IMG/VR virus record: IMGVR_UViG_3300005842_000020
Span: 1 to 43,520 of that record
Direction: 5' to 3' (one strand)
Length of the DNA: 43,520 nucleotides
DNA from: a virus
Part shown: positions 1-43,520 of the stretch, piece after piece
How positions within the stretch are numbered: the first letter of the stretch is position 1
Layout: each line of letters starts with the position of its first letter
Translations under genes and position numbers: made by a program
The notes under the pieces: generated by a model
What the model saw: the letters and a program-made list of their open reading frames with translations, nothing else
Database searches by the model: none
Told to the model about the DNA's origin: nothing

Positions 1-721
1 CAGTGCCGTTTGTTGCCATCTGTATAGTATCACCTGAAGCAACTGATATAGACGCGCTTGCAATAGTGGTAGGTGTATAGGCCAGCATTTGCTTTAGCGT
101 CAGGGTAGTGGAAGTAATTTCTGTATAGATATAATTGCCGTCATCGGTAAAGCGAACGATGAAACGATTATAGCCGCTCACATCGGTAACCACAACGCCA
201 CTCACCTGGTTATTAATCCCTGCACCGGAGAGTATACGGTAAATACCATCTTTCGTATTGTCCGTTGTGCTGGCTACGCCATTGGCACCACTGGAATAAG
301 CAGAAGTATAGACAGGCGCACTCGCTTCTTTTACCCAACTGGATGAACCCGTGTTACTCGGTGTATGACCATTTAGGTCTGAAGCTGTATAAGTAAACCT
401 TTCATCGAGTACTATCTGATTGCCTGCAGTGGTGGTCGTTCTCTTTAATATGTCGGTTAACCGGTTGGTAAAAGCAGTTCCCGGCGCACCTTTAATACTG
501 TCCACAATCGGATCTGAAGATCCGACCAATGCCAACAAAGAATCTATAATCTTTTTAGTAAGTACCGCATTGGGGCTGGCGATTGTATAGTTTGGAGGCG
601 TTTGCAGAATTACCTCTGTGCCGCGCATGGTATCTTTAACATTGGGGTAACCGATACTTCTGTTTTGCGCGACTGCTGCAACGCTTGCGAATACGAATAA
701 AAAAAGAAATATTTTTTTCAT
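1..721 (-). CDS. Secreted-type tail/adhesion protein, partial (3' end outside window)
   Basis: The reading frame starts at 721 and is open to base 1 without a stop, so about 240 residues of a longer protein are visible. It begins with a clear Sec signal peptide (MKKIFLFLFVFASVAAVAQ, with an A-x-A-Q cleavage site typical of Bacteroidota). The rest is Thr/Ser/Asn-rich and looks like beta structure, with no motif I can name. It lies 11 bases downstream of another signal-peptide-bearing fibre gene and is the last visible gene of the tail operon. I infer a receptor-binding or fibre-associated protein. A signal peptide is odd for a protein that should assemble into virions in the cytoplasm. Confidence 0.75.
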   Translation of the reverse strand, partial: MKKIFLFLFVFASVAAVAQNRSIGYPNVKDTMRGTEVILQTPPNYTIASPNAVLTKKIIDSLLALVGSSDPIVDSIKGAPGTAFTNRLTDILKRTTTTAGNQIVLDERFTYTASDLNGHTPSNTGSSSWVKEASAPVYTSAYSSGANGVASTTDNTKDGIYRILSGAGINNQVSGVVVTDVSGYNRFIVRFTDDGNYIYTEITSTTLTLKQMLAYTPTTIASASISVASGDTIQMATNGT

Positions 722-732
722 AATATAAATAG

Positions 733-3102
733 TTAATAAAGTCGTTCTTCCATCATTGAATATCCGCCGGGATAGGTTTCATTTACTACTGGCTGCGAAG
801 CGGTTACATGCACCACGTTTGTACTGGCCCTTACAATGTCAACCGTGATTGTTCCCAATGCAATTGGTATAGAGAAATAAGCGATACCCGCCGGGAATGT
901 GGTACCTGACAATGTGCTGTTAATTCTTATCTGCGCAGGAGCCGATAAATAACACGCCACACTGATTGAATCGAAAACAGGTATTAAACCCGCTGTACTC
1001 CATGCAGGGGTATTTGTGTATGGTGTGCCGCTCCAAAATGTAGCGTCAATATCAGACCTGCCAGAATACAAAGCGGGTATTGTGGTAGTATGCGGCGAAC
1101 CGCGCAGGTGCATCGCGTACTTGATGTACACCTGATCGGCCGCTGGCATTGTTATCGTTGACTGCTTATTTAAAAACGCATTGATAAACGGCTTTATAAA
1201 ACCATTAACCCCCGCATGCGTAGCCGCTGGGAATGTTGAGATGTTGGGGCCAATATTGGAGTGAATGGTAAGCTTTGGTATATGCGACAGCCCCGGCAAT
1301 TCCTCATACATCTGAACCGTACGGCTCATGTAAGATCTTTCCTTTCCATCGTTTGCCGTGGTCTCAACAATACCGTCGGGCCGCATGGTAGTATCAAGGG
1401 CAAGTATGGCGTATAACTGCTGCGCCAATTGCTGCCATGTGTAACCAGTGTTTTGGGCGCTGGTATAGTCGAAATTAATACCGGAGAATGCCAGCTTACC
1501 GCGATGGCGGGAAACAGTATCCATTATATTATTTTCTGTAATCACCTGCGCAACGGCGGTGGCATTGTTACTTGTCCCTTTGTCGACCGCAAAATTTACA
1601 GAACCTTGTATGGTGTAATTATTATAGATGTAATTGGCAGCGCCGGATTCTAAAATGTTGCCCTGGTATTGATTGTACCCGCCACTTCCATTGCTCTGAG
1701 GATATAACATTGACGCAACAATATTTAACTTGCTGGTATCAATACCCGCAGCTATAATTGTCGAATAAGTGTTATTTAAATTAGGTTGGGTGAAATAATA
1801 AACAAAAAATGTTGACCGGCCATTTATTTTTAAAATAGCCGGGTGGTTAATCAGGTCTATGATCATCGCTGCTAAGTCTGCATAGTGCCCGCCTACAACC
1901 CCCGGTGCAACTTTCAATCCTTCCAGCGCCGCCGTATCCATGAACATTCTATTCTGCGCTATATAGTCAACGGAAGAATGGTCATAATAATCTGAATACA
2001 GCCAAACAAAATTCTTTCCTTCGACTTGCATTAAGGTATCGATAAGAGCTTTGCGTGAAGGGTATGTCTGGTTAAGATCATAGGTCATTAAGTGCGAGCC
2101 ATAATACATGGTGCGGCCGCCAGATCCACCACCGCCTGATGCGAGTGAAGGATATAAGTCAAAGCTCCATTTCCAAACTGTATTTAAAGAATCGTATACG
2201 CCTCTGATGCGGGTTTCTTCTCCAACTCCAGATGCCCAGGCAAAATCCCCCGGTAGCTTGTCGGGGAAATTGGTAAAGTAAGTACCCGCTACATCGTGTA
2301 TAATATGAAGGGTTAATCTTGAATTTTGTCTCAGGTTGCTGAATGAAATAGCCCCATTATATCCTAAGTGCACCGTTTGTTCAACGCCATTGTTTATGTT
2401 AAAATTAGTCGTACTTGTCTGTGTCACTGAAAAAGAAGCGTCATTACCTGGAATGGCAGTAACAGTAAAAGATGGATTGCTGCCTATCTGTTGAGGCGTG
2501 CCACCATTTATTTGAATAGTGTTAGTGACTGCAGCAGCACCTAAATTGGTTCTTGCTGTGGCAGCATTGGCTATGTCTGATAAATTATTGCTTATGCCCA
2601 GTTTTGTACCTATAGCATTTGCCTGCGCCGTGCTGACAGGCTTATTTACATCGCTGGTATTGTCTACCAGATTTAAGCTTAATAATCCTTTTACTGTTGA
2701 AGGGCTTTGCTGTGTTCCATCTCCAACTAAAATTTTTGTATTATCACCGGGCGGAGAATAGCCGCCACCGGGGCCGCCTTGTGATTTAAGGGTATCCCAT
2801 CTTAAAACGCCACTGCGAACACTCCAGATAAATGCTGTGTTTTTAAAAGTAGCGATTGTGCCGGTGTCCCTTATAGCTAACCTAATCGAAGTGTCTGTCC
2901 TTGTTTTTACACCATTCACGAATTCGCCAAACTTCCAGGTAAAACCACCGCTGGAAAGTATAGCGATGTGCGTAGATGTGGTGTCTACAAATTGCGCATT
3001 TGCGTAAGTTGAGAAAAGAACCAGGGAAGTTAAACAGAGAGCCAGATAGTTATTCCGGAATCTCTTAATCTTCCCCGGCTTTTCAGTAGCCGGAATTTTC
3101 AT
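733..3102 (-). CDS. Tail fibre with signal peptide and GH71/GH99-like domain
   Basis: A 789-residue modular protein. Residues 1-36 form a Sec signal peptide (basic KIKRFRNN stretch, hydrophobic core, cleavage after ANA). Residues about 121-190 hold tail-fibre repeats of the type LVDNTSDVNKPVSTAQ and NLSDIANAATARTNLG, common in phage fibres. A Gly/Ser linker (ASGGGGSGGR, 321-330) leads into a domain of roughly 300 residues. Its pattern (HPAILKINGRSTFFVYY and preceding text) resembles the TIM-barrel alpha-glucanase/mannanase-like families GH71/GH99, so it may cut capsule or exopolysaccharide. The C-terminal 150 residues look like a beta-sandwich. The fibre repeats are firm; the glycosidase assignment is by eye and uncertain. 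Confidence 0.75.
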   Translation of the reverse strand: MKIPATEKPGKIKRFRNNYLALCLTSLVLFSTYANAQFVDTTSTHIAILSSGGFTWKFGEFVNGVKTRTDTSIRLAIRDTGTIATFKNTAFIWSVRSGVLRWDTLKSQGGPGGGYSPPGDNTKILVGDGTQQSPSTVKGLLSLNLVDNTSDVNKPVSTAQANAIGTKLGISNNLSDIANAATARTNLGAAAVTNTIQINGGTPQQIGSNPSFTVTAIPGNDASFSVTQTSTTNFNINNGVEQTVHLGYNGAISFSNLRQNSRLTLHIIHDVAGTYFTNFPDKLPGDFAWASGVGEETRIRGVYDSLNTVWKWSFDLYPSLASGGGGSGGRTMYYGSHLMTYDLNQTYPSRKALIDTLMQVEGKNFVWLYSDYYDHSSVDYIAQNRMFMDTAALEGLKVAPGVVGGHYADLAAMIIDLINHPAILKINGRSTFFVYYFTQPNLNNTYSTIIAAGIDTSKLNIVASMLYPQSNGSGGYNQYQGNILESGAANYIYNNYTIQGSVNFAVDKGTSNNATAVAQVITENNIMDTVSRHRGKLAFSGINFDYTSAQNTGYTWQQLAQQLYAILALDTTMRPDGIVETTANDGKERSYMSRTVQMYEELPGLSHIPKLTIHSNIGPNISTFPAATHAGVNGFIKPFINAFLNKQSTITMPAADQVYIKYAMHLRGSPHTTTIPALYSGRSDIDATFWSGTPYTNTPAWSTAGLIPVFDSISVACYLSAPAQIRINSTLSGTTFPAGIAYFSIPIALGTITVDIVRASTNVVHVTASQPVVNETYPGGYSMMEERLY

Positions 3103-3143
3103 GTTATCAAAATTAATTTTATTTTCAAACTTTTCTGAAATTA

Positions 3144-4565
3144 TTATACCCTACGTAAATACACAACGCCGATATTTCTTACCCTGTTCTCATTTGAAAT
3201 AGCGCCGCCTGCGATAATATTTTTGCCCGTCAATTGTGATGCTGATTCGTACCCGCCACCCGTAGCGTTTAAGCCAAGCCCTCCGCCTGTAACGCCCACC
3301 TTTCTTTTTACAAATAGTTTCAGCGGATCGTTTACGCCACCCGTTTGTACGTCATCTGCCGGATGCTGGTGTGGGCCTACCTGTTCTGGTTGCGAACCGC
3401 CGGGGAAATCGTAGGTTCTTGTGGTGTCGCTTCCTAATCCGACGAATTTTTGCAAACCTCTTTCTGTCCAGCTTTGCGTATTGGGCATGCGCATTTTTTT
3501 TGAGGTGTTAGATACATAGAATAATCCCTCTTTTCCGGCATCATGCGCAAATCCACCACTGGTTATTGATGACTCCAATGCCGAAACCCAGTTATTTACA
3601 GGCTGCGCAATCACCCATTGATAAATGCGCGGGTAATCATCACCATCTATTAATTGTCCGTTTTCTGGCAGCGTATTGGGGTGTAATAGCGAAGTGCCGG
3701 CAAAACGCTCTCCTACATGAAGCATTCCAGGTACTTCGGTAATTATTTCAAAAGAACTACCCTGTTTTTCAATCCACGCCGCCTCACCTTTTCCGAGTGT
3801 AAATTCCTGCCAGGTCGTTCCGTTCAATATTATAGTGTCGGATCCTTGTGAGATTATTTTTGTCTGTATTTGGCTGCCGTTTTGCGTAGTGAGGTAAAAA
3901 TAATCGCCGTCCAGTAGTGAAGAAATAACAGGCAATGTCAATACTAACCGCGAACCACTTCCTTTACATCTTACCCGGCCATTTTTTTGGGTTGAGGATA
4001 GTGTAGTATTGGTCGTTACCTCTGTTACTTTTTTATACGGATTGCCTGATACCGAAGGCGGCAGGGCTTGCGAATAATCAATATCAATGCTGAATGTTTC
4101 TCCATCACTGTAATTCCTGCCATTTTCCAGTTGCACTCCACCCCCGGCTATTAAAGTGTACTCTGTAAGTGGTTCAAGAAAACGGTATCCTTCCTGAAAT
4201 ACGCCGCTGATATTAACGCCGTCTAAATAAGGGTCAATTAATTGATTTTGCCCGGCAACAGGATCAATCGGGCGCGGGCCGCCACCTTTGTAAAATCTTT
4301 TTTCACTGATTATCCTGTTATTAACAATATCGACTTCATAAATAACGAGCAATACACCCAGCGCAACACCGTCGGGGCTTTCGCGATAGTCAAAAAATGC
4401 CGGTTCCGCATTTAATCCGGTAAATACAATGTTTCTGTTTGATGGTTGCGGCCCTGGGAAATTCTGACTTGCGGCTACGACCGTAGGATCTGAAGCATAC
4501 CTCACATTCACCAGTAAATAACCGGTGATACCAACCATCCCAATGCCTATTTGTACTGTTGCCAT
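3144..4565 (-). CDS. Tail collar-type fibre protein
   Basis: 473 residues. The N-terminal 170 residues look like fibronectin-III-type beta structure. The middle (about 180-275) holds a short beta domain (TLSSTQKNGRVRCKGSGSRL region). Residues about 280-380 resemble the phage tail collar domain (LLHPNTLPENGQLIDGDDYP, then MRMPNTQSW). The C-terminus has a PHQHP motif (H399, H401) in a glycine-rich segment ending in IGVVYLRRV, as in short tail fibres where an HxH pair binds metal in the trimer tip. It sits one base from the next upstream gene, inside the tail-tip cluster. A receptor-binding fibre is the likely role; the exact receptor cannot be read. Confidence 0.75.
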   Translation of the reverse strand: MATVQIGIGMVGITGYLLVNVRYASDPTVVAASQNFPGPQPSNRNIVFTGLNAEPAFFDYRESPDGVALGVLLVIYEVDIVNNRIISEKRFYKGGGPRPIDPVAGQNQLIDPYLDGVNISGVFQEGYRFLEPLTEYTLIAGGGVQLENGRNYSDGETFSIDIDYSQALPPSVSGNPYKKVTEVTTNTTLSSTQKNGRVRCKGSGSRLVLTLPVISSLLDGDYFYLTTQNGSQIQTKIISQGSDTIILNGTTWQEFTLGKGEAAWIEKQGSSFEIITEVPGMLHVGERFAGTSLLHPNTLPENGQLIDGDDYPRIYQWVIAQPVNNWVSALESSITSGGFAHDAGKEGLFYVSNTSKKMRMPNTQSWTERGLQKFVGLGSDTTRTYDFPGGSQPEQVGPHQHPADDVQTGGVNDPLKLFVKRKVGVTGGGLGLNATGGGYESASQLTGKNIIAGGAISNENRVRNIGVVYLRRV

Positions 4566-4566
4566 T

Positions 4567-5514
4567 TTATGGTTCTTTTGATAGTATTGTTACAATATTG
4601 GTTCCGCCGCTTTCTGCCAAATCACCAAAGAAGCCAGCATTTACCACATGAACAGCCATCAGCTTTTTATTCGGGTCTGCGTCTGTTCTGATTATTTTGC
4701 TGCCCCTGTTTATTCCTTCCCTTATTATTCGGGTGATGCCGTACAATGGGTAATTATCTTCTGTTTTTATTTCGGCCTTACTATCTCCACCCTTTGCATA
4801 AGACTTGCCGTCAATTGTGACGTTATTACATGTCCAGATATTACTCTGCAGGTCGTCAACCGATTCGGGCACGCCTTCTTCATTACCAATCACCAGCGGA
4901 TAAGAGCGTGTTGCTTTGGAGGATAATAAATAAGGGTTAAGCAACTGATCATCATAAATTGTATCCTGACTGCCGGTAATGAGTTTACCAAATTGGCATT
5001 CCAGCCGGGCAGAGAAAATAATGCCCGTTTCAAAAATTACATCGCCATGATACCGACTATTACTATATTCAAAAAGCTTTGTATCGGGATGGCTAACCTC
5101 CACGTCAAAGCAATCGGTATCCAGGTAAACCAATCCGCTTGCAAGGGTCATGGTGAGTATATAACAATCACCAGGCGGAACAGCGGCCAGTGATATTTCG
5201 GCCTCATATGCGAATTTTCCCGGTTGGTATTTGTTGGCCAGCTTTTGAGTGGCTAAAACGGTTGTTCCGGGAACCACGCCATTTGCTCCTACTACATCAA
5301 TTTGTATAGGGTCGAAATTGCTTTCAAACTGTAACCTTATAGTATCATTGGTCTGCCATTTGCGACAATACCCGGCGGGTTCCTCCCAATTATGAATGGT
5401 TTTTTTATATGGGTAGTCATTCCACATCTTTGAGTGATAAGACGGGTTGTCCGTAAGGCGCTCGAAAAAGCGCATTGGATTTAAGTCAGAAATATACAGT
5501 TCATTATTAGCCAT
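4567..5514 (-). CDS. Tail-tip structural protein, unknown function
   Basis: 315 residues, beta-rich, with no signal peptide or membrane segment. I do not recognise a named domain. The N-terminal half reads like two small beta-sandwich modules (substrate-type aromatics, IRLQFESNFDPIQIDVVG, then YILTMTLASGLVYLDTDCF), as in baseplate or fibre-attachment proteins. It lies between the large tail-tip protein and the collar fibre, with tight spacing (14 and 1 bases), so it belongs to the tail operon. By position it probably connects the tail tip to the fibres. Function is inferred from context only. Confidence 0.65.
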   Translation of the reverse strand: MANNELYISDLNPMRFFERLTDNPSYHSKMWNDYPYKKTIHNWEEPAGYCRKWQTNDTIRLQFESNFDPIQIDVVGANGVVPGTTVLATQKLANKYQPGKFAYEAEISLAAVPPGDCYILTMTLASGLVYLDTDCFDVEVSHPDTKLFEYSNSRYHGDVIFETGIIFSARLECQFGKLITGSQDTIYDDQLLNPYLLSSKATRSYPLVIGNEEGVPESVDDLQSNIWTCNNVTIDGKSYAKGGDSKAEIKTEDNYPLYGITRIIREGINRGSKIIRTDADPNKKLMAVHVVNAGFFGDLAESGGTNIVTILSKEP

Positions 5515-5528
5515 TTATAAAACTTTAT

Positions 5529-7679
5529 TTATCCGAAATAGTCAATTAGATGCGTAAAATCCGTATCCGGCCCAAAGAGCATTTGAAAAACCTGTTCTTT
5601 TCCTGATTCCGGATCGGCACCGTTTTTTATTGGTAAAAATTTATACTGAAACCCGTCAATTGTTCCGCGCAATGTCTTTTTTGGGTTTGCTTCAATCATC
5701 TGCAAAAAATTGTCATCTACTATTACCGTGGCTTCACACATCACAGGTAAAAAATACCGGTGATTTAAATCTGCAATCAACACATCGGCATCTTCATCAA
5801 CTACCCTTTGACCCGGTACGCTTACCACTACTTCGCCATTCTTATCCTGCGTTGTCCAGACAATTTTTTTACTATCCAACCAATAAAGGCAGGATTTCAG
5901 GAAGTTTTCTTTCCTGAATAGACATTGTTTCGGCGATAGCTTCAGGTTAAAAACGCTTTGCGGCATCAATAGTCCTGTAGCATATGCGTTGAGTGTTCTG
6001 TCCACTTTATATACCGTTTCAAAAACCGCCGGAATTACCGGACCCGCGGAAATAACTTCTGTAGCATCTTTAAGATGGACAGCAAATAGGTTATCATCAT
6101 ATTCGCTGTCCGTTGTTGGCTTTCCATCAAGTGTTATCCTTAAAAACTCGAGTCCGTAGCAATCCGCCCGGATAGTTCCTACAAAATCTTTTGCTGTACC
6201 GCGACTTATGGGTGTTTTATATTCTTGCGTAGTATTAAATTCCTGCCGGCCGTTCACATTTTCATATTTTTCATTCGGATAACCGATTTTCACGCTTGGC
6301 GGCTGCCAATCAGTAGCGGGTGTTATTTTTACGTCCGAAAGCACACCCATATCATAGTAATCGTTCCAGTCAATCATATCCTCTTTTAGTTCGAGGTACA
6401 CCACTTTGTCAATTACATACAGTCCACAGTCAAAATTTGTATCAACGAGCCCCCAAAAGTCTTTCCAGGTGATTTTTACATTTGGATTTGGTAACAAGCG
6501 GATGCAGTCAACTGAGGTAATAGCAATCCGGAAACCGGGTTTTGATAAAAGGCTTGATTGTAGGGCATATTCACCATTGGTCAATGAACCGATTATCCTT
6601 TTTCCGATATCCAACAGATCAAATCCTTTAATAAATGTTGGCTCTTTTCTGAAATTGTAATCAGCCGTGAATGTTCCGGTATCAATGCTATAATTCCAAT
6701 ACGTAAACGAAGCATTTTGATTGGCCGTCATGTAGGTGATAGCGCGGGCACCGGCTGGTATCGTTACTGTCGCGGTTCCCTGAAAATGCCATTCATGGTT
6801 ATACAGGAAGGCCGGGTCTGTTGTTGTGGGTTCCTGCAGTATTACAAACGTGCTTGCTGTGGCGCTGCTCACAATTTCTAACCGGAATAAAATACGGGTG
6901 GGGTTTACCGGGCCAATGCCATCAGCAAGTTGAGCGGTGAATTTAAAATCCCATTCAACGGTTAATTGTGTAGAATCGGCACCGGGCGATAAAAACCTGA
7001 TACCGCTATTCCAAAGGCTGGCAGCGGAGTTATTCACGCCTTGTGATCTTTCCTGGCTTACACTACCAAGTGAGTCTATCGATTCGGTACTCACCAGGTT
7101 CATAGCAAGCGTATGTGGGCCTATATAACCTATGGCATTGCCATTGTAAATGATAAACGTTGACTTTTGCTTCAGTACCACTCCATCATTGTAAATCCGT
7201 GGCATACCACTTTGATCTGCTGGATAAGTATAAGTAGTTCCTTCATTATCCTTCAGCATCTTACTAAAACCGCCTTCCATGATATTAGCGGTTGTAGTTT
7301 CGCTGGAATGCACAAATTTTGAAAAATCCAGTTCTCCTTTATAAAACTCATCGTAATAAAAAGCGTATTCTGTACTACTAATGAACAGTTTTTGTTCCAT
7401 AATAATCAGCAATAGCCTTGCTTCTGTTCCCTGCAGGTAGAAAACATTTTTTACAATCTTGCCTGCTGTTTCATAGAAGTTAAGGGGAACGGTGAATGAG
7501 CGGTCAATGCCGAAGTATGTAGTATTCCGAACGTTTTGGATAGAAATATCCTGCCAACCGCCGGGCGAAAAGTCCAATATCTTTGGCTGGCCAGTCTTTT
7601 TTACTACATCATTTTCGACATAGTAGAACTGACCGGCCTGCGGATCATAAAGAAAATATATATGATTTGAACCTTGCAT
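5529..7679 (-). CDS. Large tail-tip / hub-associated protein
   Basis: 716 residues, directly downstream of the tape measure gene and overlapping it by one base. This is the slot of the distal tail and hub proteins in siphoviruses. The sequence is beta-rich and Trp/Tyr-rich. The N-terminus starts MQGSNHIYFLYDPQAGQFYY, and the C-terminus includes MCEATVIVDDNFLQMIEANP before a FLPIKNGADP segment, a pattern seen in Bacteroidota phage minor structural proteins. I see no lytic or protease motif. Position and size support a virion tail-tip role. The specific equivalent (Dit or Tal) cannot be fixed by eye. Confidence 0.7.
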   Translation of the reverse strand: MQGSNHIYFLYDPQAGQFYYVENDVVKKTGQPKILDFSPGGWQDISIQNVRNTTYFGIDRSFTVPLNFYETAGKIVKNVFYLQGTEARLLLIIMEQKLFISSTEYAFYYDEFYKGELDFSKFVHSSETTTANIMEGGFSKMLKDNEGTTYTYPADQSGMPRIYNDGVVLKQKSTFIIYNGNAIGYIGPHTLAMNLVSTESIDSLGSVSQERSQGVNNSAASLWNSGIRFLSPGADSTQLTVEWDFKFTAQLADGIGPVNPTRILFRLEIVSSATASTFVILQEPTTTDPAFLYNHEWHFQGTATVTIPAGARAITYMTANQNASFTYWNYSIDTGTFTADYNFRKEPTFIKGFDLLDIGKRIIGSLTNGEYALQSSLLSKPGFRIAITSVDCIRLLPNPNVKITWKDFWGLVDTNFDCGLYVIDKVVYLELKEDMIDWNDYYDMGVLSDVKITPATDWQPPSVKIGYPNEKYENVNGRQEFNTTQEYKTPISRGTAKDFVGTIRADCYGLEFLRITLDGKPTTDSEYDDNLFAVHLKDATEVISAGPVIPAVFETVYKVDRTLNAYATGLLMPQSVFNLKLSPKQCLFRKENFLKSCLYWLDSKKIVWTTQDKNGEVVVSVPGQRVVDEDADVLIADLNHRYFLPVMCEATVIVDDNFLQMIEANPKKTLRGTIDGFQYKFLPIKNGADPESGKEQVFQMLFGPDTDFTHLIDYFG

Positions 7680-10600
7680 TAAAATTTCGTTTGTTGTTCA
7701 ACATATTTCGACCAGCTATCACCCATATTCCACATAGCTTGTAATCCGTTCCGTGTGGCTTTCTGCTGTAATACAGGCTTATCCTTTACCACTTGTGCCA
7801 GATGCCTCAATTCCTTTATTACCCCGTCGTTACTCGTTTCTTTTTGTTGTGGCAGGTTTCTCATAGGCCGTATTGCCATTCGCATAATATCAGCCGGTAG
7901 TCTATCCATGTCTGGATAAACCTTTGTCCCTTTTGGCAGGTCCATTTGTACAGGTGTTGAACCGGTGACAAATCCTTTTCCAGATGGCATGAGTACATAC
8001 TCAGGCTTACCGTGGCCCACCTCAGCCATACCGCCGGGGTGATTTTGTGTACCATGTTTATACTTTGGAATAGGCGTTGCGATGGCTACGGCCAGTTGTG
8101 CTGCTCCCAGTGCCCCTGTAAGTGCCGCCAGTGCGATATTTGCGGGTGTATAAGGCTTGGCGCCCAATGCCCTCACCACGGCCAGTGCCGTTTCTTCAAT
8201 GATATTTGCTATTGTCAGGGCTTTATCGAACCGGGCCTTTTGCTGGTCGAGTTGCCTTTGTTTACGGTCGATTTCTTCTTTTTGGGTTTGGGCCTTGGCG
8301 TTTATTATTGCAATCTTATCGGCCTTATCCGAAGCGGCCTGCGCGGTGGCGTTTACCGCGTCGATTTCTTTTTGTTTGTTGATATCAATCTGATCGGCCT
8401 GATCCTGTAATGCGTTTTTTTGAATATCAATGCCAGCGTCGAAGGCGCCACGTAATACGTCAGCAAACTGCTTTACAAACCCAATGTATTTTTGTAGTCC
8501 GGCTACACGATTCTGAAACTGCTTTTCCCTTTTGGTTTCAGCGTCATCTTCCTCCTTTATTTCCTGTTTTGATGCCGCCAATCTTGCCGCTGCCAATGCT
8601 GCCTCCAAAGCGGTTACATCTTCGCCGTTGGCCTTTCTGAGTGCTATAAGTTTTTCATAATACTTTACATTCTCAGCCAGCGATAACTGAAGAAATTGGG
8701 TTTCTATTTTTAACCGGCGATCATTAAACCCCTGCTCCTGCTTTTCAGTGATAAACCCCTGTTTTTGGCGCAGGGCGGCTTCATCATCATTAACCGAAGT
8801 CAGTAAAATGTCACGGCTTTCTTTGCGGCGGTCAAGTAGTAGGGCATTGTTTTTATCAAGCGCCGCTATCTGCGCCTGAAACGCCGCGTTTGCGGCATCC
8901 AAAAAAGCCTGATTGTCGGCCTTGTCATCAGCTTTTCTTTTCTCCCTCCCTGTTGCAATTATTTTATTGTAATCGCGCTCAAAATCTTCCTGTAGTTTTA
9001 AATCGGCAGCGTTGAAATTATTGTCAATCGTTTCCAGGTCGGCACGTAATTTCCTGCGGGCGTTCTCCCTGGTGTTCGCATTGGCTTTTGGGTCATTCAG
9101 CACGTCGTTGGCGGCGTCCTGCGCTACTTTCTTTTCTTGCGCAACAGATTGTAGTAATAAGTTATACTCCCGGCTGTAGGCATCCTGTCGAAGGCTAGTG
9201 CGCAATCCCAGTTCAACGTTTAAAGACTCCGACACGTCTTTTTCGAGCTGTATAAATCTTTTGGCCGCATCTTCATTTTCCTTGGCATCAAAAGTCTTTA
9301 GGCGAGTAATATTTTTTTCGCCTTCTCCTTTATTCAGATCTTTAAACTTCAATCCCGCAGCGGTGGCGTCAAATATTTCCTGCCTGAGTTTGTCGTATTG
9401 GTCTGCCAATGGCTTTAATGCCTTAGCCTGTTCGGTCAGGTTATTTTTTAACTCAACAAAATTGTTCAGCGTTTTATTATCAAAAAGGCCCTTTGCAATC
9501 TTATTCGGGTCTGCAAGATCAAACGCGCTTTGTATCTGCTTTACCTTATTATTTAAATCTTCCACCACGCGAATCTGCCGGCTGTATGCCACGGTCACTT
9601 TGCCAATATCGCCCTCTAGCTCTTTTAAAATAGCCTGGTTAACGATGGCGTCGGTATATTCATTTACTACTTTGGTGAGGGCTGCAACAGTGGCGGTTTC
9701 TAAAGTCAGATCGCCGAAATAGTTTTTATTGATTTCTTTGAGTTCAGTCAGTGCATTGTTTCTTTCTTTATATGTTTTTGTCTGGTCGGTGACAGCGGCC
9801 GCCAATGCCTGCACACGAACAATACCACCCTGTGCGCCGCCTTCTGCTGCTGATGTTATTTCGCCAATATCCCTGAAACTGTTTACCAGATCCTCCATTT
9901 CCTTTTTATTCTTGGCTATTTTATCGGCAGATTTATCAGCAGTATCATTGAAAAAGCCAAGGCCTTGTGCTGCAAATTTTATTGCCTCAAATCCTGCGAG
10001 GAAAATACCAGATATACCAAGACCGGGAATAATGTTAGCTGCTACACGTAAGAACCCATAGAATTTTCCGATGCCAGAAATCAACCCTCCTGTAGCAACA
10101 TTAGAATCGTTTATACTTTTTGTATAATTACCAACGCTTGAAGCCGTGTTTCCAGACGCAAGGTCTATGTCTTTATAAGCCTGTCTTAAATTAAAAGCAT
10201 TTGCGGCCGCAGCCTTATATGTTGGGTTTTGTTTATCTACAAGCGTTCCTAAAGCCCTTACCCTCTGTTCTGCGTCTTTCGCGGCAATTTGAAGCGTTTC
10301 ATAATCTGTTTCAAGAAGTTCTGCTGCGGCAGCCTCTTTTCTTTCAGCAGCAGCAGCCCTTTCGGCAGCTTTCGCTAATTTTTCTTTTGAGATTACAACG
10401 GCGGCTTCTGATTTTGCCTGCTCAGCAGCCGCCTTCGATTCCTGTTGTTTTGTACGGGCTGATTCGGTAGCCAGCTTTTGCGCTTTCAAATCGACAGCAA
10501 GTAAATCCTCCTTTGATTTTTGAAGGCGGCTTAATTCCCCCTGTAGATCCTTTATCTGCGCAGTAATTTCTTTGGATGAGGAAAGGCCACCCAGGTTAAT

Positions 10601-10726
10601 TGATTTGGAAGAGAGGGATGTATAAGCATCATCCAGCCTTCTTATTTGGGTTAAAAAGGCTTCCGTCTGAGCACCGGTGGCGTTCAGATCTATATAACTC
10701 GAGATCAATTCCTGTTCTTCAGCCAT
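7679..10726 (-). CDS. Tail tape measure protein
   Basis: 1015 residues, the longest protein in the window. The N-terminal part (about 70-200) is Ala/Lys/Glu/Gln-rich coiled coil. A hydrophobic stretch follows around 220-255 (NIIPGLGISGIFLAGFEAI), then several hundred residues of charged helices. A second apolar helix pair lies near 850-890 (ALAALTGALGAAQLAVAIAT). The tail end carries the typical tape-measure motif HPGGMAEVGHGKPEYVLMPS. The protein sets tail length and probably helps DNA entry. Its size predicts a long non-contractile or contractile tail; no sheath gene is present, so siphovirus morphology is likely. The genes on both sides are tail genes. Confidence 0.93.
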   Translation of the reverse strand: MAEEQELISSYIDLNATGAQTEAFLTQIRRLDDAYTSLSSKSINLGGLSSSKEITAQIKDLQGELSRLQKSKEDLLAVDLKAQKLATESARTKQQESKAAAEQAKSEAAVVISKEKLAKAAERAAAAERKEAAAAELLETDYETLQIAAKDAEQRVRALGTLVDKQNPTYKAAAANAFNLRQAYKDIDLASGNTASSVGNYTKSINDSNVATGGLISGIGKFYGFLRVAANIIPGLGISGIFLAGFEAIKFAAQGLGFFNDTADKSADKIAKNKKEMEDLVNSFRDIGEITSAAEGGAQGGIVRVQALAAAVTDQTKTYKERNNALTELKEINKNYFGDLTLETATVAALTKVVNEYTDAIVNQAILKELEGDIGKVTVAYSRQIRVVEDLNNKVKQIQSAFDLADPNKIAKGLFDNKTLNNFVELKNNLTEQAKALKPLADQYDKLRQEIFDATAAGLKFKDLNKGEGEKNITRLKTFDAKENEDAAKRFIQLEKDVSESLNVELGLRTSLRQDAYSREYNLLLQSVAQEKKVAQDAANDVLNDPKANANTRENARRKLRADLETIDNNFNAADLKLQEDFERDYNKIIATGREKRKADDKADNQAFLDAANAAFQAQIAALDKNNALLLDRRKESRDILLTSVNDDEAALRQKQGFITEKQEQGFNDRRLKIETQFLQLSLAENVKYYEKLIALRKANGEDVTALEAALAAARLAASKQEIKEEDDAETKREKQFQNRVAGLQKYIGFVKQFADVLRGAFDAGIDIQKNALQDQADQIDINKQKEIDAVNATAQAASDKADKIAIINAKAQTQKEEIDRKQRQLDQQKARFDKALTIANIIEETALAVVRALGAKPYTPANIALAALTGALGAAQLAVAIATPIPKYKHGTQNHPGGMAEVGHGKPEYVLMPSGKGFVTGSTPVQMDLPKGTKVYPDMDRLPADIMRMAIRPMRNLPQQKETSNDGVIKELRHLAQVVKDKPVLQQKATRNGLQAMWNMGDSWSKYVEQQTKF

Positions 10727-10728
10727 TG

Positions 10729-11337
10729 TTACTTTTTATACAGTTTTTCCATTTCATCGCAATACTTACTATACCGGTTTATCCGCGTGCAGAACTCGTA
10801 TGTTGAAATAGTATCTTTTATTTCATATTTCGCATAGTCTGACAACGTATATAGATAGGAATAAAAATATTCGCGGGTGGGCTCTTTACTTTTTTTGCCA
10901 TTCTTATCTGCGCCTTTAAACTTTTCCTCTATCGCTTTGAACTGGATTTGCATCAAGTCCAGCGATATTTTAAGCCCGCGCGACCTGGTGAATGCGTTTT
11001 TCAGTTTCTTGTTGTATTCTTCCGGTTTGGTATAATCCAAATCCAGTTTTACTTTTAATTCAAAATCCAATCGCTCTGCAAACGGGCCGTACCATATCTT
11101 ACCCAGTAGCTCAATCATGTCTTCAATAATCTTCAGCTTTATTTGCGCTCTTGTTACCTCAGCCAGTTTTTTCTGATAGATTTTGTGTTCACTTGTACCT
11201 ATAGCGTCAGCATATTCCAGTTGAATATCATTCCATGCGGCTTGCAATACTTCGGGATTGGGATAACCTGCTATAGTAAGCGCAGAAAGATTTTTATCTA
11301 CTATACAATCGATGAATTTAGTAAGCGGCAACTCCAT
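10729..11337 (-). CDS. Conserved tail-region protein (chaperone slot)
   Basis: I place the start at 11337 (MELPLTKFIDCIVDKN), giving 202 residues. The frame is open further upstream to an ATG at 11457, but the extra 40 residues only overlap the neighbouring gene in another frame and look non-coding. With the start at 11337 the two genes overlap by 20 bases, which suggests translational coupling. The protein is helical and Lys/Glu-rich in its second half, with no known motif. It lies immediately before the tape measure gene, where tail assembly chaperones usually sit. A chaperone role is inferred from position only. Confidence 0.65.
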   Translation of the reverse strand: MELPLTKFIDCIVDKNLSALTIAGYPNPEVLQAAWNDIQLEYADAIGTSEHKIYQKKLAEVTRAQIKLKIIEDMIELLGKIWYGPFAERLDFELKVKLDLDYTKPEEYNKKLKNAFTRSRGLKISLDLMQIQFKAIEEKFKGADKNGKKSKEPTREYFYSYLYTLSDYAKYEIKDTISTYEFCTRINRYSKYCDEMEKLYKK

Positions 11338-11545
11338 CGTACTGCGATACCACTGTGGCAATGGGACATCGGTTGGCGTATGCTGTGAAAGCATCCCCAT
11401 AGGTCCATCCATCCTCTCCTTTCCAAACGGCCATCGGTTTTTGTTCTTTTTTGGCATCCGCTTTTGCTTTTATTAATATTTTACTAAGCCCCTCATCCTC
11501 TTGTTGCTTGCCTGCCGGGCCGCAGGTCTGGCATGGCTGACTCAT
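11318..11545 (-). CDS. Small conserved phage protein upstream of tape measure region
   Basis: 75 residues. The N-terminus contains CQTC and is charged. The C-terminal half (MAVWKGEDGWTYGDAFTAYA) reads like a compact conserved domain. Its start overlaps the stop of the upstream gene (ATGA, 11542-11545), and its stop overlaps the start of the downstream gene by 20 bases. This is the usual place for the G/GT tail-chaperone pair, but the downstream frame would need a +1 or -2 shift, and I see no convincing slippery site. It is best read as a separate coupled gene. Function unknown. Confidence 0.6.
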   Translation of the reverse strand: MSQPCQTCGPAGKQQEDEGLSKILIKAKADAKKEQKPMAVWKGEDGWTYGDAFTAYANRCPIATVVSQYDGVAAY

Positions 11546-12015
11546 AAGCCGGTTTTTTTTCTTATTGCAGCCATAAAAGCTGGCCGCAAAGAGTCTTTTA
11601 TAAACTCTAATCTAAAATCACCACCAAGACCGTATATTCCTTTGAACTTTTGCGCAATATTTTCCGCTGCGAAAAAACTTGAAACAAAACTTATCATTTG
11701 GCCAGATATTGTAATTTTCAAACTATCATAATATGTACCTATAATAAAAAGATTTGGAACACCCGAGGTTCTTTTTGGATTGGGTGTTATTTTATCTTTC
11801 CAGTCCGAATAACGCTGCGCAGATTCCGCTGACTTAAAATAAGGATCGTTTATATATAGCGGAGTAATATCAACGCCGTCTTTTGTTTTACCTGCGTATA
11901 ATTGGTTTTTTTGATCTTCAGTAAAATCGCCTATTACGCTGCCAAAAGCGTCAGTTGCGACTTCTGCCACATTTAATGACTGAACTTTTCTATATAATCC
12001 CTTTATAGTTCCCAT
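11542..12015 (-). CDS. Probable tail completion / virion morphogenesis protein
   Basis: 157 residues. The sequence has a helical N-terminus, a central segment of the form DFTEDQKNQLYAGKTKDG, and a C-terminal LRPAFMAAIRKKTG. The phrase pattern (tool-like small domain followed by arginine/lysine C-terminus) resembles minor tail or tail-completion proteins of Bacteroidota phages. It overlaps its neighbours on both sides (4 bases downstream, 13 bases upstream), consistent with one operon. There is no catalytic motif. The role is inferred from its place between the tail tube and the tape measure genes. Confidence 0.55.
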   Translation of the reverse strand: MGTIKGLYRKVQSLNVAEVATDAFGSVIGDFTEDQKNQLYAGKTKDGVDITPLYINDPYFKSAESAQRYSDWKDKITPNPKRTSGVPNLFIIGTYYDSLKITISGQMISFVSSFFAAENIAQKFKGIYGLGGDFRLEFIKDSLRPAFMAAIRKKTGL

Positions 12016-12200
12016 CTGTATTTCCCGTTTTTCTTTGGATAGCTTTTATACTTCGCAATATGGCTGTCCAAAAGCTCCATTTCATCCCAATAATTTTGTG
12101 CAATCTTTGGATTTGTTTCTTTTAAAAATGCCCTGGCAACCATTTTACGCATGTGACATAAAAGGCGGTAACGGAGATATTTTAAAATCTTTTTCATCAA
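12003..12200 (-). CDS. Small basic protein, unknown
   Basis: 65 residues, very basic at the N-terminus (KKILKYLRYRLL...RKMVARAFLK), otherwise without recognisable domain. The start could be either of two adjacent ATGs (12200 or 12197). The first overlaps the stop of the upstream gene. The 3' end overlaps the next gene by 13 bases. Tight packing argues that it is expressed. The protein could be a nucleic-acid- or membrane-associated peptide, but nothing in the sequence decides this. Confidence 0.5.
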   Translation of the reverse strand: MMKKILKYLRYRLLCHMRKMVARAFLKETNPKIAQNYWDEMELLDSHIAKYKSYPKKNGKYRWEL

Positions 12201-12397
12201 ATAGCGTTTACTACATCCTTTTCTTTTGATATTTCAAACTCATAATGGGAGCTTACCACAGTTCCCTGAATCAACCTATACAACAATTCTCCGGCTTTAA
12301 AAACCTCTATTGCGCATACTTGCCGAGGCTTCTGATCCTGATCTGTTTTTAAATAACAGATGTCTCCTATATCATATGTGTTATTTATTACCAACAT
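12197..12397 (-). CDS. Small beta-rich protein, unknown
   Basis: 66 residues (MLVINNTYDIGDICYLKTDQ), with the beta-strand spacing of a small SH3-like barrel: a DIGD turn, a QVCAIEVFKAGELLYRL core and a YEFE end. Many Bacteroidota mobile elements carry such one-domain proteins of unknown role. It is the first gene after an intrinsic terminator, so some transcripts reaching it must be read-through or start locally. It overlaps the next gene by 4 bases. Confidence 0.55.
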   Translation of the reverse strand: MLVINNTYDIGDICYLKTDQDQKPRQVCAIEVFKAGELLYRLIQGTVVSSHYEFEISKEKDVVNAI

Positions 12398-12403
12398 TTA
12401 TTT

Positions 12404-12437
12404 AAATAAAAGTGCCGGGCAGTCTATAACCCGGCAC
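12404..12437 (-). terminator. Intrinsic terminator inside the structural operon
   Basis: A perfect 8-bp GC-rich stem (GTGCCGGG / CCCGGCAC, 12412-12419 with 12430-12437) with a 10-base loop is followed on the minus strand by TTTTATTT. It lies between the 81-residue gene and the next minus-strand gene, so it would partly separate head/tail-tube expression from tail expression. Confidence 0.75.
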
Positions 12438-12466
12438 CTATTATTTTACCGTGTTACCGGTGATGA

Positions 12467-12712
12467 TTACTTTTTTTCTTCATCCTTTACTATGGCGTTG
12501 CCTTCTGCATTGAGATGCGTAACGCTTACCACCGGGCCTGCTTTCTCTTTTGGCGCTGATTTAACGGCTTCCGTAGCTAGTTTATGCACTTCGGCCAGTT
12601 GCTCATTGTTAAGGCCTAAATGCCCGTGTTCCTTTATAAAATCAGCAGCAGATTTCTTTGCGATAACATCAGCATTAAAACCAACTTCTTCGTATACTAA
12701 TTGACTAGCCAT
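12467..12712 (-). CDS. Small helical protein after tail tube, unknown
   Basis: 81 residues, Ala/Lys/Glu-rich, probably helical, with a hydrophilic C-terminus ending in DEEKK. The first half (MASQLVYEEVGFNADVIAKK) and the repeated A-D/A-E pattern suggest an assembly factor or a small structural protein rather than an enzyme. It lies between the homing endonuclease gene and a strong terminator. Before the endonuclease was inserted it probably followed the tail tube gene directly. No family is recognised. Confidence 0.5.
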   Translation of the reverse strand: MASQLVYEEVGFNADVIAKKSAADFIKEHGHLGLNNEQLAEVHKLATEAVKSAPKEKAGPVVSVTHLNAEGNAIVKDEEKK

Positions 12713-12723
12713 ATTAAATTATT

Positions 12724-13266
12724 TTAATTAAGGTATTTGAATTTAAAACCACCTGCTTTTTGCCTTTCGCCCTTCAGAACCTTTTGAATATTTGAATTCT
12801 GAATTTTCAACTCCCGGTGTGCATTAGCGATACTTTTAAAAATAACGTCCTCCCCGGTTAAAACACTTGTCGCGACAATTGGCCTGCCAGCTATAGGAAC
12901 CTTTATTCCCTTCGAAACCGCATCCCTGACATTTTCTAACTGCGTTCCCCATTTTAAATTATCGGCCCTATTATCAAGCTTATTATCGTTTATATGCATT
13001 ACAACACTATCTTCAAAGGGTTGCGGACCATGGAAAGCTGTACAAATTAATTTATGAACAGATACATTTTTTGATTTTCTATTCAACTCCAACATAACCC
13101 GTAAATAACCCCTATTTGATGGTATTTGAGCTAAAGTTTTACCCAACCTTCTTTTCTTTCCCTGCCAACTATTTACAGTTCGATCTATTGTTCTTACATT
13201 TCCTAAACTACTCACTTGGTGACTTAATTCATATCCGGGTAATGCTATCCAATTTTCCATTCCCAA
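12724..13266 (-). CDS. NUMOD4-HNH homing endonuclease
   Basis: 180 residues with the order NUMOD4 (about 5-30, LPGYELSHQVSSLGNVRTID), HNH_3 core (about 70-115, VHKLICTAFHG then HINDNKLDNRADNLKWGT), and a C-terminal DNA-binding repeat (about 130-175, ATSVLTGEDVIFKSIANAHR). This is the classic free-standing or intron-type homing nuclease that cuts one strand or both strands of phage DNA and spreads itself. It sits between the tail tube gene and a small gene without interrupting either. The start could also be two codons downstream (MENW). Identity is certain, target site unknown. Confidence 0.93.
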   Translation of the reverse strand: MGMENWIALPGYELSHQVSSLGNVRTIDRTVNSWQGKKRRLGKTLAQIPSNRGYLRVMLELNRKSKNVSVHKLICTAFHGPQPFEDSVVMHINDNKLDNRADNLKWGTQLENVRDAVSKGIKVPIAGRPIVATSVLTGEDVIFKSIANAHRELKIQNSNIQKVLKGERQKAGGFKFKYLN

Positions 13267-13322
13267 ATTTAATCATAATTTCAACTCCTACGCATTTGTG
13301 TCATTCACAAATTATTCCACTT

Positions 13323-14288
13323 TTATTTCGCATGAACTACACTCATTAGCTCAATCCCAGTGACGTTGCCGGTATCAAGCTGCGCAGGCGTTGGCCCGGC
13401 CAGATACAGATAAGCACCTGCAGTTGCAAAGGCTGTTGAATCGTATGTAACGGTTAACAGGCCATCGCCGCCCACATTGTACACGATTGATGTAATGGGT
13501 AAAGACGTGCCAGTAGGCGCCAAAGCTGCCGTTGCTGCTGATTTAGCGGTGAACTGAGCCACCAGCGCAGCGATAGCCGTTCCATAATCAGGTAATACAT
13601 TGTAAGAGCCGAGCAATGAAGCGCCGGGGATTAATACACTGTACTTATAAACGTTCGATGCTTTGGAAACATAAGCCAGCGGAGAATCAAGCAGGCTTTT
13701 TACATCCTCAATGTTTTCATCGATCTGAACATAATAAGAATTATCCAGGTATTCGGAATTGGAGAGAATAGAAAGGGTGATCGTAACAACGCCTTCTTCA
13801 ACGTTCTGACCAGTGGCCAGTTTACCACCGCTGAAGCTCATTTTTGCCTGGTAACCGGTGAAGCTGGTGCCTGATTTTGTACCCCACATTACACCGTTGG
13901 CGTCATATTCCAGTACGCGAACGGTTTTGTTTTGGTAAGTGCGGTAGCGTTTCAACAGGTCAGATCCTGCAAATACCTTTATGGTATATTTCGGCCGGCC
14001 GGCCACCAACACCACAGAAAAGCCAAGACCCAGCGAACCTTCTTTATCCGCTTCGGAGTTATCAGAAATATCCTGCGCCTCTTTAATAGGAAAAACTTTG
14101 TTGGATGCGTTTTTGGACAGCTTAGAATTTGCTACCAGGGCCGCAAAAAAGGTATTTTCATCGGTATAATCGCTGGAGCCAAAAACTCCGTTGAATATAA
14201 ATAATTTTTTAAGTACGCCTTTGGACACATCGCATTCCAGTTCGCCTGTATTGCTTACTCCGGCTGTTGCGCATAATGATAATGCCAT
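13323..14288 (-). CDS. Probable major tail tube protein
   Basis: 321 residues. The N-terminal two-thirds has the alternating beta pattern of a tube protein (SLGLGFSVVLVAGRPKYTIK, RVLEYDANGVMWGTKSGT, then EEGVVTITLSILSNSEYLDN). The last 100 residues form a separate Ala/Thr/Gly-rich, Ig-like module (TAALAPTGTSLPITSIVY, GLLTVTYDSTAFATAGAYL). The gene follows the connector genes and precedes the tail genes, which is the tail-tube slot. Extra Ig-like C-terminal domains on tail tube proteins are common in siphoviruses. The assignment is inferred from position and pattern. Confidence 0.7.
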   Translation of the reverse strand: MALSLCATAGVSNTGELECDVSKGVLKKLFIFNGVFGSSDYTDENTFFAALVANSKLSKNASNKVFPIKEAQDISDNSEADKEGSLGLGFSVVLVAGRPKYTIKVFAGSDLLKRYRTYQNKTVRVLEYDANGVMWGTKSGTSFTGYQAKMSFSGGKLATGQNVEEGVVTITLSILSNSEYLDNSYYVQIDENIEDVKSLLDSPLAYVSKASNVYKYSVLIPGASLLGSYNVLPDYGTAIAALVAQFTAKSAATAALAPTGTSLPITSIVYNVGGDGLLTVTYDSTAFATAGAYLYLAGPTPAQLDTGNVTGIELMSVVHAK

Positions 14289-14307
14289 GGTGTTTAATTT
14301 TGTATTT

Positions 14308-14868
14308 TTAAGTTAAAACCGGATATTCCCTTCCGGCATTACAATTATTATTTTTCTTAATACCCAGTTTTGGTATTCTTACTCTTATCGCATCAACAAA
14401 TCTTCCGAGTGCATTTTCTTTATCCGATCCTCCTGTTGTACCAAGTCCCCAAAAAGGCAATAATTGCATCGTATGTGGTATTCCACCTGGTATTAATGAA
14501 AACCAACGCTCGCGGTTTATCTCCTTTACCAATTGGCCGTATATCGGTAATAATCTCAGTTTGAAGGAAGCGTCATCCCGCTGTTGCTGTGTATAAGTGT
14601 TGTCCGTTCCAACCATGATATACAAATCCACGCCTTCAGCCTCTCCGTACACCCGCCAGTTGCCGGTATTTATTCTAACAGGCATTTCCAGCCATATCAA
14701 AGAATCTCCATTTTTTAGCCACGTATTAGCGTCTACTGATCTGCTGGCCTGTTGGTGCAATCCCTTCTCAAAGAACACTGGGAAATTGTCCGGGTAACGG
14801 TTGTTAAATGTTTGACTTACCCTGTTTACGATGTCTCCAATTATATCGGGTAAATACGGTGTTACCAT
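14308..14868 (-). CDS. Probable tail terminator / head-tail joining protein
   Basis: 186 residues. The N-terminal helix-rich part (PDIIGDIVNRVSQTFNN) followed by an alternating strand pattern (SLIWLEMPVRINTGNWRVYG, VDLYIMVGTD) fits small tail-terminator or minor-capsid-like proteins. It overlaps the connector gene upstream by 7 bases and precedes the tail tube gene. The role is inferred from order: capsid, connector, terminator, tube. No motif proves it. Confidence 0.55.
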   Translation of the reverse strand: MVTPYLPDIIGDIVNRVSQTFNNRYPDNFPVFFEKGLHQQASRSVDANTWLKNGDSLIWLEMPVRINTGNWRVYGEAEGVDLYIMVGTDNTYTQQQRDDASFKLRLLPIYGQLVKEINRERWFSLIPGGIPHTMQLLPFWGLGTTGGSDKENALGRFVDAIRVRIPKLGIKKNNNCNAGREYPVLT

Positions 14869-15176
14869 GGACTCAATCCTTTTATTGTTGGCAGACCAGC
14901 CGTTTCGTCATCCTGTTCCCCTTTTAAACTATCAATTCTCCTTTGTATCGCGGCCCGGTCAAACTTTATCGAAAAACTTGGATCTGCATTACCTGTGTCG
15001 GGCGTAGAAAGCAACATTTCAAGTACATAAATAGCTGCTTTTCTTACCGGCAGTTTATAGCTGATATCATACGTTGCCGTCCCATTTACATCAGCATCTA
15101 TCAGCGCCCCTTCTATGGTATTATCATCAGATGGTGCATTACCGAGCAATGATTTTAAGCGCTGTTTATTGGTCAT
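14862..15176 (-). CDS. Probable head-tail connector protein
   Basis: 104 residues, helical, with the loose pattern of small connector (gp6-like) proteins: an N-terminal LKSLLGN segment, a central VRKAAIYVLEMLLSTPD helix and a C-terminal FDRAAIQRRIDSLKGE helix. The gene lies 3 bases downstream of the capsid gene and overlaps the following gene by 7 bases. Connector is the best fit by place and size. Similarity to a defined family is not provable here. Confidence 0.6.
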   Translation of the reverse strand: MTNKQRLKSLLGNAPSDDNTIEGALIDADVNGTATYDISYKLPVRKAAIYVLEMLLSTPDTGNADPSFSIKFDRAAIQRRIDSLKGEQDDETAGLPTIKGLSPW

Positions 15177-15179
15177 CTA

Positions 15180-16283
15180 TTAAACAAATGGTCCTGCAAA
15201 TACAGTATCAGTCTTTAAAATGAAAATGCCATCTACATTCAACACCGGGAAAGCGTTCATCTCCATACCGGTAAACTCTACCAGCGGATCGTTTTCTCTC
15301 CATTTGCCCACCAGTGTAGGGCCGTAATTGGCGTATTCTTTACCGGTTACCTGGTGCAGGCGTTCCATCGGAACAGCATTTGCCAGGACACCCAGTTTAC
15401 CCGCTGGTGCAAATACAACGTTATTGGCATTGAATGGTTGAATGAATGTTGGCAGGCCGTCTACCTCAATCATAGCAGTGTAATTCACTACGATGATAGG
15501 AGGCCAGTTATTGGCGCTCATGTACTCATTCACATTGTCCAGTGTTACTGCAAAAGATGTGTTTGCTTTGCCTGTGTTATAAAATCCGGACAGGTAGCTT
15601 TTCACCTGCGTTGATTTTTTGAAATACACCCATAGCGTATTGCTCATGTAAATCGCGCCGAATGTGCGGCCACGCAGGTTACGCATGGCGGTGATGAAAT
15701 TATCAATATCATCAATCGGGGTAGAGGTTGTTACTGAACTCCACACGATAGGCACACCCTGCATCTGGTAAGACTGCGGTAGCAAGTCTATCGTTCCAAA
15801 GGCGGCACCATCAGGGTTTAGCGTGTTGGTAGTGTCTACGGTAAGGGTAGACATCGCCTGCAGCATCATAATATCCACGCGTTTATCGCCGGATACTGAC
15901 GCTTCCTGAACATCCTTGATAAGGAAATTCTGTAAGGCGAGTTCAGATCCCTGTAAAGGCAATGCGCGAAGTACTTCGAGTGCACGCATGTCGTCCTGGT
16001 TCATGCGGAATTTTTCCTTCATCGCAGGTATTTTACCGCTGTAACGCTCAACCTTGTTCCTGGAACGCAATGGGGCGGGTGCATCGCTATCAACGATAGA
16101 GGCGGCTGCAGATATCCGGTCGCGTCCGATAACATCGGTAAAGTCCAAACTCATTTGGGGTAGACCTTGTGTCAAGTAGTTACGCCAAATCGATTGCTGC
16201 CCCAGTACATCCTGCGACTGGTCGATAATAAGCTGAAGGTTCTGGCTTGACGCCAAGTCCCCAAAATATGAAGGGATAATCAT
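15180..16283 (-). CDS. Major capsid protein (lambda gpE family)
   Basis: 367 residues. The order of blocks is that of the lambda gpE-type capsid family: an N-terminal arm (IIPSYFGDLASSQNLQLIID), a long helix with RALEVLRALPLQG, the alkylated-core segment YMSNTLWVYFKKS, and the C-terminal FNANNVVFAPAGKLG plus NVDGIFILKTDT. Several hundred copies form the head shell. The neighbours fit: a decoration/fibre-like gene 7 bases upstream and connector genes downstream. I see no separate maturation protease gene, so whether this shell is processed is open. Confidence 0.88.
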   Translation of the reverse strand: MIIPSYFGDLASSQNLQLIIDQSQDVLGQQSIWRNYLTQGLPQMSLDFTDVIGRDRISAAASIVDSDAPAPLRSRNKVERYSGKIPAMKEKFRMNQDDMRALEVLRALPLQGSELALQNFLIKDVQEASVSGDKRVDIMMLQAMSTLTVDTTNTLNPDGAAFGTIDLLPQSYQMQGVPIVWSSVTTSTPIDDIDNFITAMRNLRGRTFGAIYMSNTLWVYFKKSTQVKSYLSGFYNTGKANTSFAVTLDNVNEYMSANNWPPIIVVNYTAMIEVDGLPTFIQPFNANNVVFAPAGKLGVLANAVPMERLHQVTGKEYANYGPTLVGKWRENDPLVEFTGMEMNAFPVLNVDGIFILKTDTVFAGPFV

Positions 16284-16290
16284 TGTTTAC

Positions 16291-16893
16291 TTATTTTGAT
16301 TGTGAGAATATGATTTTGCTTAATCCTGTCAATGCGGCAATACCTGCGTTGTAACCACCGGGCATGCGGCGTGCGTAAATAGTACCGCGAATAACCACCG
16401 ATATACTTTCGCCGGGGTTTGCCAGCGTATCATCGTATAACAGGCCGTTTGCAGCGGGATAAGCCGATGCGGTAGCGCCTGTTGCGGTGCTTGCATATAC
16501 GCCGGCACCAACTGAGCCGTTACCGATGGTGGTGCCTACTGTTATCAGGTCATACGCTGTATTGGCTGGGTCGATTGCGGTGATTGCATAAGCAGCACCG
16601 CCTGTACCAGCAAATGCGATATAATCGCCTACTTTAAAACCACTGCCTTTATTCAGGCGGTAAGTGGTCGGCGATCCAGTAGCAGCAGCCTGCAAAGAAC
16701 CATTGCTATATACAACGGCAGTTCGGGCCGCCTCATCGTAAATAACAAGGCTACCTGCCTGCAGCAAGGCGCCAGCGGTAAGGCCGGTAGTAACAAGCGC
16801 GAAACCGCCCTGTACAAGCTGAATATCTTTATCAAGCCCCTGCCATACCGGTATGCCGGTCGAACCCAGTGTTCTTGTAATAGCTAATGCCAT
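16291..16893 (-). CDS. Capsid decoration / head-fibre-like protein
   Basis: 200 residues, rich in Gly, Ala and Thr, nearly without charged residues, all beta-prone (SGFKVGDYIAFAGTGGAAYA, NPGESISVVIRGTIYARR). It lies between the scaffold gene and the capsid gene, where lambda gpD-like decoration proteins and Bacteroidota phage head-fibre proteins are found. The C-terminal MPGGYNAGIAALTGLSKI segment could bind the capsid. The function is inferred from composition and position. Confidence 0.65.
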   Translation of the reverse strand: MALAITRTLGSTGIPVWQGLDKDIQLVQGGFALVTTGLTAGALLQAGSLVIYDEAARTAVVYSNGSLQAAATGSPTTYRLNKGSGFKVGDYIAFAGTGGAAYAITAIDPANTAYDLITVGTTIGNGSVGAGVYASTATGATASAYPAANGLLYDDTLANPGESISVVIRGTIYARRMPGGYNAGIAALTGLSKIIFSQSK

Positions 16894-16911
16894 TGTAAAA
16901 AGTTTTTATTG

Positions 16912-17580
16912 TTAAAGTGTTCCTGGTGTATTTATTACAAAAGATTTCCCGTTTGCTGGTGCCACCGCTGCCTGCTGTGTCTTATTCTGCGCTTCCAGTG
17001 TTTGTTTCAGCGATGCACTTACAGTCGGTGTTCCTGCTGGTGATTGCGTTCCCTGTTTGGGAGCCGCTAATGCAGCCAGTCCTTTTTCGGTTAATGTTTT
17101 ATCCAGTTCTTTTGATTTGGCTGTTACCTTTTCAATGAAAGGCGTAACTTCCTCATCTGTTTCCGGTTGCTTCCAGTCTGCCCAGTTCACCAAAGGATTT
17201 GCATCCTTCAATTTTTCTTTTAACTGAGACTGAATGGTTGTCTGCGCTTTATCAGCCTTCAGTTGCTTTATCTCTGTCATTAGCGTTTTTGCCCATGCCG
17301 GAGTATCATCAACTGGTGGCGCATCTGCGCCTGTTTCAATTTTTTCCTCTTCTTTTGGGGGAGTTTTTAGAGCCTTCAGCTTGGCTTCTGCAGCATAAAC
17401 TCTATCGTCGGCTTTCGCCATGTCTATGATGTAGTCGCTGTAAGTCTCAAGAATCGTTTCGATTTCCGATTCGTCTTTAATTTTTGCTTCAAGTTTAGCT
17501 GATAAATCATCTAACCTTTTCGTGCGTAGGTTTAAAGCCGGGTGCTTCGCCTTTATCGCTGCGATTAACTTCTCTTTCAT
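16912..17580 (-). CDS. Probable capsid scaffolding protein
   Basis: 222 residues, highly charged and helical, with long Lys/Glu coiled-coil-like stretches (residues about 1-75 and 95-170), a Pro/Glu linker (PPKEEEKIETGADAPPVDD) and a Gln/Ala/Thr-rich C-terminus. This is how scaffolds of HK97-fold phages look. It is the first gene upstream of the decoration and capsid genes. No catalytic residues of a maturation protease are visible, so it appears to be a scaffold alone. Confidence 0.7.
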   Translation of the reverse strand: MKEKLIAAIKAKHPALNLRTKRLDDLSAKLEAKIKDESEIETILETYSDYIIDMAKADDRVYAAEAKLKALKTPPKEEEKIETGADAPPVDDTPAWAKTLMTEIKQLKADKAQTTIQSQLKEKLKDANPLVNWADWKQPETDEEVTPFIEKVTAKSKELDKTLTEKGLAALAAPKQGTQSPAGTPTVSASLKQTLEAQNKTQQAAVAPANGKSFVINTPGTL

Positions 17581-17628
17581 ATAATTAAGAACTGTTTACT
17601 CTTTAGTGGGCGCTATTTATGCACCAAA

Positions 17629-17949
17629 CTATTTACTTACCGGCTCACCCGCTGATAAACCCAAGTCCGCTGCCGGCTCTTTAATTTCATCAACAACGGT
17701 GATAGTAAGTTTTTTCTGTACCTGCTGTGAAGCGTTTAAAATCAATATGATTGATTTGCCGGGTTTAGCGGCTTTCAATTGTGCATTGCTTCCAGTTACA
17801 GTAATATCCAATACGGGGTCGTTGCTTGAAAACCATTCTGCTTCCGGATCGGTAGAATCTGTCAGTAGTTTAAATTCCTGACCTGTAACAACATCAATTT
17901 TTGTTACATCATACACTTTCGCGAAATCAAAAGAAACATCAACCTGCAT
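17629..17949 (-). CDS. Small Ig-like (BIG2-type) protein
   Basis: 106 residues forming one immunoglobulin-like domain of the bacterial BIG2 type: EAEWFSSNDPVLDITVTGSN is the typical W-x-S-S-N/D-P strand pair, followed by LKAAKPGKSIILIL and KKLTITVVDE. Phages often put such domains on capsid surfaces or tails to hold on to carbohydrates. It lies directly beside another Ig-like protein gene and upstream of the scaffold gene. I infer a head-surface accessory protein. Confidence 0.7.
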   Translation of the reverse strand: MQVDVSFDFAKVYDVTKIDVVTGQEFKLLTDSTDPEAEWFSSNDPVLDITVTGSNAQLKAAKPGKSIILILNASQQVQKKLTITVVDEIKEPAADLGLSAGEPVSK

Positions 17950-17990
17950 GGTGAAATATTTAAAGGGCAGTTATTAGCCGCCCATATTAT

Positions 17991-18323
17991 TTAAACTTTT
18001 GGAACTGCTGCATCAGCAACCAGGCCGAGGCTTTTAGCCTGTGCGTTGGTAACTGTTAAGGTTACGGTATCCTGTAAATCTGTAACGCCTGCGCCCAAAT
18101 CGGCATCTGCATCAACCATGTAAACAGTGTCGATACCATCTACTGCATCAGTGCTTACCAAGAATGCGCCAAGGCCATCAGCGTCAGGAACTACAGTGCC
18201 GTTGCCGGATACTACTGTCCATTTTGGAGCGCCATCCAAAGCAGCAGCGCCACCGGTAGCTGTTACCGGGGCCAGTTTAACATGAATTTTTTCTTCAGTT
18301 GTGATTGTGAGTGCGAGAGGCAT
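17991..18323 (-). CDS. Small Ig-like protein
   Basis: 110 residues, one beta-sandwich domain: LALTITTEEKIHVKLAPVTA, then APKWTVVSGNGTVVPDADG and a strand ending in DTVTLTVTNAQAKSLG. The W-x-V-x-S-G pattern is that of bacterial Ig-like domains. Sequence identity to the neighbouring Ig-like protein is low, so the pair is either old or independently recruited. It is the first gene of the head block after the plus-strand mini-operon, so a promoter for it should lie between 18324 and 18483; I could not find a clear one on this strand. Confidence 0.65.
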   Translation of the reverse strand: MPLALTITTEEKIHVKLAPVTATGGAAALDGAPKWTVVSGNGTVVPDADGLGAFLVSTDAVDGIDTVYMVDADADLGAGVTDLQDTVTLTVTNAQAKSLGLVADAAVPKV

Positions 18324-18424
18324 AAGAAATATTTTTAGTGAGTTATTAACCTTGTGTGGAAATTATTTCGGTAGTAAAAATATATTTGAAATTTCGATAT
18401 GGCTGTTTATTGTATACCATTTAC

Positions 18425-18432
18425 TACCTTTG
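18425..18432 (+). promoter_or_regulatory. Bacteroidota-type promoter -7 box (TACCTTTG)
   Basis: The octamer TACCTTTG matches the Bacteroidota -7 consensus TAnnTTTG and lies about 50 bases upstream of the plus-strand gene at 18484. A T-rich segment (TGTTTATTG, 18404-18412) may serve as a weak -33 element. It is the only obvious promoter driving the opposing mini-operon. Confidence 0.6.
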
Positions 18433-18483
18433 TAAACGTGAATCTTCATTTGATTGCGTAATCGCATCCATTAAAATTTACGA

Positions 18484-18687
18484 ATGAAAAATAGTTCTTC
18501 TATTGGCGAAAAGCCTACCCCGTTAAGACTTGGCCCGGTAGCCAGTCATTTGCAAATGTCAGCGTCGGAGCTGGAGTGGTCCACGCAACACTTGATCAGG
18601 AATATACTTGAAGATTGGGTTATCAAGAAATACAAGTATCCTGCCGATCATTTTAAAAAACTTCGTCAACAAAGGAAATCAGCATGA
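18484..18687 (+). CDS. Small basic protein, possible ribbon-helix-helix, first gene of opposing operon
   Basis: 67 residues (MKNSSSIGEKPTPLRLGPVA). A short strand (TPLRLGPV) followed by two helices (SASELEWSTQHLIRNILEDW) fits a ribbon-helix-helix fold, but the match is weak. The C-terminus is basic (KKLRQQRKS). It is preceded by a Bacteroidota promoter and runs against all neighbouring genes. Its stop overlaps the next start (ATGA). It could be a DNA-binding regulator, which would fit control of the adjacent head promoter, but that is inference. Confidence 0.6.
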   Translation: MKNSSSIGEKPTPLRLGPVASHLQMSASELEWSTQHLIRNILEDWVIKKYKYPADHFKKLRQQRKSA

Positions 18688-18839
18688 ATAACGCCAGCAA
18701 CATGCCTGAATGGTTGGCTACTGTAGTGGCTGCGACATGTGCCTTCATATACTTCCGATATATCGGCTTTGGTGTCCGGGCATTATTTCAAGATATCTGG
18801 GATTTCATTAAAGAATTAATTCAAAATAAGCCTGCATGA
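18684..18839 (+). CDS. 51-residue membrane peptide
   Basis: Sequence begins MNNASNMPEWLATVVAATCA and has one membrane helix (about residues 9-27) with a short amphipathic tail containing DIWDFIKELI. It overlaps the genes on both sides by ATGA (18684-18687 and 18836-18839), a strong sign that all three are translated together. Single-helix peptides of this size in phages include holin-, antiholin- and exclusion-type proteins. Nothing in the sequence distinguishes these. Confidence 0.6.
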   Translation: MNNASNMPEWLATVVAATCAFIYFRYIGFGVRALFQDIWDFIKELIQNKPA

Positions 18840-19009
18840 AAGAAACCCTTGTTGCCTCTATTTTTCTTATCTCAATTGCCTTTACTGTTAGTTGCCTCAC
18901 ATTCCTTATGTATAACGGAGTTAAAGGCTGGGGCTGGCTTGTATTAATTGGCATAATTCAATGCTGTATTAGCGTTAGTATCAAATCAAACGGGGAGAAG
19001 GATAAATAA
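18836..19009 (+). CDS. 57-residue two-helix membrane protein, holin-like
   Basis: Two hydrophobic helices (about residues 5-25 and 32-48, the second starting GWGWLVLIGI) joined by a short turn, and a hydrophilic basic/acidic C-terminal tail (KSNGEKDK). Size and topology fit class II holins, but no endolysin gene is next to it. It ends the plus-strand mini-operon. No clear plus-strand terminator follows; only a weak 5-bp hairpin (CCACA-ATA-TGTGG) occurs near 19065. Confidence 0.55.
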   Translation: MKETLVASIFLISIAFTVSCLTFLMYNGVKGWGWLVLIGIIQCCISVSIKSNGEKDK

Positions 19010-19110
19010 AAAAGCGGCTCATTGCTGAAACTGCTGTAAATAATGTCGGTAACCCGTTTTATTGGCCACAATATGTGGTGTCTTTCGACAATACCGCACG
19101 CTAAGTTGAA

Positions 19111-19332
19111 TTATTTTGTAGGCACTAATCCTTCGTCGCCCCTTGGCAGATATCGGGTCTTAATTATCCGGTTTTTTAATACTTCCAATGAGCGGAATAC
19201 AGCCATAATTTTTATACCCCTTACCGGATCTTCATTAACCAGGCTTTGGGCCCGATTGATTAATTCACTTTGCTGCTTAATAATAGCATCAATCTTTACC
19301 TGCTTTTCGGCTATAAATTGTTCCTTCGTCAT
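19111..19332 (-). CDS. Small coiled-coil protein, unknown
   Basis: 73 residues, helical and charged (MTKEQFIAEKQVKIDAIIKQ), predicted as one or two long helices with a basic C-terminus. The start overlaps the stop of the upstream gene by 4 bases. It is the last minus-strand gene before the opposing mini-operon. In many phages a small helical protein here assists head assembly. No family is recognised. Confidence 0.55.
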   Translation of the reverse strand: MTKEQFIAEKQVKIDAIIKQQSELINRAQSLVNEDPVRGIKIMAVFRSLEVLKNRIIKTRYLPRGDEGLVPTK

Positions 19333-19658
19333 TTATTTTCACTTTGTTCATAATCAATATACCGCTCATCTGCCGGCGGCAACGCCTTATTCATCATAGC
19401 CGCCATCTTTACCACTGCCATTTGCCGCTCTCTCTCCATCACATAATCGCTTGCCATTTCAACAATCTTATTGGTCAGCCAGCGCAATTGCTCTGCCGGG
19501 AACCGGGCGCCTTCTACCTGCAGGTAATTAATAACGGTTATCAGGTCTTTGCTGTAGGTCGGGTTTAATGCGTCTTTTCTCCTTAATTCCTTATAAATAT
19601 CCTCAGCCAAAAAGGTCGGCCGCTGAGAGCGTTCATAAAGGAATTGCTGTATTGTCAT
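19329..19658 (-). CDS. Small helical protein downstream of portal, unknown
   Basis: I choose the start at 19658 (MTIQQFLYERSQRPTFLAED), 109 residues. A more distant ATG at 19697 would add a hydrophobic leader made from intergenic sequence and is less likely. The protein is helical, with a VMERERQMAVVKMAAMMNK segment. It starts with the same MTIQQ as the portal protein, but there is no further similarity. Position between portal and head genes suggests a head morphogenesis role; this is unproven. Confidence 0.55.
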   Translation of the reverse strand: MTIQQFLYERSQRPTFLAEDIYKELRRKDALNPTYSKDLITVINYLQVEGARFPAEQLRWLTNKIVEMASDYVMERERQMAVVKMAAMMNKALPPADERYIDYEQSENK

Positions 19659-19730
19659 GGGGAGGAGTAAAGTTAAAATAAAAATGCCGGATAACATAGA
19701 AATGCTGGCCCGGCTTTTATCCTAACCCTG

Positions 19731-21224
19731 CTAATTATTTGCCTGCGACTGGCTGGGCGCTTTTTCCACTTTTAGCGGAACAACAACCGGTGGTGGTTGT
19801 GGTGCCTTCGCCGCCTCATCCTTTATCCTTTGCTGTTCGCTTTCCGGGTCTGCTACCAATGGATTGAGCGTTATGGCCGTTTCCTTTGAAAGGATACCGG
19901 CCCCCACCGCTGTGCCCAAACGATCGATTTCCTCTGTGATGTTTTTGGGCAGGTAATAATTGAATTTCGGCTTAATATCCAGTGATAACCCCGCAGACAA
20001 GCTGCTGTCCAATACGGATATGGCCTTTTTTATTAAATTAATCCTCCTTTGTAATCCCTCGCCGAATATTTCCTCCTTGTCAGCGGCCTTAAAATGCGCG
20101 TCACTGAATAAGGTCTGAAGGGCCACATTGGAGAAATAGCCCAAGCCCATCAGTTTTTCAAAAGAGATGTCGGGGGTATGGGTATAGCTATAGATAGATG
20201 ATTTTAGCTCGTCAATTTCCATTTTCATGGCTGCCGGCGTCTGGTCCCATGTCAGGTAAGATACATCGGCGCCGTTTTCCAACTCCAATAACTTACCGCT
20301 TTCCCCTTTCTTACTGAATGATATGGTATGCCCGGAAGCCTTTATTATCGGGCTGTCGAAATAATCGTTCGTATCTGCCAGGTTGGAAAGTTTTGTTTCC
20401 AGACGTTCGATCAACCGCTGTACATCTGTCCACTCAGCCTGCGGCTGCCAGTAGTAGATAACGGGTATTTTGCCTATTGGATTTTTGATGCTGCTAAAAT
20501 TCCCATCATATACCAGCATATTATCAGGCCCGAGTGCAGCCCATAGCCAACTGCCCGCTACCTGTTTACTGTAGAATATTTCATCGGCTGTATAAACGTC
20601 AAAATGTTGAATCTTTAGTGCATTTTCATCAATAGAATAATACCCTCGACCAAAGGCAATCATGTTGCCGTATTCATCGAACACCGGATATAGGCTATCC
20701 CCTTTTGACCGGGCCAGTATTTTCATGCTTAACCGCATCTTTGAGTCCAATGGGTAGCCTTCTGGGTAAGACTCATCAACATCTTTGGTATACCACAGTT
20801 CAGCGCACGCCTTTTCACTCATGGTTATTTTGGCGATGGTCTTGAATTTGTAATCCAGCTTGTTCGCTGTCCACGTGTCCTTGACCACCTGCAGCAGGTT
20901 TTTCTCCTGATCAGTATCCGCATTTGCTTCAAGGGTAGGTTTACCGAGGAAAGCTGCCGATGTAAGGACTATCTTCTTTTGCACCGGCATTGGTAGCCGG
21001 GCAACTTTTACCAGGCTTTCCATCTGCCCCGACTCGTTATTAATTACTTTATCCATGCGCTTGGCGGTGTCCATGATATCATGCAAGCGGGGTTCATATT
21101 GCTTAAGCGGGTCGACAGAGTCTGTATTATCATAGACGTTTTTTACTGGCGCATGCGCTTCGCAGAACTGCAGACACTTATTCATGTCATTCTCCATCAG
21201 AAGTATTAACTGTTGAATCGTCAT
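19731..21224 (-). CDS. Portal protein (SPP1 gp6-like)
   Basis: 497 residues. The order of segments is that of SPP1-type portals: an N-terminal helical region, a wing region containing NPIGKIPVIYYWQPQAE, the long stem helices (DVQRLIERLETKLSNLADTN) and a C-terminal clip/crown with EEIFGEGLQRRINLIKKAI. Twelve copies form the ring through which DNA enters and leaves the head. It lies downstream of the large terminase with a tiny membrane-peptide gene between. The C-terminus is Pro/Gln/Val-rich and probably disordered. Confidence 0.85.
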   Translation of the reverse strand: MTIQQLILLMENDMNKCLQFCEAHAPVKNVYDNTDSVDPLKQYEPRLHDIMDTAKRMDKVINNESGQMESLVKVARLPMPVQKKIVLTSAAFLGKPTLEANADTDQEKNLLQVVKDTWTANKLDYKFKTIAKITMSEKACAELWYTKDVDESYPEGYPLDSKMRLSMKILARSKGDSLYPVFDEYGNMIAFGRGYYSIDENALKIQHFDVYTADEIFYSKQVAGSWLWAALGPDNMLVYDGNFSSIKNPIGKIPVIYYWQPQAEWTDVQRLIERLETKLSNLADTNDYFDSPIIKASGHTISFSKKGESGKLLELENGADVSYLTWDQTPAAMKMEIDELKSSIYSYTHTPDISFEKLMGLGYFSNVALQTLFSDAHFKAADKEEIFGEGLQRRINLIKKAISVLDSSLSAGLSLDIKPKFNYYLPKNITEEIDRLGTAVGAGILSKETAITLNPLVADPESEQQRIKDEAAKAPQPPPVVVPLKVEKAPSQSQANN

Positions 21225-21229
21225 AGTTA

Positions 21230-21382
21230 TTATTTTATCAGGTCAATTAAACGTTGGGTTAAAAACACGGCGCTGACCGCAGTGTAGATGTAAAATAATT
21301 CTGCGTGCCCCGTGTAAATAAGGATTACAGCAATTACCGATGTCAGCAGCAGATAAATTAAAAACCTTGTTGAGGGTGTCAT
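21230..21382 (-). CDS. 50-residue two-helix membrane peptide between terminase and portal
   Basis: The frame begins MTPSTRFLIYLLLTSVIAVI and encodes two membrane helices with a short polar turn (YTGHAEL) and a C-terminus ending QRLIDLIK. It fills the gap between the large terminase and the portal almost exactly (11 and 5 bases to the neighbours), which supports it as a real gene. Holin-like topology, but the position in the packaging block is unusual for a lysis gene. Function unknown. Confidence 0.6.
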   Translation of the reverse strand: MTPSTRFLIYLLLTSVIAVILIYTGHAELFYIYTAVSAVFLTQRLIDLIK

Positions 21383-21393
21383 AGTTGGTTGTT

Positions 21394-22806
21394 TTAACGG
21401 AAATTACCGAGTTGTGATTTAAGATTACTTTTTTGAGTCCCTTTATAAAAAATCATTCCCATAAGCAACATATCCAGATAATCGGGCGATCTGCCAAGGA
21501 GTATTTTCATATCCTCTTTTTTAATTATCTGCTTACGCTTTTCATCGGCATCAATATCTTTAGCTTTAAGCACTCCCATTTCTTCAATTATCAATTGTTT
21601 TTGTTCTTCTGTGCAGATGATTTTTATCAGCCGCTTATTAAAAACCTCAGCAAGTTTATACCCGCATTCACTTTTCAGATTTCCATACTCTTTGCTATCG
21701 TCGGCAACCGCACCACCGTGAAATTCTTTAATACCCACCAAGTAGCTTTCAAGGTAAGATCCAAGCCCATCACTATCTACCACCGTTCTGCTGCGCGGTA
21801 CCTGTTCAGTAATCATCAATTTTTTTAAATCAGCCTCTATTTCAGCGCCGGTGGAAATAGCCTTATCAATTGCCACCCTAACAATTAAGCCTGACCATGC
21901 GCCGGCAATAAACTTATCACGGCCTTTCATGGCTAAATCCGCACTTATTCTTTTTTCGCCATCAGATACAAAGTCATTGGTGAACGCGTCTAAAATCGAA
22001 TCAAAATCACAAAGGGTGGTTGGATCATCATCGTAATCCCAGTTACCGTTTAATAATCTTTCTTTTTGTGCCACGCTTTTCTGAGACTGTAGCTGCTGTA
22101 AATACCCTGATTCAATGGCCGGATTATCTTGTATGAAAGCTTGTATAAATTTCTTTTTGGCATCAAGCGTTTTGGTTTTCCAGGGAACAAAGAATTCGTA
22201 ATAAAGCCAGTTCTTTTTCGGGTTACAAGTGATAAACAAAACCGGCTTAAGTCCGTACTTATCATTCATGTGTCGACCTATCCTTGTTTTGAGCACATCG
22301 AAAGCCCCAAAATGAACCTCTCCCGCCTCTTCTATCCAACCACCGGTAAATTCAAGCGATCCAAATCTTTCATAGAGCTTATCCTGTGGGTAAAACTTCA
22401 GGTCCAGAAAGTCAATGCGGCTGGCGTTGGGGAACAGAATGCAATTATCTTTCTCAATATATTTTGCCCCCTCAATGCCATAGGCCCGGAAAACCTTCAT
22501 CAGGGTAACCAGCGTTGATTCCTTTATTTTGTTAAGCGCATCGCGCCCGATAAACCACCGGGTACCTGGGTAGCATTCACACATAAACGTAAGCCATGCA
22601 GCCCCTGTCCAACTCTTTGCGCCGCCGGCTGCACCGCCATATAGTATTTCAGTGTAATTTCCGGATAGTAGCGCCTCCAAGGCTTCGGCCTGCTTGTAAT
22701 TCGTACCCCTGTCTGTGATAGCTATGAAATCAAAATCCCGTAGTGCAAAGAGCTTTTTTTGTATTTCTATTGCTGGCACTTCCAATAATGCTAAAACGTC
22801 GTTCAT
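21394..22806 (-). CDS. terL: Terminase large subunit
   Basis: 470 residues with both enzymatic domains. ATPase: Walker A GGAAGGAKS (57-65), Walker B ending IEEAGE (158-163, catalytic Glu), coupling motif FITCNP (191-196). Nuclease: Asp290 in RISADLAMKG and VVDSDG (342-347), with further acidic residues near the C-terminus (SPDYLDMLLMG). It packages DNA into the prohead through the portal and cuts concatemers. The start overlaps the small subunit stop by 4 bases. Length and motifs look intact. Confidence 0.95.
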   Translation of the reverse strand: MNDVLALLEVPAIEIQKKLFALRDFDFIAITDRGTNYKQAEALEALLSGNYTEILYGGAAGGAKSWTGAAWLTFMCECYPGTRWFIGRDALNKIKESTLVTLMKVFRAYGIEGAKYIEKDNCILFPNASRIDFLDLKFYPQDKLYERFGSLEFTGGWIEEAGEVHFGAFDVLKTRIGRHMNDKYGLKPVLFITCNPKKNWLYYEFFVPWKTKTLDAKKKFIQAFIQDNPAIESGYLQQLQSQKSVAQKERLLNGNWDYDDDPTTLCDFDSILDAFTNDFVSDGEKRISADLAMKGRDKFIAGAWSGLIVRVAIDKAISTGAEIEADLKKLMITEQVPRSRTVVDSDGLGSYLESYLVGIKEFHGGAVADDSKEYGNLKSECGYKLAEVFNKRLIKIICTEEQKQLIIEEMGVLKAKDIDADEKRKQIIKKEDMKILLGRSPDYLDMLLMGMIFYKGTQKSNLKSQLGNFR

Positions 22807-23330
22807 TTGCCTGCTTTTTTCTTTAGTGCCAGCAGTTGTTTCAGATCTTCGGCCGATAGACTACCTATGTCAAACGTATTGTTGACAACTACCGGGGTGA
22901 TATCGGCATATATTTTAAAATGCTTGCCCAGCATCTCCATTGGCTTATTCTTGTCCCATAATTTAATTTTGATTATTTCGCCATCCTCATTCAGTTCAAG
23001 TGATTGTATGGCTGCCGCCGTGTTGTCATCAAGTTCGTGGATGGGCTTAAATGTGCCGTCCTCGTTATAGAGATTCAAAACACTTGAAAAGGAAATACGG
23101 GCCATTTCGAGCATGGTTCTTTCTTGGCTGATTTCCAGTTTTTTGGCAATCTTTTCTTTTTTTGACTGTAGATATTTCTGAATCTCCGGTTTTATAAGGT
23201 TCTCTGAGCCGATGGAATGGGCTGTCTTTTTGGAGTAACCGGCCTTGATTGCCGACTGGGTGGCATTAAATGAAATCAGGTAATGGTCACAGAATCGCTT
23301 CTGCTTATCGGAGAGCTTATTTTCTGACAT
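22803..23330 (-). CDS. terS: Terminase small subunit
   Basis: I choose the start at 23330 (MSENKLSDKQKRFCDHYL), 175 residues; an upstream in-frame ATG at 23420 would run through the promoter region. The N-terminal helix-turn-helix (SFNATQSAIKAGYSKKTAHS) is the DNA-recognition domain of the terminase_2 family (P27/SPP1 gp1-like). A central oligomerisation part and a C-terminal tail (LKQLLALKKKAGK) for the large subunit follow. A TAnnTTTG box lies 33 bases upstream, so this is probably the first gene of the late operon. Confidence 0.9.
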   Translation of the reverse strand: MSENKLSDKQKRFCDHYLISFNATQSAIKAGYSKKTAHSIGSENLIKPEIQKYLQSKKEKIAKKLEISQERTMLEMARISFSSVLNLYNEDGTFKPIHELDDNTAAAIQSLELNEDGEIIKIKLWDKNKPMEMLGKHFKIYADITPVVVNNTFDIGSLSAEDLKQLLALKKKAGK

Positions 23331-23362
23331 TGAATCCTGTTTATGGATTAAAATGTTATTTC

Positions 23363-23370
23363 CAAAGCTA
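23363..23370 (-). promoter_or_regulatory. Probable late promoter -7 box (TAGCTTTG)
   Basis: On the minus strand TAGCTTTG matches the Bacteroidota -7 consensus TAnnTTTG and is placed 33 bases before the terminase small subunit start. The upstream sequence is AT-rich, but a TTTG-type -33 box with standard spacing is not obvious, so a phage activator may be needed. Confidence 0.5.
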
Positions 23371-23416
23371 CAATTTATTTTTGCTTTATTTCTCAATTCC
23401 CTCCCCTGGTATCCAT

Positions 23417-23782
23417 TCAATGATTTTGGGCGCCAACTATTTTAATATGCAGGCGCTGATTTTCGGTAAATGAGAAGGTGACGCCTGTGCTTTTTTGGGT
23501 AAGCTGGTAGCTTCTCCGCATTTTTAACAGACTATATTTGTTGGTATATATATTCCCGGACCTGTCCAACTGACCCATATATTTTAAAAAGTCGTTTTTT
23601 TCTTTTTCGTTAAAGTCAATTGAACCGTACCATCCTTTAGTGCGAAATTCTAAAAGCCACGGGTTGCATTCAATAGGTCCGTGATTTTCAGTATGTAGCC
23701 AACACCCACCGGTAAGTTGAAATTCACTTTTTGGCAAAGGCTTACAACTGATAAACAGAATTAATATTAAAATGTATTTCAT
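23417..23782 (-). CDS. Phage-encoded lipoprotein
   Basis: I choose the start at 23782 (MKYILILILFISCKPLPK); an upstream in-frame ATG exists at 23872 but would bury the signal peptide. The signal is short and ends in a lipobox (LFIS before Cys13), so the protein is predicted to be lipid-anchored, either in the outer or inner membrane of the host. The mature 108 residues are beta-rich (GGCWLHTENHGPIECNPWLL) without a known domain. Phage lipoproteins often block superinfection; a spanin role is the alternative. The gene sits just before the late promoter and so may be expressed early. Confidence 0.7.
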   Translation of the reverse strand: MKYILILILFISCKPLPKSEFQLTGGCWLHTENHGPIECNPWLLEFRTKGWYGSIDFNEKEKNDFLKYMGQLDRSGNIYTNKYSLLKMRRSYQLTQKSTGVTFSFTENQRLHIKIVGAQNH

Positions 23783-23816
23783 GGTTTTGTTTTTAGTTTC
23801 TGGTATCCATTGCTCC

Positions 23817-24170
23817 CTATCCTTCGTACAAATAGCGGGTGAAATCAGTAAGGCTGAAATTTTCCCTGTCAAATTCAGAGCTACCTTCTGCTCTTATTGA
23901 CACCCACCAATTGCCGCAATCTTCATGATAAATACCTTTATAAACTTCGCCGTCTGACATTTCAAAGATCATGGGAGTATCGGCTGGCGGCGTTAATTCT
24001 CCGTGTACAATGTCAACCCACTGCATTCCCTTTACAGATGAGGCGGCAAACTCTGCGCCTGCTATAAATGCTTGATAGTGGTAAATATCAATGGTTTTGC
24101 CATCATCGAATAGTTTGTCACTATATTTTCCAGCAGCAATTTTTACTTCTATTTCTTGTTCTTTTGTCAT
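23817..24170 (-). CDS. DUF551-like accessory protein
   Basis: 117 residues. An N-terminal helix (MTKEQEIEVKIAAGKYSDKL) with a Y-Q-AFIAG-EFAA pattern is followed by MQWVDIVHGELTPPADTPMI and NWWVSIRAEG, which recall DUF551-type modules (W-x-x-I ... P ... G). Such two-part proteins are frequent in the small-gene regions of Bacteroidota phages, and this window has at least one clearer member (27614-28327). Function unknown. Confidence 0.55.
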   Translation of the reverse strand: MTKEQEIEVKIAAGKYSDKLFDDGKTIDIYHYQAFIAGAEFAASSVKGMQWVDIVHGELTPPADTPMIFEMSDGEVYKGIYHEDCGNWWVSIRAEGSSEFDRENFSLTDFTRYLYEG

Positions 24171-24178
24171 AGCTGTAG

Positions 24179-24592
24179 TTATGGTTTATGAGTTTCAAAA
24201 TAAAAAATGCCTGAGAATGGAATATCTTTTGTTATGCCGTATTTATCCGCTATAGCCTGCATATACGCTTTTCTTTTTTCTGTTTGCGGTCTGATTGATT
24301 TGATTGGCAAGCGGCCATATCTTTTGTGGAATCCTTTCATGTAATTTCTGAATCCAGTATGATTACCGACACTTTCTACACAAAGAGACCTTTTATAGTG
24401 ATTACATTCGCTGCACGCGGGCATAAGGTTTTCAATATTGTTTACAGCTTTAGGATTATTTACATCAAAATAAAACCAATAATTTCTACTGATAGCATGG
24501 TCTACCTGCCACTTGTCATTAAGCTCACATCCGCAATAAGCACATCTGCCACCATATTTATTAAAAACTGTTACCCTGTCGCCTTTCTTCAT
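24179..24592 (-). CDS. HNH endonuclease near the packaging genes
   Basis: 137 residues. The HNH core is complete: CAYCGCELNDKWQVDHAISR (CxxC and D-H), N in NIENLMPACSECNHYK (CxxC, C-terminal H). HNH proteins next to terminase genes are needed for DNA cutting and packaging in some cos-type phages. The distance here (about 1 kb, two genes between) leaves a freestanding mobile nuclease as the alternative. It lacks NUMOD domains. Confidence 0.85.
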   Translation of the reverse strand: MKKGDRVTVFNKYGGRCAYCGCELNDKWQVDHAISRNYWFYFDVNNPKAVNNIENLMPACSECNHYKRSLCVESVGNHTGFRNYMKGFHKRYGRLPIKSIRPQTEKRKAYMQAIADKYGITKDIPFSGIFYFETHKP

Positions 24593-24595
24593 GGG

Positions 24596-24988
24596 TCATT
24601 TGGGTTTATAAATATTTGTATACCAATAATCAAAAAGTTCGTTTGTTAACATTTGCTTTTTACTTGTGTCGTCATTTACCCACACGTCAGGAGCAACCGA
24701 GCCGCCAAATGTCACCCAGCCTTCATCGGAAGTCCACTTAGCAAACGACACCGCTATTCCCTTCGCTTCTTCACGGCCTTTTATGTAGGCGGCGCGTAGA
24801 TTAGCTCCAATTGTAAAATTGCCGGGCGGTTGGTAGCCTATTGGGTATAACTGTTCTGCCCTTTCTTTTGCTGAAGGGGTGGGTATGGGAGGCATATCAA
24901 CAGGTTCGCTTTTATGCCAACGGCAACCTTCTCCACCTACACAATACCACGGGCTTTTCCCGCAAGTGCATTTTGCTGCTAATGTCAT
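24596..24988 (-). CDS. Small phage protein with Cys-rich N-terminus, unknown
   Basis: 130 residues. The N-terminus carries four cysteines within the first 22 residues (KCTCGKSPWYCVGGEGC), perhaps a small zinc knuckle, followed by a Pro-rich linker and a helix with RAAYIKGREEA, a pattern common in small Bacteroidota phage proteins. The stop and start overlap with neighbours is typical of this gene train (4 bases with the upstream gene). Function unknown. Confidence 0.55.
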   Translation of the reverse strand: MTLAAKCTCGKSPWYCVGGEGCRWHKSEPVDMPPIPTPSAKERAEQLYPIGYQPPGNFTIGANLRAAYIKGREEAKGIAVSFAKWTSDEGWVTFGGSVAPDVWVNDDTSKKQMLTNELFDYWYTNIYKPK

Positions 24989-25275
24989 TGTAAAAGTTTT
25001 ACAACGTGATTAAATTGTTTTTCGTATTCTTTTTTAGTGCATATTTCAACATAGTTCATGGACAGATAATTTGAAAGGAGCGTCATTTTATTAACCACAT
25101 ATACACCGATTGTATTTGCTCTACCGCGTTTCAATTCGTTGCCAGGATTGACGCAAACCTGAATAACTGTATCATGGTTGTAATTAAACCTGAAATACCT
25201 TTCTCCTTTGTATTGAATACGGTCGCTACAGATTTTGTAATAAATATCCCCAACAGTTGAAAGTCGCCTATTCAT
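24985..25275 (-). CDS. Small phage protein, unknown
   Basis: 96 residues, mixed alpha/beta (YFRFNYNHDTVIQVCVNPGN). It overlaps the genes on both sides by 4 bases. A central basic loop (GNELKRGRANTIG) is the only notable feature. I do not recognise a family. Tight packing supports expression. Confidence 0.55.
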   Translation of the reverse strand: MNRRLSTVGDIYYKICSDRIQYKGERYFRFNYNHDTVIQVCVNPGNELKRGRANTIGVYVVNKMTLLSNYLSMNYVEICTKKEYEKQFNHVVKLLQ

Positions 25276-25505
25276 GGCATTTGATATTTTTCAGGGTTTT
25301 TAAAATAATCTGGCTGGCATTCCGGGTATTGGTCGCATGGGTGAGGACATTCACCGTCACAGGTTCTTAATACAATCGTGTATGGTTGATACGGGCTACA
25401 TCTTGCCTGTTGATCGGGGGATAAGAAGCCGTAATCATGCGCACTTATTAAAGCCCCCGTTTCTGTTATGTAGGTCGCTGGCCCTGTTTGTTCTTCACTA
25501 TACAT
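25272..25505 (-). CDS. Small Cys/Pro-rich phage protein, unknown
   Basis: I choose the start at 25505 (MYSEEQTGPATYITETGA), 77 residues. An upstream in-frame ATG at 25556 would overlap the preceding gene by 37 bases and add residues that look like a shadow of it. The C-terminal half holds four cysteines (CDGECPHPCDQYPEC), suggesting a small metal-binding or disulfide element. It overlaps the next gene by 4 bases. No family is recognised. Confidence 0.5.
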   Translation of the reverse strand: MYSEEQTGPATYITETGALISAHDYGFLSPDQQARCSPYQPYTIVLRTCDGECPHPCDQYPECQPDYFKNPEKYQMP

Positions 25506-25519
25506 GGTAACTGGTAGTT

Positions 25520-25690
25520 TTAAGGTTTTTGTTTGGGTAAAGTTGTGTTGTACCAAAGGATTGCTTCGGCAAGTTGTTCAGCGGCTTTGGCAGGGGTTTC
25601 TTCGGAAAGAATAAGAATTTCAATACCTTCTTTAAATCCGTCATAGAAATACCCATTATCCCCTTCTGGTCGGCATTTCAAAAATTTCAT
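25520..25690 (-). CDS. C-terminal half of a split conserved phage protein
   Basis: 56 residues from the ATG at 25690 (MKFLKCRPEGDNGYFYDGFK), ending AILWYNTTLPKQKP. It overlaps the stop of the upstream gene (ATGA). From memory, a common Bacteroidota phage protein of about 100-130 residues contains a YHTSWDW-type motif followed in the same frame by a segment ending in ...WYN. Here the first part is in the upstream gene and the second part is here, one frame apart. A single added base would fuse them. Either a recent frameshift, a sequencing error or a true two-gene arrangement. Confidence 0.55.
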   Translation of the reverse strand: MKFLKCRPEGDNGYFYDGFKEGIEILILSEETPAKAAEQLAEAILWYNTTLPKQKP

Positions 25691-25845
25691 CCATGCCAGT
25701 CCCAACTGGAATGGTATTGAAGCTTTGACATGTGCACCCAGTTGAAGCCTTTTCTCTCCCAGCTTTCTTTTTTCCAGTCTGATTTATCCGGCTTCATCAA
25801 ATCGTCGAAATTGGCAATAATTTTATTTTGTTCTTCTATAGTCAT
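25687..25845 (-). CDS. N-terminal half of a split conserved phage protein
   Basis: 52 residues, starting MTIEEQNKIIANFDDLMKPD and ending YHSSWDWHG. The Y-H-S/T-S-W-D-W motif is one I associate with a conserved small phage protein that normally continues. Here a stop follows within three codons after the motif and the expected continuation lies in the -1 frame in the next gene. The start overlaps the stop of the upstream gene (25842-25845). Function unknown. Confidence 0.55.
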   Translation of the reverse strand: MTIEEQNKIIANFDDLMKPDKSDWKKESWERKGFNWVHMSKLQYHSSWDWHG

Positions 25846-26099
25846 TTCTTTACTTTTTTAAATCGTCCATTTGTATAATGATGTTTTCGGGCAGATGCAT
25901 AACTAAACGCGTAGTCAGACCTGCATCCACTGCCATCAGAGTATATTTTGCCAAAAGACCATATTTCTTTACCATTTTGTATTCTATTGAATTCAATCCA
26001 ATATTTTGTCGACCCGTCCATATATATCCACTCGTCCCCTACTGAATGAGTTCGTGATTTTGAGATAGGTTCTCTTTGGTGGTTGGAACAATTGCTCAT
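25842..26099 (-). CDS. Small aromatic-rich phage protein, unknown
   Basis: 85 residues, with two strands of the form DEWIYMDGSTKYWIEFNRIQ and GKEIWSFGKIYSD, and a basic tail (HHYTNGRFKKVKK). The pattern suggests a small beta domain with exposed aromatics. It overlaps both neighbours by 4 bases. I do not recognise a family. Confidence 0.55.
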   Translation of the reverse strand: MSNCSNHQREPISKSRTHSVGDEWIYMDGSTKYWIEFNRIQNGKEIWSFGKIYSDGSGCRSDYAFSYASARKHHYTNGRFKKVKK

Positions 26100-26338
26100 G
26101 GGTTAAGTTTTACTAAAAGGTTTTCTCTAATCATTTCTGATTCATCAATTTTCGATAAAGGAGCGAAATTTGATTTATACCAACACAAATCAGGATATTC
26201 AGCAAGCTCATACCATCCCCCGATTTCTGGGCCTTCGTCAGTTACTGTAACAATATCTCCAATTTGGATTTGAGCAACAGCTTTTTTTGCTAATTCAGAA
26301 TGCCCATACCCCTTTTTTGCAATACACATTACTTTCAT
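26096..26338 (-). CDS. Small conserved phage protein, SH3-like
   Basis: 80 residues (MKVMCIAKKGYG) with the strand pattern IQIGDIVTVTDEGPEIGGWY and YKSNFAPLSKIDE. I recognise this as a frequent small protein of Bacteroidota phages and conjugative islands, where a G-D-I-V/Y-T-V turn and a NFAPLS motif recur. It is probably a small barrel. Its role has not been described to my knowledge. Confidence 0.65.
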   Translation of the reverse strand: MKVMCIAKKGYGHSELAKKAVAQIQIGDIVTVTDEGPEIGGWYELAEYPDLCWYKSNFAPLSKIDESEMIRENLLVKLNP

Positions 26339-26385
26339 GTTTATACGTTTTTACTGGTTAATGCTTGTTCAGCAATATTAAGCAC

Positions 26386-26826
26386 CTAGTCGCTGTCTAT
26401 GGTTTGACATACTTTCACCAGCACCTTCCTGTATTTTTCGTTCTCCCCGGTTAGTCTGGTTATTTCACTACTGAAATGATCTATGATGGTCAAGTCGTTC
26501 TGCACTTCCGCTTTTAGTTTTTCGTTCTGTTCCCGGAGGGTGGTTAGTTCTTGCAGGAGGGATGCAAAATCCTCTCCCGGCTTAACTTCTTTCTTTTTGC
26601 TGCCATCTATTTCATAAATGGTGTCGTCGCCTTCATCTTCACCAACGTCTTTCCAGCAATCTTTACAATAATGCCTTTCGCCATCACAAAGCCAATCTTC
26701 ATCATTATTTATTTCGTTGTTTAAATCCATTGGCGTGGGGAATCCTGCACTTCCCGATTGTTCGTCAAACCAGTAAACGCCACAATTATCACAGGCGCAG
26801 AAAAAAGAAATGTCTTGCTTTATCAT
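26386..26826 (-). CDS. Zinc-finger-like and coiled-coil protein
   Basis: 146 residues. The N-terminal part has CACDNC and a later CDGERHYCKDC (about 47-57), which together can form a treble-clef-like zinc site. The second half is a coiled coil (LLQELTTLREQNEKLKAEVQ). The coiled coil probably makes it a dimer. In the small-gene train it overlaps the upstream gene by 4 bases. Function unknown; a DNA- or protein-binding accessory is plausible. Confidence 0.6.
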   Translation of the reverse strand: MIKQDISFFCACDNCGVYWFDEQSGSAGFPTPMDLNNEINNDEDWLCDGERHYCKDCWKDVGEDEGDDTIYEIDGSKKKEVKPGEDFASLLQELTTLREQNEKLKAEVQNDLTIIDHFSSEITRLTGENEKYRKVLVKVCQTIDSD

Positions 26827-27089
26827 AGTTGTTTAGTTTGAGAAGGTGGAAATTTAGGATGATAGTTAAGCCCCGATGCTTCTAAGGCTCTCCATAAAGC
26901 AGATACTGCCATTTTTACTTCGTGTGGTGCATTGCCGCCTGACATTGAAATCCGGCAATCAATCCGGACGGGAAGCGCACCGGGCCTTTTATCATATTCC
27001 ATTAGGTCAATATAATAATCCCCATTGCCGCCGTGTTCCATCCAAAAATGAACATTGCGTATATCTTCATCATCTGTTTTGATTGCCAT
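26823..27089 (-). CDS. Small phage protein, unknown
   Basis: 88 residues, alpha/beta, with a C-terminal helix (PHEVKMAVSALWRALEASGL) and a short N-terminal beta region (DYYIDLMEYDKRPGALPVRI). No motif can be named. It overlaps the following gene by 4 bases. Confidence 0.55.
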   Translation of the reverse strand: MAIKTDDEDIRNVHFWMEHGGNGDYYIDLMEYDKRPGALPVRIDCRISMSGGNAPHEVKMAVSALWRALEASGLNYHPKFPPSQTKQL

Positions 27090-27120
27090 ATCTCTTTTAT
27101 TTATTGGTTTGGGGGATCGG

Positions 27121-27312
27121 TTAAGAAAATTGCTCCATCAATTCTTTGTTAAGTGTAAATGTGCCGGTAATGATATAACTATCTGGGTCAATTCTAATAT
27201 CGCTGGCACAGGTATAAACCTTTCCATCCTTCATCCAGATTATGATACCATGATACATTCCGGCGGTTATGCGTTCAATTTCTTCGGTATTTAAAACTTT
27301 TATCTTTTTCAT
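27121..27312 (-). CDS. Small phage protein, unknown
   Basis: 63 residues, mostly beta (MYHGIIIWMKDGKVYTCAS, then RIDPDSYIITGTFTLNKE). It could be a small barrel. The spacing to neighbours (31 and 34 bases) is loose compared with the rest of this block. No recognised family. Confidence 0.5.
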   Translation of the reverse strand: MKKIKVLNTEEIERITAGMYHGIIIWMKDGKVYTCASDIRIDPDSYIITGTFTLNKELMEQFS

Positions 27313-27346
27313 ATCTATTTTACTTTACTTGGGTGAGGGGGTAATG

Positions 27347-27610
27347 TTAAAGATTTTCGGTTAAATAGTTAAATATAAATTCATCCATTTGTGCGGCATC
27401 TACTGTTTTTAATTCGAGATTAAATTCAATATTAATTTTGTTAACAATATTTGTAGACACTTCTTTTAACTCATCTTTTGAATGAGCGTGTAATAACCCC
27501 GATTCACATCCCAATAAGAACATATTTTTTGGGTTTTTCTGATGTTTTTCTATTGAAGGAATGTAGGTATCAAATATTTTTTTTGCCGTTTCACGAAAGT
27601 TATTTTTCAT
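27347..27610 (-). CDS. Small helical phage protein, unknown
   Basis: 87 residues, all-helical (FRETAKKIFDTYIPSIEKHQ at the N-terminus, KTVDAAQMDEFIFNYLTENL at the end). It lies 3 bases from the stop-start boundary of the DUF551 gene upstream. No motif can be named. Confidence 0.5.
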   Translation of the reverse strand: MKNNFRETAKKIFDTYIPSIEKHQKNPKNMFLLGCESGLLHAHSKDELKEVSTNIVNKINIEFNLELKTVDAAQMDEFIFNYLTENL

Positions 27611-27613
27611 CTT

Positions 27614-28327
27614 TTATTTTTTAATTGTTAATGGATTAACGGGTAACGGCATCCAATGCGTAGGTTCAATATAGCCCAAGTCCCCCCACAGAACACCATC
27701 TTCCCACCAATGCTGATCTTTTGAAACCCAACAATAACCTGCGCCCTCATCTTCTCCCACATATTCCCATGCAGCCACAGGAAAAGAATCGTAATCAGGA
27801 TGTCCGATTACTATATGCGTTCCATCCTTCGGCGCTGTTGAAATATCCTGCCATCCCTGCTGTTGCGGTAGATTCAGTGAAGTAAGGTATTGCTGCTTAT
27901 TGGGGTATTGATATACACCGTTTCTGGTGCCGTAAGGATATTTGTCTTGTTCTTCTATGTGATTTATTGCGCTATCCCAACTTTTCTCCGCTATCTCCCG
28001 CCCAAATTGGAGGGCGTAGGCTTTTGCGAAATCAATAAGGCTTTCTTTGTGGAAAATATATTCCCCATCTGTATTATCAATGCAGTGTTTGTCTGCAATT
28101 TTTAAAACATACTCAGCTAAATGTTCTTGTAGCCAATATTTAGCTATTATTTTAACGGAATCATCTTCTTCCTCTTCAACTGGGTTTCCGGCTACTTGGA
28201 GGGCGTACTTCGCACATTCCGAAAAAACTAATTCCCAGGTTTCTTTTGAAACTTCAGGTGTATCACAACCTAATAAGGCATGGCTGATGATTGCGCGGAA
28301 CTCGTCTTTTATTTCTTCTGTTTGCAT
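27614..28327 (-). CDS. DUF551-containing phage protein
   Basis: 237 residues in two parts. The first 150 are helical and acidic (residues 1-60 begin MQTEEIKDEFRAIISHALLG). The C-terminal part is a DUF551 module: GWQDISTAPKDGTHIVIGHP, a WEYVG...WW segment and PTHWMPLPVNP. DUF551 is common in phages and its activity is unknown. The helical part resembles the whole of the 74-residue protein at 28500-28724, which starts with the same MQTE and has a similar A-x-x-WD-A pattern; possibly paralogues of one modular family. Confidence 0.8.
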   Translation of the reverse strand: MQTEEIKDEFRAIISHALLGCDTPEVSKETWELVFSECAKYALQVAGNPVEEEEDDSVKIIAKYWLQEHLAEYVLKIADKHCIDNTDGEYIFHKESLIDFAKAYALQFGREIAEKSWDSAINHIEEQDKYPYGTRNGVYQYPNKQQYLTSLNLPQQQGWQDISTAPKDGTHIVIGHPDYDSFPVAAWEYVGEDEGAGYCWVSKDQHWWEDGVLWGDLGYIEPTHWMPLPVNPLTIKK

Positions 28328-28329
28328 AT

Positions 28330-28503
28330 TTATAAATGGTTTTTTCTATCTATTAATAACATTATCCCGCTGGCAACTGAGTACATGATGGTAGTTACGC
28401 CTAATGACCAAATGATTAAATTTTCGGACGGCTTCAAGTCCCCAAATGTGTAAAGAGCGTAGACACTCCATCCTGTTAATAATACAAAAGCTATGTATTT
28501 CAT
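28330..28503 (-). CDS. 57-residue two-helix membrane protein
   Basis: Sequence begins MKYIAFVLLTGWSVYALYTF; two membrane helices (about 3-21 and 29-50) flank a short polar turn, with a basic C-terminus (DRKNHL). Start overlaps the stop of the upstream gene (28500-28503), and the stop is 2 bases from the next start, so it is clearly part of the operon. Candidate holin or membrane modulator; nothing more can be said. Confidence 0.6.
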   Translation of the reverse strand: MKYIAFVLLTGWSVYALYTFGDLKPSENLIIWSLGVTTIMYSVASGIMLLIDRKNHL

Positions 28504-28724
28504 GTGCTTGATTTTATGCTATTTAGATAAGTTTCCTTATCCGGAGTAGTTAGGGATTGTATATAGTGTTTTCTGCTTGCGTCCCATGCTTCACCGGCTG
28601 CTTGGAGGGCGCGGATTTCACCCCATTCGCTCATTGCTGCGAGGATTTCCTTTTCATGTCGAATTGGTAAAAACGGCCTTAATTCGTGCAAGTGCTTTTT
28701 TAGTATGTCGTCTTCTGTTTGCAT
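28500..28724 (-). CDS. Small helical phage protein, DUF551-associated type
   Basis: 74 residues (MQTEDDILKKHLHELRPFLP). The segment IRALQAAGEAWDASRKHYIQ followed by TYLNSI resembles the N-terminal part of the DUF551 protein next door, lacking its C-terminal module. It may be a truncated or single-module relative. Overlaps the following gene by 4 bases. Confidence 0.55.
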   Translation of the reverse strand: MQTEDDILKKHLHELRPFLPIRHEKEILAAMSEWGEIRALQAAGEAWDASRKHYIQSLTTPDKETYLNSIKSST

Positions 28725-28763
28725 GGTTTATTTAATTAAAATGATTCGTGTTTCCCCTCTCCC

Positions 28764-29045
28764 TTAGTTTGTAGCGTTTTGAAATTCTACAAAAGTATCG
28801 GGCCGCCAATGGCCGGTAATATGATTAATTTGGAATGATGATATTTTTGGTTTTATATAAATGTCAGGGCGCGCATGAGAATAATAACCTGAATTATATA
28901 TAACGTCAGATATATAAGCCTTTTCTCCTTTTTTATACATGATATAGCCGGTAACAGAAATTATATCTGAATTGAAGGTTACTTCCCTTTCAATAAATTC
29001 AAAAAAATCTTCTTTTTCTTCACTAGCTTTTAGTAGTAATATCAT
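28764..29045 (-). CDS. Small beta-rich phage protein, unknown
   Basis: 93 residues, beta-rich (FIEREVTFNSDIISVTGYIM, KAYISDVIYNSGYYSHARPD). The terminal segment ends in a TGHWRPDTFVEFQNATN-type strand pair. It starts 6 bases from the end of the upstream gene. No family is recognised. Confidence 0.5.
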   Translation of the reverse strand: MILLLKASEEKEDFFEFIEREVTFNSDIISVTGYIMYKKGEKAYISDVIYNSGYYSHARPDIYIKPKISSFQINHITGHWRPDTFVEFQNATN

Positions 29046-29050
29046 TTTTT

Positions 29051-29350
29051 TTAATTTTCAATAACTGTTACTAAATATGTAAATTGCCACCAGCGCCTGC
29101 CGCTTATCTTTCCGTTTAAATTATGTTCACCAGTCCAAATACTGCCCTTGTAAAGACCTGTATTAGTCTCAACAACGCCCTCAACTTTACACAGGTATTT
29201 TCTTTTCCCCTTTTCAAAATATCCAACATACCCCGCCTGATAAATGCAAACACCCGGCTTATTACTTGCTGCCAAATAGCGCCTCATCCTTTGCATCCGC
29301 TTGCTTTGACTGTAAAATCTGTCGCCCGGCTTTAATAACTTACTGGCCAT
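29051..29350 (-). CDS. Small basic phage protein, unknown
   Basis: 99 residues, basic N-terminus (SKLLKPGDRFYSQSKRMQRM) followed by a beta region (CIYQAGYVGYFEKGKRKYLC). It overlaps the upstream gene by 11 bases. The charge suggests nucleic acid contact, but no domain can be named. Confidence 0.5.
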   Translation of the reverse strand: MASKLLKPGDRFYSQSKRMQRMRRYLAASNKPGVCIYQAGYVGYFEKGKRKYLCKVEGVVETNTGLYKGSIWTGEHNLNGKISGRRWWQFTYLVTVIEN

Positions 29351-29528
29351 AAATTTTTCTTTTTAACTCATCCCTCTCCCTGCGCTCCCGCAGTTCATTT
29401 ACTTTTCTAACCGTCTCCGGGTCGTAATTTCTGTTCACCCTTAATACCTCTATAAAGTCTTTTATCTCAGCTTCTTTATTTATGGCAAGGAGATCGTTGA
29501 GGAGGAGTTGTTTTTCGTAGGTGGTCAT
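29340..29528 (-). CDS. Small helical protein, unknown
   Basis: 62 residues, helical and charged (MTTYEKQLLLNDLLAINKEA, ending RRERDELKRKIYGQ). Overlaps the ASCH-type gene upstream by 4 bases. No family is recognised. Confidence 0.5.
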   Translation of the reverse strand: MTTYEKQLLLNDLLAINKEAEIKDFIEVLRVNRNYDPETVRKVNELRERRERDELKRKIYGQ

Positions 29529-30226
29529 GGTTTTTCGGTTCTTTCAAATTCGATCCGCCAGGTCCATGGATTACTATTCCAGCTTTCAATACCATTAATT
29601 TCGCACCACAGCTCAAACCAATGAGCACGCAACAACGCCGATTTTAACTGATCTTCAGATAGTCTTTGCCAGCCATCAGGCATAAATGAAAGTGCTGAAT
29701 TTTCTTGCAGTTTAAATATCGGAGCTGCCATATTATTTTCTTTCGGAGAAACTCCATACCGAACACCCTCGCTCAAAATATCTTCGGTACTTATATCCTG
29801 CAGCCGTTCTACCCGGATTGATTTTATTTTTAGCCAAATGCGGCAGGCTGCGTAGGGCATGTGAATGGATGGTTTAAATTTATCATGGCCCTTTATTGGA
29901 TTGTGTATATCAGCTTTGTATGAATATTGGCTACCTGTTAGCTGACCAGTGCCGCTGCAAATACGTATTACTGGTTGAAAACTCTCACGAATCCAAAGGA
30001 TATCTCCAACACGCCCATAACGACATTTAAATTCCATACTCTGACCATCTATTGTAGACCCATTCCAGCCCTTTAAAGTGCTTTGTAATGATCGGGGGGC
30101 ATCTGTATCATTCCAAAGCCCATCATCATCTGGCTGTGGTTTTATAATCCGCCTGGTCATTTTCTTGCGCCCTTCAAGAATTGCTTGCACCATCGGGCTC
30201 GAAAAAAGGATCGGTATCAATTTCAT
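29525..30226 (-). CDS. ASCH-domain phage protein
   Basis: 233 residues with the sequence features of the ASCH-type phage family: PILFSSPMVQAILEGRKKMT followed by RR at the N-terminus, GRVGDILWIRESF, a KPSIHMPYAACRIWLKI core, RVERLQDISTEDILSEGVRY, and a C-terminal WNSNPWTWRIEFER. ASCH domains belong to the PUA-like fold and are thought to bind RNA or modified nucleic acid. Length is normal for the family. It sits at the border between replication genes and the small-gene train. Confidence 0.85.
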   Translation of the reverse strand: MKLIPILFSSPMVQAILEGRKKMTRRIIKPQPDDDGLWNDTDAPRSLQSTLKGWNGSTIDGQSMEFKCRYGRVGDILWIRESFQPVIRICSGTGQLTGSQYSYKADIHNPIKGHDKFKPSIHMPYAACRIWLKIKSIRVERLQDISTEDILSEGVRYGVSPKENNMAAPIFKLQENSALSFMPDGWQRLSEDQLKSALLRAHWFELWCEINGIESWNSNPWTWRIEFERTEKP

Positions 30227-30232
30227 AATGCT

Positions 30233-30643
30233 TTAAGTTTTGTGAATTATAATGCCGTGAACCTTTTTCATCAGTTTTTCCTTTTTTTTGAAAATCTTGG
30301 TTTCATGGCCTTTTACATCTTCCACCATTTGCTTACCTGTTTCCATGTCGATATAAGTAAAATCAGCCTTGTAAATAAGCGAATGCGTTCCACCGTTGTT
30401 TAGCTCAAACTCTGTCTGCCGTGCCAAAAAACCTATCTTTCCGGCCTTCAGGAGGAGTTTTAGCTCCTTATATCTTTTTAATTCTCTTTTACTATCAAAT
30501 GGCCGCCCTTCATCGTCTACCACTTTCTCATTTCCGTACTTGCTTTTTTTATCTTCCTGGCGAGCAGGTTCACTAAAAAGATGCGGATTTAAACGGGCGC
30601 AGGCGCTATTCCGCAGATCGTCTATTTTTATGGGCGCTTTCAT
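30233..30643 (-). CDS. DUF1064 protein (predicted nuclease fold)
   Basis: 136 residues. The blocks KYGNEKVVDDEGRPFDSKRE, LARQTEFELNN, YKADFTYIDMETGKQMVEDV and KGHETKIFKKKEKLM are those of DUF1064, a family with a PD-(D/E)xK-like fold seen in phage replication regions and suspected to process Holliday junctions. The candidate active site is in the K-A-D-F and V-E-D-V-K segments. Start overlaps the DnaA-C-like gene upstream by 4 bases. The activity is unproven. Confidence 0.85.
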   Translation of the reverse strand: MKAPIKIDDLRNSACARLNPHLFSEPARQEDKKSKYGNEKVVDDEGRPFDSKRELKRYKELKLLLKAGKIGFLARQTEFELNNGGTHSLIYKADFTYIDMETGKQMVEDVKGHETKIFKKKEKLMKKVHGIIIHKT

Positions 30644-30954
30644 TGTGCTATTGCTTTTTCGATGGCCATTACATCCCGTTTTACTATCACATCTTCCCGT
30701 ATAAACTGCGTTATCGTGCTGACCGCATAACTTACCCCCGACCTTTCCCGGTCAAATATTTCAGCAATCTTTTTCTGCGTTAACCGGGTGTTCATTGTTA
30801 GCATATACATACACAGTTGCCGGGCATAAGCGATGTCTTTTTCTCCTCTTGTTTTGATATTCAATTGCTCAAACGATATATTCAAATGTTTGCACACCGC
30901 TTGTGTTACTTGTGTTACCTGTGTTTCCGTGTAGTTCAGTTGTTGTAGTGTCAT
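30640..30954 (-). CDS. DnaA C-terminal-domain-like DNA-binding protein
   Basis: I choose the start at 30954 (MTLQQLNYTETQVTQVTQAV), 104 residues, leaving 2 bases after the primase-helicase stop; the ATG at 31014 would overlap that gene. Residues about 45-90 (DIAYARQLCMYMLTMNTRLT then QKKIAEIFDRERSGVSYAVS) match the DnaA domain IV helix-turn-helix signature, where a basic residue and S/T contact the DnaA box. No AAA+ domain is present, so the protein could mark the phage origin or compete with host DnaA. It is adjacent to the helicase gene, which fits. Confidence 0.8.
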   Translation of the reverse strand: MTLQQLNYTETQVTQVTQAVCKHLNISFEQLNIKTRGEKDIAYARQLCMYMLTMNTRLTQKKIAEIFDRERSGVSYAVSTITQFIREDVIVKRDVMAIEKAIAQ

Positions 30955-30956
30955 GG

Positions 30957-32708
30957 TTAAAATGGTTGATCGTCGTTTGAAAATAATTCCGGTTCTGGCG
31001 GCAGTTGTTTCCAATTGCCGGCAGGCAGTTCGTTTTTCTTTACCGGTTCAGATGTTTGTTGTAGAATGTATTGTCGGGTAAGCGTGTCAAAATTGTACGT
31101 GCTGAAACCTGTTTTACCCAGCCAGCTTTGTTTTACCTTCTGCACATAAACATCTACCACATTGGTTGAATAATCCCGGTATACCGTAATGCCGTTGTGC
31201 GCCTTGTTGAAAAAATGGGCTGAACCTGAAATTGAATAAAGCGTCGGCACCTCATACTTTCCGCTCTTATCCTTGTACATTTTTGTTGTATGGGCCAGTA
31301 AGAATACATGCACCTGGCAGCGTTTGGCGAATTTTATGATTTTTGAAAGGGTTAGGCTCACATACTCCGTTTCGGAAAGGAAACCGGACCTGCTATGGTC
31401 TATCCAGTTCCATGGATTCAAATAAAATCCCTTAATGCCTTTTTTTCGTACCAGCTCCTCACCTTTTGCAATCAAACTTTCTACGTCCGTTTCAATATCA
31501 TCCGGGTTGATGAAGAAAAAATATTTATCAATCAGGTCTACCGATGATTCGTATTCTTCACGTGAAATTCTTTTGGTTTTATCTGTGCGCACATCAAAAC
31601 ATTTTCCGGTTAATTTTTCTGCAATCTTTGTAACCGTTTCTTCCGGCGTTTCTTCAAACCCACAAATACCCCAGGTCCAGCCCTGATTTTTACTGAGTGA
31701 CGCCATGATAAAATTTAAGAACTCATCCTTACCATGCCCAGGAATACCGGTAACAATAGTGAGCTGGCCAGGCACGAAAGTCAGCATGTGATCAAAACCG
31801 TCTATCCCGGCGGCTGCCCCTTTCGGATACCCTTTTAAATACCAATCGGTAACCGTGGTATACATTTCAGCCATGGACTTAATACCTTCAATGGGTAGTT
31901 CCGCTGCGTTGTTTATCGCGGTCTTTACGTGTACCGCTCCGTATTTAACCAGCACTTCGTTTAAGTCTTTACAGCCTTCAGGATATTCAACGGTAAAGCA
32001 TTTATCCTTACCCAGGCGCCTGATTAATTCCGCGCGAAGCGATTCGCCGGCCTCATCACCATCAACCGCTAAAACGATTCTTTCCTTGCTCTCAAAATAC
32101 TTCCAGCAGTTATCCAGGTATTCCAATTTTTGGCTCCCCCTGCTGGCGCCGTTTGGCACAGAAACTACATTGAAAATCCCAGCTTCGTGAACAGACAGGC
32201 AATCAATTTCCCCTTCCACTATCACACATTCTTTTTCGTCCTTGATGGCATCCAGATTGTAAAAAATCAACTCTGCATCCTTAGCCATTTTGAAGCTCTT
32301 TTTCGGGCCCCTGAATTTGATGTTGATCAGTTCGCCATCCCGTAGGTAGTTAAAGCAAATGGTGGTCACTTCACGTTCATATTGGGGCATCCATTCCTTT
32401 GCCTCGGTAATCCCAAATCTTAGCAGCGTGTTGTTGCTGATTTTCCTTTCATTCTCAAACCAATCAATCGTTTTGGCGCTCATCTTTTCCAGCCTGGCCG
32501 GTGGCTTTACAAATTCTTTTTTTGGAATGTAATCAACCGCCGTGCCTCTGAAGTCGCAATTATGGCAATTAAACAATCCTTCCTTCAAATCAACTGATAA
32601 GCAGGGGTCTTTTTTATGCTTCCTGCCTGCGCTGCATTTTGGGCAGGTGGTTTTTCCACCCCTGACTTTTGACACATCGATGCCGTGCTTTTCCCAATTG
32701 AAATTCAT
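30957..32708 (-). CDS. Bifunctional DNA primase-helicase (T7 gp4/TWINKLE type)
   Basis: 583 residues. A zinc-ribbon primase start (C22-x2-C25, C48-x2-C51), a Toprim domain (VIVEGEIDCLSVHEAG at 162-177 with catalytic Glu166; DGDEAGE 216-222) and a DnaB-like helicase with Walker A GIPGHGKDEF (321-330, Lys327) and an H-motif VFLLAHTTK. It unwinds DNA and makes primers at the phage fork. The C-terminal 40 residues are Pro/Glu-rich. It overlaps the DUF1376 gene by 4 bases. No phage DNA polymerase gene is visible, so the host polymerase is probably used. Confidence 0.92.
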   Translation of the reverse strand: MNFNWEKHGIDVSKVRGGKTTCPKCSAGRKHKKDPCLSVDLKEGLFNCHNCDFRGTAVDYIPKKEFVKPPARLEKMSAKTIDWFENERKISNNTLLRFGITEAKEWMPQYEREVTTICFNYLRDGELINIKFRGPKKSFKMAKDAELIFYNLDAIKDEKECVIVEGEIDCLSVHEAGIFNVVSVPNGASRGSQKLEYLDNCWKYFESKERIVLAVDGDEAGESLRAELIRRLGKDKCFTVEYPEGCKDLNEVLVKYGAVHVKTAINNAAELPIEGIKSMAEMYTTVTDWYLKGYPKGAAAGIDGFDHMLTFVPGQLTIVTGIPGHGKDEFLNFIMASLSKNQGWTWGICGFEETPEETVTKIAEKLTGKCFDVRTDKTKRISREEYESSVDLIDKYFFFINPDDIETDVESLIAKGEELVRKKGIKGFYLNPWNWIDHSRSGFLSETEYVSLTLSKIIKFAKRCQVHVFLLAHTTKMYKDKSGKYEVPTLYSISGSAHFFNKAHNGITVYRDYSTNVVDVYVQKVKQSWLGKTGFSTYNFDTLTRQYILQQTSEPVKKNELPAGNWKQLPPEPELFSNDDQPF

Positions 32709-33463
32709 CTTGCTTTCTCCATTTTTCTGATTATCAATTCCTGTTCAGTTAAGCCGCCATCCGATTCGTTATTATTTTTTTTCCATGCGCTGACATATCC
32801 TGAAACCATTGGGACAAAATTCACAATCGGACTGTTGTTCCTGTACCATCCTGTTGCCTGGTTGGATTCATAGAATTTTTTTGCCATTTCTTCAGTACCA
32901 CCATGCTGAATGAAAACTCTGTGAACATCTTCAAACTTTGGAATTTTAGGTTGCCTGAATAGATTTGAACCTTTCAAATTTTCGTGTGCGTGTATACTCT
33001 CTTCCGTAGATGAAGAAGAAGACTGCAAATGCAATGTTCGTGTTTGGTTGGAACCATTTGGCAACCGGCCGGTTGGGGTTTGGTTCGAACCATTTGCGAA
33101 GGTTGGTTCAAGGTTGGTTCCCTTTTGGTTCCTCCTTGCTTCGCCAGATTTGTAACCGGCCTCGGCAGATTTTTCTTTCCAATCCTTTTGCTTTTTTCTC
33201 TCTACCTCCTGCCTTTCATTAATAAGCCTGGTAGGATCATTAGGATGTGGAATAAATAAATGAACAATAGCGAGGGCAATTTTTTTAGTGCATTTTTTCC
33301 CAATAACAACGGCAAGTTTTTCAGGGTCGGCAGGGATAGAACCCTGCAACCAACAGGAATCCAGCGCCCTCCTAAACGCTCCTTCTTCGATTAATGATAG
33401 TAGCGCAACCCTTTCGCTTGTCATAATATCTTTAGGGTACCATTGGTATGCGGGGCTTTTCAT
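32705..33463 (-). CDS. DUF1376 replication-associated protein
   Basis: 252 residues. The N-terminal 110 residues match DUF1376: PAYQWYPKDIMTSERVALLS, EEGAFRRALDSCWLQGSIPA, then a basic helix (RQEVERKKQKDWKEKSAEAG). The middle is Asn/Gln/Ser/Thr-rich and probably disordered. The last 90 residues (EDVHRVFIQHGGTEEMAKKF and GWYRNNSPIVNFVP) form a second helical domain like those of phage replication initiators and helicase loaders. It lies beside the primase-helicase, so helping to load it or to recognise the origin is likely. Confidence 0.85.
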   Translation of the reverse strand: MKSPAYQWYPKDIMTSERVALLSLIEEGAFRRALDSCWLQGSIPADPEKLAVVIGKKCTKKIALAIVHLFIPHPNDPTRLINERQEVERKKQKDWKEKSAEAGYKSGEARRNQKGTNLEPTFANGSNQTPTGRLPNGSNQTRTLHLQSSSSSTEESIHAHENLKGSNLFRQPKIPKFEDVHRVFIQHGGTEEMAKKFYESNQATGWYRNNSPIVNFVPMVSGYVSAWKKNNNESDGGLTEQELIIRKMEKAR

Positions 33464-33467
33464 TGGT

Positions 33468-33842
33468 TTAGCTGTTAATATATTGGCGAATATTTTTTAG
33501 TAATTGTTCCCTGAATTTTATGTGGGTAGATAACATGGTCGACAGGGCAAGCAGGTCGTTTGCCAGAAACCCATTTGACAGCAATGATTTGAGTAAATAT
33601 TGCTCATGTTTAAACCGGACGGTTTCAACCTCATGGCAATCTCTGCAAATAGTTATCAGCATGTTGTCCGGGTATTCCCATGGCTCTTTTCCCGTCCAAT
33701 ATTCTATGTGATGAATTTCAAGCTGTAAAACCTTATTACTACAGCATTGGCAGGTCCAGTTATCCCGGTTAAAAACCTCCAGGCGTCTGCGTTGCCACCT
33801 GGGATCGGTTAGTTTTTCGCTGTATGATATTTTATTCTTCAT
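33468..33842 (-). CDS. HNH endonuclease
   Basis: 124 residues. HNH core: WTCQCCSNKVLQLEIHHIEY (CxxC, H-H), then MLITICRDCHEVETV (CxxC-H). The N-terminal RWQRRRLEVFNRDNW fits the common family of standalone phage HNH nucleases. The C-terminal part is helical. It stands between the nucleoside-deoxyribosyltransferase-like gene and the DUF1376 gene and could be mobile. Confidence 0.85.
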   Translation of the reverse strand: MKNKISYSEKLTDPRWQRRRLEVFNRDNWTCQCCSNKVLQLEIHHIEYWTGKEPWEYPDNMLITICRDCHEVETVRFKHEQYLLKSLLSNGFLANDLLALSTMLSTHIKFREQLLKNIRQYINS

Positions 33843-33848
33843 GATTTT

Positions 33849-34172
33849 TCAAATCTGATTTATATAATCCACAATTGTTATCCGCTCAATTTTCGCGATC
33901 TCCATCTCCTCTTTCATCCCTGCGCTTATATGCGTTCCGGTTAGCCATAATTCATCAATTGCCATGTTTGCAAGGATGTACTTCGCGTTGTTCATTCCCC
34001 TTATCCTTTGCCACGGTATTGCGTCGTCAAGGCTCACTACGTCCGAATAATAGGGGCAGAAGGGTATCACGTTTTCATAGTCCAGGTTTATCTTCTTTAT
34101 TATCCTTCGCAGGTCTTTTAAGTTGGCTTTTACGTCGCCGCCGATGGCGTGGCTCACAAATACGATCTTCAT
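33849..34172 (-). CDS. Nucleoside 2-deoxyribosyltransferase-like (DUF4406-type) protein
   Basis: 107 residues. The strand-loop start MKIVFVSHAIGGDVKANLKD, a middle NVIPFCPYYSDVVSLDDAIP and a C-terminal DELWLTGTHISAGMKEEMEI are the three conserved regions of small phage proteins with the nucleoside 2-deoxyribosyltransferase-like fold. They are thought to act in nucleotide metabolism or modified-base handling. Catalytic activity is not demonstrated by sequence alone. Confidence 0.75.
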   Translation of the reverse strand: MKIVFVSHAIGGDVKANLKDLRRIIKKINLDYENVIPFCPYYSDVVSLDDAIPWQRIRGMNNAKYILANMAIDELWLTGTHISAGMKEEMEIAKIERITIVDYINQI

Positions 34173-34357
34173 GCCACCAGATTTGCAGCCTCTACTTTTT
34201 GAGGCTTTGTTTTATAATCTTTCAGGGCATTGTATACATGGCCGGGGTTGGTTCCAAGTGCGTCGGCTATCTGCTTATTCGTTAATCCGGCCTGCGACAG
34301 TTTGTAAATTTTGATATGCTTTTTGCAGGTCAATGCTTTTACTTCGTCAATTGTCAT
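34169..34357 (-). CDS. Small helix-turn-helix protein
   Basis: 62 residues. A clear helix-turn-helix occupies residues about 19-46 (KLSQAGLTNKQIADALGTNP then GHVYNALKDYK). The N-terminus resembles KALTCKKHIKIY. This is a compact regulator or a loader-like DNA-binding protein. Its start is 13 bases from the end of the DNA methyltransferase gene and it overlaps the following gene by 4 bases. Confidence 0.75.
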   Translation of the reverse strand: MTIDEVKALTCKKHIKIYKLSQAGLTNKQIADALGTNPGHVYNALKDYKTKPQKVEAANLVA

Positions 34358-34370
34358 AATGGTTAGTTTT

Positions 34371-35072
34371 TTATTTGAATAATTGGGTTTGCGCTGTCAT
34401 TGTTTTAAATCTCTTCAACGCAGCTAAATAATACGATTCATCAATTTCACAGCCAACGAAATCAAAGCCCATAGAATGCGCCGCTATTGCGCTGCTGCCA
34501 CTTCCTAGGTGGGTGTCCAGAATGCGGTCGCCGGGTTGGGCTAGGCGCGTCATAAGCCACTTATATAGCCTTGCCGGTTTTTGGGTTGGATGTATTTTTG
34601 TTTCATTAAAAGCGCCACCGCTTACGCCAAGTGTTAATAATCCTGCCGGTTTATCAAATGATGTCCACGCAAACTCTGCCTGTGAAAAATTTTCCCATGG
34701 TTGAACCTTATTCCAAATCATAAAACATCTTGAAGGAGGAAGGGGAAAATAATTACCTCCCCAAATAATTTGATTTTTACTTACACGCATTAATTCATTA
34801 AAGTATTCTTGCGGAGGTGCTGCGCAATCCCAATCAATTGAACTCGTATTTAATATTCTATCTTTTAATTGTCCACCACCAGAATTCAACCGTCCTTTTT
34901 TCAATGCGACCGCAGTGGAAATTCTACCACCTCTGCTTTTGGCGCCATGACCCATTTGCATATTAGGAGCGTTTATTCCATAGGGCGGATCAACAATAGC
35001 CAAATCAAAAGCCTTATCAGGTAAACCGGCCATAAATTCCATGCAGTCGATATGAAGTAATTCCACGCTCAT
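34371..35072 (-). CDS. DNA N6-adenine or N4-cytosine methyltransferase
   Basis: 233 residues with catalytic DPPY at 28-31 (IVDPPYGINA) and the SAM-binding motif near the C-terminus (DTHLGSGSSAIAAHSMGF then FVGCEID), the order of beta-class amino-methyltransferases. A target-recognition region lies between (RGGRISTAVALKKGRLNSGG). No restriction partner is next to it, so it probably protects phage DNA from host restriction. Its start overlaps the stop of the next upstream gene by 4 bases. Confidence 0.92.
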   Translation of the reverse strand: MSVELLHIDCMEFMAGLPDKAFDLAIVDPPYGINAPNMQMGHGAKSRGGRISTAVALKKGRLNSGGGQLKDRILNTSSIDWDCAAPPQEYFNELMRVSKNQIIWGGNYFPLPPSRCFMIWNKVQPWENFSQAEFAWTSFDKPAGLLTLGVSGGAFNETKIHPTQKPARLYKWLMTRLAQPGDRILDTHLGSGSSAIAAHSMGFDFVGCEIDESYYLAALKRFKTMTAQTQLFK

Positions 35073-35380
35073 AGCAATCCATTTACTTTTTCCTCTGCCT
35101 GTTCAGCGTCGGGTTTTAACTTATCAATGTTTTCCAGAAATCTGATGGAGGCCGCTGCCGCCTGCACCGCTTGCTTTCGCATGGTATTTAAAATGTTCTC
35201 CTGCAGTGCTATTGAGCCCGGCCTGCTATACTTCCAGTTAAGGCATGTATCCATCAGTCCACCTGCTTCGCTGGTTACTATACCCGCCATTGCTGCAGCA
35301 TGGTCAGGAAATTGCGGCATTTCTTTTTTCGAGGAGCGTAGCTCGAGCTCGACAGCGGCCCAAATTTCTTTTCGTAGCAT
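35069..35380 (-). CDS. Conserved phage protein, unknown
   Basis: 103 residues, all-helical (MLRKEIWAAVELELRSSKKE; then SIALQENILNTMRKQAVQAA). It resembles a small helical protein frequently found beside phage recombination genes, for which no activity is known. Overlaps both neighbours (4 and 1 bases). Confidence 0.55.
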   Translation of the reverse strand: MLRKEIWAAVELELRSSKKEMPQFPDHAAAMAGIVTSEAGGLMDTCLNWKYSRPGSIALQENILNTMRKQAVQAAAASIRFLENIDKLKPDAEQAEEKVNGLL

Positions 35381-36099
35381 TATTTCGCCGCTGTTTTATT
35401 TGGGTTCCTCTTGTTTACTTTCCGGGCTTCCAGTTCTGCGGGGGTGTATTCCTTTTCCACAACGGGTTCTTTTGCTTTCTTTCCTTTTTTAATCGGAACT
35501 ACTTTTCCCTGGTCGCGCAAGTCTGCGGTGTGGTTTACTTCAGCGGTATATTCCTGCGCCGTCCATTCTTGCTTGGTGAGAAGGTTGCCATTAGCATCCG
35601 GTTCAGCAATTTGGGCGTGAGTAACAATGCCTTCTTTTTCATCGAAGTCCATTTTTGTTTGAAGAGTCTTTCCTTCCAGCCGGTATTTGTTGGTTTCGGA
35701 TACAATCTTTTGCAGCTTGGCTTCCAGATCATTAATAATCGGGTAACCATTGGCCTCGTCCTGTTTGAATTTCACCAATACGTTTAAAGTAATGGTGCGG
35801 CCGAGGTCTGTTTCCCGGTAGCCTTTTAAAGTAACGCCATCTTGTTTATTATTCAGGGCGTAGCCGGTAACCTCGAAGGGTGCGAGCGCAACGGCTGAAA
35901 GATCGCCGCCGATAGGAATGTAATTAGTGAGTAATGCCAGATGGCTTTTAATTGCCTGCACGGCGTTGTAGAGATCGGGATGGCAGGCATCCTTACATAA
36001 AATGCTGTTTTCTGAATTGATAAGACCGGTAGAGCCGAGTTTTACCTCAACTTTTTCACCTTTCTTTATCAACTTAACGCTTAAGATTTGGTCGCTCAT
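35380..36099 (-). CDS. Conserved protein in recombination region, unknown
   Basis: 239 residues. The first 160 residues alternate strands and helices (FEVTGYALNNKQDGVTLKGY, LGRTITLNVLVKFKQDEANG), then a basic, Pro/Lys-rich tail (VVPIKKGKKAKEPVVEKEYT). The gene sits between the Cys-repeat gene and the methyltransferase block, in the recombination-replication operon. A DNA-binding or annealing accessory role is plausible by location only. Confidence 0.6.
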   Translation of the reverse strand: MSDQILSVKLIKKGEKVEVKLGSTGLINSENSILCKDACHPDLYNAVQAIKSHLALLTNYIPIGGDLSAVALAPFEVTGYALNNKQDGVTLKGYRETDLGRTITLNVLVKFKQDEANGYPIINDLEAKLQKIVSETNKYRLEGKTLQTKMDFDEKEGIVTHAQIAEPDANGNLLTKQEWTAQEYTAEVNHTADLRDQGKVVPIKKGKKAKEPVVEKEYTPAELEARKVNKRNPNKTAAK

Positions 36100-36187
36100 T
36101 GATTTGTTTTTAATGATTAAAAATTATTCTCAGTGAGGGCTACGGATTAAAAGTTCTCTTTTGTGGGATGGGTAAAAACGGGTCTGG

Positions 36188-36925
36188 TTATTTGGCGGCT
36201 AATTCTTTTTCTTCATCAGCGCATTTTTTCATGTCTTCAAGTGCCGTTTTGTTGTCCTCAAAAAATCTTACGGGGCTGACTTTTATATTCGGATTTGACG
36301 CATCATATATTTGAAGAGCAGCAAAAAGTGTATTGGTCTGCTTTTCCAATTTTCTACCCGCTTCACCTGCAAGAAATACAACCCAGCCTGCGCGACAGTG
36401 CGTAGTATCGCAGGTATGCCATGTATCCATTACCAACGCTTTTGGTGCGCTTGCTGCTTCGTACACTTTTTGGTGAATGTTTTCAATAACAGGATAATTG
36501 CCCATTACATTTTCCGGGAGGTCAACACCTGATGGCACTATATTTTCTTTGTAATAAAGGTTAGCTATATGGGAACAGCCGGAACAGTCGGAACAGTCGG
36601 AACAGTCGGAACAGCGGGAACAGTCGGAACAGCGGGAACAGTCGGAACAGCGGGAACAGCGGGAACAGTCGGAACAGCGGGAACAGTCGGAACAGCCGGA
36701 ACAGCGGGAACAGTCGGAACAGCGGGAACAGTCGGAACAGCGGGAACAGTCGGAACAGCCGGAACAGTCGGAACAGCCGGAACAGTTCCAACACCCCTTA
36801 TTTGTTTCATTCTCTTTTTCATATCCCAGCGTTTCATCGGCAAAATCCTGGCTCACACCGTTCAATTCTTTATCTGCCCTTTGCAGAAAATCGCGGTAGT
36901 CTTTAAAAATTTGCGTCTTGCTCAT
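36188..36925 (-). CDS. CSx tripeptide-repeat, cysteine-rich protein
   Basis: I choose the start at 36925 (MSKTQIFKDYRDFLQRADKE), 245 residues; an upstream ATG at 37027 lies in the preceding gene's territory. Residues 45-117 have a cysteine at every third position, 25 in all, mostly as C-S-D, C-S-R and C-S-G (CxxCxxC). This could form a solenoid, metal-binding or disulfide-rich rod. The flanks are a short helical N-terminus and a C-terminal domain of about 125 residues with WHTCDTTHCRAGW (169-181) and a helix AGEAGRKLEKQTNTLFAALQ, which recalls a phage domain otherwise joined to variable linkers. The repeat is nearly pure at DNA level, so its length may vary between strains. No function is known. 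Confidence 0.75.
   Translation of the reverse strand: MSKTQIFKDYRDFLQRADKELNGVSQDFADETLGYEKENETNKGCWNCSGCSDCSGCSDCSRCSDCSRCSDCSRCSGCSDCSRCSDCSRCSRCSDCSRCSDCSRCSDCSDCSDCSGCSHIANLYYKENIVPSGVDLPENVMGNYPVIENIHQKVYEAASAPKALVMDTWHTCDTTHCRAGWVVFLAGEAGRKLEKQTNTLFAALQIYDASNPNIKVSPVRFFEDNKTALEDMKKCADEEKELAAK
36571..36786. repeat. 24 tandem copies of a 9-bp unit inside the Cys-rich gene
   Basis: The unit reads SGGAACAGY (S = C or G, Y = C or T) on the plus strand, 24 uninterrupted copies in 216 bases. Only the first and last base of each unit vary. On the minus strand the coding frame is TGT-TCC-NNC, giving Cys-Ser-(Asp/Arg/Gly). The unit contains no stop in any frame, so all six frames are open here and shadow frames look like VPAVPT and GTAGTV repeats. 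Confidence 0.97.
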
Positions 36926-36947
36926 TATGGTTAATTTAAAATGGTTT

Positions 36948-37304
36948 TTAATTTGATAGCCTGGAAACCGAATGGCAGTTATCCTTAGCCCATTGCGGAT
37001 TGTCGGAGCAATACGTATTACATGCATTGCAGGCGGGTTTTAAATGCTTTTTATCAAGCAGGTTTTTGCCAACTCTTCCTTTTGCGTGGTCTAATCCTTG
37101 CGCTAGTCCAGTACAGACCGGGCTTTTAATAGCGCATTTTGTTTTTCCTTTTTCAATTAATTCCTTGCTAATGCGCTTGTATTCCTTGTCCTGCTCGATT
37201 CGTTTCTTAGATTTCTTAGGGATAGGTTTTTGTTGCTTCTTTTGTTCCGGTGGTTTCTGGCCAAGCATGATGGCGCGACGGTTGATTAGATATTGGCTTT
37301 CCAT
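36948..37304 (-). CDS. NinG/Rap-like HNH-type protein
   Basis: I choose the start at 37304 (MESQYLINRRAIMLGQKPPE), 118 residues. It overlaps the stop of the exonuclease gene by one base (TAATG). The first half is Lys/Gln/Pro-rich. The second half has a zinc-nuclease-like arrangement: KCAIKSPVCTGLAQGLDHAK, then LKPACNACNTYCSDNP and W-A-KDNCHS. This resembles lambda NinG (Rap), a recombination nuclease, more than a homing enzyme. Position in the recombination operon supports this. Confidence 0.75.
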   Translation of the reverse strand: MESQYLINRRAIMLGQKPPEQKKQQKPIPKKSKKRIEQDKEYKRISKELIEKGKTKCAIKSPVCTGLAQGLDHAKGRVGKNLLDKKHLKPACNACNTYCSDNPQWAKDNCHSVSRLSN

Positions 37305-38035
37305 TATGAATTGATTAATGAACGAACAATATTTTTTGTGTTGGTGCTGAAGGACTGGTTTAACATCCATTGACCGAAACCGGGGTTCAGGCGAACGCTT
37401 TTGCCTTTGTCTTTACCGAAGTTGTAAACAGCCTCGCCCTTTTCATTCAGGACAATCTTGCCCGCCAAATCAAGGGCGCCGGGGATAACACAGAAAGCTG
37501 CGTATTTATCAGGGCTGTTTAAATCCTCATACCTTTCAGCCTGCGCACGTAGCACCTGTATAGACGCTTTTACATCAGCCAGGGCATCATGCGCATCCTC
37601 ATGCGATTCATTGCAATAAAACCGCATAGCGCCAGACAAGTCGCGTTTTTCCTTTTCCCTGAATACATGGCAGGCATCGAAGTATTGAGCATCTTTAGCG
37701 GGCCAATCAATCCCGCAGCGGGCAAATTCTTCACTCAATAGGGGTACATCAAAATGGATGATATTATAACCGCCGTAATCGCAACCAGAAATAAATTCAA
37801 ATAACCCCTTGGCGTATTGTGCGAACTTTGGTTTATCCTTCACCGCTTCATCTGTAATGCCGTGTACATCGCTGGCTTCTTTTGGAATAGGTTTTCCCGG
37901 ATTGATAAGGACGTTTTTTGTAGCGTCGTATACCAAAGTGTTTTCAATTGTTTTGATAGCAGCAAATTGAACGATGCGATCATTTACTATATCGGTGCCC
38001 GTGGTTTCCAGATCGAAAAATATTATTGGTTTCAT
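37304..38035 (-). CDS. DnaQ-family 3'-5' exonuclease with C-terminal DUF3820-like module
   Basis: 243 residues. DEDDh exonuclease motifs: FFDLETTGTD (Exo I), YNIIHFDVPLL (Exo II), HEDAHDALADVKAS (Exo III with His and Asp). The last 40 residues (YNFGKDKGKSVRLNPGFGQW) look like a DUF3820-like module sometimes fused to phage DnaQ-type exonucleases. It may trim DNA ends during recombination or proofread. It sits between the YqaJ-type exonuclease and the NinG-like gene. Confidence 0.9.
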   Translation of the reverse strand: MKPIIFFDLETTGTDIVNDRIVQFAAIKTIENTLVYDATKNVLINPGKPIPKEASDVHGITDEAVKDKPKFAQYAKGLFEFISGCDYGGYNIIHFDVPLLSEEFARCGIDWPAKDAQYFDACHVFREKEKRDLSGAMRFYCNESHEDAHDALADVKASIQVLRAQAERYEDLNSPDKYAAFCVIPGALDLAGKIVLNEKGEAVYNFGKDKGKSVRLNPGFGQWMLNQSFSTNTKNIVRSLINS

Positions 38036-38835
38036 TTGGCAATAATTGTAGCGTTAAGTTCACTATCGTATTGAGCAAGAACAACGGAAGGAATATCGAT
38101 TAGCAGCCTGCCAGCTTCCAGTACCCGCGCCGTTAAAAAGTCCTTATCCTCCTGCGGTACTTCAAACCGGATTTTATTGATGTTCTGGTAATAACCGCCA
38201 TCCTTAATAAATGGCAGGTCACCATCATTGGCCATTGCGATCCAGTAATGCTTGCTCATGTCTGCACCTTCCACGCTGCGCGCCATCTGTTGTATTTCTT
38301 CCAGCTCTGATTGATAAGGCATATACGGAATTAGTTCAGCGTATTGTGCATTATCGATAATAGCATTGGAGACCAATTGCCAGTAAAATTTCTCCCCGTC
38401 TTTGTGATTGTTACGGATGTAAGTAATGGCGTTCAAGCCTTCCAGACCTTTATATATTGGATCAACCAACTGGCAGAAAGATTTCAATGTAAGGGGTGCC
38501 TTTATATCTATGACTGTTTTACCAGCGTCGAACTTGACCCCATCCTTTGAACCGGCCCAGTAAGGTATGGTTGGGTGTTGTACCGTATCGTTTGACGTGA
38601 GCACGTATTCAAGCCCCAGGTTGTCAAATACGCGGGCCTCGAGCAATTTTCCCCATACCATCGGCCTGGCGTTTATTTCGTCTGTAATTAACCGGCCGAG
38701 CCTGCGTTCATAGTTGGTTTCATCTATGTAAGTGTAAAAAGGTTTGCCGGGTTGCTTGCCTGATCTGTCTGAGGTGGTGAGGGCGACAATTTCGGAGCTG
38801 GTAAAATTGCCCACCCGTAATTTATTGTTTATCAT
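38032..38835 (-). CDS. YqaJ/lambda-exonuclease-type recombination nuclease
   Basis: 267 residues. The PD-(D/E)xK core is visible: E65-like glutamate in PMVWGKLLEARVF, WAGSKDGVKFDAGK (Asp), TVIDIKAPLT (D-x-K). It resects double-strand ends 5'-3' to feed the RecT annealase encoded next door (4-base overlap). C-terminal helices (KDFLTARVLEAGRLLIDIPS) probably mediate oligomerisation. The pair forms a Red-like recombination system. Confidence 0.88.
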   Translation of the reverse strand: MINNKLRVGNFTSSEIVALTTSDRSGKQPGKPFYTYIDETNYERRLGRLITDEINARPMVWGKLLEARVFDNLGLEYVLTSNDTVQHPTIPYWAGSKDGVKFDAGKTVIDIKAPLTLKSFCQLVDPIYKGLEGLNAITYIRNNHKDGEKFYWQLVSNAIIDNAQYAELIPYMPYQSELEEIQQMARSVEGADMSKHYWIAMANDGDLPFIKDGGYYQNINKIRFEVPQEDKDFLTARVLEAGRLLIDIPSVVLAQYDSELNATIIAK

Positions 38836-39575
38836 TTCGCTTGCAGATTTTTAAGGAGTTTGGAATAGCTGGCCCTTTCTTCATTGTTGATAATCCTTTC
38901 TATGTGAACCACATCATCTGCGGTGAATAGATCACGCTTTTCCTCAAACAATTCTTTCAATTCCTTAACATCAATTTCAGGCGCCATCTGCACGTCAATA
39001 ACTTCCTCAACGGTTTGCATGCCCATTAAAATATCCGGGGCATAAAGGCGCCCAAAGAATGCTGCAGCGCGATACATAAACATCAGCTCGCTCATTGTCC
39101 GCCACTTACTGCCACTTTTAGTAAGCCAACCTTCGGCCTTTACCATTTCCCATGTTACTTTCGGACCTTCCAGTTTATCTCCTGTTGCCAGGTCAAAAGC
39201 CCACGCCGTGCATCCATATTGATCATCCTTACCGTCTTTGATAAACCTGATAGGGGAAAATCTTTTACAATTATTCAAAGCGGCAATAATAAATGCGCTT
39301 GACCATGATGGCTTGCCCTGAATGATATTTAGATTTTGCATAACCATGATAGGACTTGCACCTATTCTATTTGCCATTTCCAGTGCAATCATGGTATTCT
39401 GAATACTTCCCTGATAATCCTTTGGAATGAGCGAAGAAGAAGAAAGCATTTTTGCAACCCGCTGTGCATGTTCAAAGCCTTTCATTGAGAACGAGCCGGT
39501 ATCGGGTGTGTTTTGTAAAAGTTCGTTCGCAGGTTCTTTGGTTACCGTAAGTGAATTTTCTTGTACATTTGACAT
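38832..39575 (-). CDS. recT: RecT-family single-strand annealing recombinase
   Basis: 247 residues. The RecT signature is seen in MIALEMANRIGASPIMVMQN then GKPSWSSAFIIAALN, YGCTAWAFDLATG, and SELMFMYRAAAFFGRLYAPD. The protein binds resected strands and anneals them, with the YqaJ-type exonuclease encoded directly downstream. The N-terminal 30 residues are disordered-looking. It is the first gene of the replication-recombination operon, behind a leader with two stable hairpins (39606-39628 and 39670-39699). Confidence 0.9.
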   Translation of the reverse strand: MSNVQENSLTVTKEPANELLQNTPDTGSFSMKGFEHAQRVAKMLSSSSLIPKDYQGSIQNTMIALEMANRIGASPIMVMQNLNIIQGKPSWSSAFIIAALNNCKRFSPIRFIKDGKDDQYGCTAWAFDLATGDKLEGPKVTWEMVKAEGWLTKSGSKWRTMSELMFMYRAAAFFGRLYAPDILMGMQTVEEVIDVQMAPEIDVKELKELFEEKRDLFTADDVVHIERIINNEERASYSKLLKNLQAK

Positions 39576-39605
39576 CGTATGTTGTTTTTAAGGTTTTTAA
39601 ATTTT

Positions 39606-39628
39606 AGCGCAGTTTCCTAGACTGCGCT
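39606..39628 (+). terminator. 8-bp hairpin with plus-strand T-run in recT leader
   Basis: Perfect stem AGCGCAGT / ACTGCGCT with a 7-base loop. On the plus strand it is followed by TTTTTTG, so it fits an intrinsic terminator of plus-strand transcription, although no plus-strand gene precedes it. On the minus strand there is no T-run and the hairpin lies just upstream of recT, where it could shape the mRNA leader. Confidence 0.5.
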
Positions 39629-39669
39629 TTTTTGTTTATCTAAACGGCTCATCGCCGGAATTCCCAGTG

Positions 39670-39699
39670 ACCCGGCTATATTGTGGATATGGGCCGGGC
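39670..39699 (-). other. Stable hairpin in recT leader
   Basis: On the minus strand GCCCGGC pairs with GCCGGGT (one G-U), then ATAT with ATAT around a CCACA loop. The G-U pair exists only in the minus-strand RNA (an A-C mismatch on the plus strand), which hints that the minus RNA is the relevant one. An inverted repeat GTTTA-TC-TAAAC (39634-39645) lies between this and the recT start and could be an operator. Confidence 0.4.
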
Positions 39700-39756
39700 C
39701 CCGTAGCTGACTGCTATATCATAAGAACTCGTGGGGTTTATACAGCCCAGCCTGTT

Positions 39757-39939
39757 TTAATCTTCGCAAAGGCATTCACCGCAAAAATCATTGCCAAGTG
39801 CAAAAACGTGAAATTCTTTTGTTTGCTTATTTTCAAAAATCCTGTACGAAAAACATATATCGGTTTCGTATATGCTTTGATTATCCTGCCACGCTGAATT
39901 AATTAATGCTTGCAATGAACGATGCTTAATAATTTTCAT
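39757..39939 (-). CDS. Small early protein, unknown
   Basis: 60 residues (MKIIKHRSLQALINSAWQDN), ending with two cysteines (FCGECLCED). It starts 12 bases after the T-run of a terminator (39951-39978) and is followed by the structured recT leader. No family is recognised. Expression would need read-through or a local promoter. Confidence 0.5.
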   Translation of the reverse strand: MKIIKHRSLQALINSAWQDNQSIYETDICFSYRIFENKQTKEFHVFALGNDFCGECLCED

Positions 39940-39950
39940 GTCTTAAGTTT

Positions 39951-39978
39951 TAAAAAGCCCCAGTGTAAATACACAGGG
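39951..39978 (-). terminator. Intrinsic terminator downstream of the tRNA-like unit
   Basis: Minus-strand RNA: CCC-T-GTGTA-TT-TACAC-T-GGG followed by GCTTTTTAAAA. The stem has one T-T mismatch and a tight 2-base loop. It would end transcripts from the tRNA-like unit at 40022-40215. Confidence 0.6.
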
Positions 39979-40021
39979 CGGGTAAGGCATATGATTCGTA
40001 TCACATAAAAACTGTTTAAAA

Positions 40022-40120
40022 AGCGCAGGCAGGGACTTACACCCTACTTTCACGTTGTTTCGTCTGATAGATTTGAAGGGGGCGCTTTGATGTTATCTTG
40101 TGTCCCCGAGCTACTACGCT
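40022..40120 (-). ncRNA. tRNA-like structured element (acceptor and T-arm half)
   Basis: The two ends pair over 7 bp (AGCGTAG / CTGCGCT, one G-U), directly stacked on a 6-bp stem GTAGGG / CCCTGC with a 7-base loop TGTAAGT. This is the geometry of the acceptor stem plus T-arm of a tRNA. The segment after position 8 also starts TAGCTC, as tRNA D-arms do, but the remaining 60 bases do not fold into a normal D-arm or anticodon arm by eye. No CCA is encoded. It may be a degenerate, long-variable-arm or otherwise modified tRNA. Confidence 0.35.
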
Positions 40121-40135
40121 AATTATTATGCCTGC

Positions 40136-40215
40136 TTATGCGGGGAGAACTTCCATCTCAACCATACGGAGTTATGAGCACCGTTGCTTTTCCTTTCAGT
40201 TAAGCTACCCGCGTA
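40136..40215 (-). tRNA. tRNA-like element with CAT anticodon (Met or Ile2 type)
   Basis: Acceptor ends ACGCGGG / CCCGCAT pair at 6 of 7 positions. D-arm GCTT / AAGC with a loop containing A14-like A and GG. Anticodon stem CGGTG / CTCCG (one T-T mismatch) with a 7-base loop CTCATAA, so the anticodon is CAT. T-arm GAGA / TCTC with loop TGGAAGT, lacking the usual TTC start. Three mismatches mean it may be degenerate. The T-loop (TGNAAGT) matches that of the neighbouring tRNA-like element, which supports common origin. Confidence 0.42.
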
Positions 40216-40245
40216 CAGGCACAATTATTTAAAAGAACTAACTTT

Positions 40246-40278
40246 TTAAAAAGGAGCCCGCCAACCACAGCGGACTCC
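40246..40278 (-). terminator. Intrinsic terminator after the 112-residue gene
   Basis: Minus-strand RNA GGAGTCCGC / GCGGGCTCC (9 bp with one U-G pair; on the plus strand this is a C-A mismatch) with an 8-base loop, followed by TTTTTAAAAAG. It ends the small-gene operon to the right and separates it from the tRNA-like unit. Confidence 0.75.
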
Positions 40279-40292
40279 AACCCATGAACCCA

Positions 40293-40631
40293 TCAAACCT
40301 GCTGTGAAAGGTTTTTACCCATAACCAGGTTAAACCGGCGCTGCGCTATCTCATCCATCAAATCATTGTATAACTCATCAATATCATTGCCTCTTTCCCT
40401 TGTGTAAAATCTGCTTCTGAAGTCGTCGCATTCCTCATAAAAATCATATAATGCGGTAGGCGTGGGGCATTCGCGGATTTTAGCCAGAATATCTGCATAT
40501 GTTTTGATGGCATTGGTCTTTTTAATTTTTGGCTGCCATGTAATAACAATCCAGCCGGCAGCTAAAACTATCAGGCCACATATGGCAGTAAGTAAAAGAG
40601 ACGGTGTAACGGGGTTAATTTCGAGTAACAT
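40293..40631 (-). CDS. Membrane-anchored small protein, unknown
   Basis: 112 residues: an N-terminal membrane helix (about residues 11-33, LLLTAICGLIVLAAGWIVIT), then a basic hinge (KIKKTN) and a helical cytoplasmic part with ALYDFYEECDDFRSRFYTRE. It is the last gene before a terminator. The topology would suit a membrane-bound modulator or spanin-like protein; neither is shown by the sequence. Confidence 0.6.
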   Translation of the reverse strand: MLLEINPVTPSLLLTAICGLIVLAAGWIVITWQPKIKKTNAIKTYADILAKIRECPTPTALYDFYEECDDFRSRFYTRERGNDIDELYNDLMDEIAQRRFNLVMGKNLSQQV

Positions 40632-40660
40632 GGGGATTTTTTATTGGGTTATTTAATATT

Positions 40661-40828
40661 TTACCAGGGGGCTGACATTTCCAGTTCTTCGAGTTGCGCT
40701 TCGCAAGCCAGCCGTGAGCCAACGAACAAAATAGTATAGTTCAAATGCGAAAGTTCTGCGAACGTTGATGATAATTGGCTAACTATTGATAGCGTTGCTC
40801 TTGTAGGATTAAGTAAGATGGCGAACAT
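40661..40828 (-). CDS. 55-residue small protein, unknown
   Basis: The frame starts at 40828 (MFAILLNPTRATLSIVSQLS) and ends at 40661. It fills the gap between two operon genes (10 bases from the upstream gene), which supports it as real. Composition is balanced, with a hydrophobic N-terminal half. No family is recognised. Confidence 0.45.
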   Translation of the reverse strand: MFAILLNPTRATLSIVSQLSSTFAELSHLNYTILFVGSRLACEAQLEELEMSAPW

Positions 40829-40838
40829 TTTTTATTTT

Positions 40839-41318
40839 TTAGAGGGTACTTTGCAATTCACGTTTTACAAATACAGGAACCGCGTCAATTATTTCGCCTT
40901 TGGATTCGTGGATGGTTTTTAGCAGGTCGAGTGTTAAAGAGAATGCTTCAAATAAGGCTTGCTCGTCTTTAATTGTTGGCTGTCCGTCATCCCTCCATGC
41001 ATACATATTATCGGCTCCATTTCTAACGTTATCCATGAAAATAGCTTCCAGTTCAATAATTTCATCGGCAGTATATAGGCCAGACGATTCCTCTGTGATA
41101 ACTTTTAAGCCACTTAATAATTGGGATTTGCAATAGTTAATTTCTCCATACTTAGATCTTACTGTCCACCAGTTCATATTGCCGTTAAGAAGATTACCGA
41201 CAAAATAAGCATAGGCGCTCATTGGGTTTACTTCGCCGTTTATATACGCCGCTGTCAGCTTATCAAATTGAGTTTTAAACGAAGGATGTACCAGCGGGTT
41301 AAATGTTATTTGATTCAT
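40839..41318 (-). CDS. Early-region protein, unknown
   Basis: 159 residues, alpha/beta (MNQITFNPLVHPSFKTQFDK), with a Trp-rich segment (GNMNWWTVRSKYGEINYC) and helical end. No domain is recognised. The position in the early operon suggests host takeover or regulation, but this is a guess. Confidence 0.5.
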   Translation of the reverse strand: MNQITFNPLVHPSFKTQFDKLTAAYINGEVNPMSAYAYFVGNLLNGNMNWWTVRSKYGEINYCKSQLLSGLKVITEESSGLYTADEIIELEAIFMDNVRNGADNMYAWRDDGQPTIKDEQALFEAFSLTLDLLKTIHESKGEIIDAVPVFVKRELQSTL

Positions 41319-41329
41319 GGTTTTATTTT

Positions 41330-41617
41330 TTAATAGTTAACAGCTTGTAATTCCTGCACCCCGCGGTAATGCGCCCATCCTGCCCGTAATAATTCGTCCT
41401 TACATTCTTCCACCGCATCTTCTGAAGTGGCTTGTAACAGCCCCAATACCTCTGTACCGTTGTATTTGATGCTGTCAATATCCACGGTAACCGATGTGTC
41501 GAAGATTGGGTTTTCGTCAACATGTGCATCCTCGTGTTTATAAGCTATCCCCGATACAACTACAGTAGTGTACTTGTCAATTGAATGGGTGATGGTGATG
41601 CGGTGTGATTGTTTCAT
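41330..41617 (-). CDS. Early-region protein, unknown
   Basis: 95 residues, with beta structure (HRITITHSIDKYTTVVVSGI) and a helix (ATSEDAVEECKDELLRAGWA). No domain is recognised. It lies 11 bases upstream of the next gene of the early operon. Confidence 0.5.
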   Translation of the reverse strand: MKQSHRITITHSIDKYTTVVVSGIAYKHEDAHVDENPIFDTSVTVDIDSIKYNGTEVLGLLQATSEDAVEECKDELLRAGWAHYRGVQELQAVNY

Positions 41618-41689
41618 GGTTGATGATTTTTTGGTTTTTGTCTTATTGACTCAGTGAAGATAGGTAACGTTAGCGAAACCACCAAACAT

Positions 41690-41887
41690 TTAGGAAACTT
41701 TTTTTAATTTAGCCTTGTTTTTTTTATAGAAATCCCCTGAAACCCATATCTGGTGCGACCTTCCGAACCGGGAAATTTTTTTTACCCCCTCCATTTTATG
41801 GCCTAATTTAATGGCTTTCCGCACCGCGCCGCCATTACTGTTTAAGCCTCTCAGGGCTTCGTATTCTACTGCTGTAACTGCTATCAT
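41690..41887 (-). CDS. Small basic early protein, possible DNA binder
   Basis: 65 residues, very basic, with an N-terminal helix-turn-helix-like segment (VEYEALRGLNSNGGAVRKAI) and RSHQIWVSGDFYKKNKAKLK. It starts near the divergent intergenic region with dcm, which could make it a regulator of that promoter pair. Unproven. Confidence 0.5.
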   Translation of the reverse strand: MIAVTAVEYEALRGLNSNGGAVRKAIKLGHKMEGVKKISRFGRSHQIWVSGDFYKKNKAKLKKVS

Positions 41888-41924
41888 TGTAATTTATTTT
41901 GTACAATATTAATGATTTTTACGT

Positions 41925-41932
41925 TACCTTTG
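41925..41932 (+). promoter_or_regulatory. Bacteroidota-type promoter -7 box (TACCTTTG) for dcm
   Basis: TACCTTTG matches TAnnTTTG and lies 54 bases before the chosen dcm start. A TTTG sequence occurs upstream at 41898-41901, a few bases further than the usual -33 spacing. Same octamer as the promoter of the plus-strand mini-operon at 18425-18432. Confidence 0.55.
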
Positions 41933-41986
41933 GGAAATATTTTATACTTTCACATTAAGCCATCTCTGGCGTTAACCAAAAAAATC

Positions 41987-43039
41987 ATGATACATCTCGG
42001 ATTATTCGCCGGAATTGGAGGTTTTGAACTTGCTGCCAAATGGATGGGTTGGAAAACTTTAGCGTGGTGTGAATGTAATGAGTTTGGGCAAAAAGTATTG
42101 CGGTATCATTTCCCGGAAGCCGAAGGATTTGGAGACATAACAAAAACAGACTTCAAAAAGTATGCAAACAGAATTGATGTTCTTACCGGAGGATTCCCCT
42201 GCCAACCCTACAGCACTGCCGGCAAACGACTTGGAACAGAAGATGACAGACACCTCTGGCCGGAAATGCTTAGAGCAATTCGCGAAGTTCAACCGTGCTA
42301 CGTTGTGGGCGAAAACGTTCGCGGCCTTACTAATTGGAAGGGAGGGTTGGTATTCGACCAGGTGCAGGCTGATTTGGAAAATGAAGGTTACGAAGTGCTC
42401 CCGTTTTTACTTCCAGCTTGTGCCGTCAATGCGCCACATAGAAGGGACAGGATTTGGTTTGTTGCCCACGCCAGTGAAAATGGATCACATGGCTCCAAAA
42501 ACAGATCGGGTAATACAAAAGGAAATTACAATAACCAGACCGGGGCGCACACAGTTGAGCAACTTGCGGGATGTAGTAGTCAGGCAGCCCGAAAGACTGT
42601 TACCAGCCCCACGGGCATCGGAGAACGATCAGGGGCCGAAAGCAAGGGCGGGAATGATAGAGGCTGGCAGTTCATGGCTGGGTCAGAATCGGGGCGCAAC
42701 AATAACGACAATGGCGAAGGCCGGATTATTACCAACCCCAGCGGCCAGAGACTACCGTTCACCACACGCGGAGAACAGCGAAAAGTTTCAAGCCAGGCAA
42801 CTGGAACCACGCGGAGTAAGCTTGGTGGAGCATTTACAGAGGTTGCAGGATGGGAAGGTTTCCCAACTCAATCCCCGCTTCGTGAACGAAATGATGGGTT
42901 TCCCACCGAACTGGTTGGAATTACCATTTCAAAACACAGAAACGAAAGTTTGAAAGGATACGGAAATGCAATCGTTCCGCAAATCGCTTTGATGATATTT
43001 AAATCAATTAAAGAGTATGAAAAATTGCAGAGTTTGTAG
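41987..43039 (+). CDS. dcm: DNA cytosine-C5 methyltransferase
   Basis: I choose the start at 41987 (MIHLGLFAGIGGFELAAKW), 350 residues; an upstream ATG at 41912 would include the promoter. Motif I LFAGIGGFE (6-14), motif IV GGFPCQPYS (68-76, catalytic Cys72), motif VI ENVRG (109-113), motif VIII RRDRIWFVA (152-160), motif X GYGNAIVPQ (324-332). Residues 161-285 are a low-complexity Gly/Ser/Asn/Thr/Arg stretch where the target-recognition domain belongs, and that part is overlapped by another ORF in the +1 frame. The C-terminal 9-14 residues are replaced by sequence running into an HNH gene. It probably protects phage DNA from host restriction. Confidence 0.92.
   Translation: MIHLGLFAGIGGFELAAKWMGWKTLAWCECNEFGQKVLRYHFPEAEGFGDITKTDFKKYANRIDVLTGGFPCQPYSTAGKRLGTEDDRHLWPEMLRAIREVQPCYVVGENVRGLTNWKGGLVFDQVQADLENEGYEVLPFLLPACAVNAPHRRDRIWFVAHASENGSHGSKNRSGNTKGNYNNQTGAHTVEQLAGCSSQAARKTVTSPTGIGERSGAESKGGNDRGWQFMAGSESGRNNNDNGEGRIITNPSGQRLPFTTRGEQRKVSSQATGTTRSKLGGAFTEVAGWEGFPTQSPLRERNDGFPTELVGITISKHRNESLKGYGNAIVPQIALMIFKSIKEYEKLQSL
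42162..42953 (+). CDS. LLPTP-repeat protein overlapping dcm in the +1 frame
   Basis: 263 residues wholly inside dcm, in the +1 frame (dcm residues 59-322). It reads like a real conserved protein: EDSPANPTALPANDLEQKMT, then SGRKCLEQFAKFNRATLWAK, WYSTRCRLIWKMKVTKCSR, three LLP(T/A)P-type repeats (LLPTPVKMDHM, LLPAPRASEND, LLPTPAARDYRS) and SQLNPRFVNEMMGFPPNWLE at the end. I recall the same sequence blocks in separate proteins and in the same arrangement in Bacteroidota phages, so both frames are probably translated. Function unknown; the starts at 42162 and 42177 are equally possible. Confidence 0.7.
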   Translation: MQTELMFLPEDSPANPTALPANDLEQKMTDTSGRKCLEQFAKFNRATLWAKTFAALLIGREGWYSTRCRLIWKMKVTKCSRFYFQLVPSMRHIEGTGFGLLPTPVKMDHMAPKTDRVIQKEITITRPGRTQLSNLRDVVVRQPERLLPAPRASENDQGPKARAGMIEAGSSWLGQNRGATITTMAKAGLLPTPAARDYRSPHAENSEKFQARQLEPRGVSLVEHLQRLQDGKVSQLNPRFVNEMMGFPPNWLELPFQNTETKV

Positions 43040-43493
43040 TACTGAGTTAACTAATGAAAATTGGATGCCCTCACTAAAAAAGAAAAATTGTATAATCTGT
43101 AGAGAGTGCAATAACACAAAAGGCCGCGAATGGCGTTCAAAAAATAGGTCAAAAGCAAATCAATACAGCCTGAACAGGTATTTCAAGAACCCTAAGAAAT
43201 CACAAGAAATAACCCATAAATCAAGGATTAGGTTAAGAATTGATACAATAGTAGCGTATGGAGGGAAATGTTCCATATGTGGTATAAGTGATGTCGACGT
43301 ATTGGATATAGATCATATTAGCAATAATAGAGCGGAGCACAGAAGACAGGGTTTTCATGGGTACAATCTATACAGACTTCTAAAAAAACAAAACTTTCCT
43401 ATAGACAATTACCAAGTATTATGTAAAAACTGTAATTGGAAAAAGGAAATTTTAAGGCGTAAAAAAGAAAGAGTTGGCACTACAAATTTTTAA
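43017..43493 (+). CDS. HNH endonuclease inserted at the dcm 3' end
   Basis: 158 residues. It begins in the last 23 bases of dcm (MKNCRVCSTELTNENWMPSL). Two CxxC pairs near the N-terminus (NCRVC and CIICREC) form a zinc element. The HNH core follows: GGKCSICGISDVDVLDIDHI, then YQVLCKNCNWKKEIL. It resembles phage homing endonucleases. Sequence after the stop repeats the codons of the Dcm C-terminus, so the gene seems to have entered there and replaced the old end of dcm. Confidence 0.85.
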   Translation: MKNCRVCSTELTNENWMPSLKKKNCIICRECNNTKGREWRSKNRSKANQYSLNRYFKNPKKSQEITHKSRIRLRIDTIVAYGGKCSICGISDVDVLDIDHISNNRAEHRRQGFHGYNLYRLLKKQNFPIDNYQVLCKNCNWKKEILRRKKERVGTTNF

Positions 43494-43520
43494 AGCAATT
43501 GAACAATACGAACTTATTCC
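43486..43520 (+). other. Remnant of the original dcm 3' end
   Basis: In frame from 43486 the sequence reads I-F-K-A-I-E-Q-Y-E-L-I, a close match to the Dcm C-terminus IFKSIKEYEKL (residues 337-347). It starts within the last codons of the HNH gene and runs to the edge of the window, so its length is unknown. Confidence 0.6.

Follow-up and report, generated by a model that had tools for sequence, protein, structure and literature searches.

A gene nested in the +1 frame of phage dcm genes and its probable role as the recognition subunit of a two-subunit C5-cytosine methyltransferase

RESULTS

A second open reading frame lies inside a viral dcm gene

The window analyzed here is a stretch of 43,520 nucleotides of viral DNA (IMG/VR record IMGVR_UViG_3300005842_000020), and its end encodes a C5-cytosine DNA methyltransferase, dcm, referred to below as alpha (Table 1). 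Alpha matches PF00145 (E 5.4e-43, residues 30-367), TIGR00675 (E 1.1e-35), and phrog_363 (E 9e-70), and it carries the motifs that mark a PF00145 C5-methyltransferase: I, IV (PCQ), VI (ENV), VIII, and X. A preliminary description of this DNA, made from the sequence, had listed motifs IV, VI, VIII, and X as retained, and all four were read in the alignment together with motif I. The true start of alpha is likely the second ATG, at 41987, where homologs begin. Motif IX and a target recognition domain (TRD) are not found in this chain. A motif IX matrix, based on seven examples of this motif taken from canonical plasmid methylases, detected no motif-IX-like window in alpha after motif VIII (best score, 2.7, versus 20.4 in beta), and the interval from motif VIII to motif X holds low-complexity sequence only, with no recognizable TRD. 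The preliminary description had put the low-complexity stretch at residues 161-285; the stretch is there, but it spans residues 186-310 of the 375-residue ORF, and the earlier numbering fits a count from the second ATG. The dcm of one relative has an insertion of about 120 residues between the end of beta and motif X (L002:2253-2617), which is absent in the window.

The second ORF, beta, is contained entirely within the alpha ORF. The preliminary description had reported a 263-residue ORF at this position with a series of ordered blocks, and each of them was found: EDSPAN, SGRKCLEQFAKFN, WYSTRCRLIWK, the LLP(T/A)P repeats (LLPTP, LLPAP, and LLPTP, beginning at residues 100, 146, and 189), and QLNPRFVNEMMGFPPNW. 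Beta matches phrog_1008 over most of its length (E 2.1e-27, residues 5-258 on profile positions 38-285 of 329), a family that is labelled "DNA methyltransferase" yet is not one by sequence. Searches of Pfam and NCBIfam with beta returned no match. For the N-terminal domain, AlphaFold predicts helices at residues 32-41 and 48-59 and strands at 69-76 and 82-89, with pLDDT mostly at 70-90. The model of beta alone is poor overall (pLDDT 64, pTM 0.34), a Foldseek search with it found no PDB match, and beta profiles found none among PDB sequences.

Downstream of dcm, and overlapping its end, lies an HNH endonuclease-like gene. At the end of the window, bases 43471-43520 give ELALQIFKAIEQYELI, which repeats the C terminus of dcm (QIALMIFKSIKEYEK) in a second version. 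The arrangement resembles an insertion of the homing type into motif X, in which the 3' end of dcm was re-supplied and the old end was left downstream. Among the other loci fetched, only copies of the same contig have the HNH gene.

Table 1. Features of the dcm locus, with positions counted from the first base of the window
Feature	Positions	Strand	Basis
Alpha (dcm), C5-cytosine DNA methyltransferase ORF, 375 aa	41912..43039	+	PF00145, TIGR00675, phrog_363
Alpha motif I, LFAGIGGF	42002..42025	+	Sequence, alignment
Beta, overlapping gene in the +1 frame of alpha, 263 aa, ATG start	42162..42953	+	phrog_1008; shuffle, codon-position, and SD tests; hhalign
Beta N-terminal domain over alpha motifs IV-VIII (SGRKCLEQ..., WYSTRCRLIWK...)	42162..42446	+	Predicted structure
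Alpha motif IV, GGFPCQPYS (+1 frame: EDSPANPT)	42188..42214	+	Sequence, alignment
Alpha motif VI, GENVRGL	42308..42328	+	Sequence, alignment
Alpha motif VIII, APHRRDRIWFVA	42431..42466	+	Sequence, alignment
Beta LLPTP repeat 1, residues 100-104	42459..42473	+	
Alpha low-complexity stretch at the expected TRD position	42467..42841	+	Substitutions in relatives; shuffles
Beta LLPAP repeat 2, residues 146-150	42597..42611	+	
Beta LLPTP repeat 3, residues 189-193	42726..42740	+	
Beta motif-IX-like block, SQLNPRFVNEMMGFPPNWL, residues 234-252	42861..42917	+	Motif IX matrix; hhalign
Alpha motif X, GYGNAIVPQIA; begins 2 bases past the beta stop codon	42956..42988	+	Sequence, alignment
HNH endonuclease-like gene, after dcm and overlapping its end	43017-43493		

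The nested gene belongs to a large family with a fixed register

A tblastn search with beta retrieved 74 phage records, among them Paenibacillus larvae phages, Lacticaseibacillus, Bacteroides, and Xanthomonas phages, and marine phages, and the matches inspected lie within a dcm gene and keep the register found in the window. The homologs share 26-54% identity with beta and sit in very different dcm genes, so they are not exact copies of one locus. The preliminary description had placed such proteins beside phage Dcm genes; the relatives do exist, but they are located inside dcm rather than beside it. Scans of viral contigs matched at least 579 and at least 414 beta relatives, and a scan of bacterial genomes matched 208, of which the best 80 are mostly from Firmicutes prophages. 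Alpha/beta pairs were also recovered in Klebsiella, Enterobacter, and E. coli and on cyanobacterial plasmids (Picosynechococcus and Nostoc), and related pairs span phages or prophages of Firmicutes, Bacteroides, Actinobacteria, and Proteobacteria. This two-in-one gene is carried by hundreds of phages and prophages and is usually annotated as one gene.

The register is nearly invariant. Beta lies in the +1 frame in 254 of the 255 tabled alpha/beta pairs, and the remaining pair is fused. Motif X falls in the alpha frame in 230 of the 254 and in the beta frame in 7, with 17 left undecided by the motif pattern. No standalone beta occurs among the 255 loci, which were retrieved by beta similarity. 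When the query was alpha alone, beta was present in the +1 frame at 80 of the 80 best loci, which is not an unbiased frequency because the rows of the query alignment were alphas that all have a beta. More generally, the loci were chosen by similarity, and the frequencies given here are therefore no population estimates.

In public phage records, beta is often unannotated or labelled as a DNA methyltransferase, and some of the annotated starts look wrong; PrincessTrina gp82, for example, is annotated from position 1749 of L173, where the frame is open from 1485. The homolog in Paenibacillus phage Rani is gp51, annotated as "g50 Internal gene." A literature search found no paper on the nested phage family, which does not prove that such papers are absent.

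Substitution patterns follow the beta frame

Of 1,000 synonymous shuffles of the window alpha, one retained an open +1 frame, with 5.6 stops expected, so the openness of this frame is not due to chance. With the window left out of the beta profile, the real frame scored 207.9 bits and the shuffles 52.5 ± 11.5 bits (maximum, 89.4), a distance of 13 standard deviations. Stops in the +1 frame of related phages had been suggested as a sign against a second protein; the frame is open across the relatives, and the median shuffle probability per locus is close to zero.

Mismatch rates at the three codon positions of alpha were computed from 144 disjoint pairs of loci. Ahead of the overlap, the rates at positions 1, 2, and 3 are.128/.077/.426, and where beta overlaps motifs IV-VIII they are.135/.076/.255. 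The fall at the third position amounts to a loss of 40% of its freedom, and synonymous variation is thus not free in this part of the overlap. Between motifs VIII and IX the rates become.442/.295/.274, and past the end of beta they return to.227/.173/.449. In the VIII-IX interval, 142 of 143 pairs have their most variable site at alpha position 1, the third codon position of beta. This phase flip is upheld with a nucleotide alignment (.374/.251/.250) and in ungapped pairs of equal length (.203/.085/.080). Of the 117 differences that close pairs of loci show between motifs VIII and IX, 70 leave the beta residue unchanged (25.6 expected) and 22 the alpha residue (25.2 expected). The excess in beta and its lack in alpha indicate that purifying selection acts on beta and not on the alpha residues of this interval.

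The reverse shuffles, which preserve beta, left the alpha frame open through 42467..42841 in 9 of 1,000 cases. Alpha is kept open through the interval because motif X must be reached, and its amino acids there appear unconstrained, with the frame merely held open. Beta is a genuine, ancient, conserved, and selected coding gene with homologs. The proposal that two conserved proteins share this DNA is thereby borne out by homologs, open frame, and codon-position rates, as is the suggestion that the second frame sets the codons of the TRD region, where the periodicity flips to beta.

Embedded start signals in bacterial relatives

A Shine-Dalgarno (SD) sequence followed by a start codon is embedded within alpha in 60 of 75 bacterial loci, against an average of 5.9 and a maximum of 14 in shuffles. 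The embedded SD is typically AAGGAGG, and the PCQ motif follows the start at a distance of about 47 bases. The preliminary description had proposed a look for a start signal near 42162 or 42177 in the window; no SD was found before the beta ATG. In a Bacteroidetes-like host, the missing SD would carry little weight. The embedded SD sites of the Firmicutes relatives support translation of beta from its own start, and by extension beta of the window would be initiated in the same way.

Motif IX and repeat units are found in cis or in trans to the catalytic motifs

Most beta proteins of the loci analyzed have 1-5 units of the LLPTPxAxD type, with a median spacing of 39 residues. Their shared block LNPxFVxxMMGFPxxW is the best window for the motif IX matrix in 110 of 110 betas. 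Aligned with hhalign to canonical C5-methyltransferases, the beta alignment matches at the motif-IX block only, a likeness that is weak when taken alone (P 2.8%, E 0.016).

The relationship is much clearer in one-chain relatives. Mycobacteriophage DLane gp65 and about 20 relatives encode motifs I-VIII, LLPTP repeats, motif IX, and motif X in a single ORF, and in four close relatives of these enzymes the same parts are divided over two frames. The VIII-to-IX segment of a one-chain methylase, with its LLPTP repeats and motif IX, aligns with window-type beta at P 97% and E 7.7e-11 (hhalign). Segments homologous to beta therefore fill the VIII-to-X interval of one-chain methylases, the very place where alpha is without motif IX. 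A split type also exists, in which alpha ends soon after motif VIII and motif X lies in the beta frame (L093, L094, L121, L173, L178, L184, and L197; PrincessTrina gp81/gp82 is of this type). Taken together, the fused and split relatives place the LLPTP and motif IX region at the TRD-IX position of a C5-methylase, either in cis or in trans.

Among the relatives compared, identity is 68% in the LLPTP region, against 90-98% in alpha, 86% in the beta N terminus, and 91% in motif IX. No other part changes as fast or differs as much in length as the LLPTP region, and this fits the expectation for a target recognition region. In the AlphaFold model of a fused protein (L345), the catalytic domain is well modelled and matches M.HhaI in Foldseek (E 2.7e-11), and the IX-X end is of moderate quality (pLDDT about 65-86). 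The LLPTP region, about residues 190-340, is left unplaced (pLDDT below 40), so contact between these units and DNA is something that we infer rather than read from the model.

Several observations concern the history of these arrangements. Close mycobacteriophage relatives (L343-L369) differ by whole LLPTP units, from 1 to 7, in enzymes that are otherwise similar, which suggests recombination of units. In several fused enzymes (L172, L343-L345, L348, L349, L354, and L355), a residual +1 ORF that contains two LLPTP units still covers motifs IV-VIII, as though a nested or split ancestor had given rise to the fusion. Three related loci (L131, L132, and L160) are irregular: the alpha frame holds a motif IX of the RMNPAWIEWLMGYPIGWTEL type, the +1 ORF is truncated and includes a second block resembling NPELLEWLMGY, and motif X, as read in L160, falls in a different ORF. 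This arrangement is not fully covered by a two-subunit model.

DISCUSSION

Proposed function of the two products

Our preferred interpretation, to which we assign a probability of roughly 0.88, is that a single stretch of DNA here codes for both chains of a two-subunit C5-cytosine methyltransferase, with beta as the subunit for recognition and motif IX. Alpha, in the main frame, would provide the SAM-binding and catalytic motifs I-VIII as well as motif X. Beta, initiated separately within the alpha message, would contribute what alpha is missing, a variable recognition region of LLPTPxAxD-type units and motif IX, and it would probably dock on alpha via its predicted helix-helix-hairpin N-terminal domain. 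Assembly of the two chains would complete the small, DNA-reading half of the enzyme. Phage C5-methylases are generally known to act against host restriction, and on this basis the likely purpose of the enzyme would be the methylation of phage DNA against restriction by the host. That alpha and beta physically assemble, that the LLPTP units recognize DNA, and that the enzyme counters restriction are inferences on our part.

A further and distinctly tentative idea is that the units, each of about 39 residues and with its own target, form a modular recognition array. Phages might gain, lose, or swap units and so alter the specificity of methylation, and the nesting might hold the catalytic and recognition halves together through recombination.

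Alternatively, beta may be a real overlapping gene with an independent job, such as a regulator, an inhibitor, or an anti-restriction protein, and not a part of the methylase. It constitutes a PHROGs family of its own (phrog_1008), and it has an N-terminal domain besides the LLPTP and IX parts, both of which an independent protein would accommodate. We nevertheless regard this as improbable, since the one-chain methylases have the LLPTP and IX parts as an in-frame segment that joins motif VIII to motif X, alpha is devoid of motif IX, beta takes up motif X where alpha ends after VIII, and beta without alpha was seen at 0 of the 255 tabled loci.

Slightly less probable still is programmed frameshifting from alpha, which would make a single chain of motifs I-VIII, TRD, and IX and leave beta with no start of its own. 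The order of the parts in the DNA would indeed yield the canonical one-chain order, and the natural fusions indicate that one chain is viable. Yet the conserved N-terminal domain of beta over motifs IV-VIII would be pointless if the shift came after VIII, SD sequences and start codons are enriched at the 5' end of beta, and motif X would require a second shift back.

That the +1 ORF is an untranslated by-product of a conserved alpha and skewed codon use is very improbable: part of the likeness is forced, as the 52 bits kept by shuffled alpha genes and the reading of GGFPCQPYS as EDSPAN in the +1 frame attest, but the real score far exceeds the shuffles, substitutions between VIII and IX track the beta frame where alpha is unconserved, embedded SD sites are enriched tenfold, seven canonical plasmid C5-methyltransferase genes inspected have no such +1 ORF, and the same sequence occurs in frame in the fused enzymes. 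Codon constraint from alpha was accordingly ruled out by the shuffles, the phase flip with its two controls for alignment bias, and the SD enrichment.

Under the two-subunit interpretation, both halves of an enzyme, the catalytic and the recognition one, can share a single piece of DNA. The genes belong to a large, deep family with full overlap, and natural fusions and splits allow a function to be proposed for both products. The interpretation would account for the many phage "Dcm" proteins that seemingly lack a target recognition domain, and alpha cloned alone may yield an inactive enzyme. It also supplies a missing gene for phage annotation and opens a test of whether exchangeable units set the anti-restriction specificity of phages.

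Comparison with known systems

Two-polypeptide C5-methylases are already known. The small gene of M.EcoHK31I was reportedly found by Lee, Kam & Shaw in 1995 to be nested in the large one in another frame, with both proteins needed for activity. In this enzyme (recognition sequence, YGGCCR), the large chain carries motifs I-VIII and X and the small chain carries motif IX (PMC3404938). The window pair shows the same division of motifs. M.EcoHK31I differs in its bacterial origin, in being paired with a restriction enzyme, and in having the TRD placed in the larger polypeptide, whereas in the window alpha is unconstrained at that position and the variable region is in beta. In M.AquI (CYCGRG), the alpha and beta polypeptides share the motifs of one enzyme, and the small subunit consists of half of the TRD with motifs IX and X (PMC3404938). 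The window, with motif X in alpha, does not have this layout, but the seven split loci, PrincessTrina gp81/gp82 (L173) among them, do divide their motifs as in M.AquI. The overlap of the M.AquI genes is shorter than in these split relatives.

The multispecific C5-methyltransferases of SPbeta and phi3T have a variable number of units of about 40 residues between motifs VIII and IX. Enzymes of the SPbeta type carry tandem exchangeable TRDs with several specificities in one chain, whereas the family described here has its tandem units in a separate overlapping gene and with an LPTPxAxD signature. Homologs of beta such as phrog_1008 and Rani gp51 have been named "DNA methyltransferase" or "hypothetical protein," without a stated function. 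As far as we found, the new elements are how large and widespread the family is, the evidence of selection, the embedded start signals, the LLPTP array, and the series of fused, split, and nested forms that assigns a function. The nested phage family is a large and unnamed addition to the known two-polypeptide C5-methylases.
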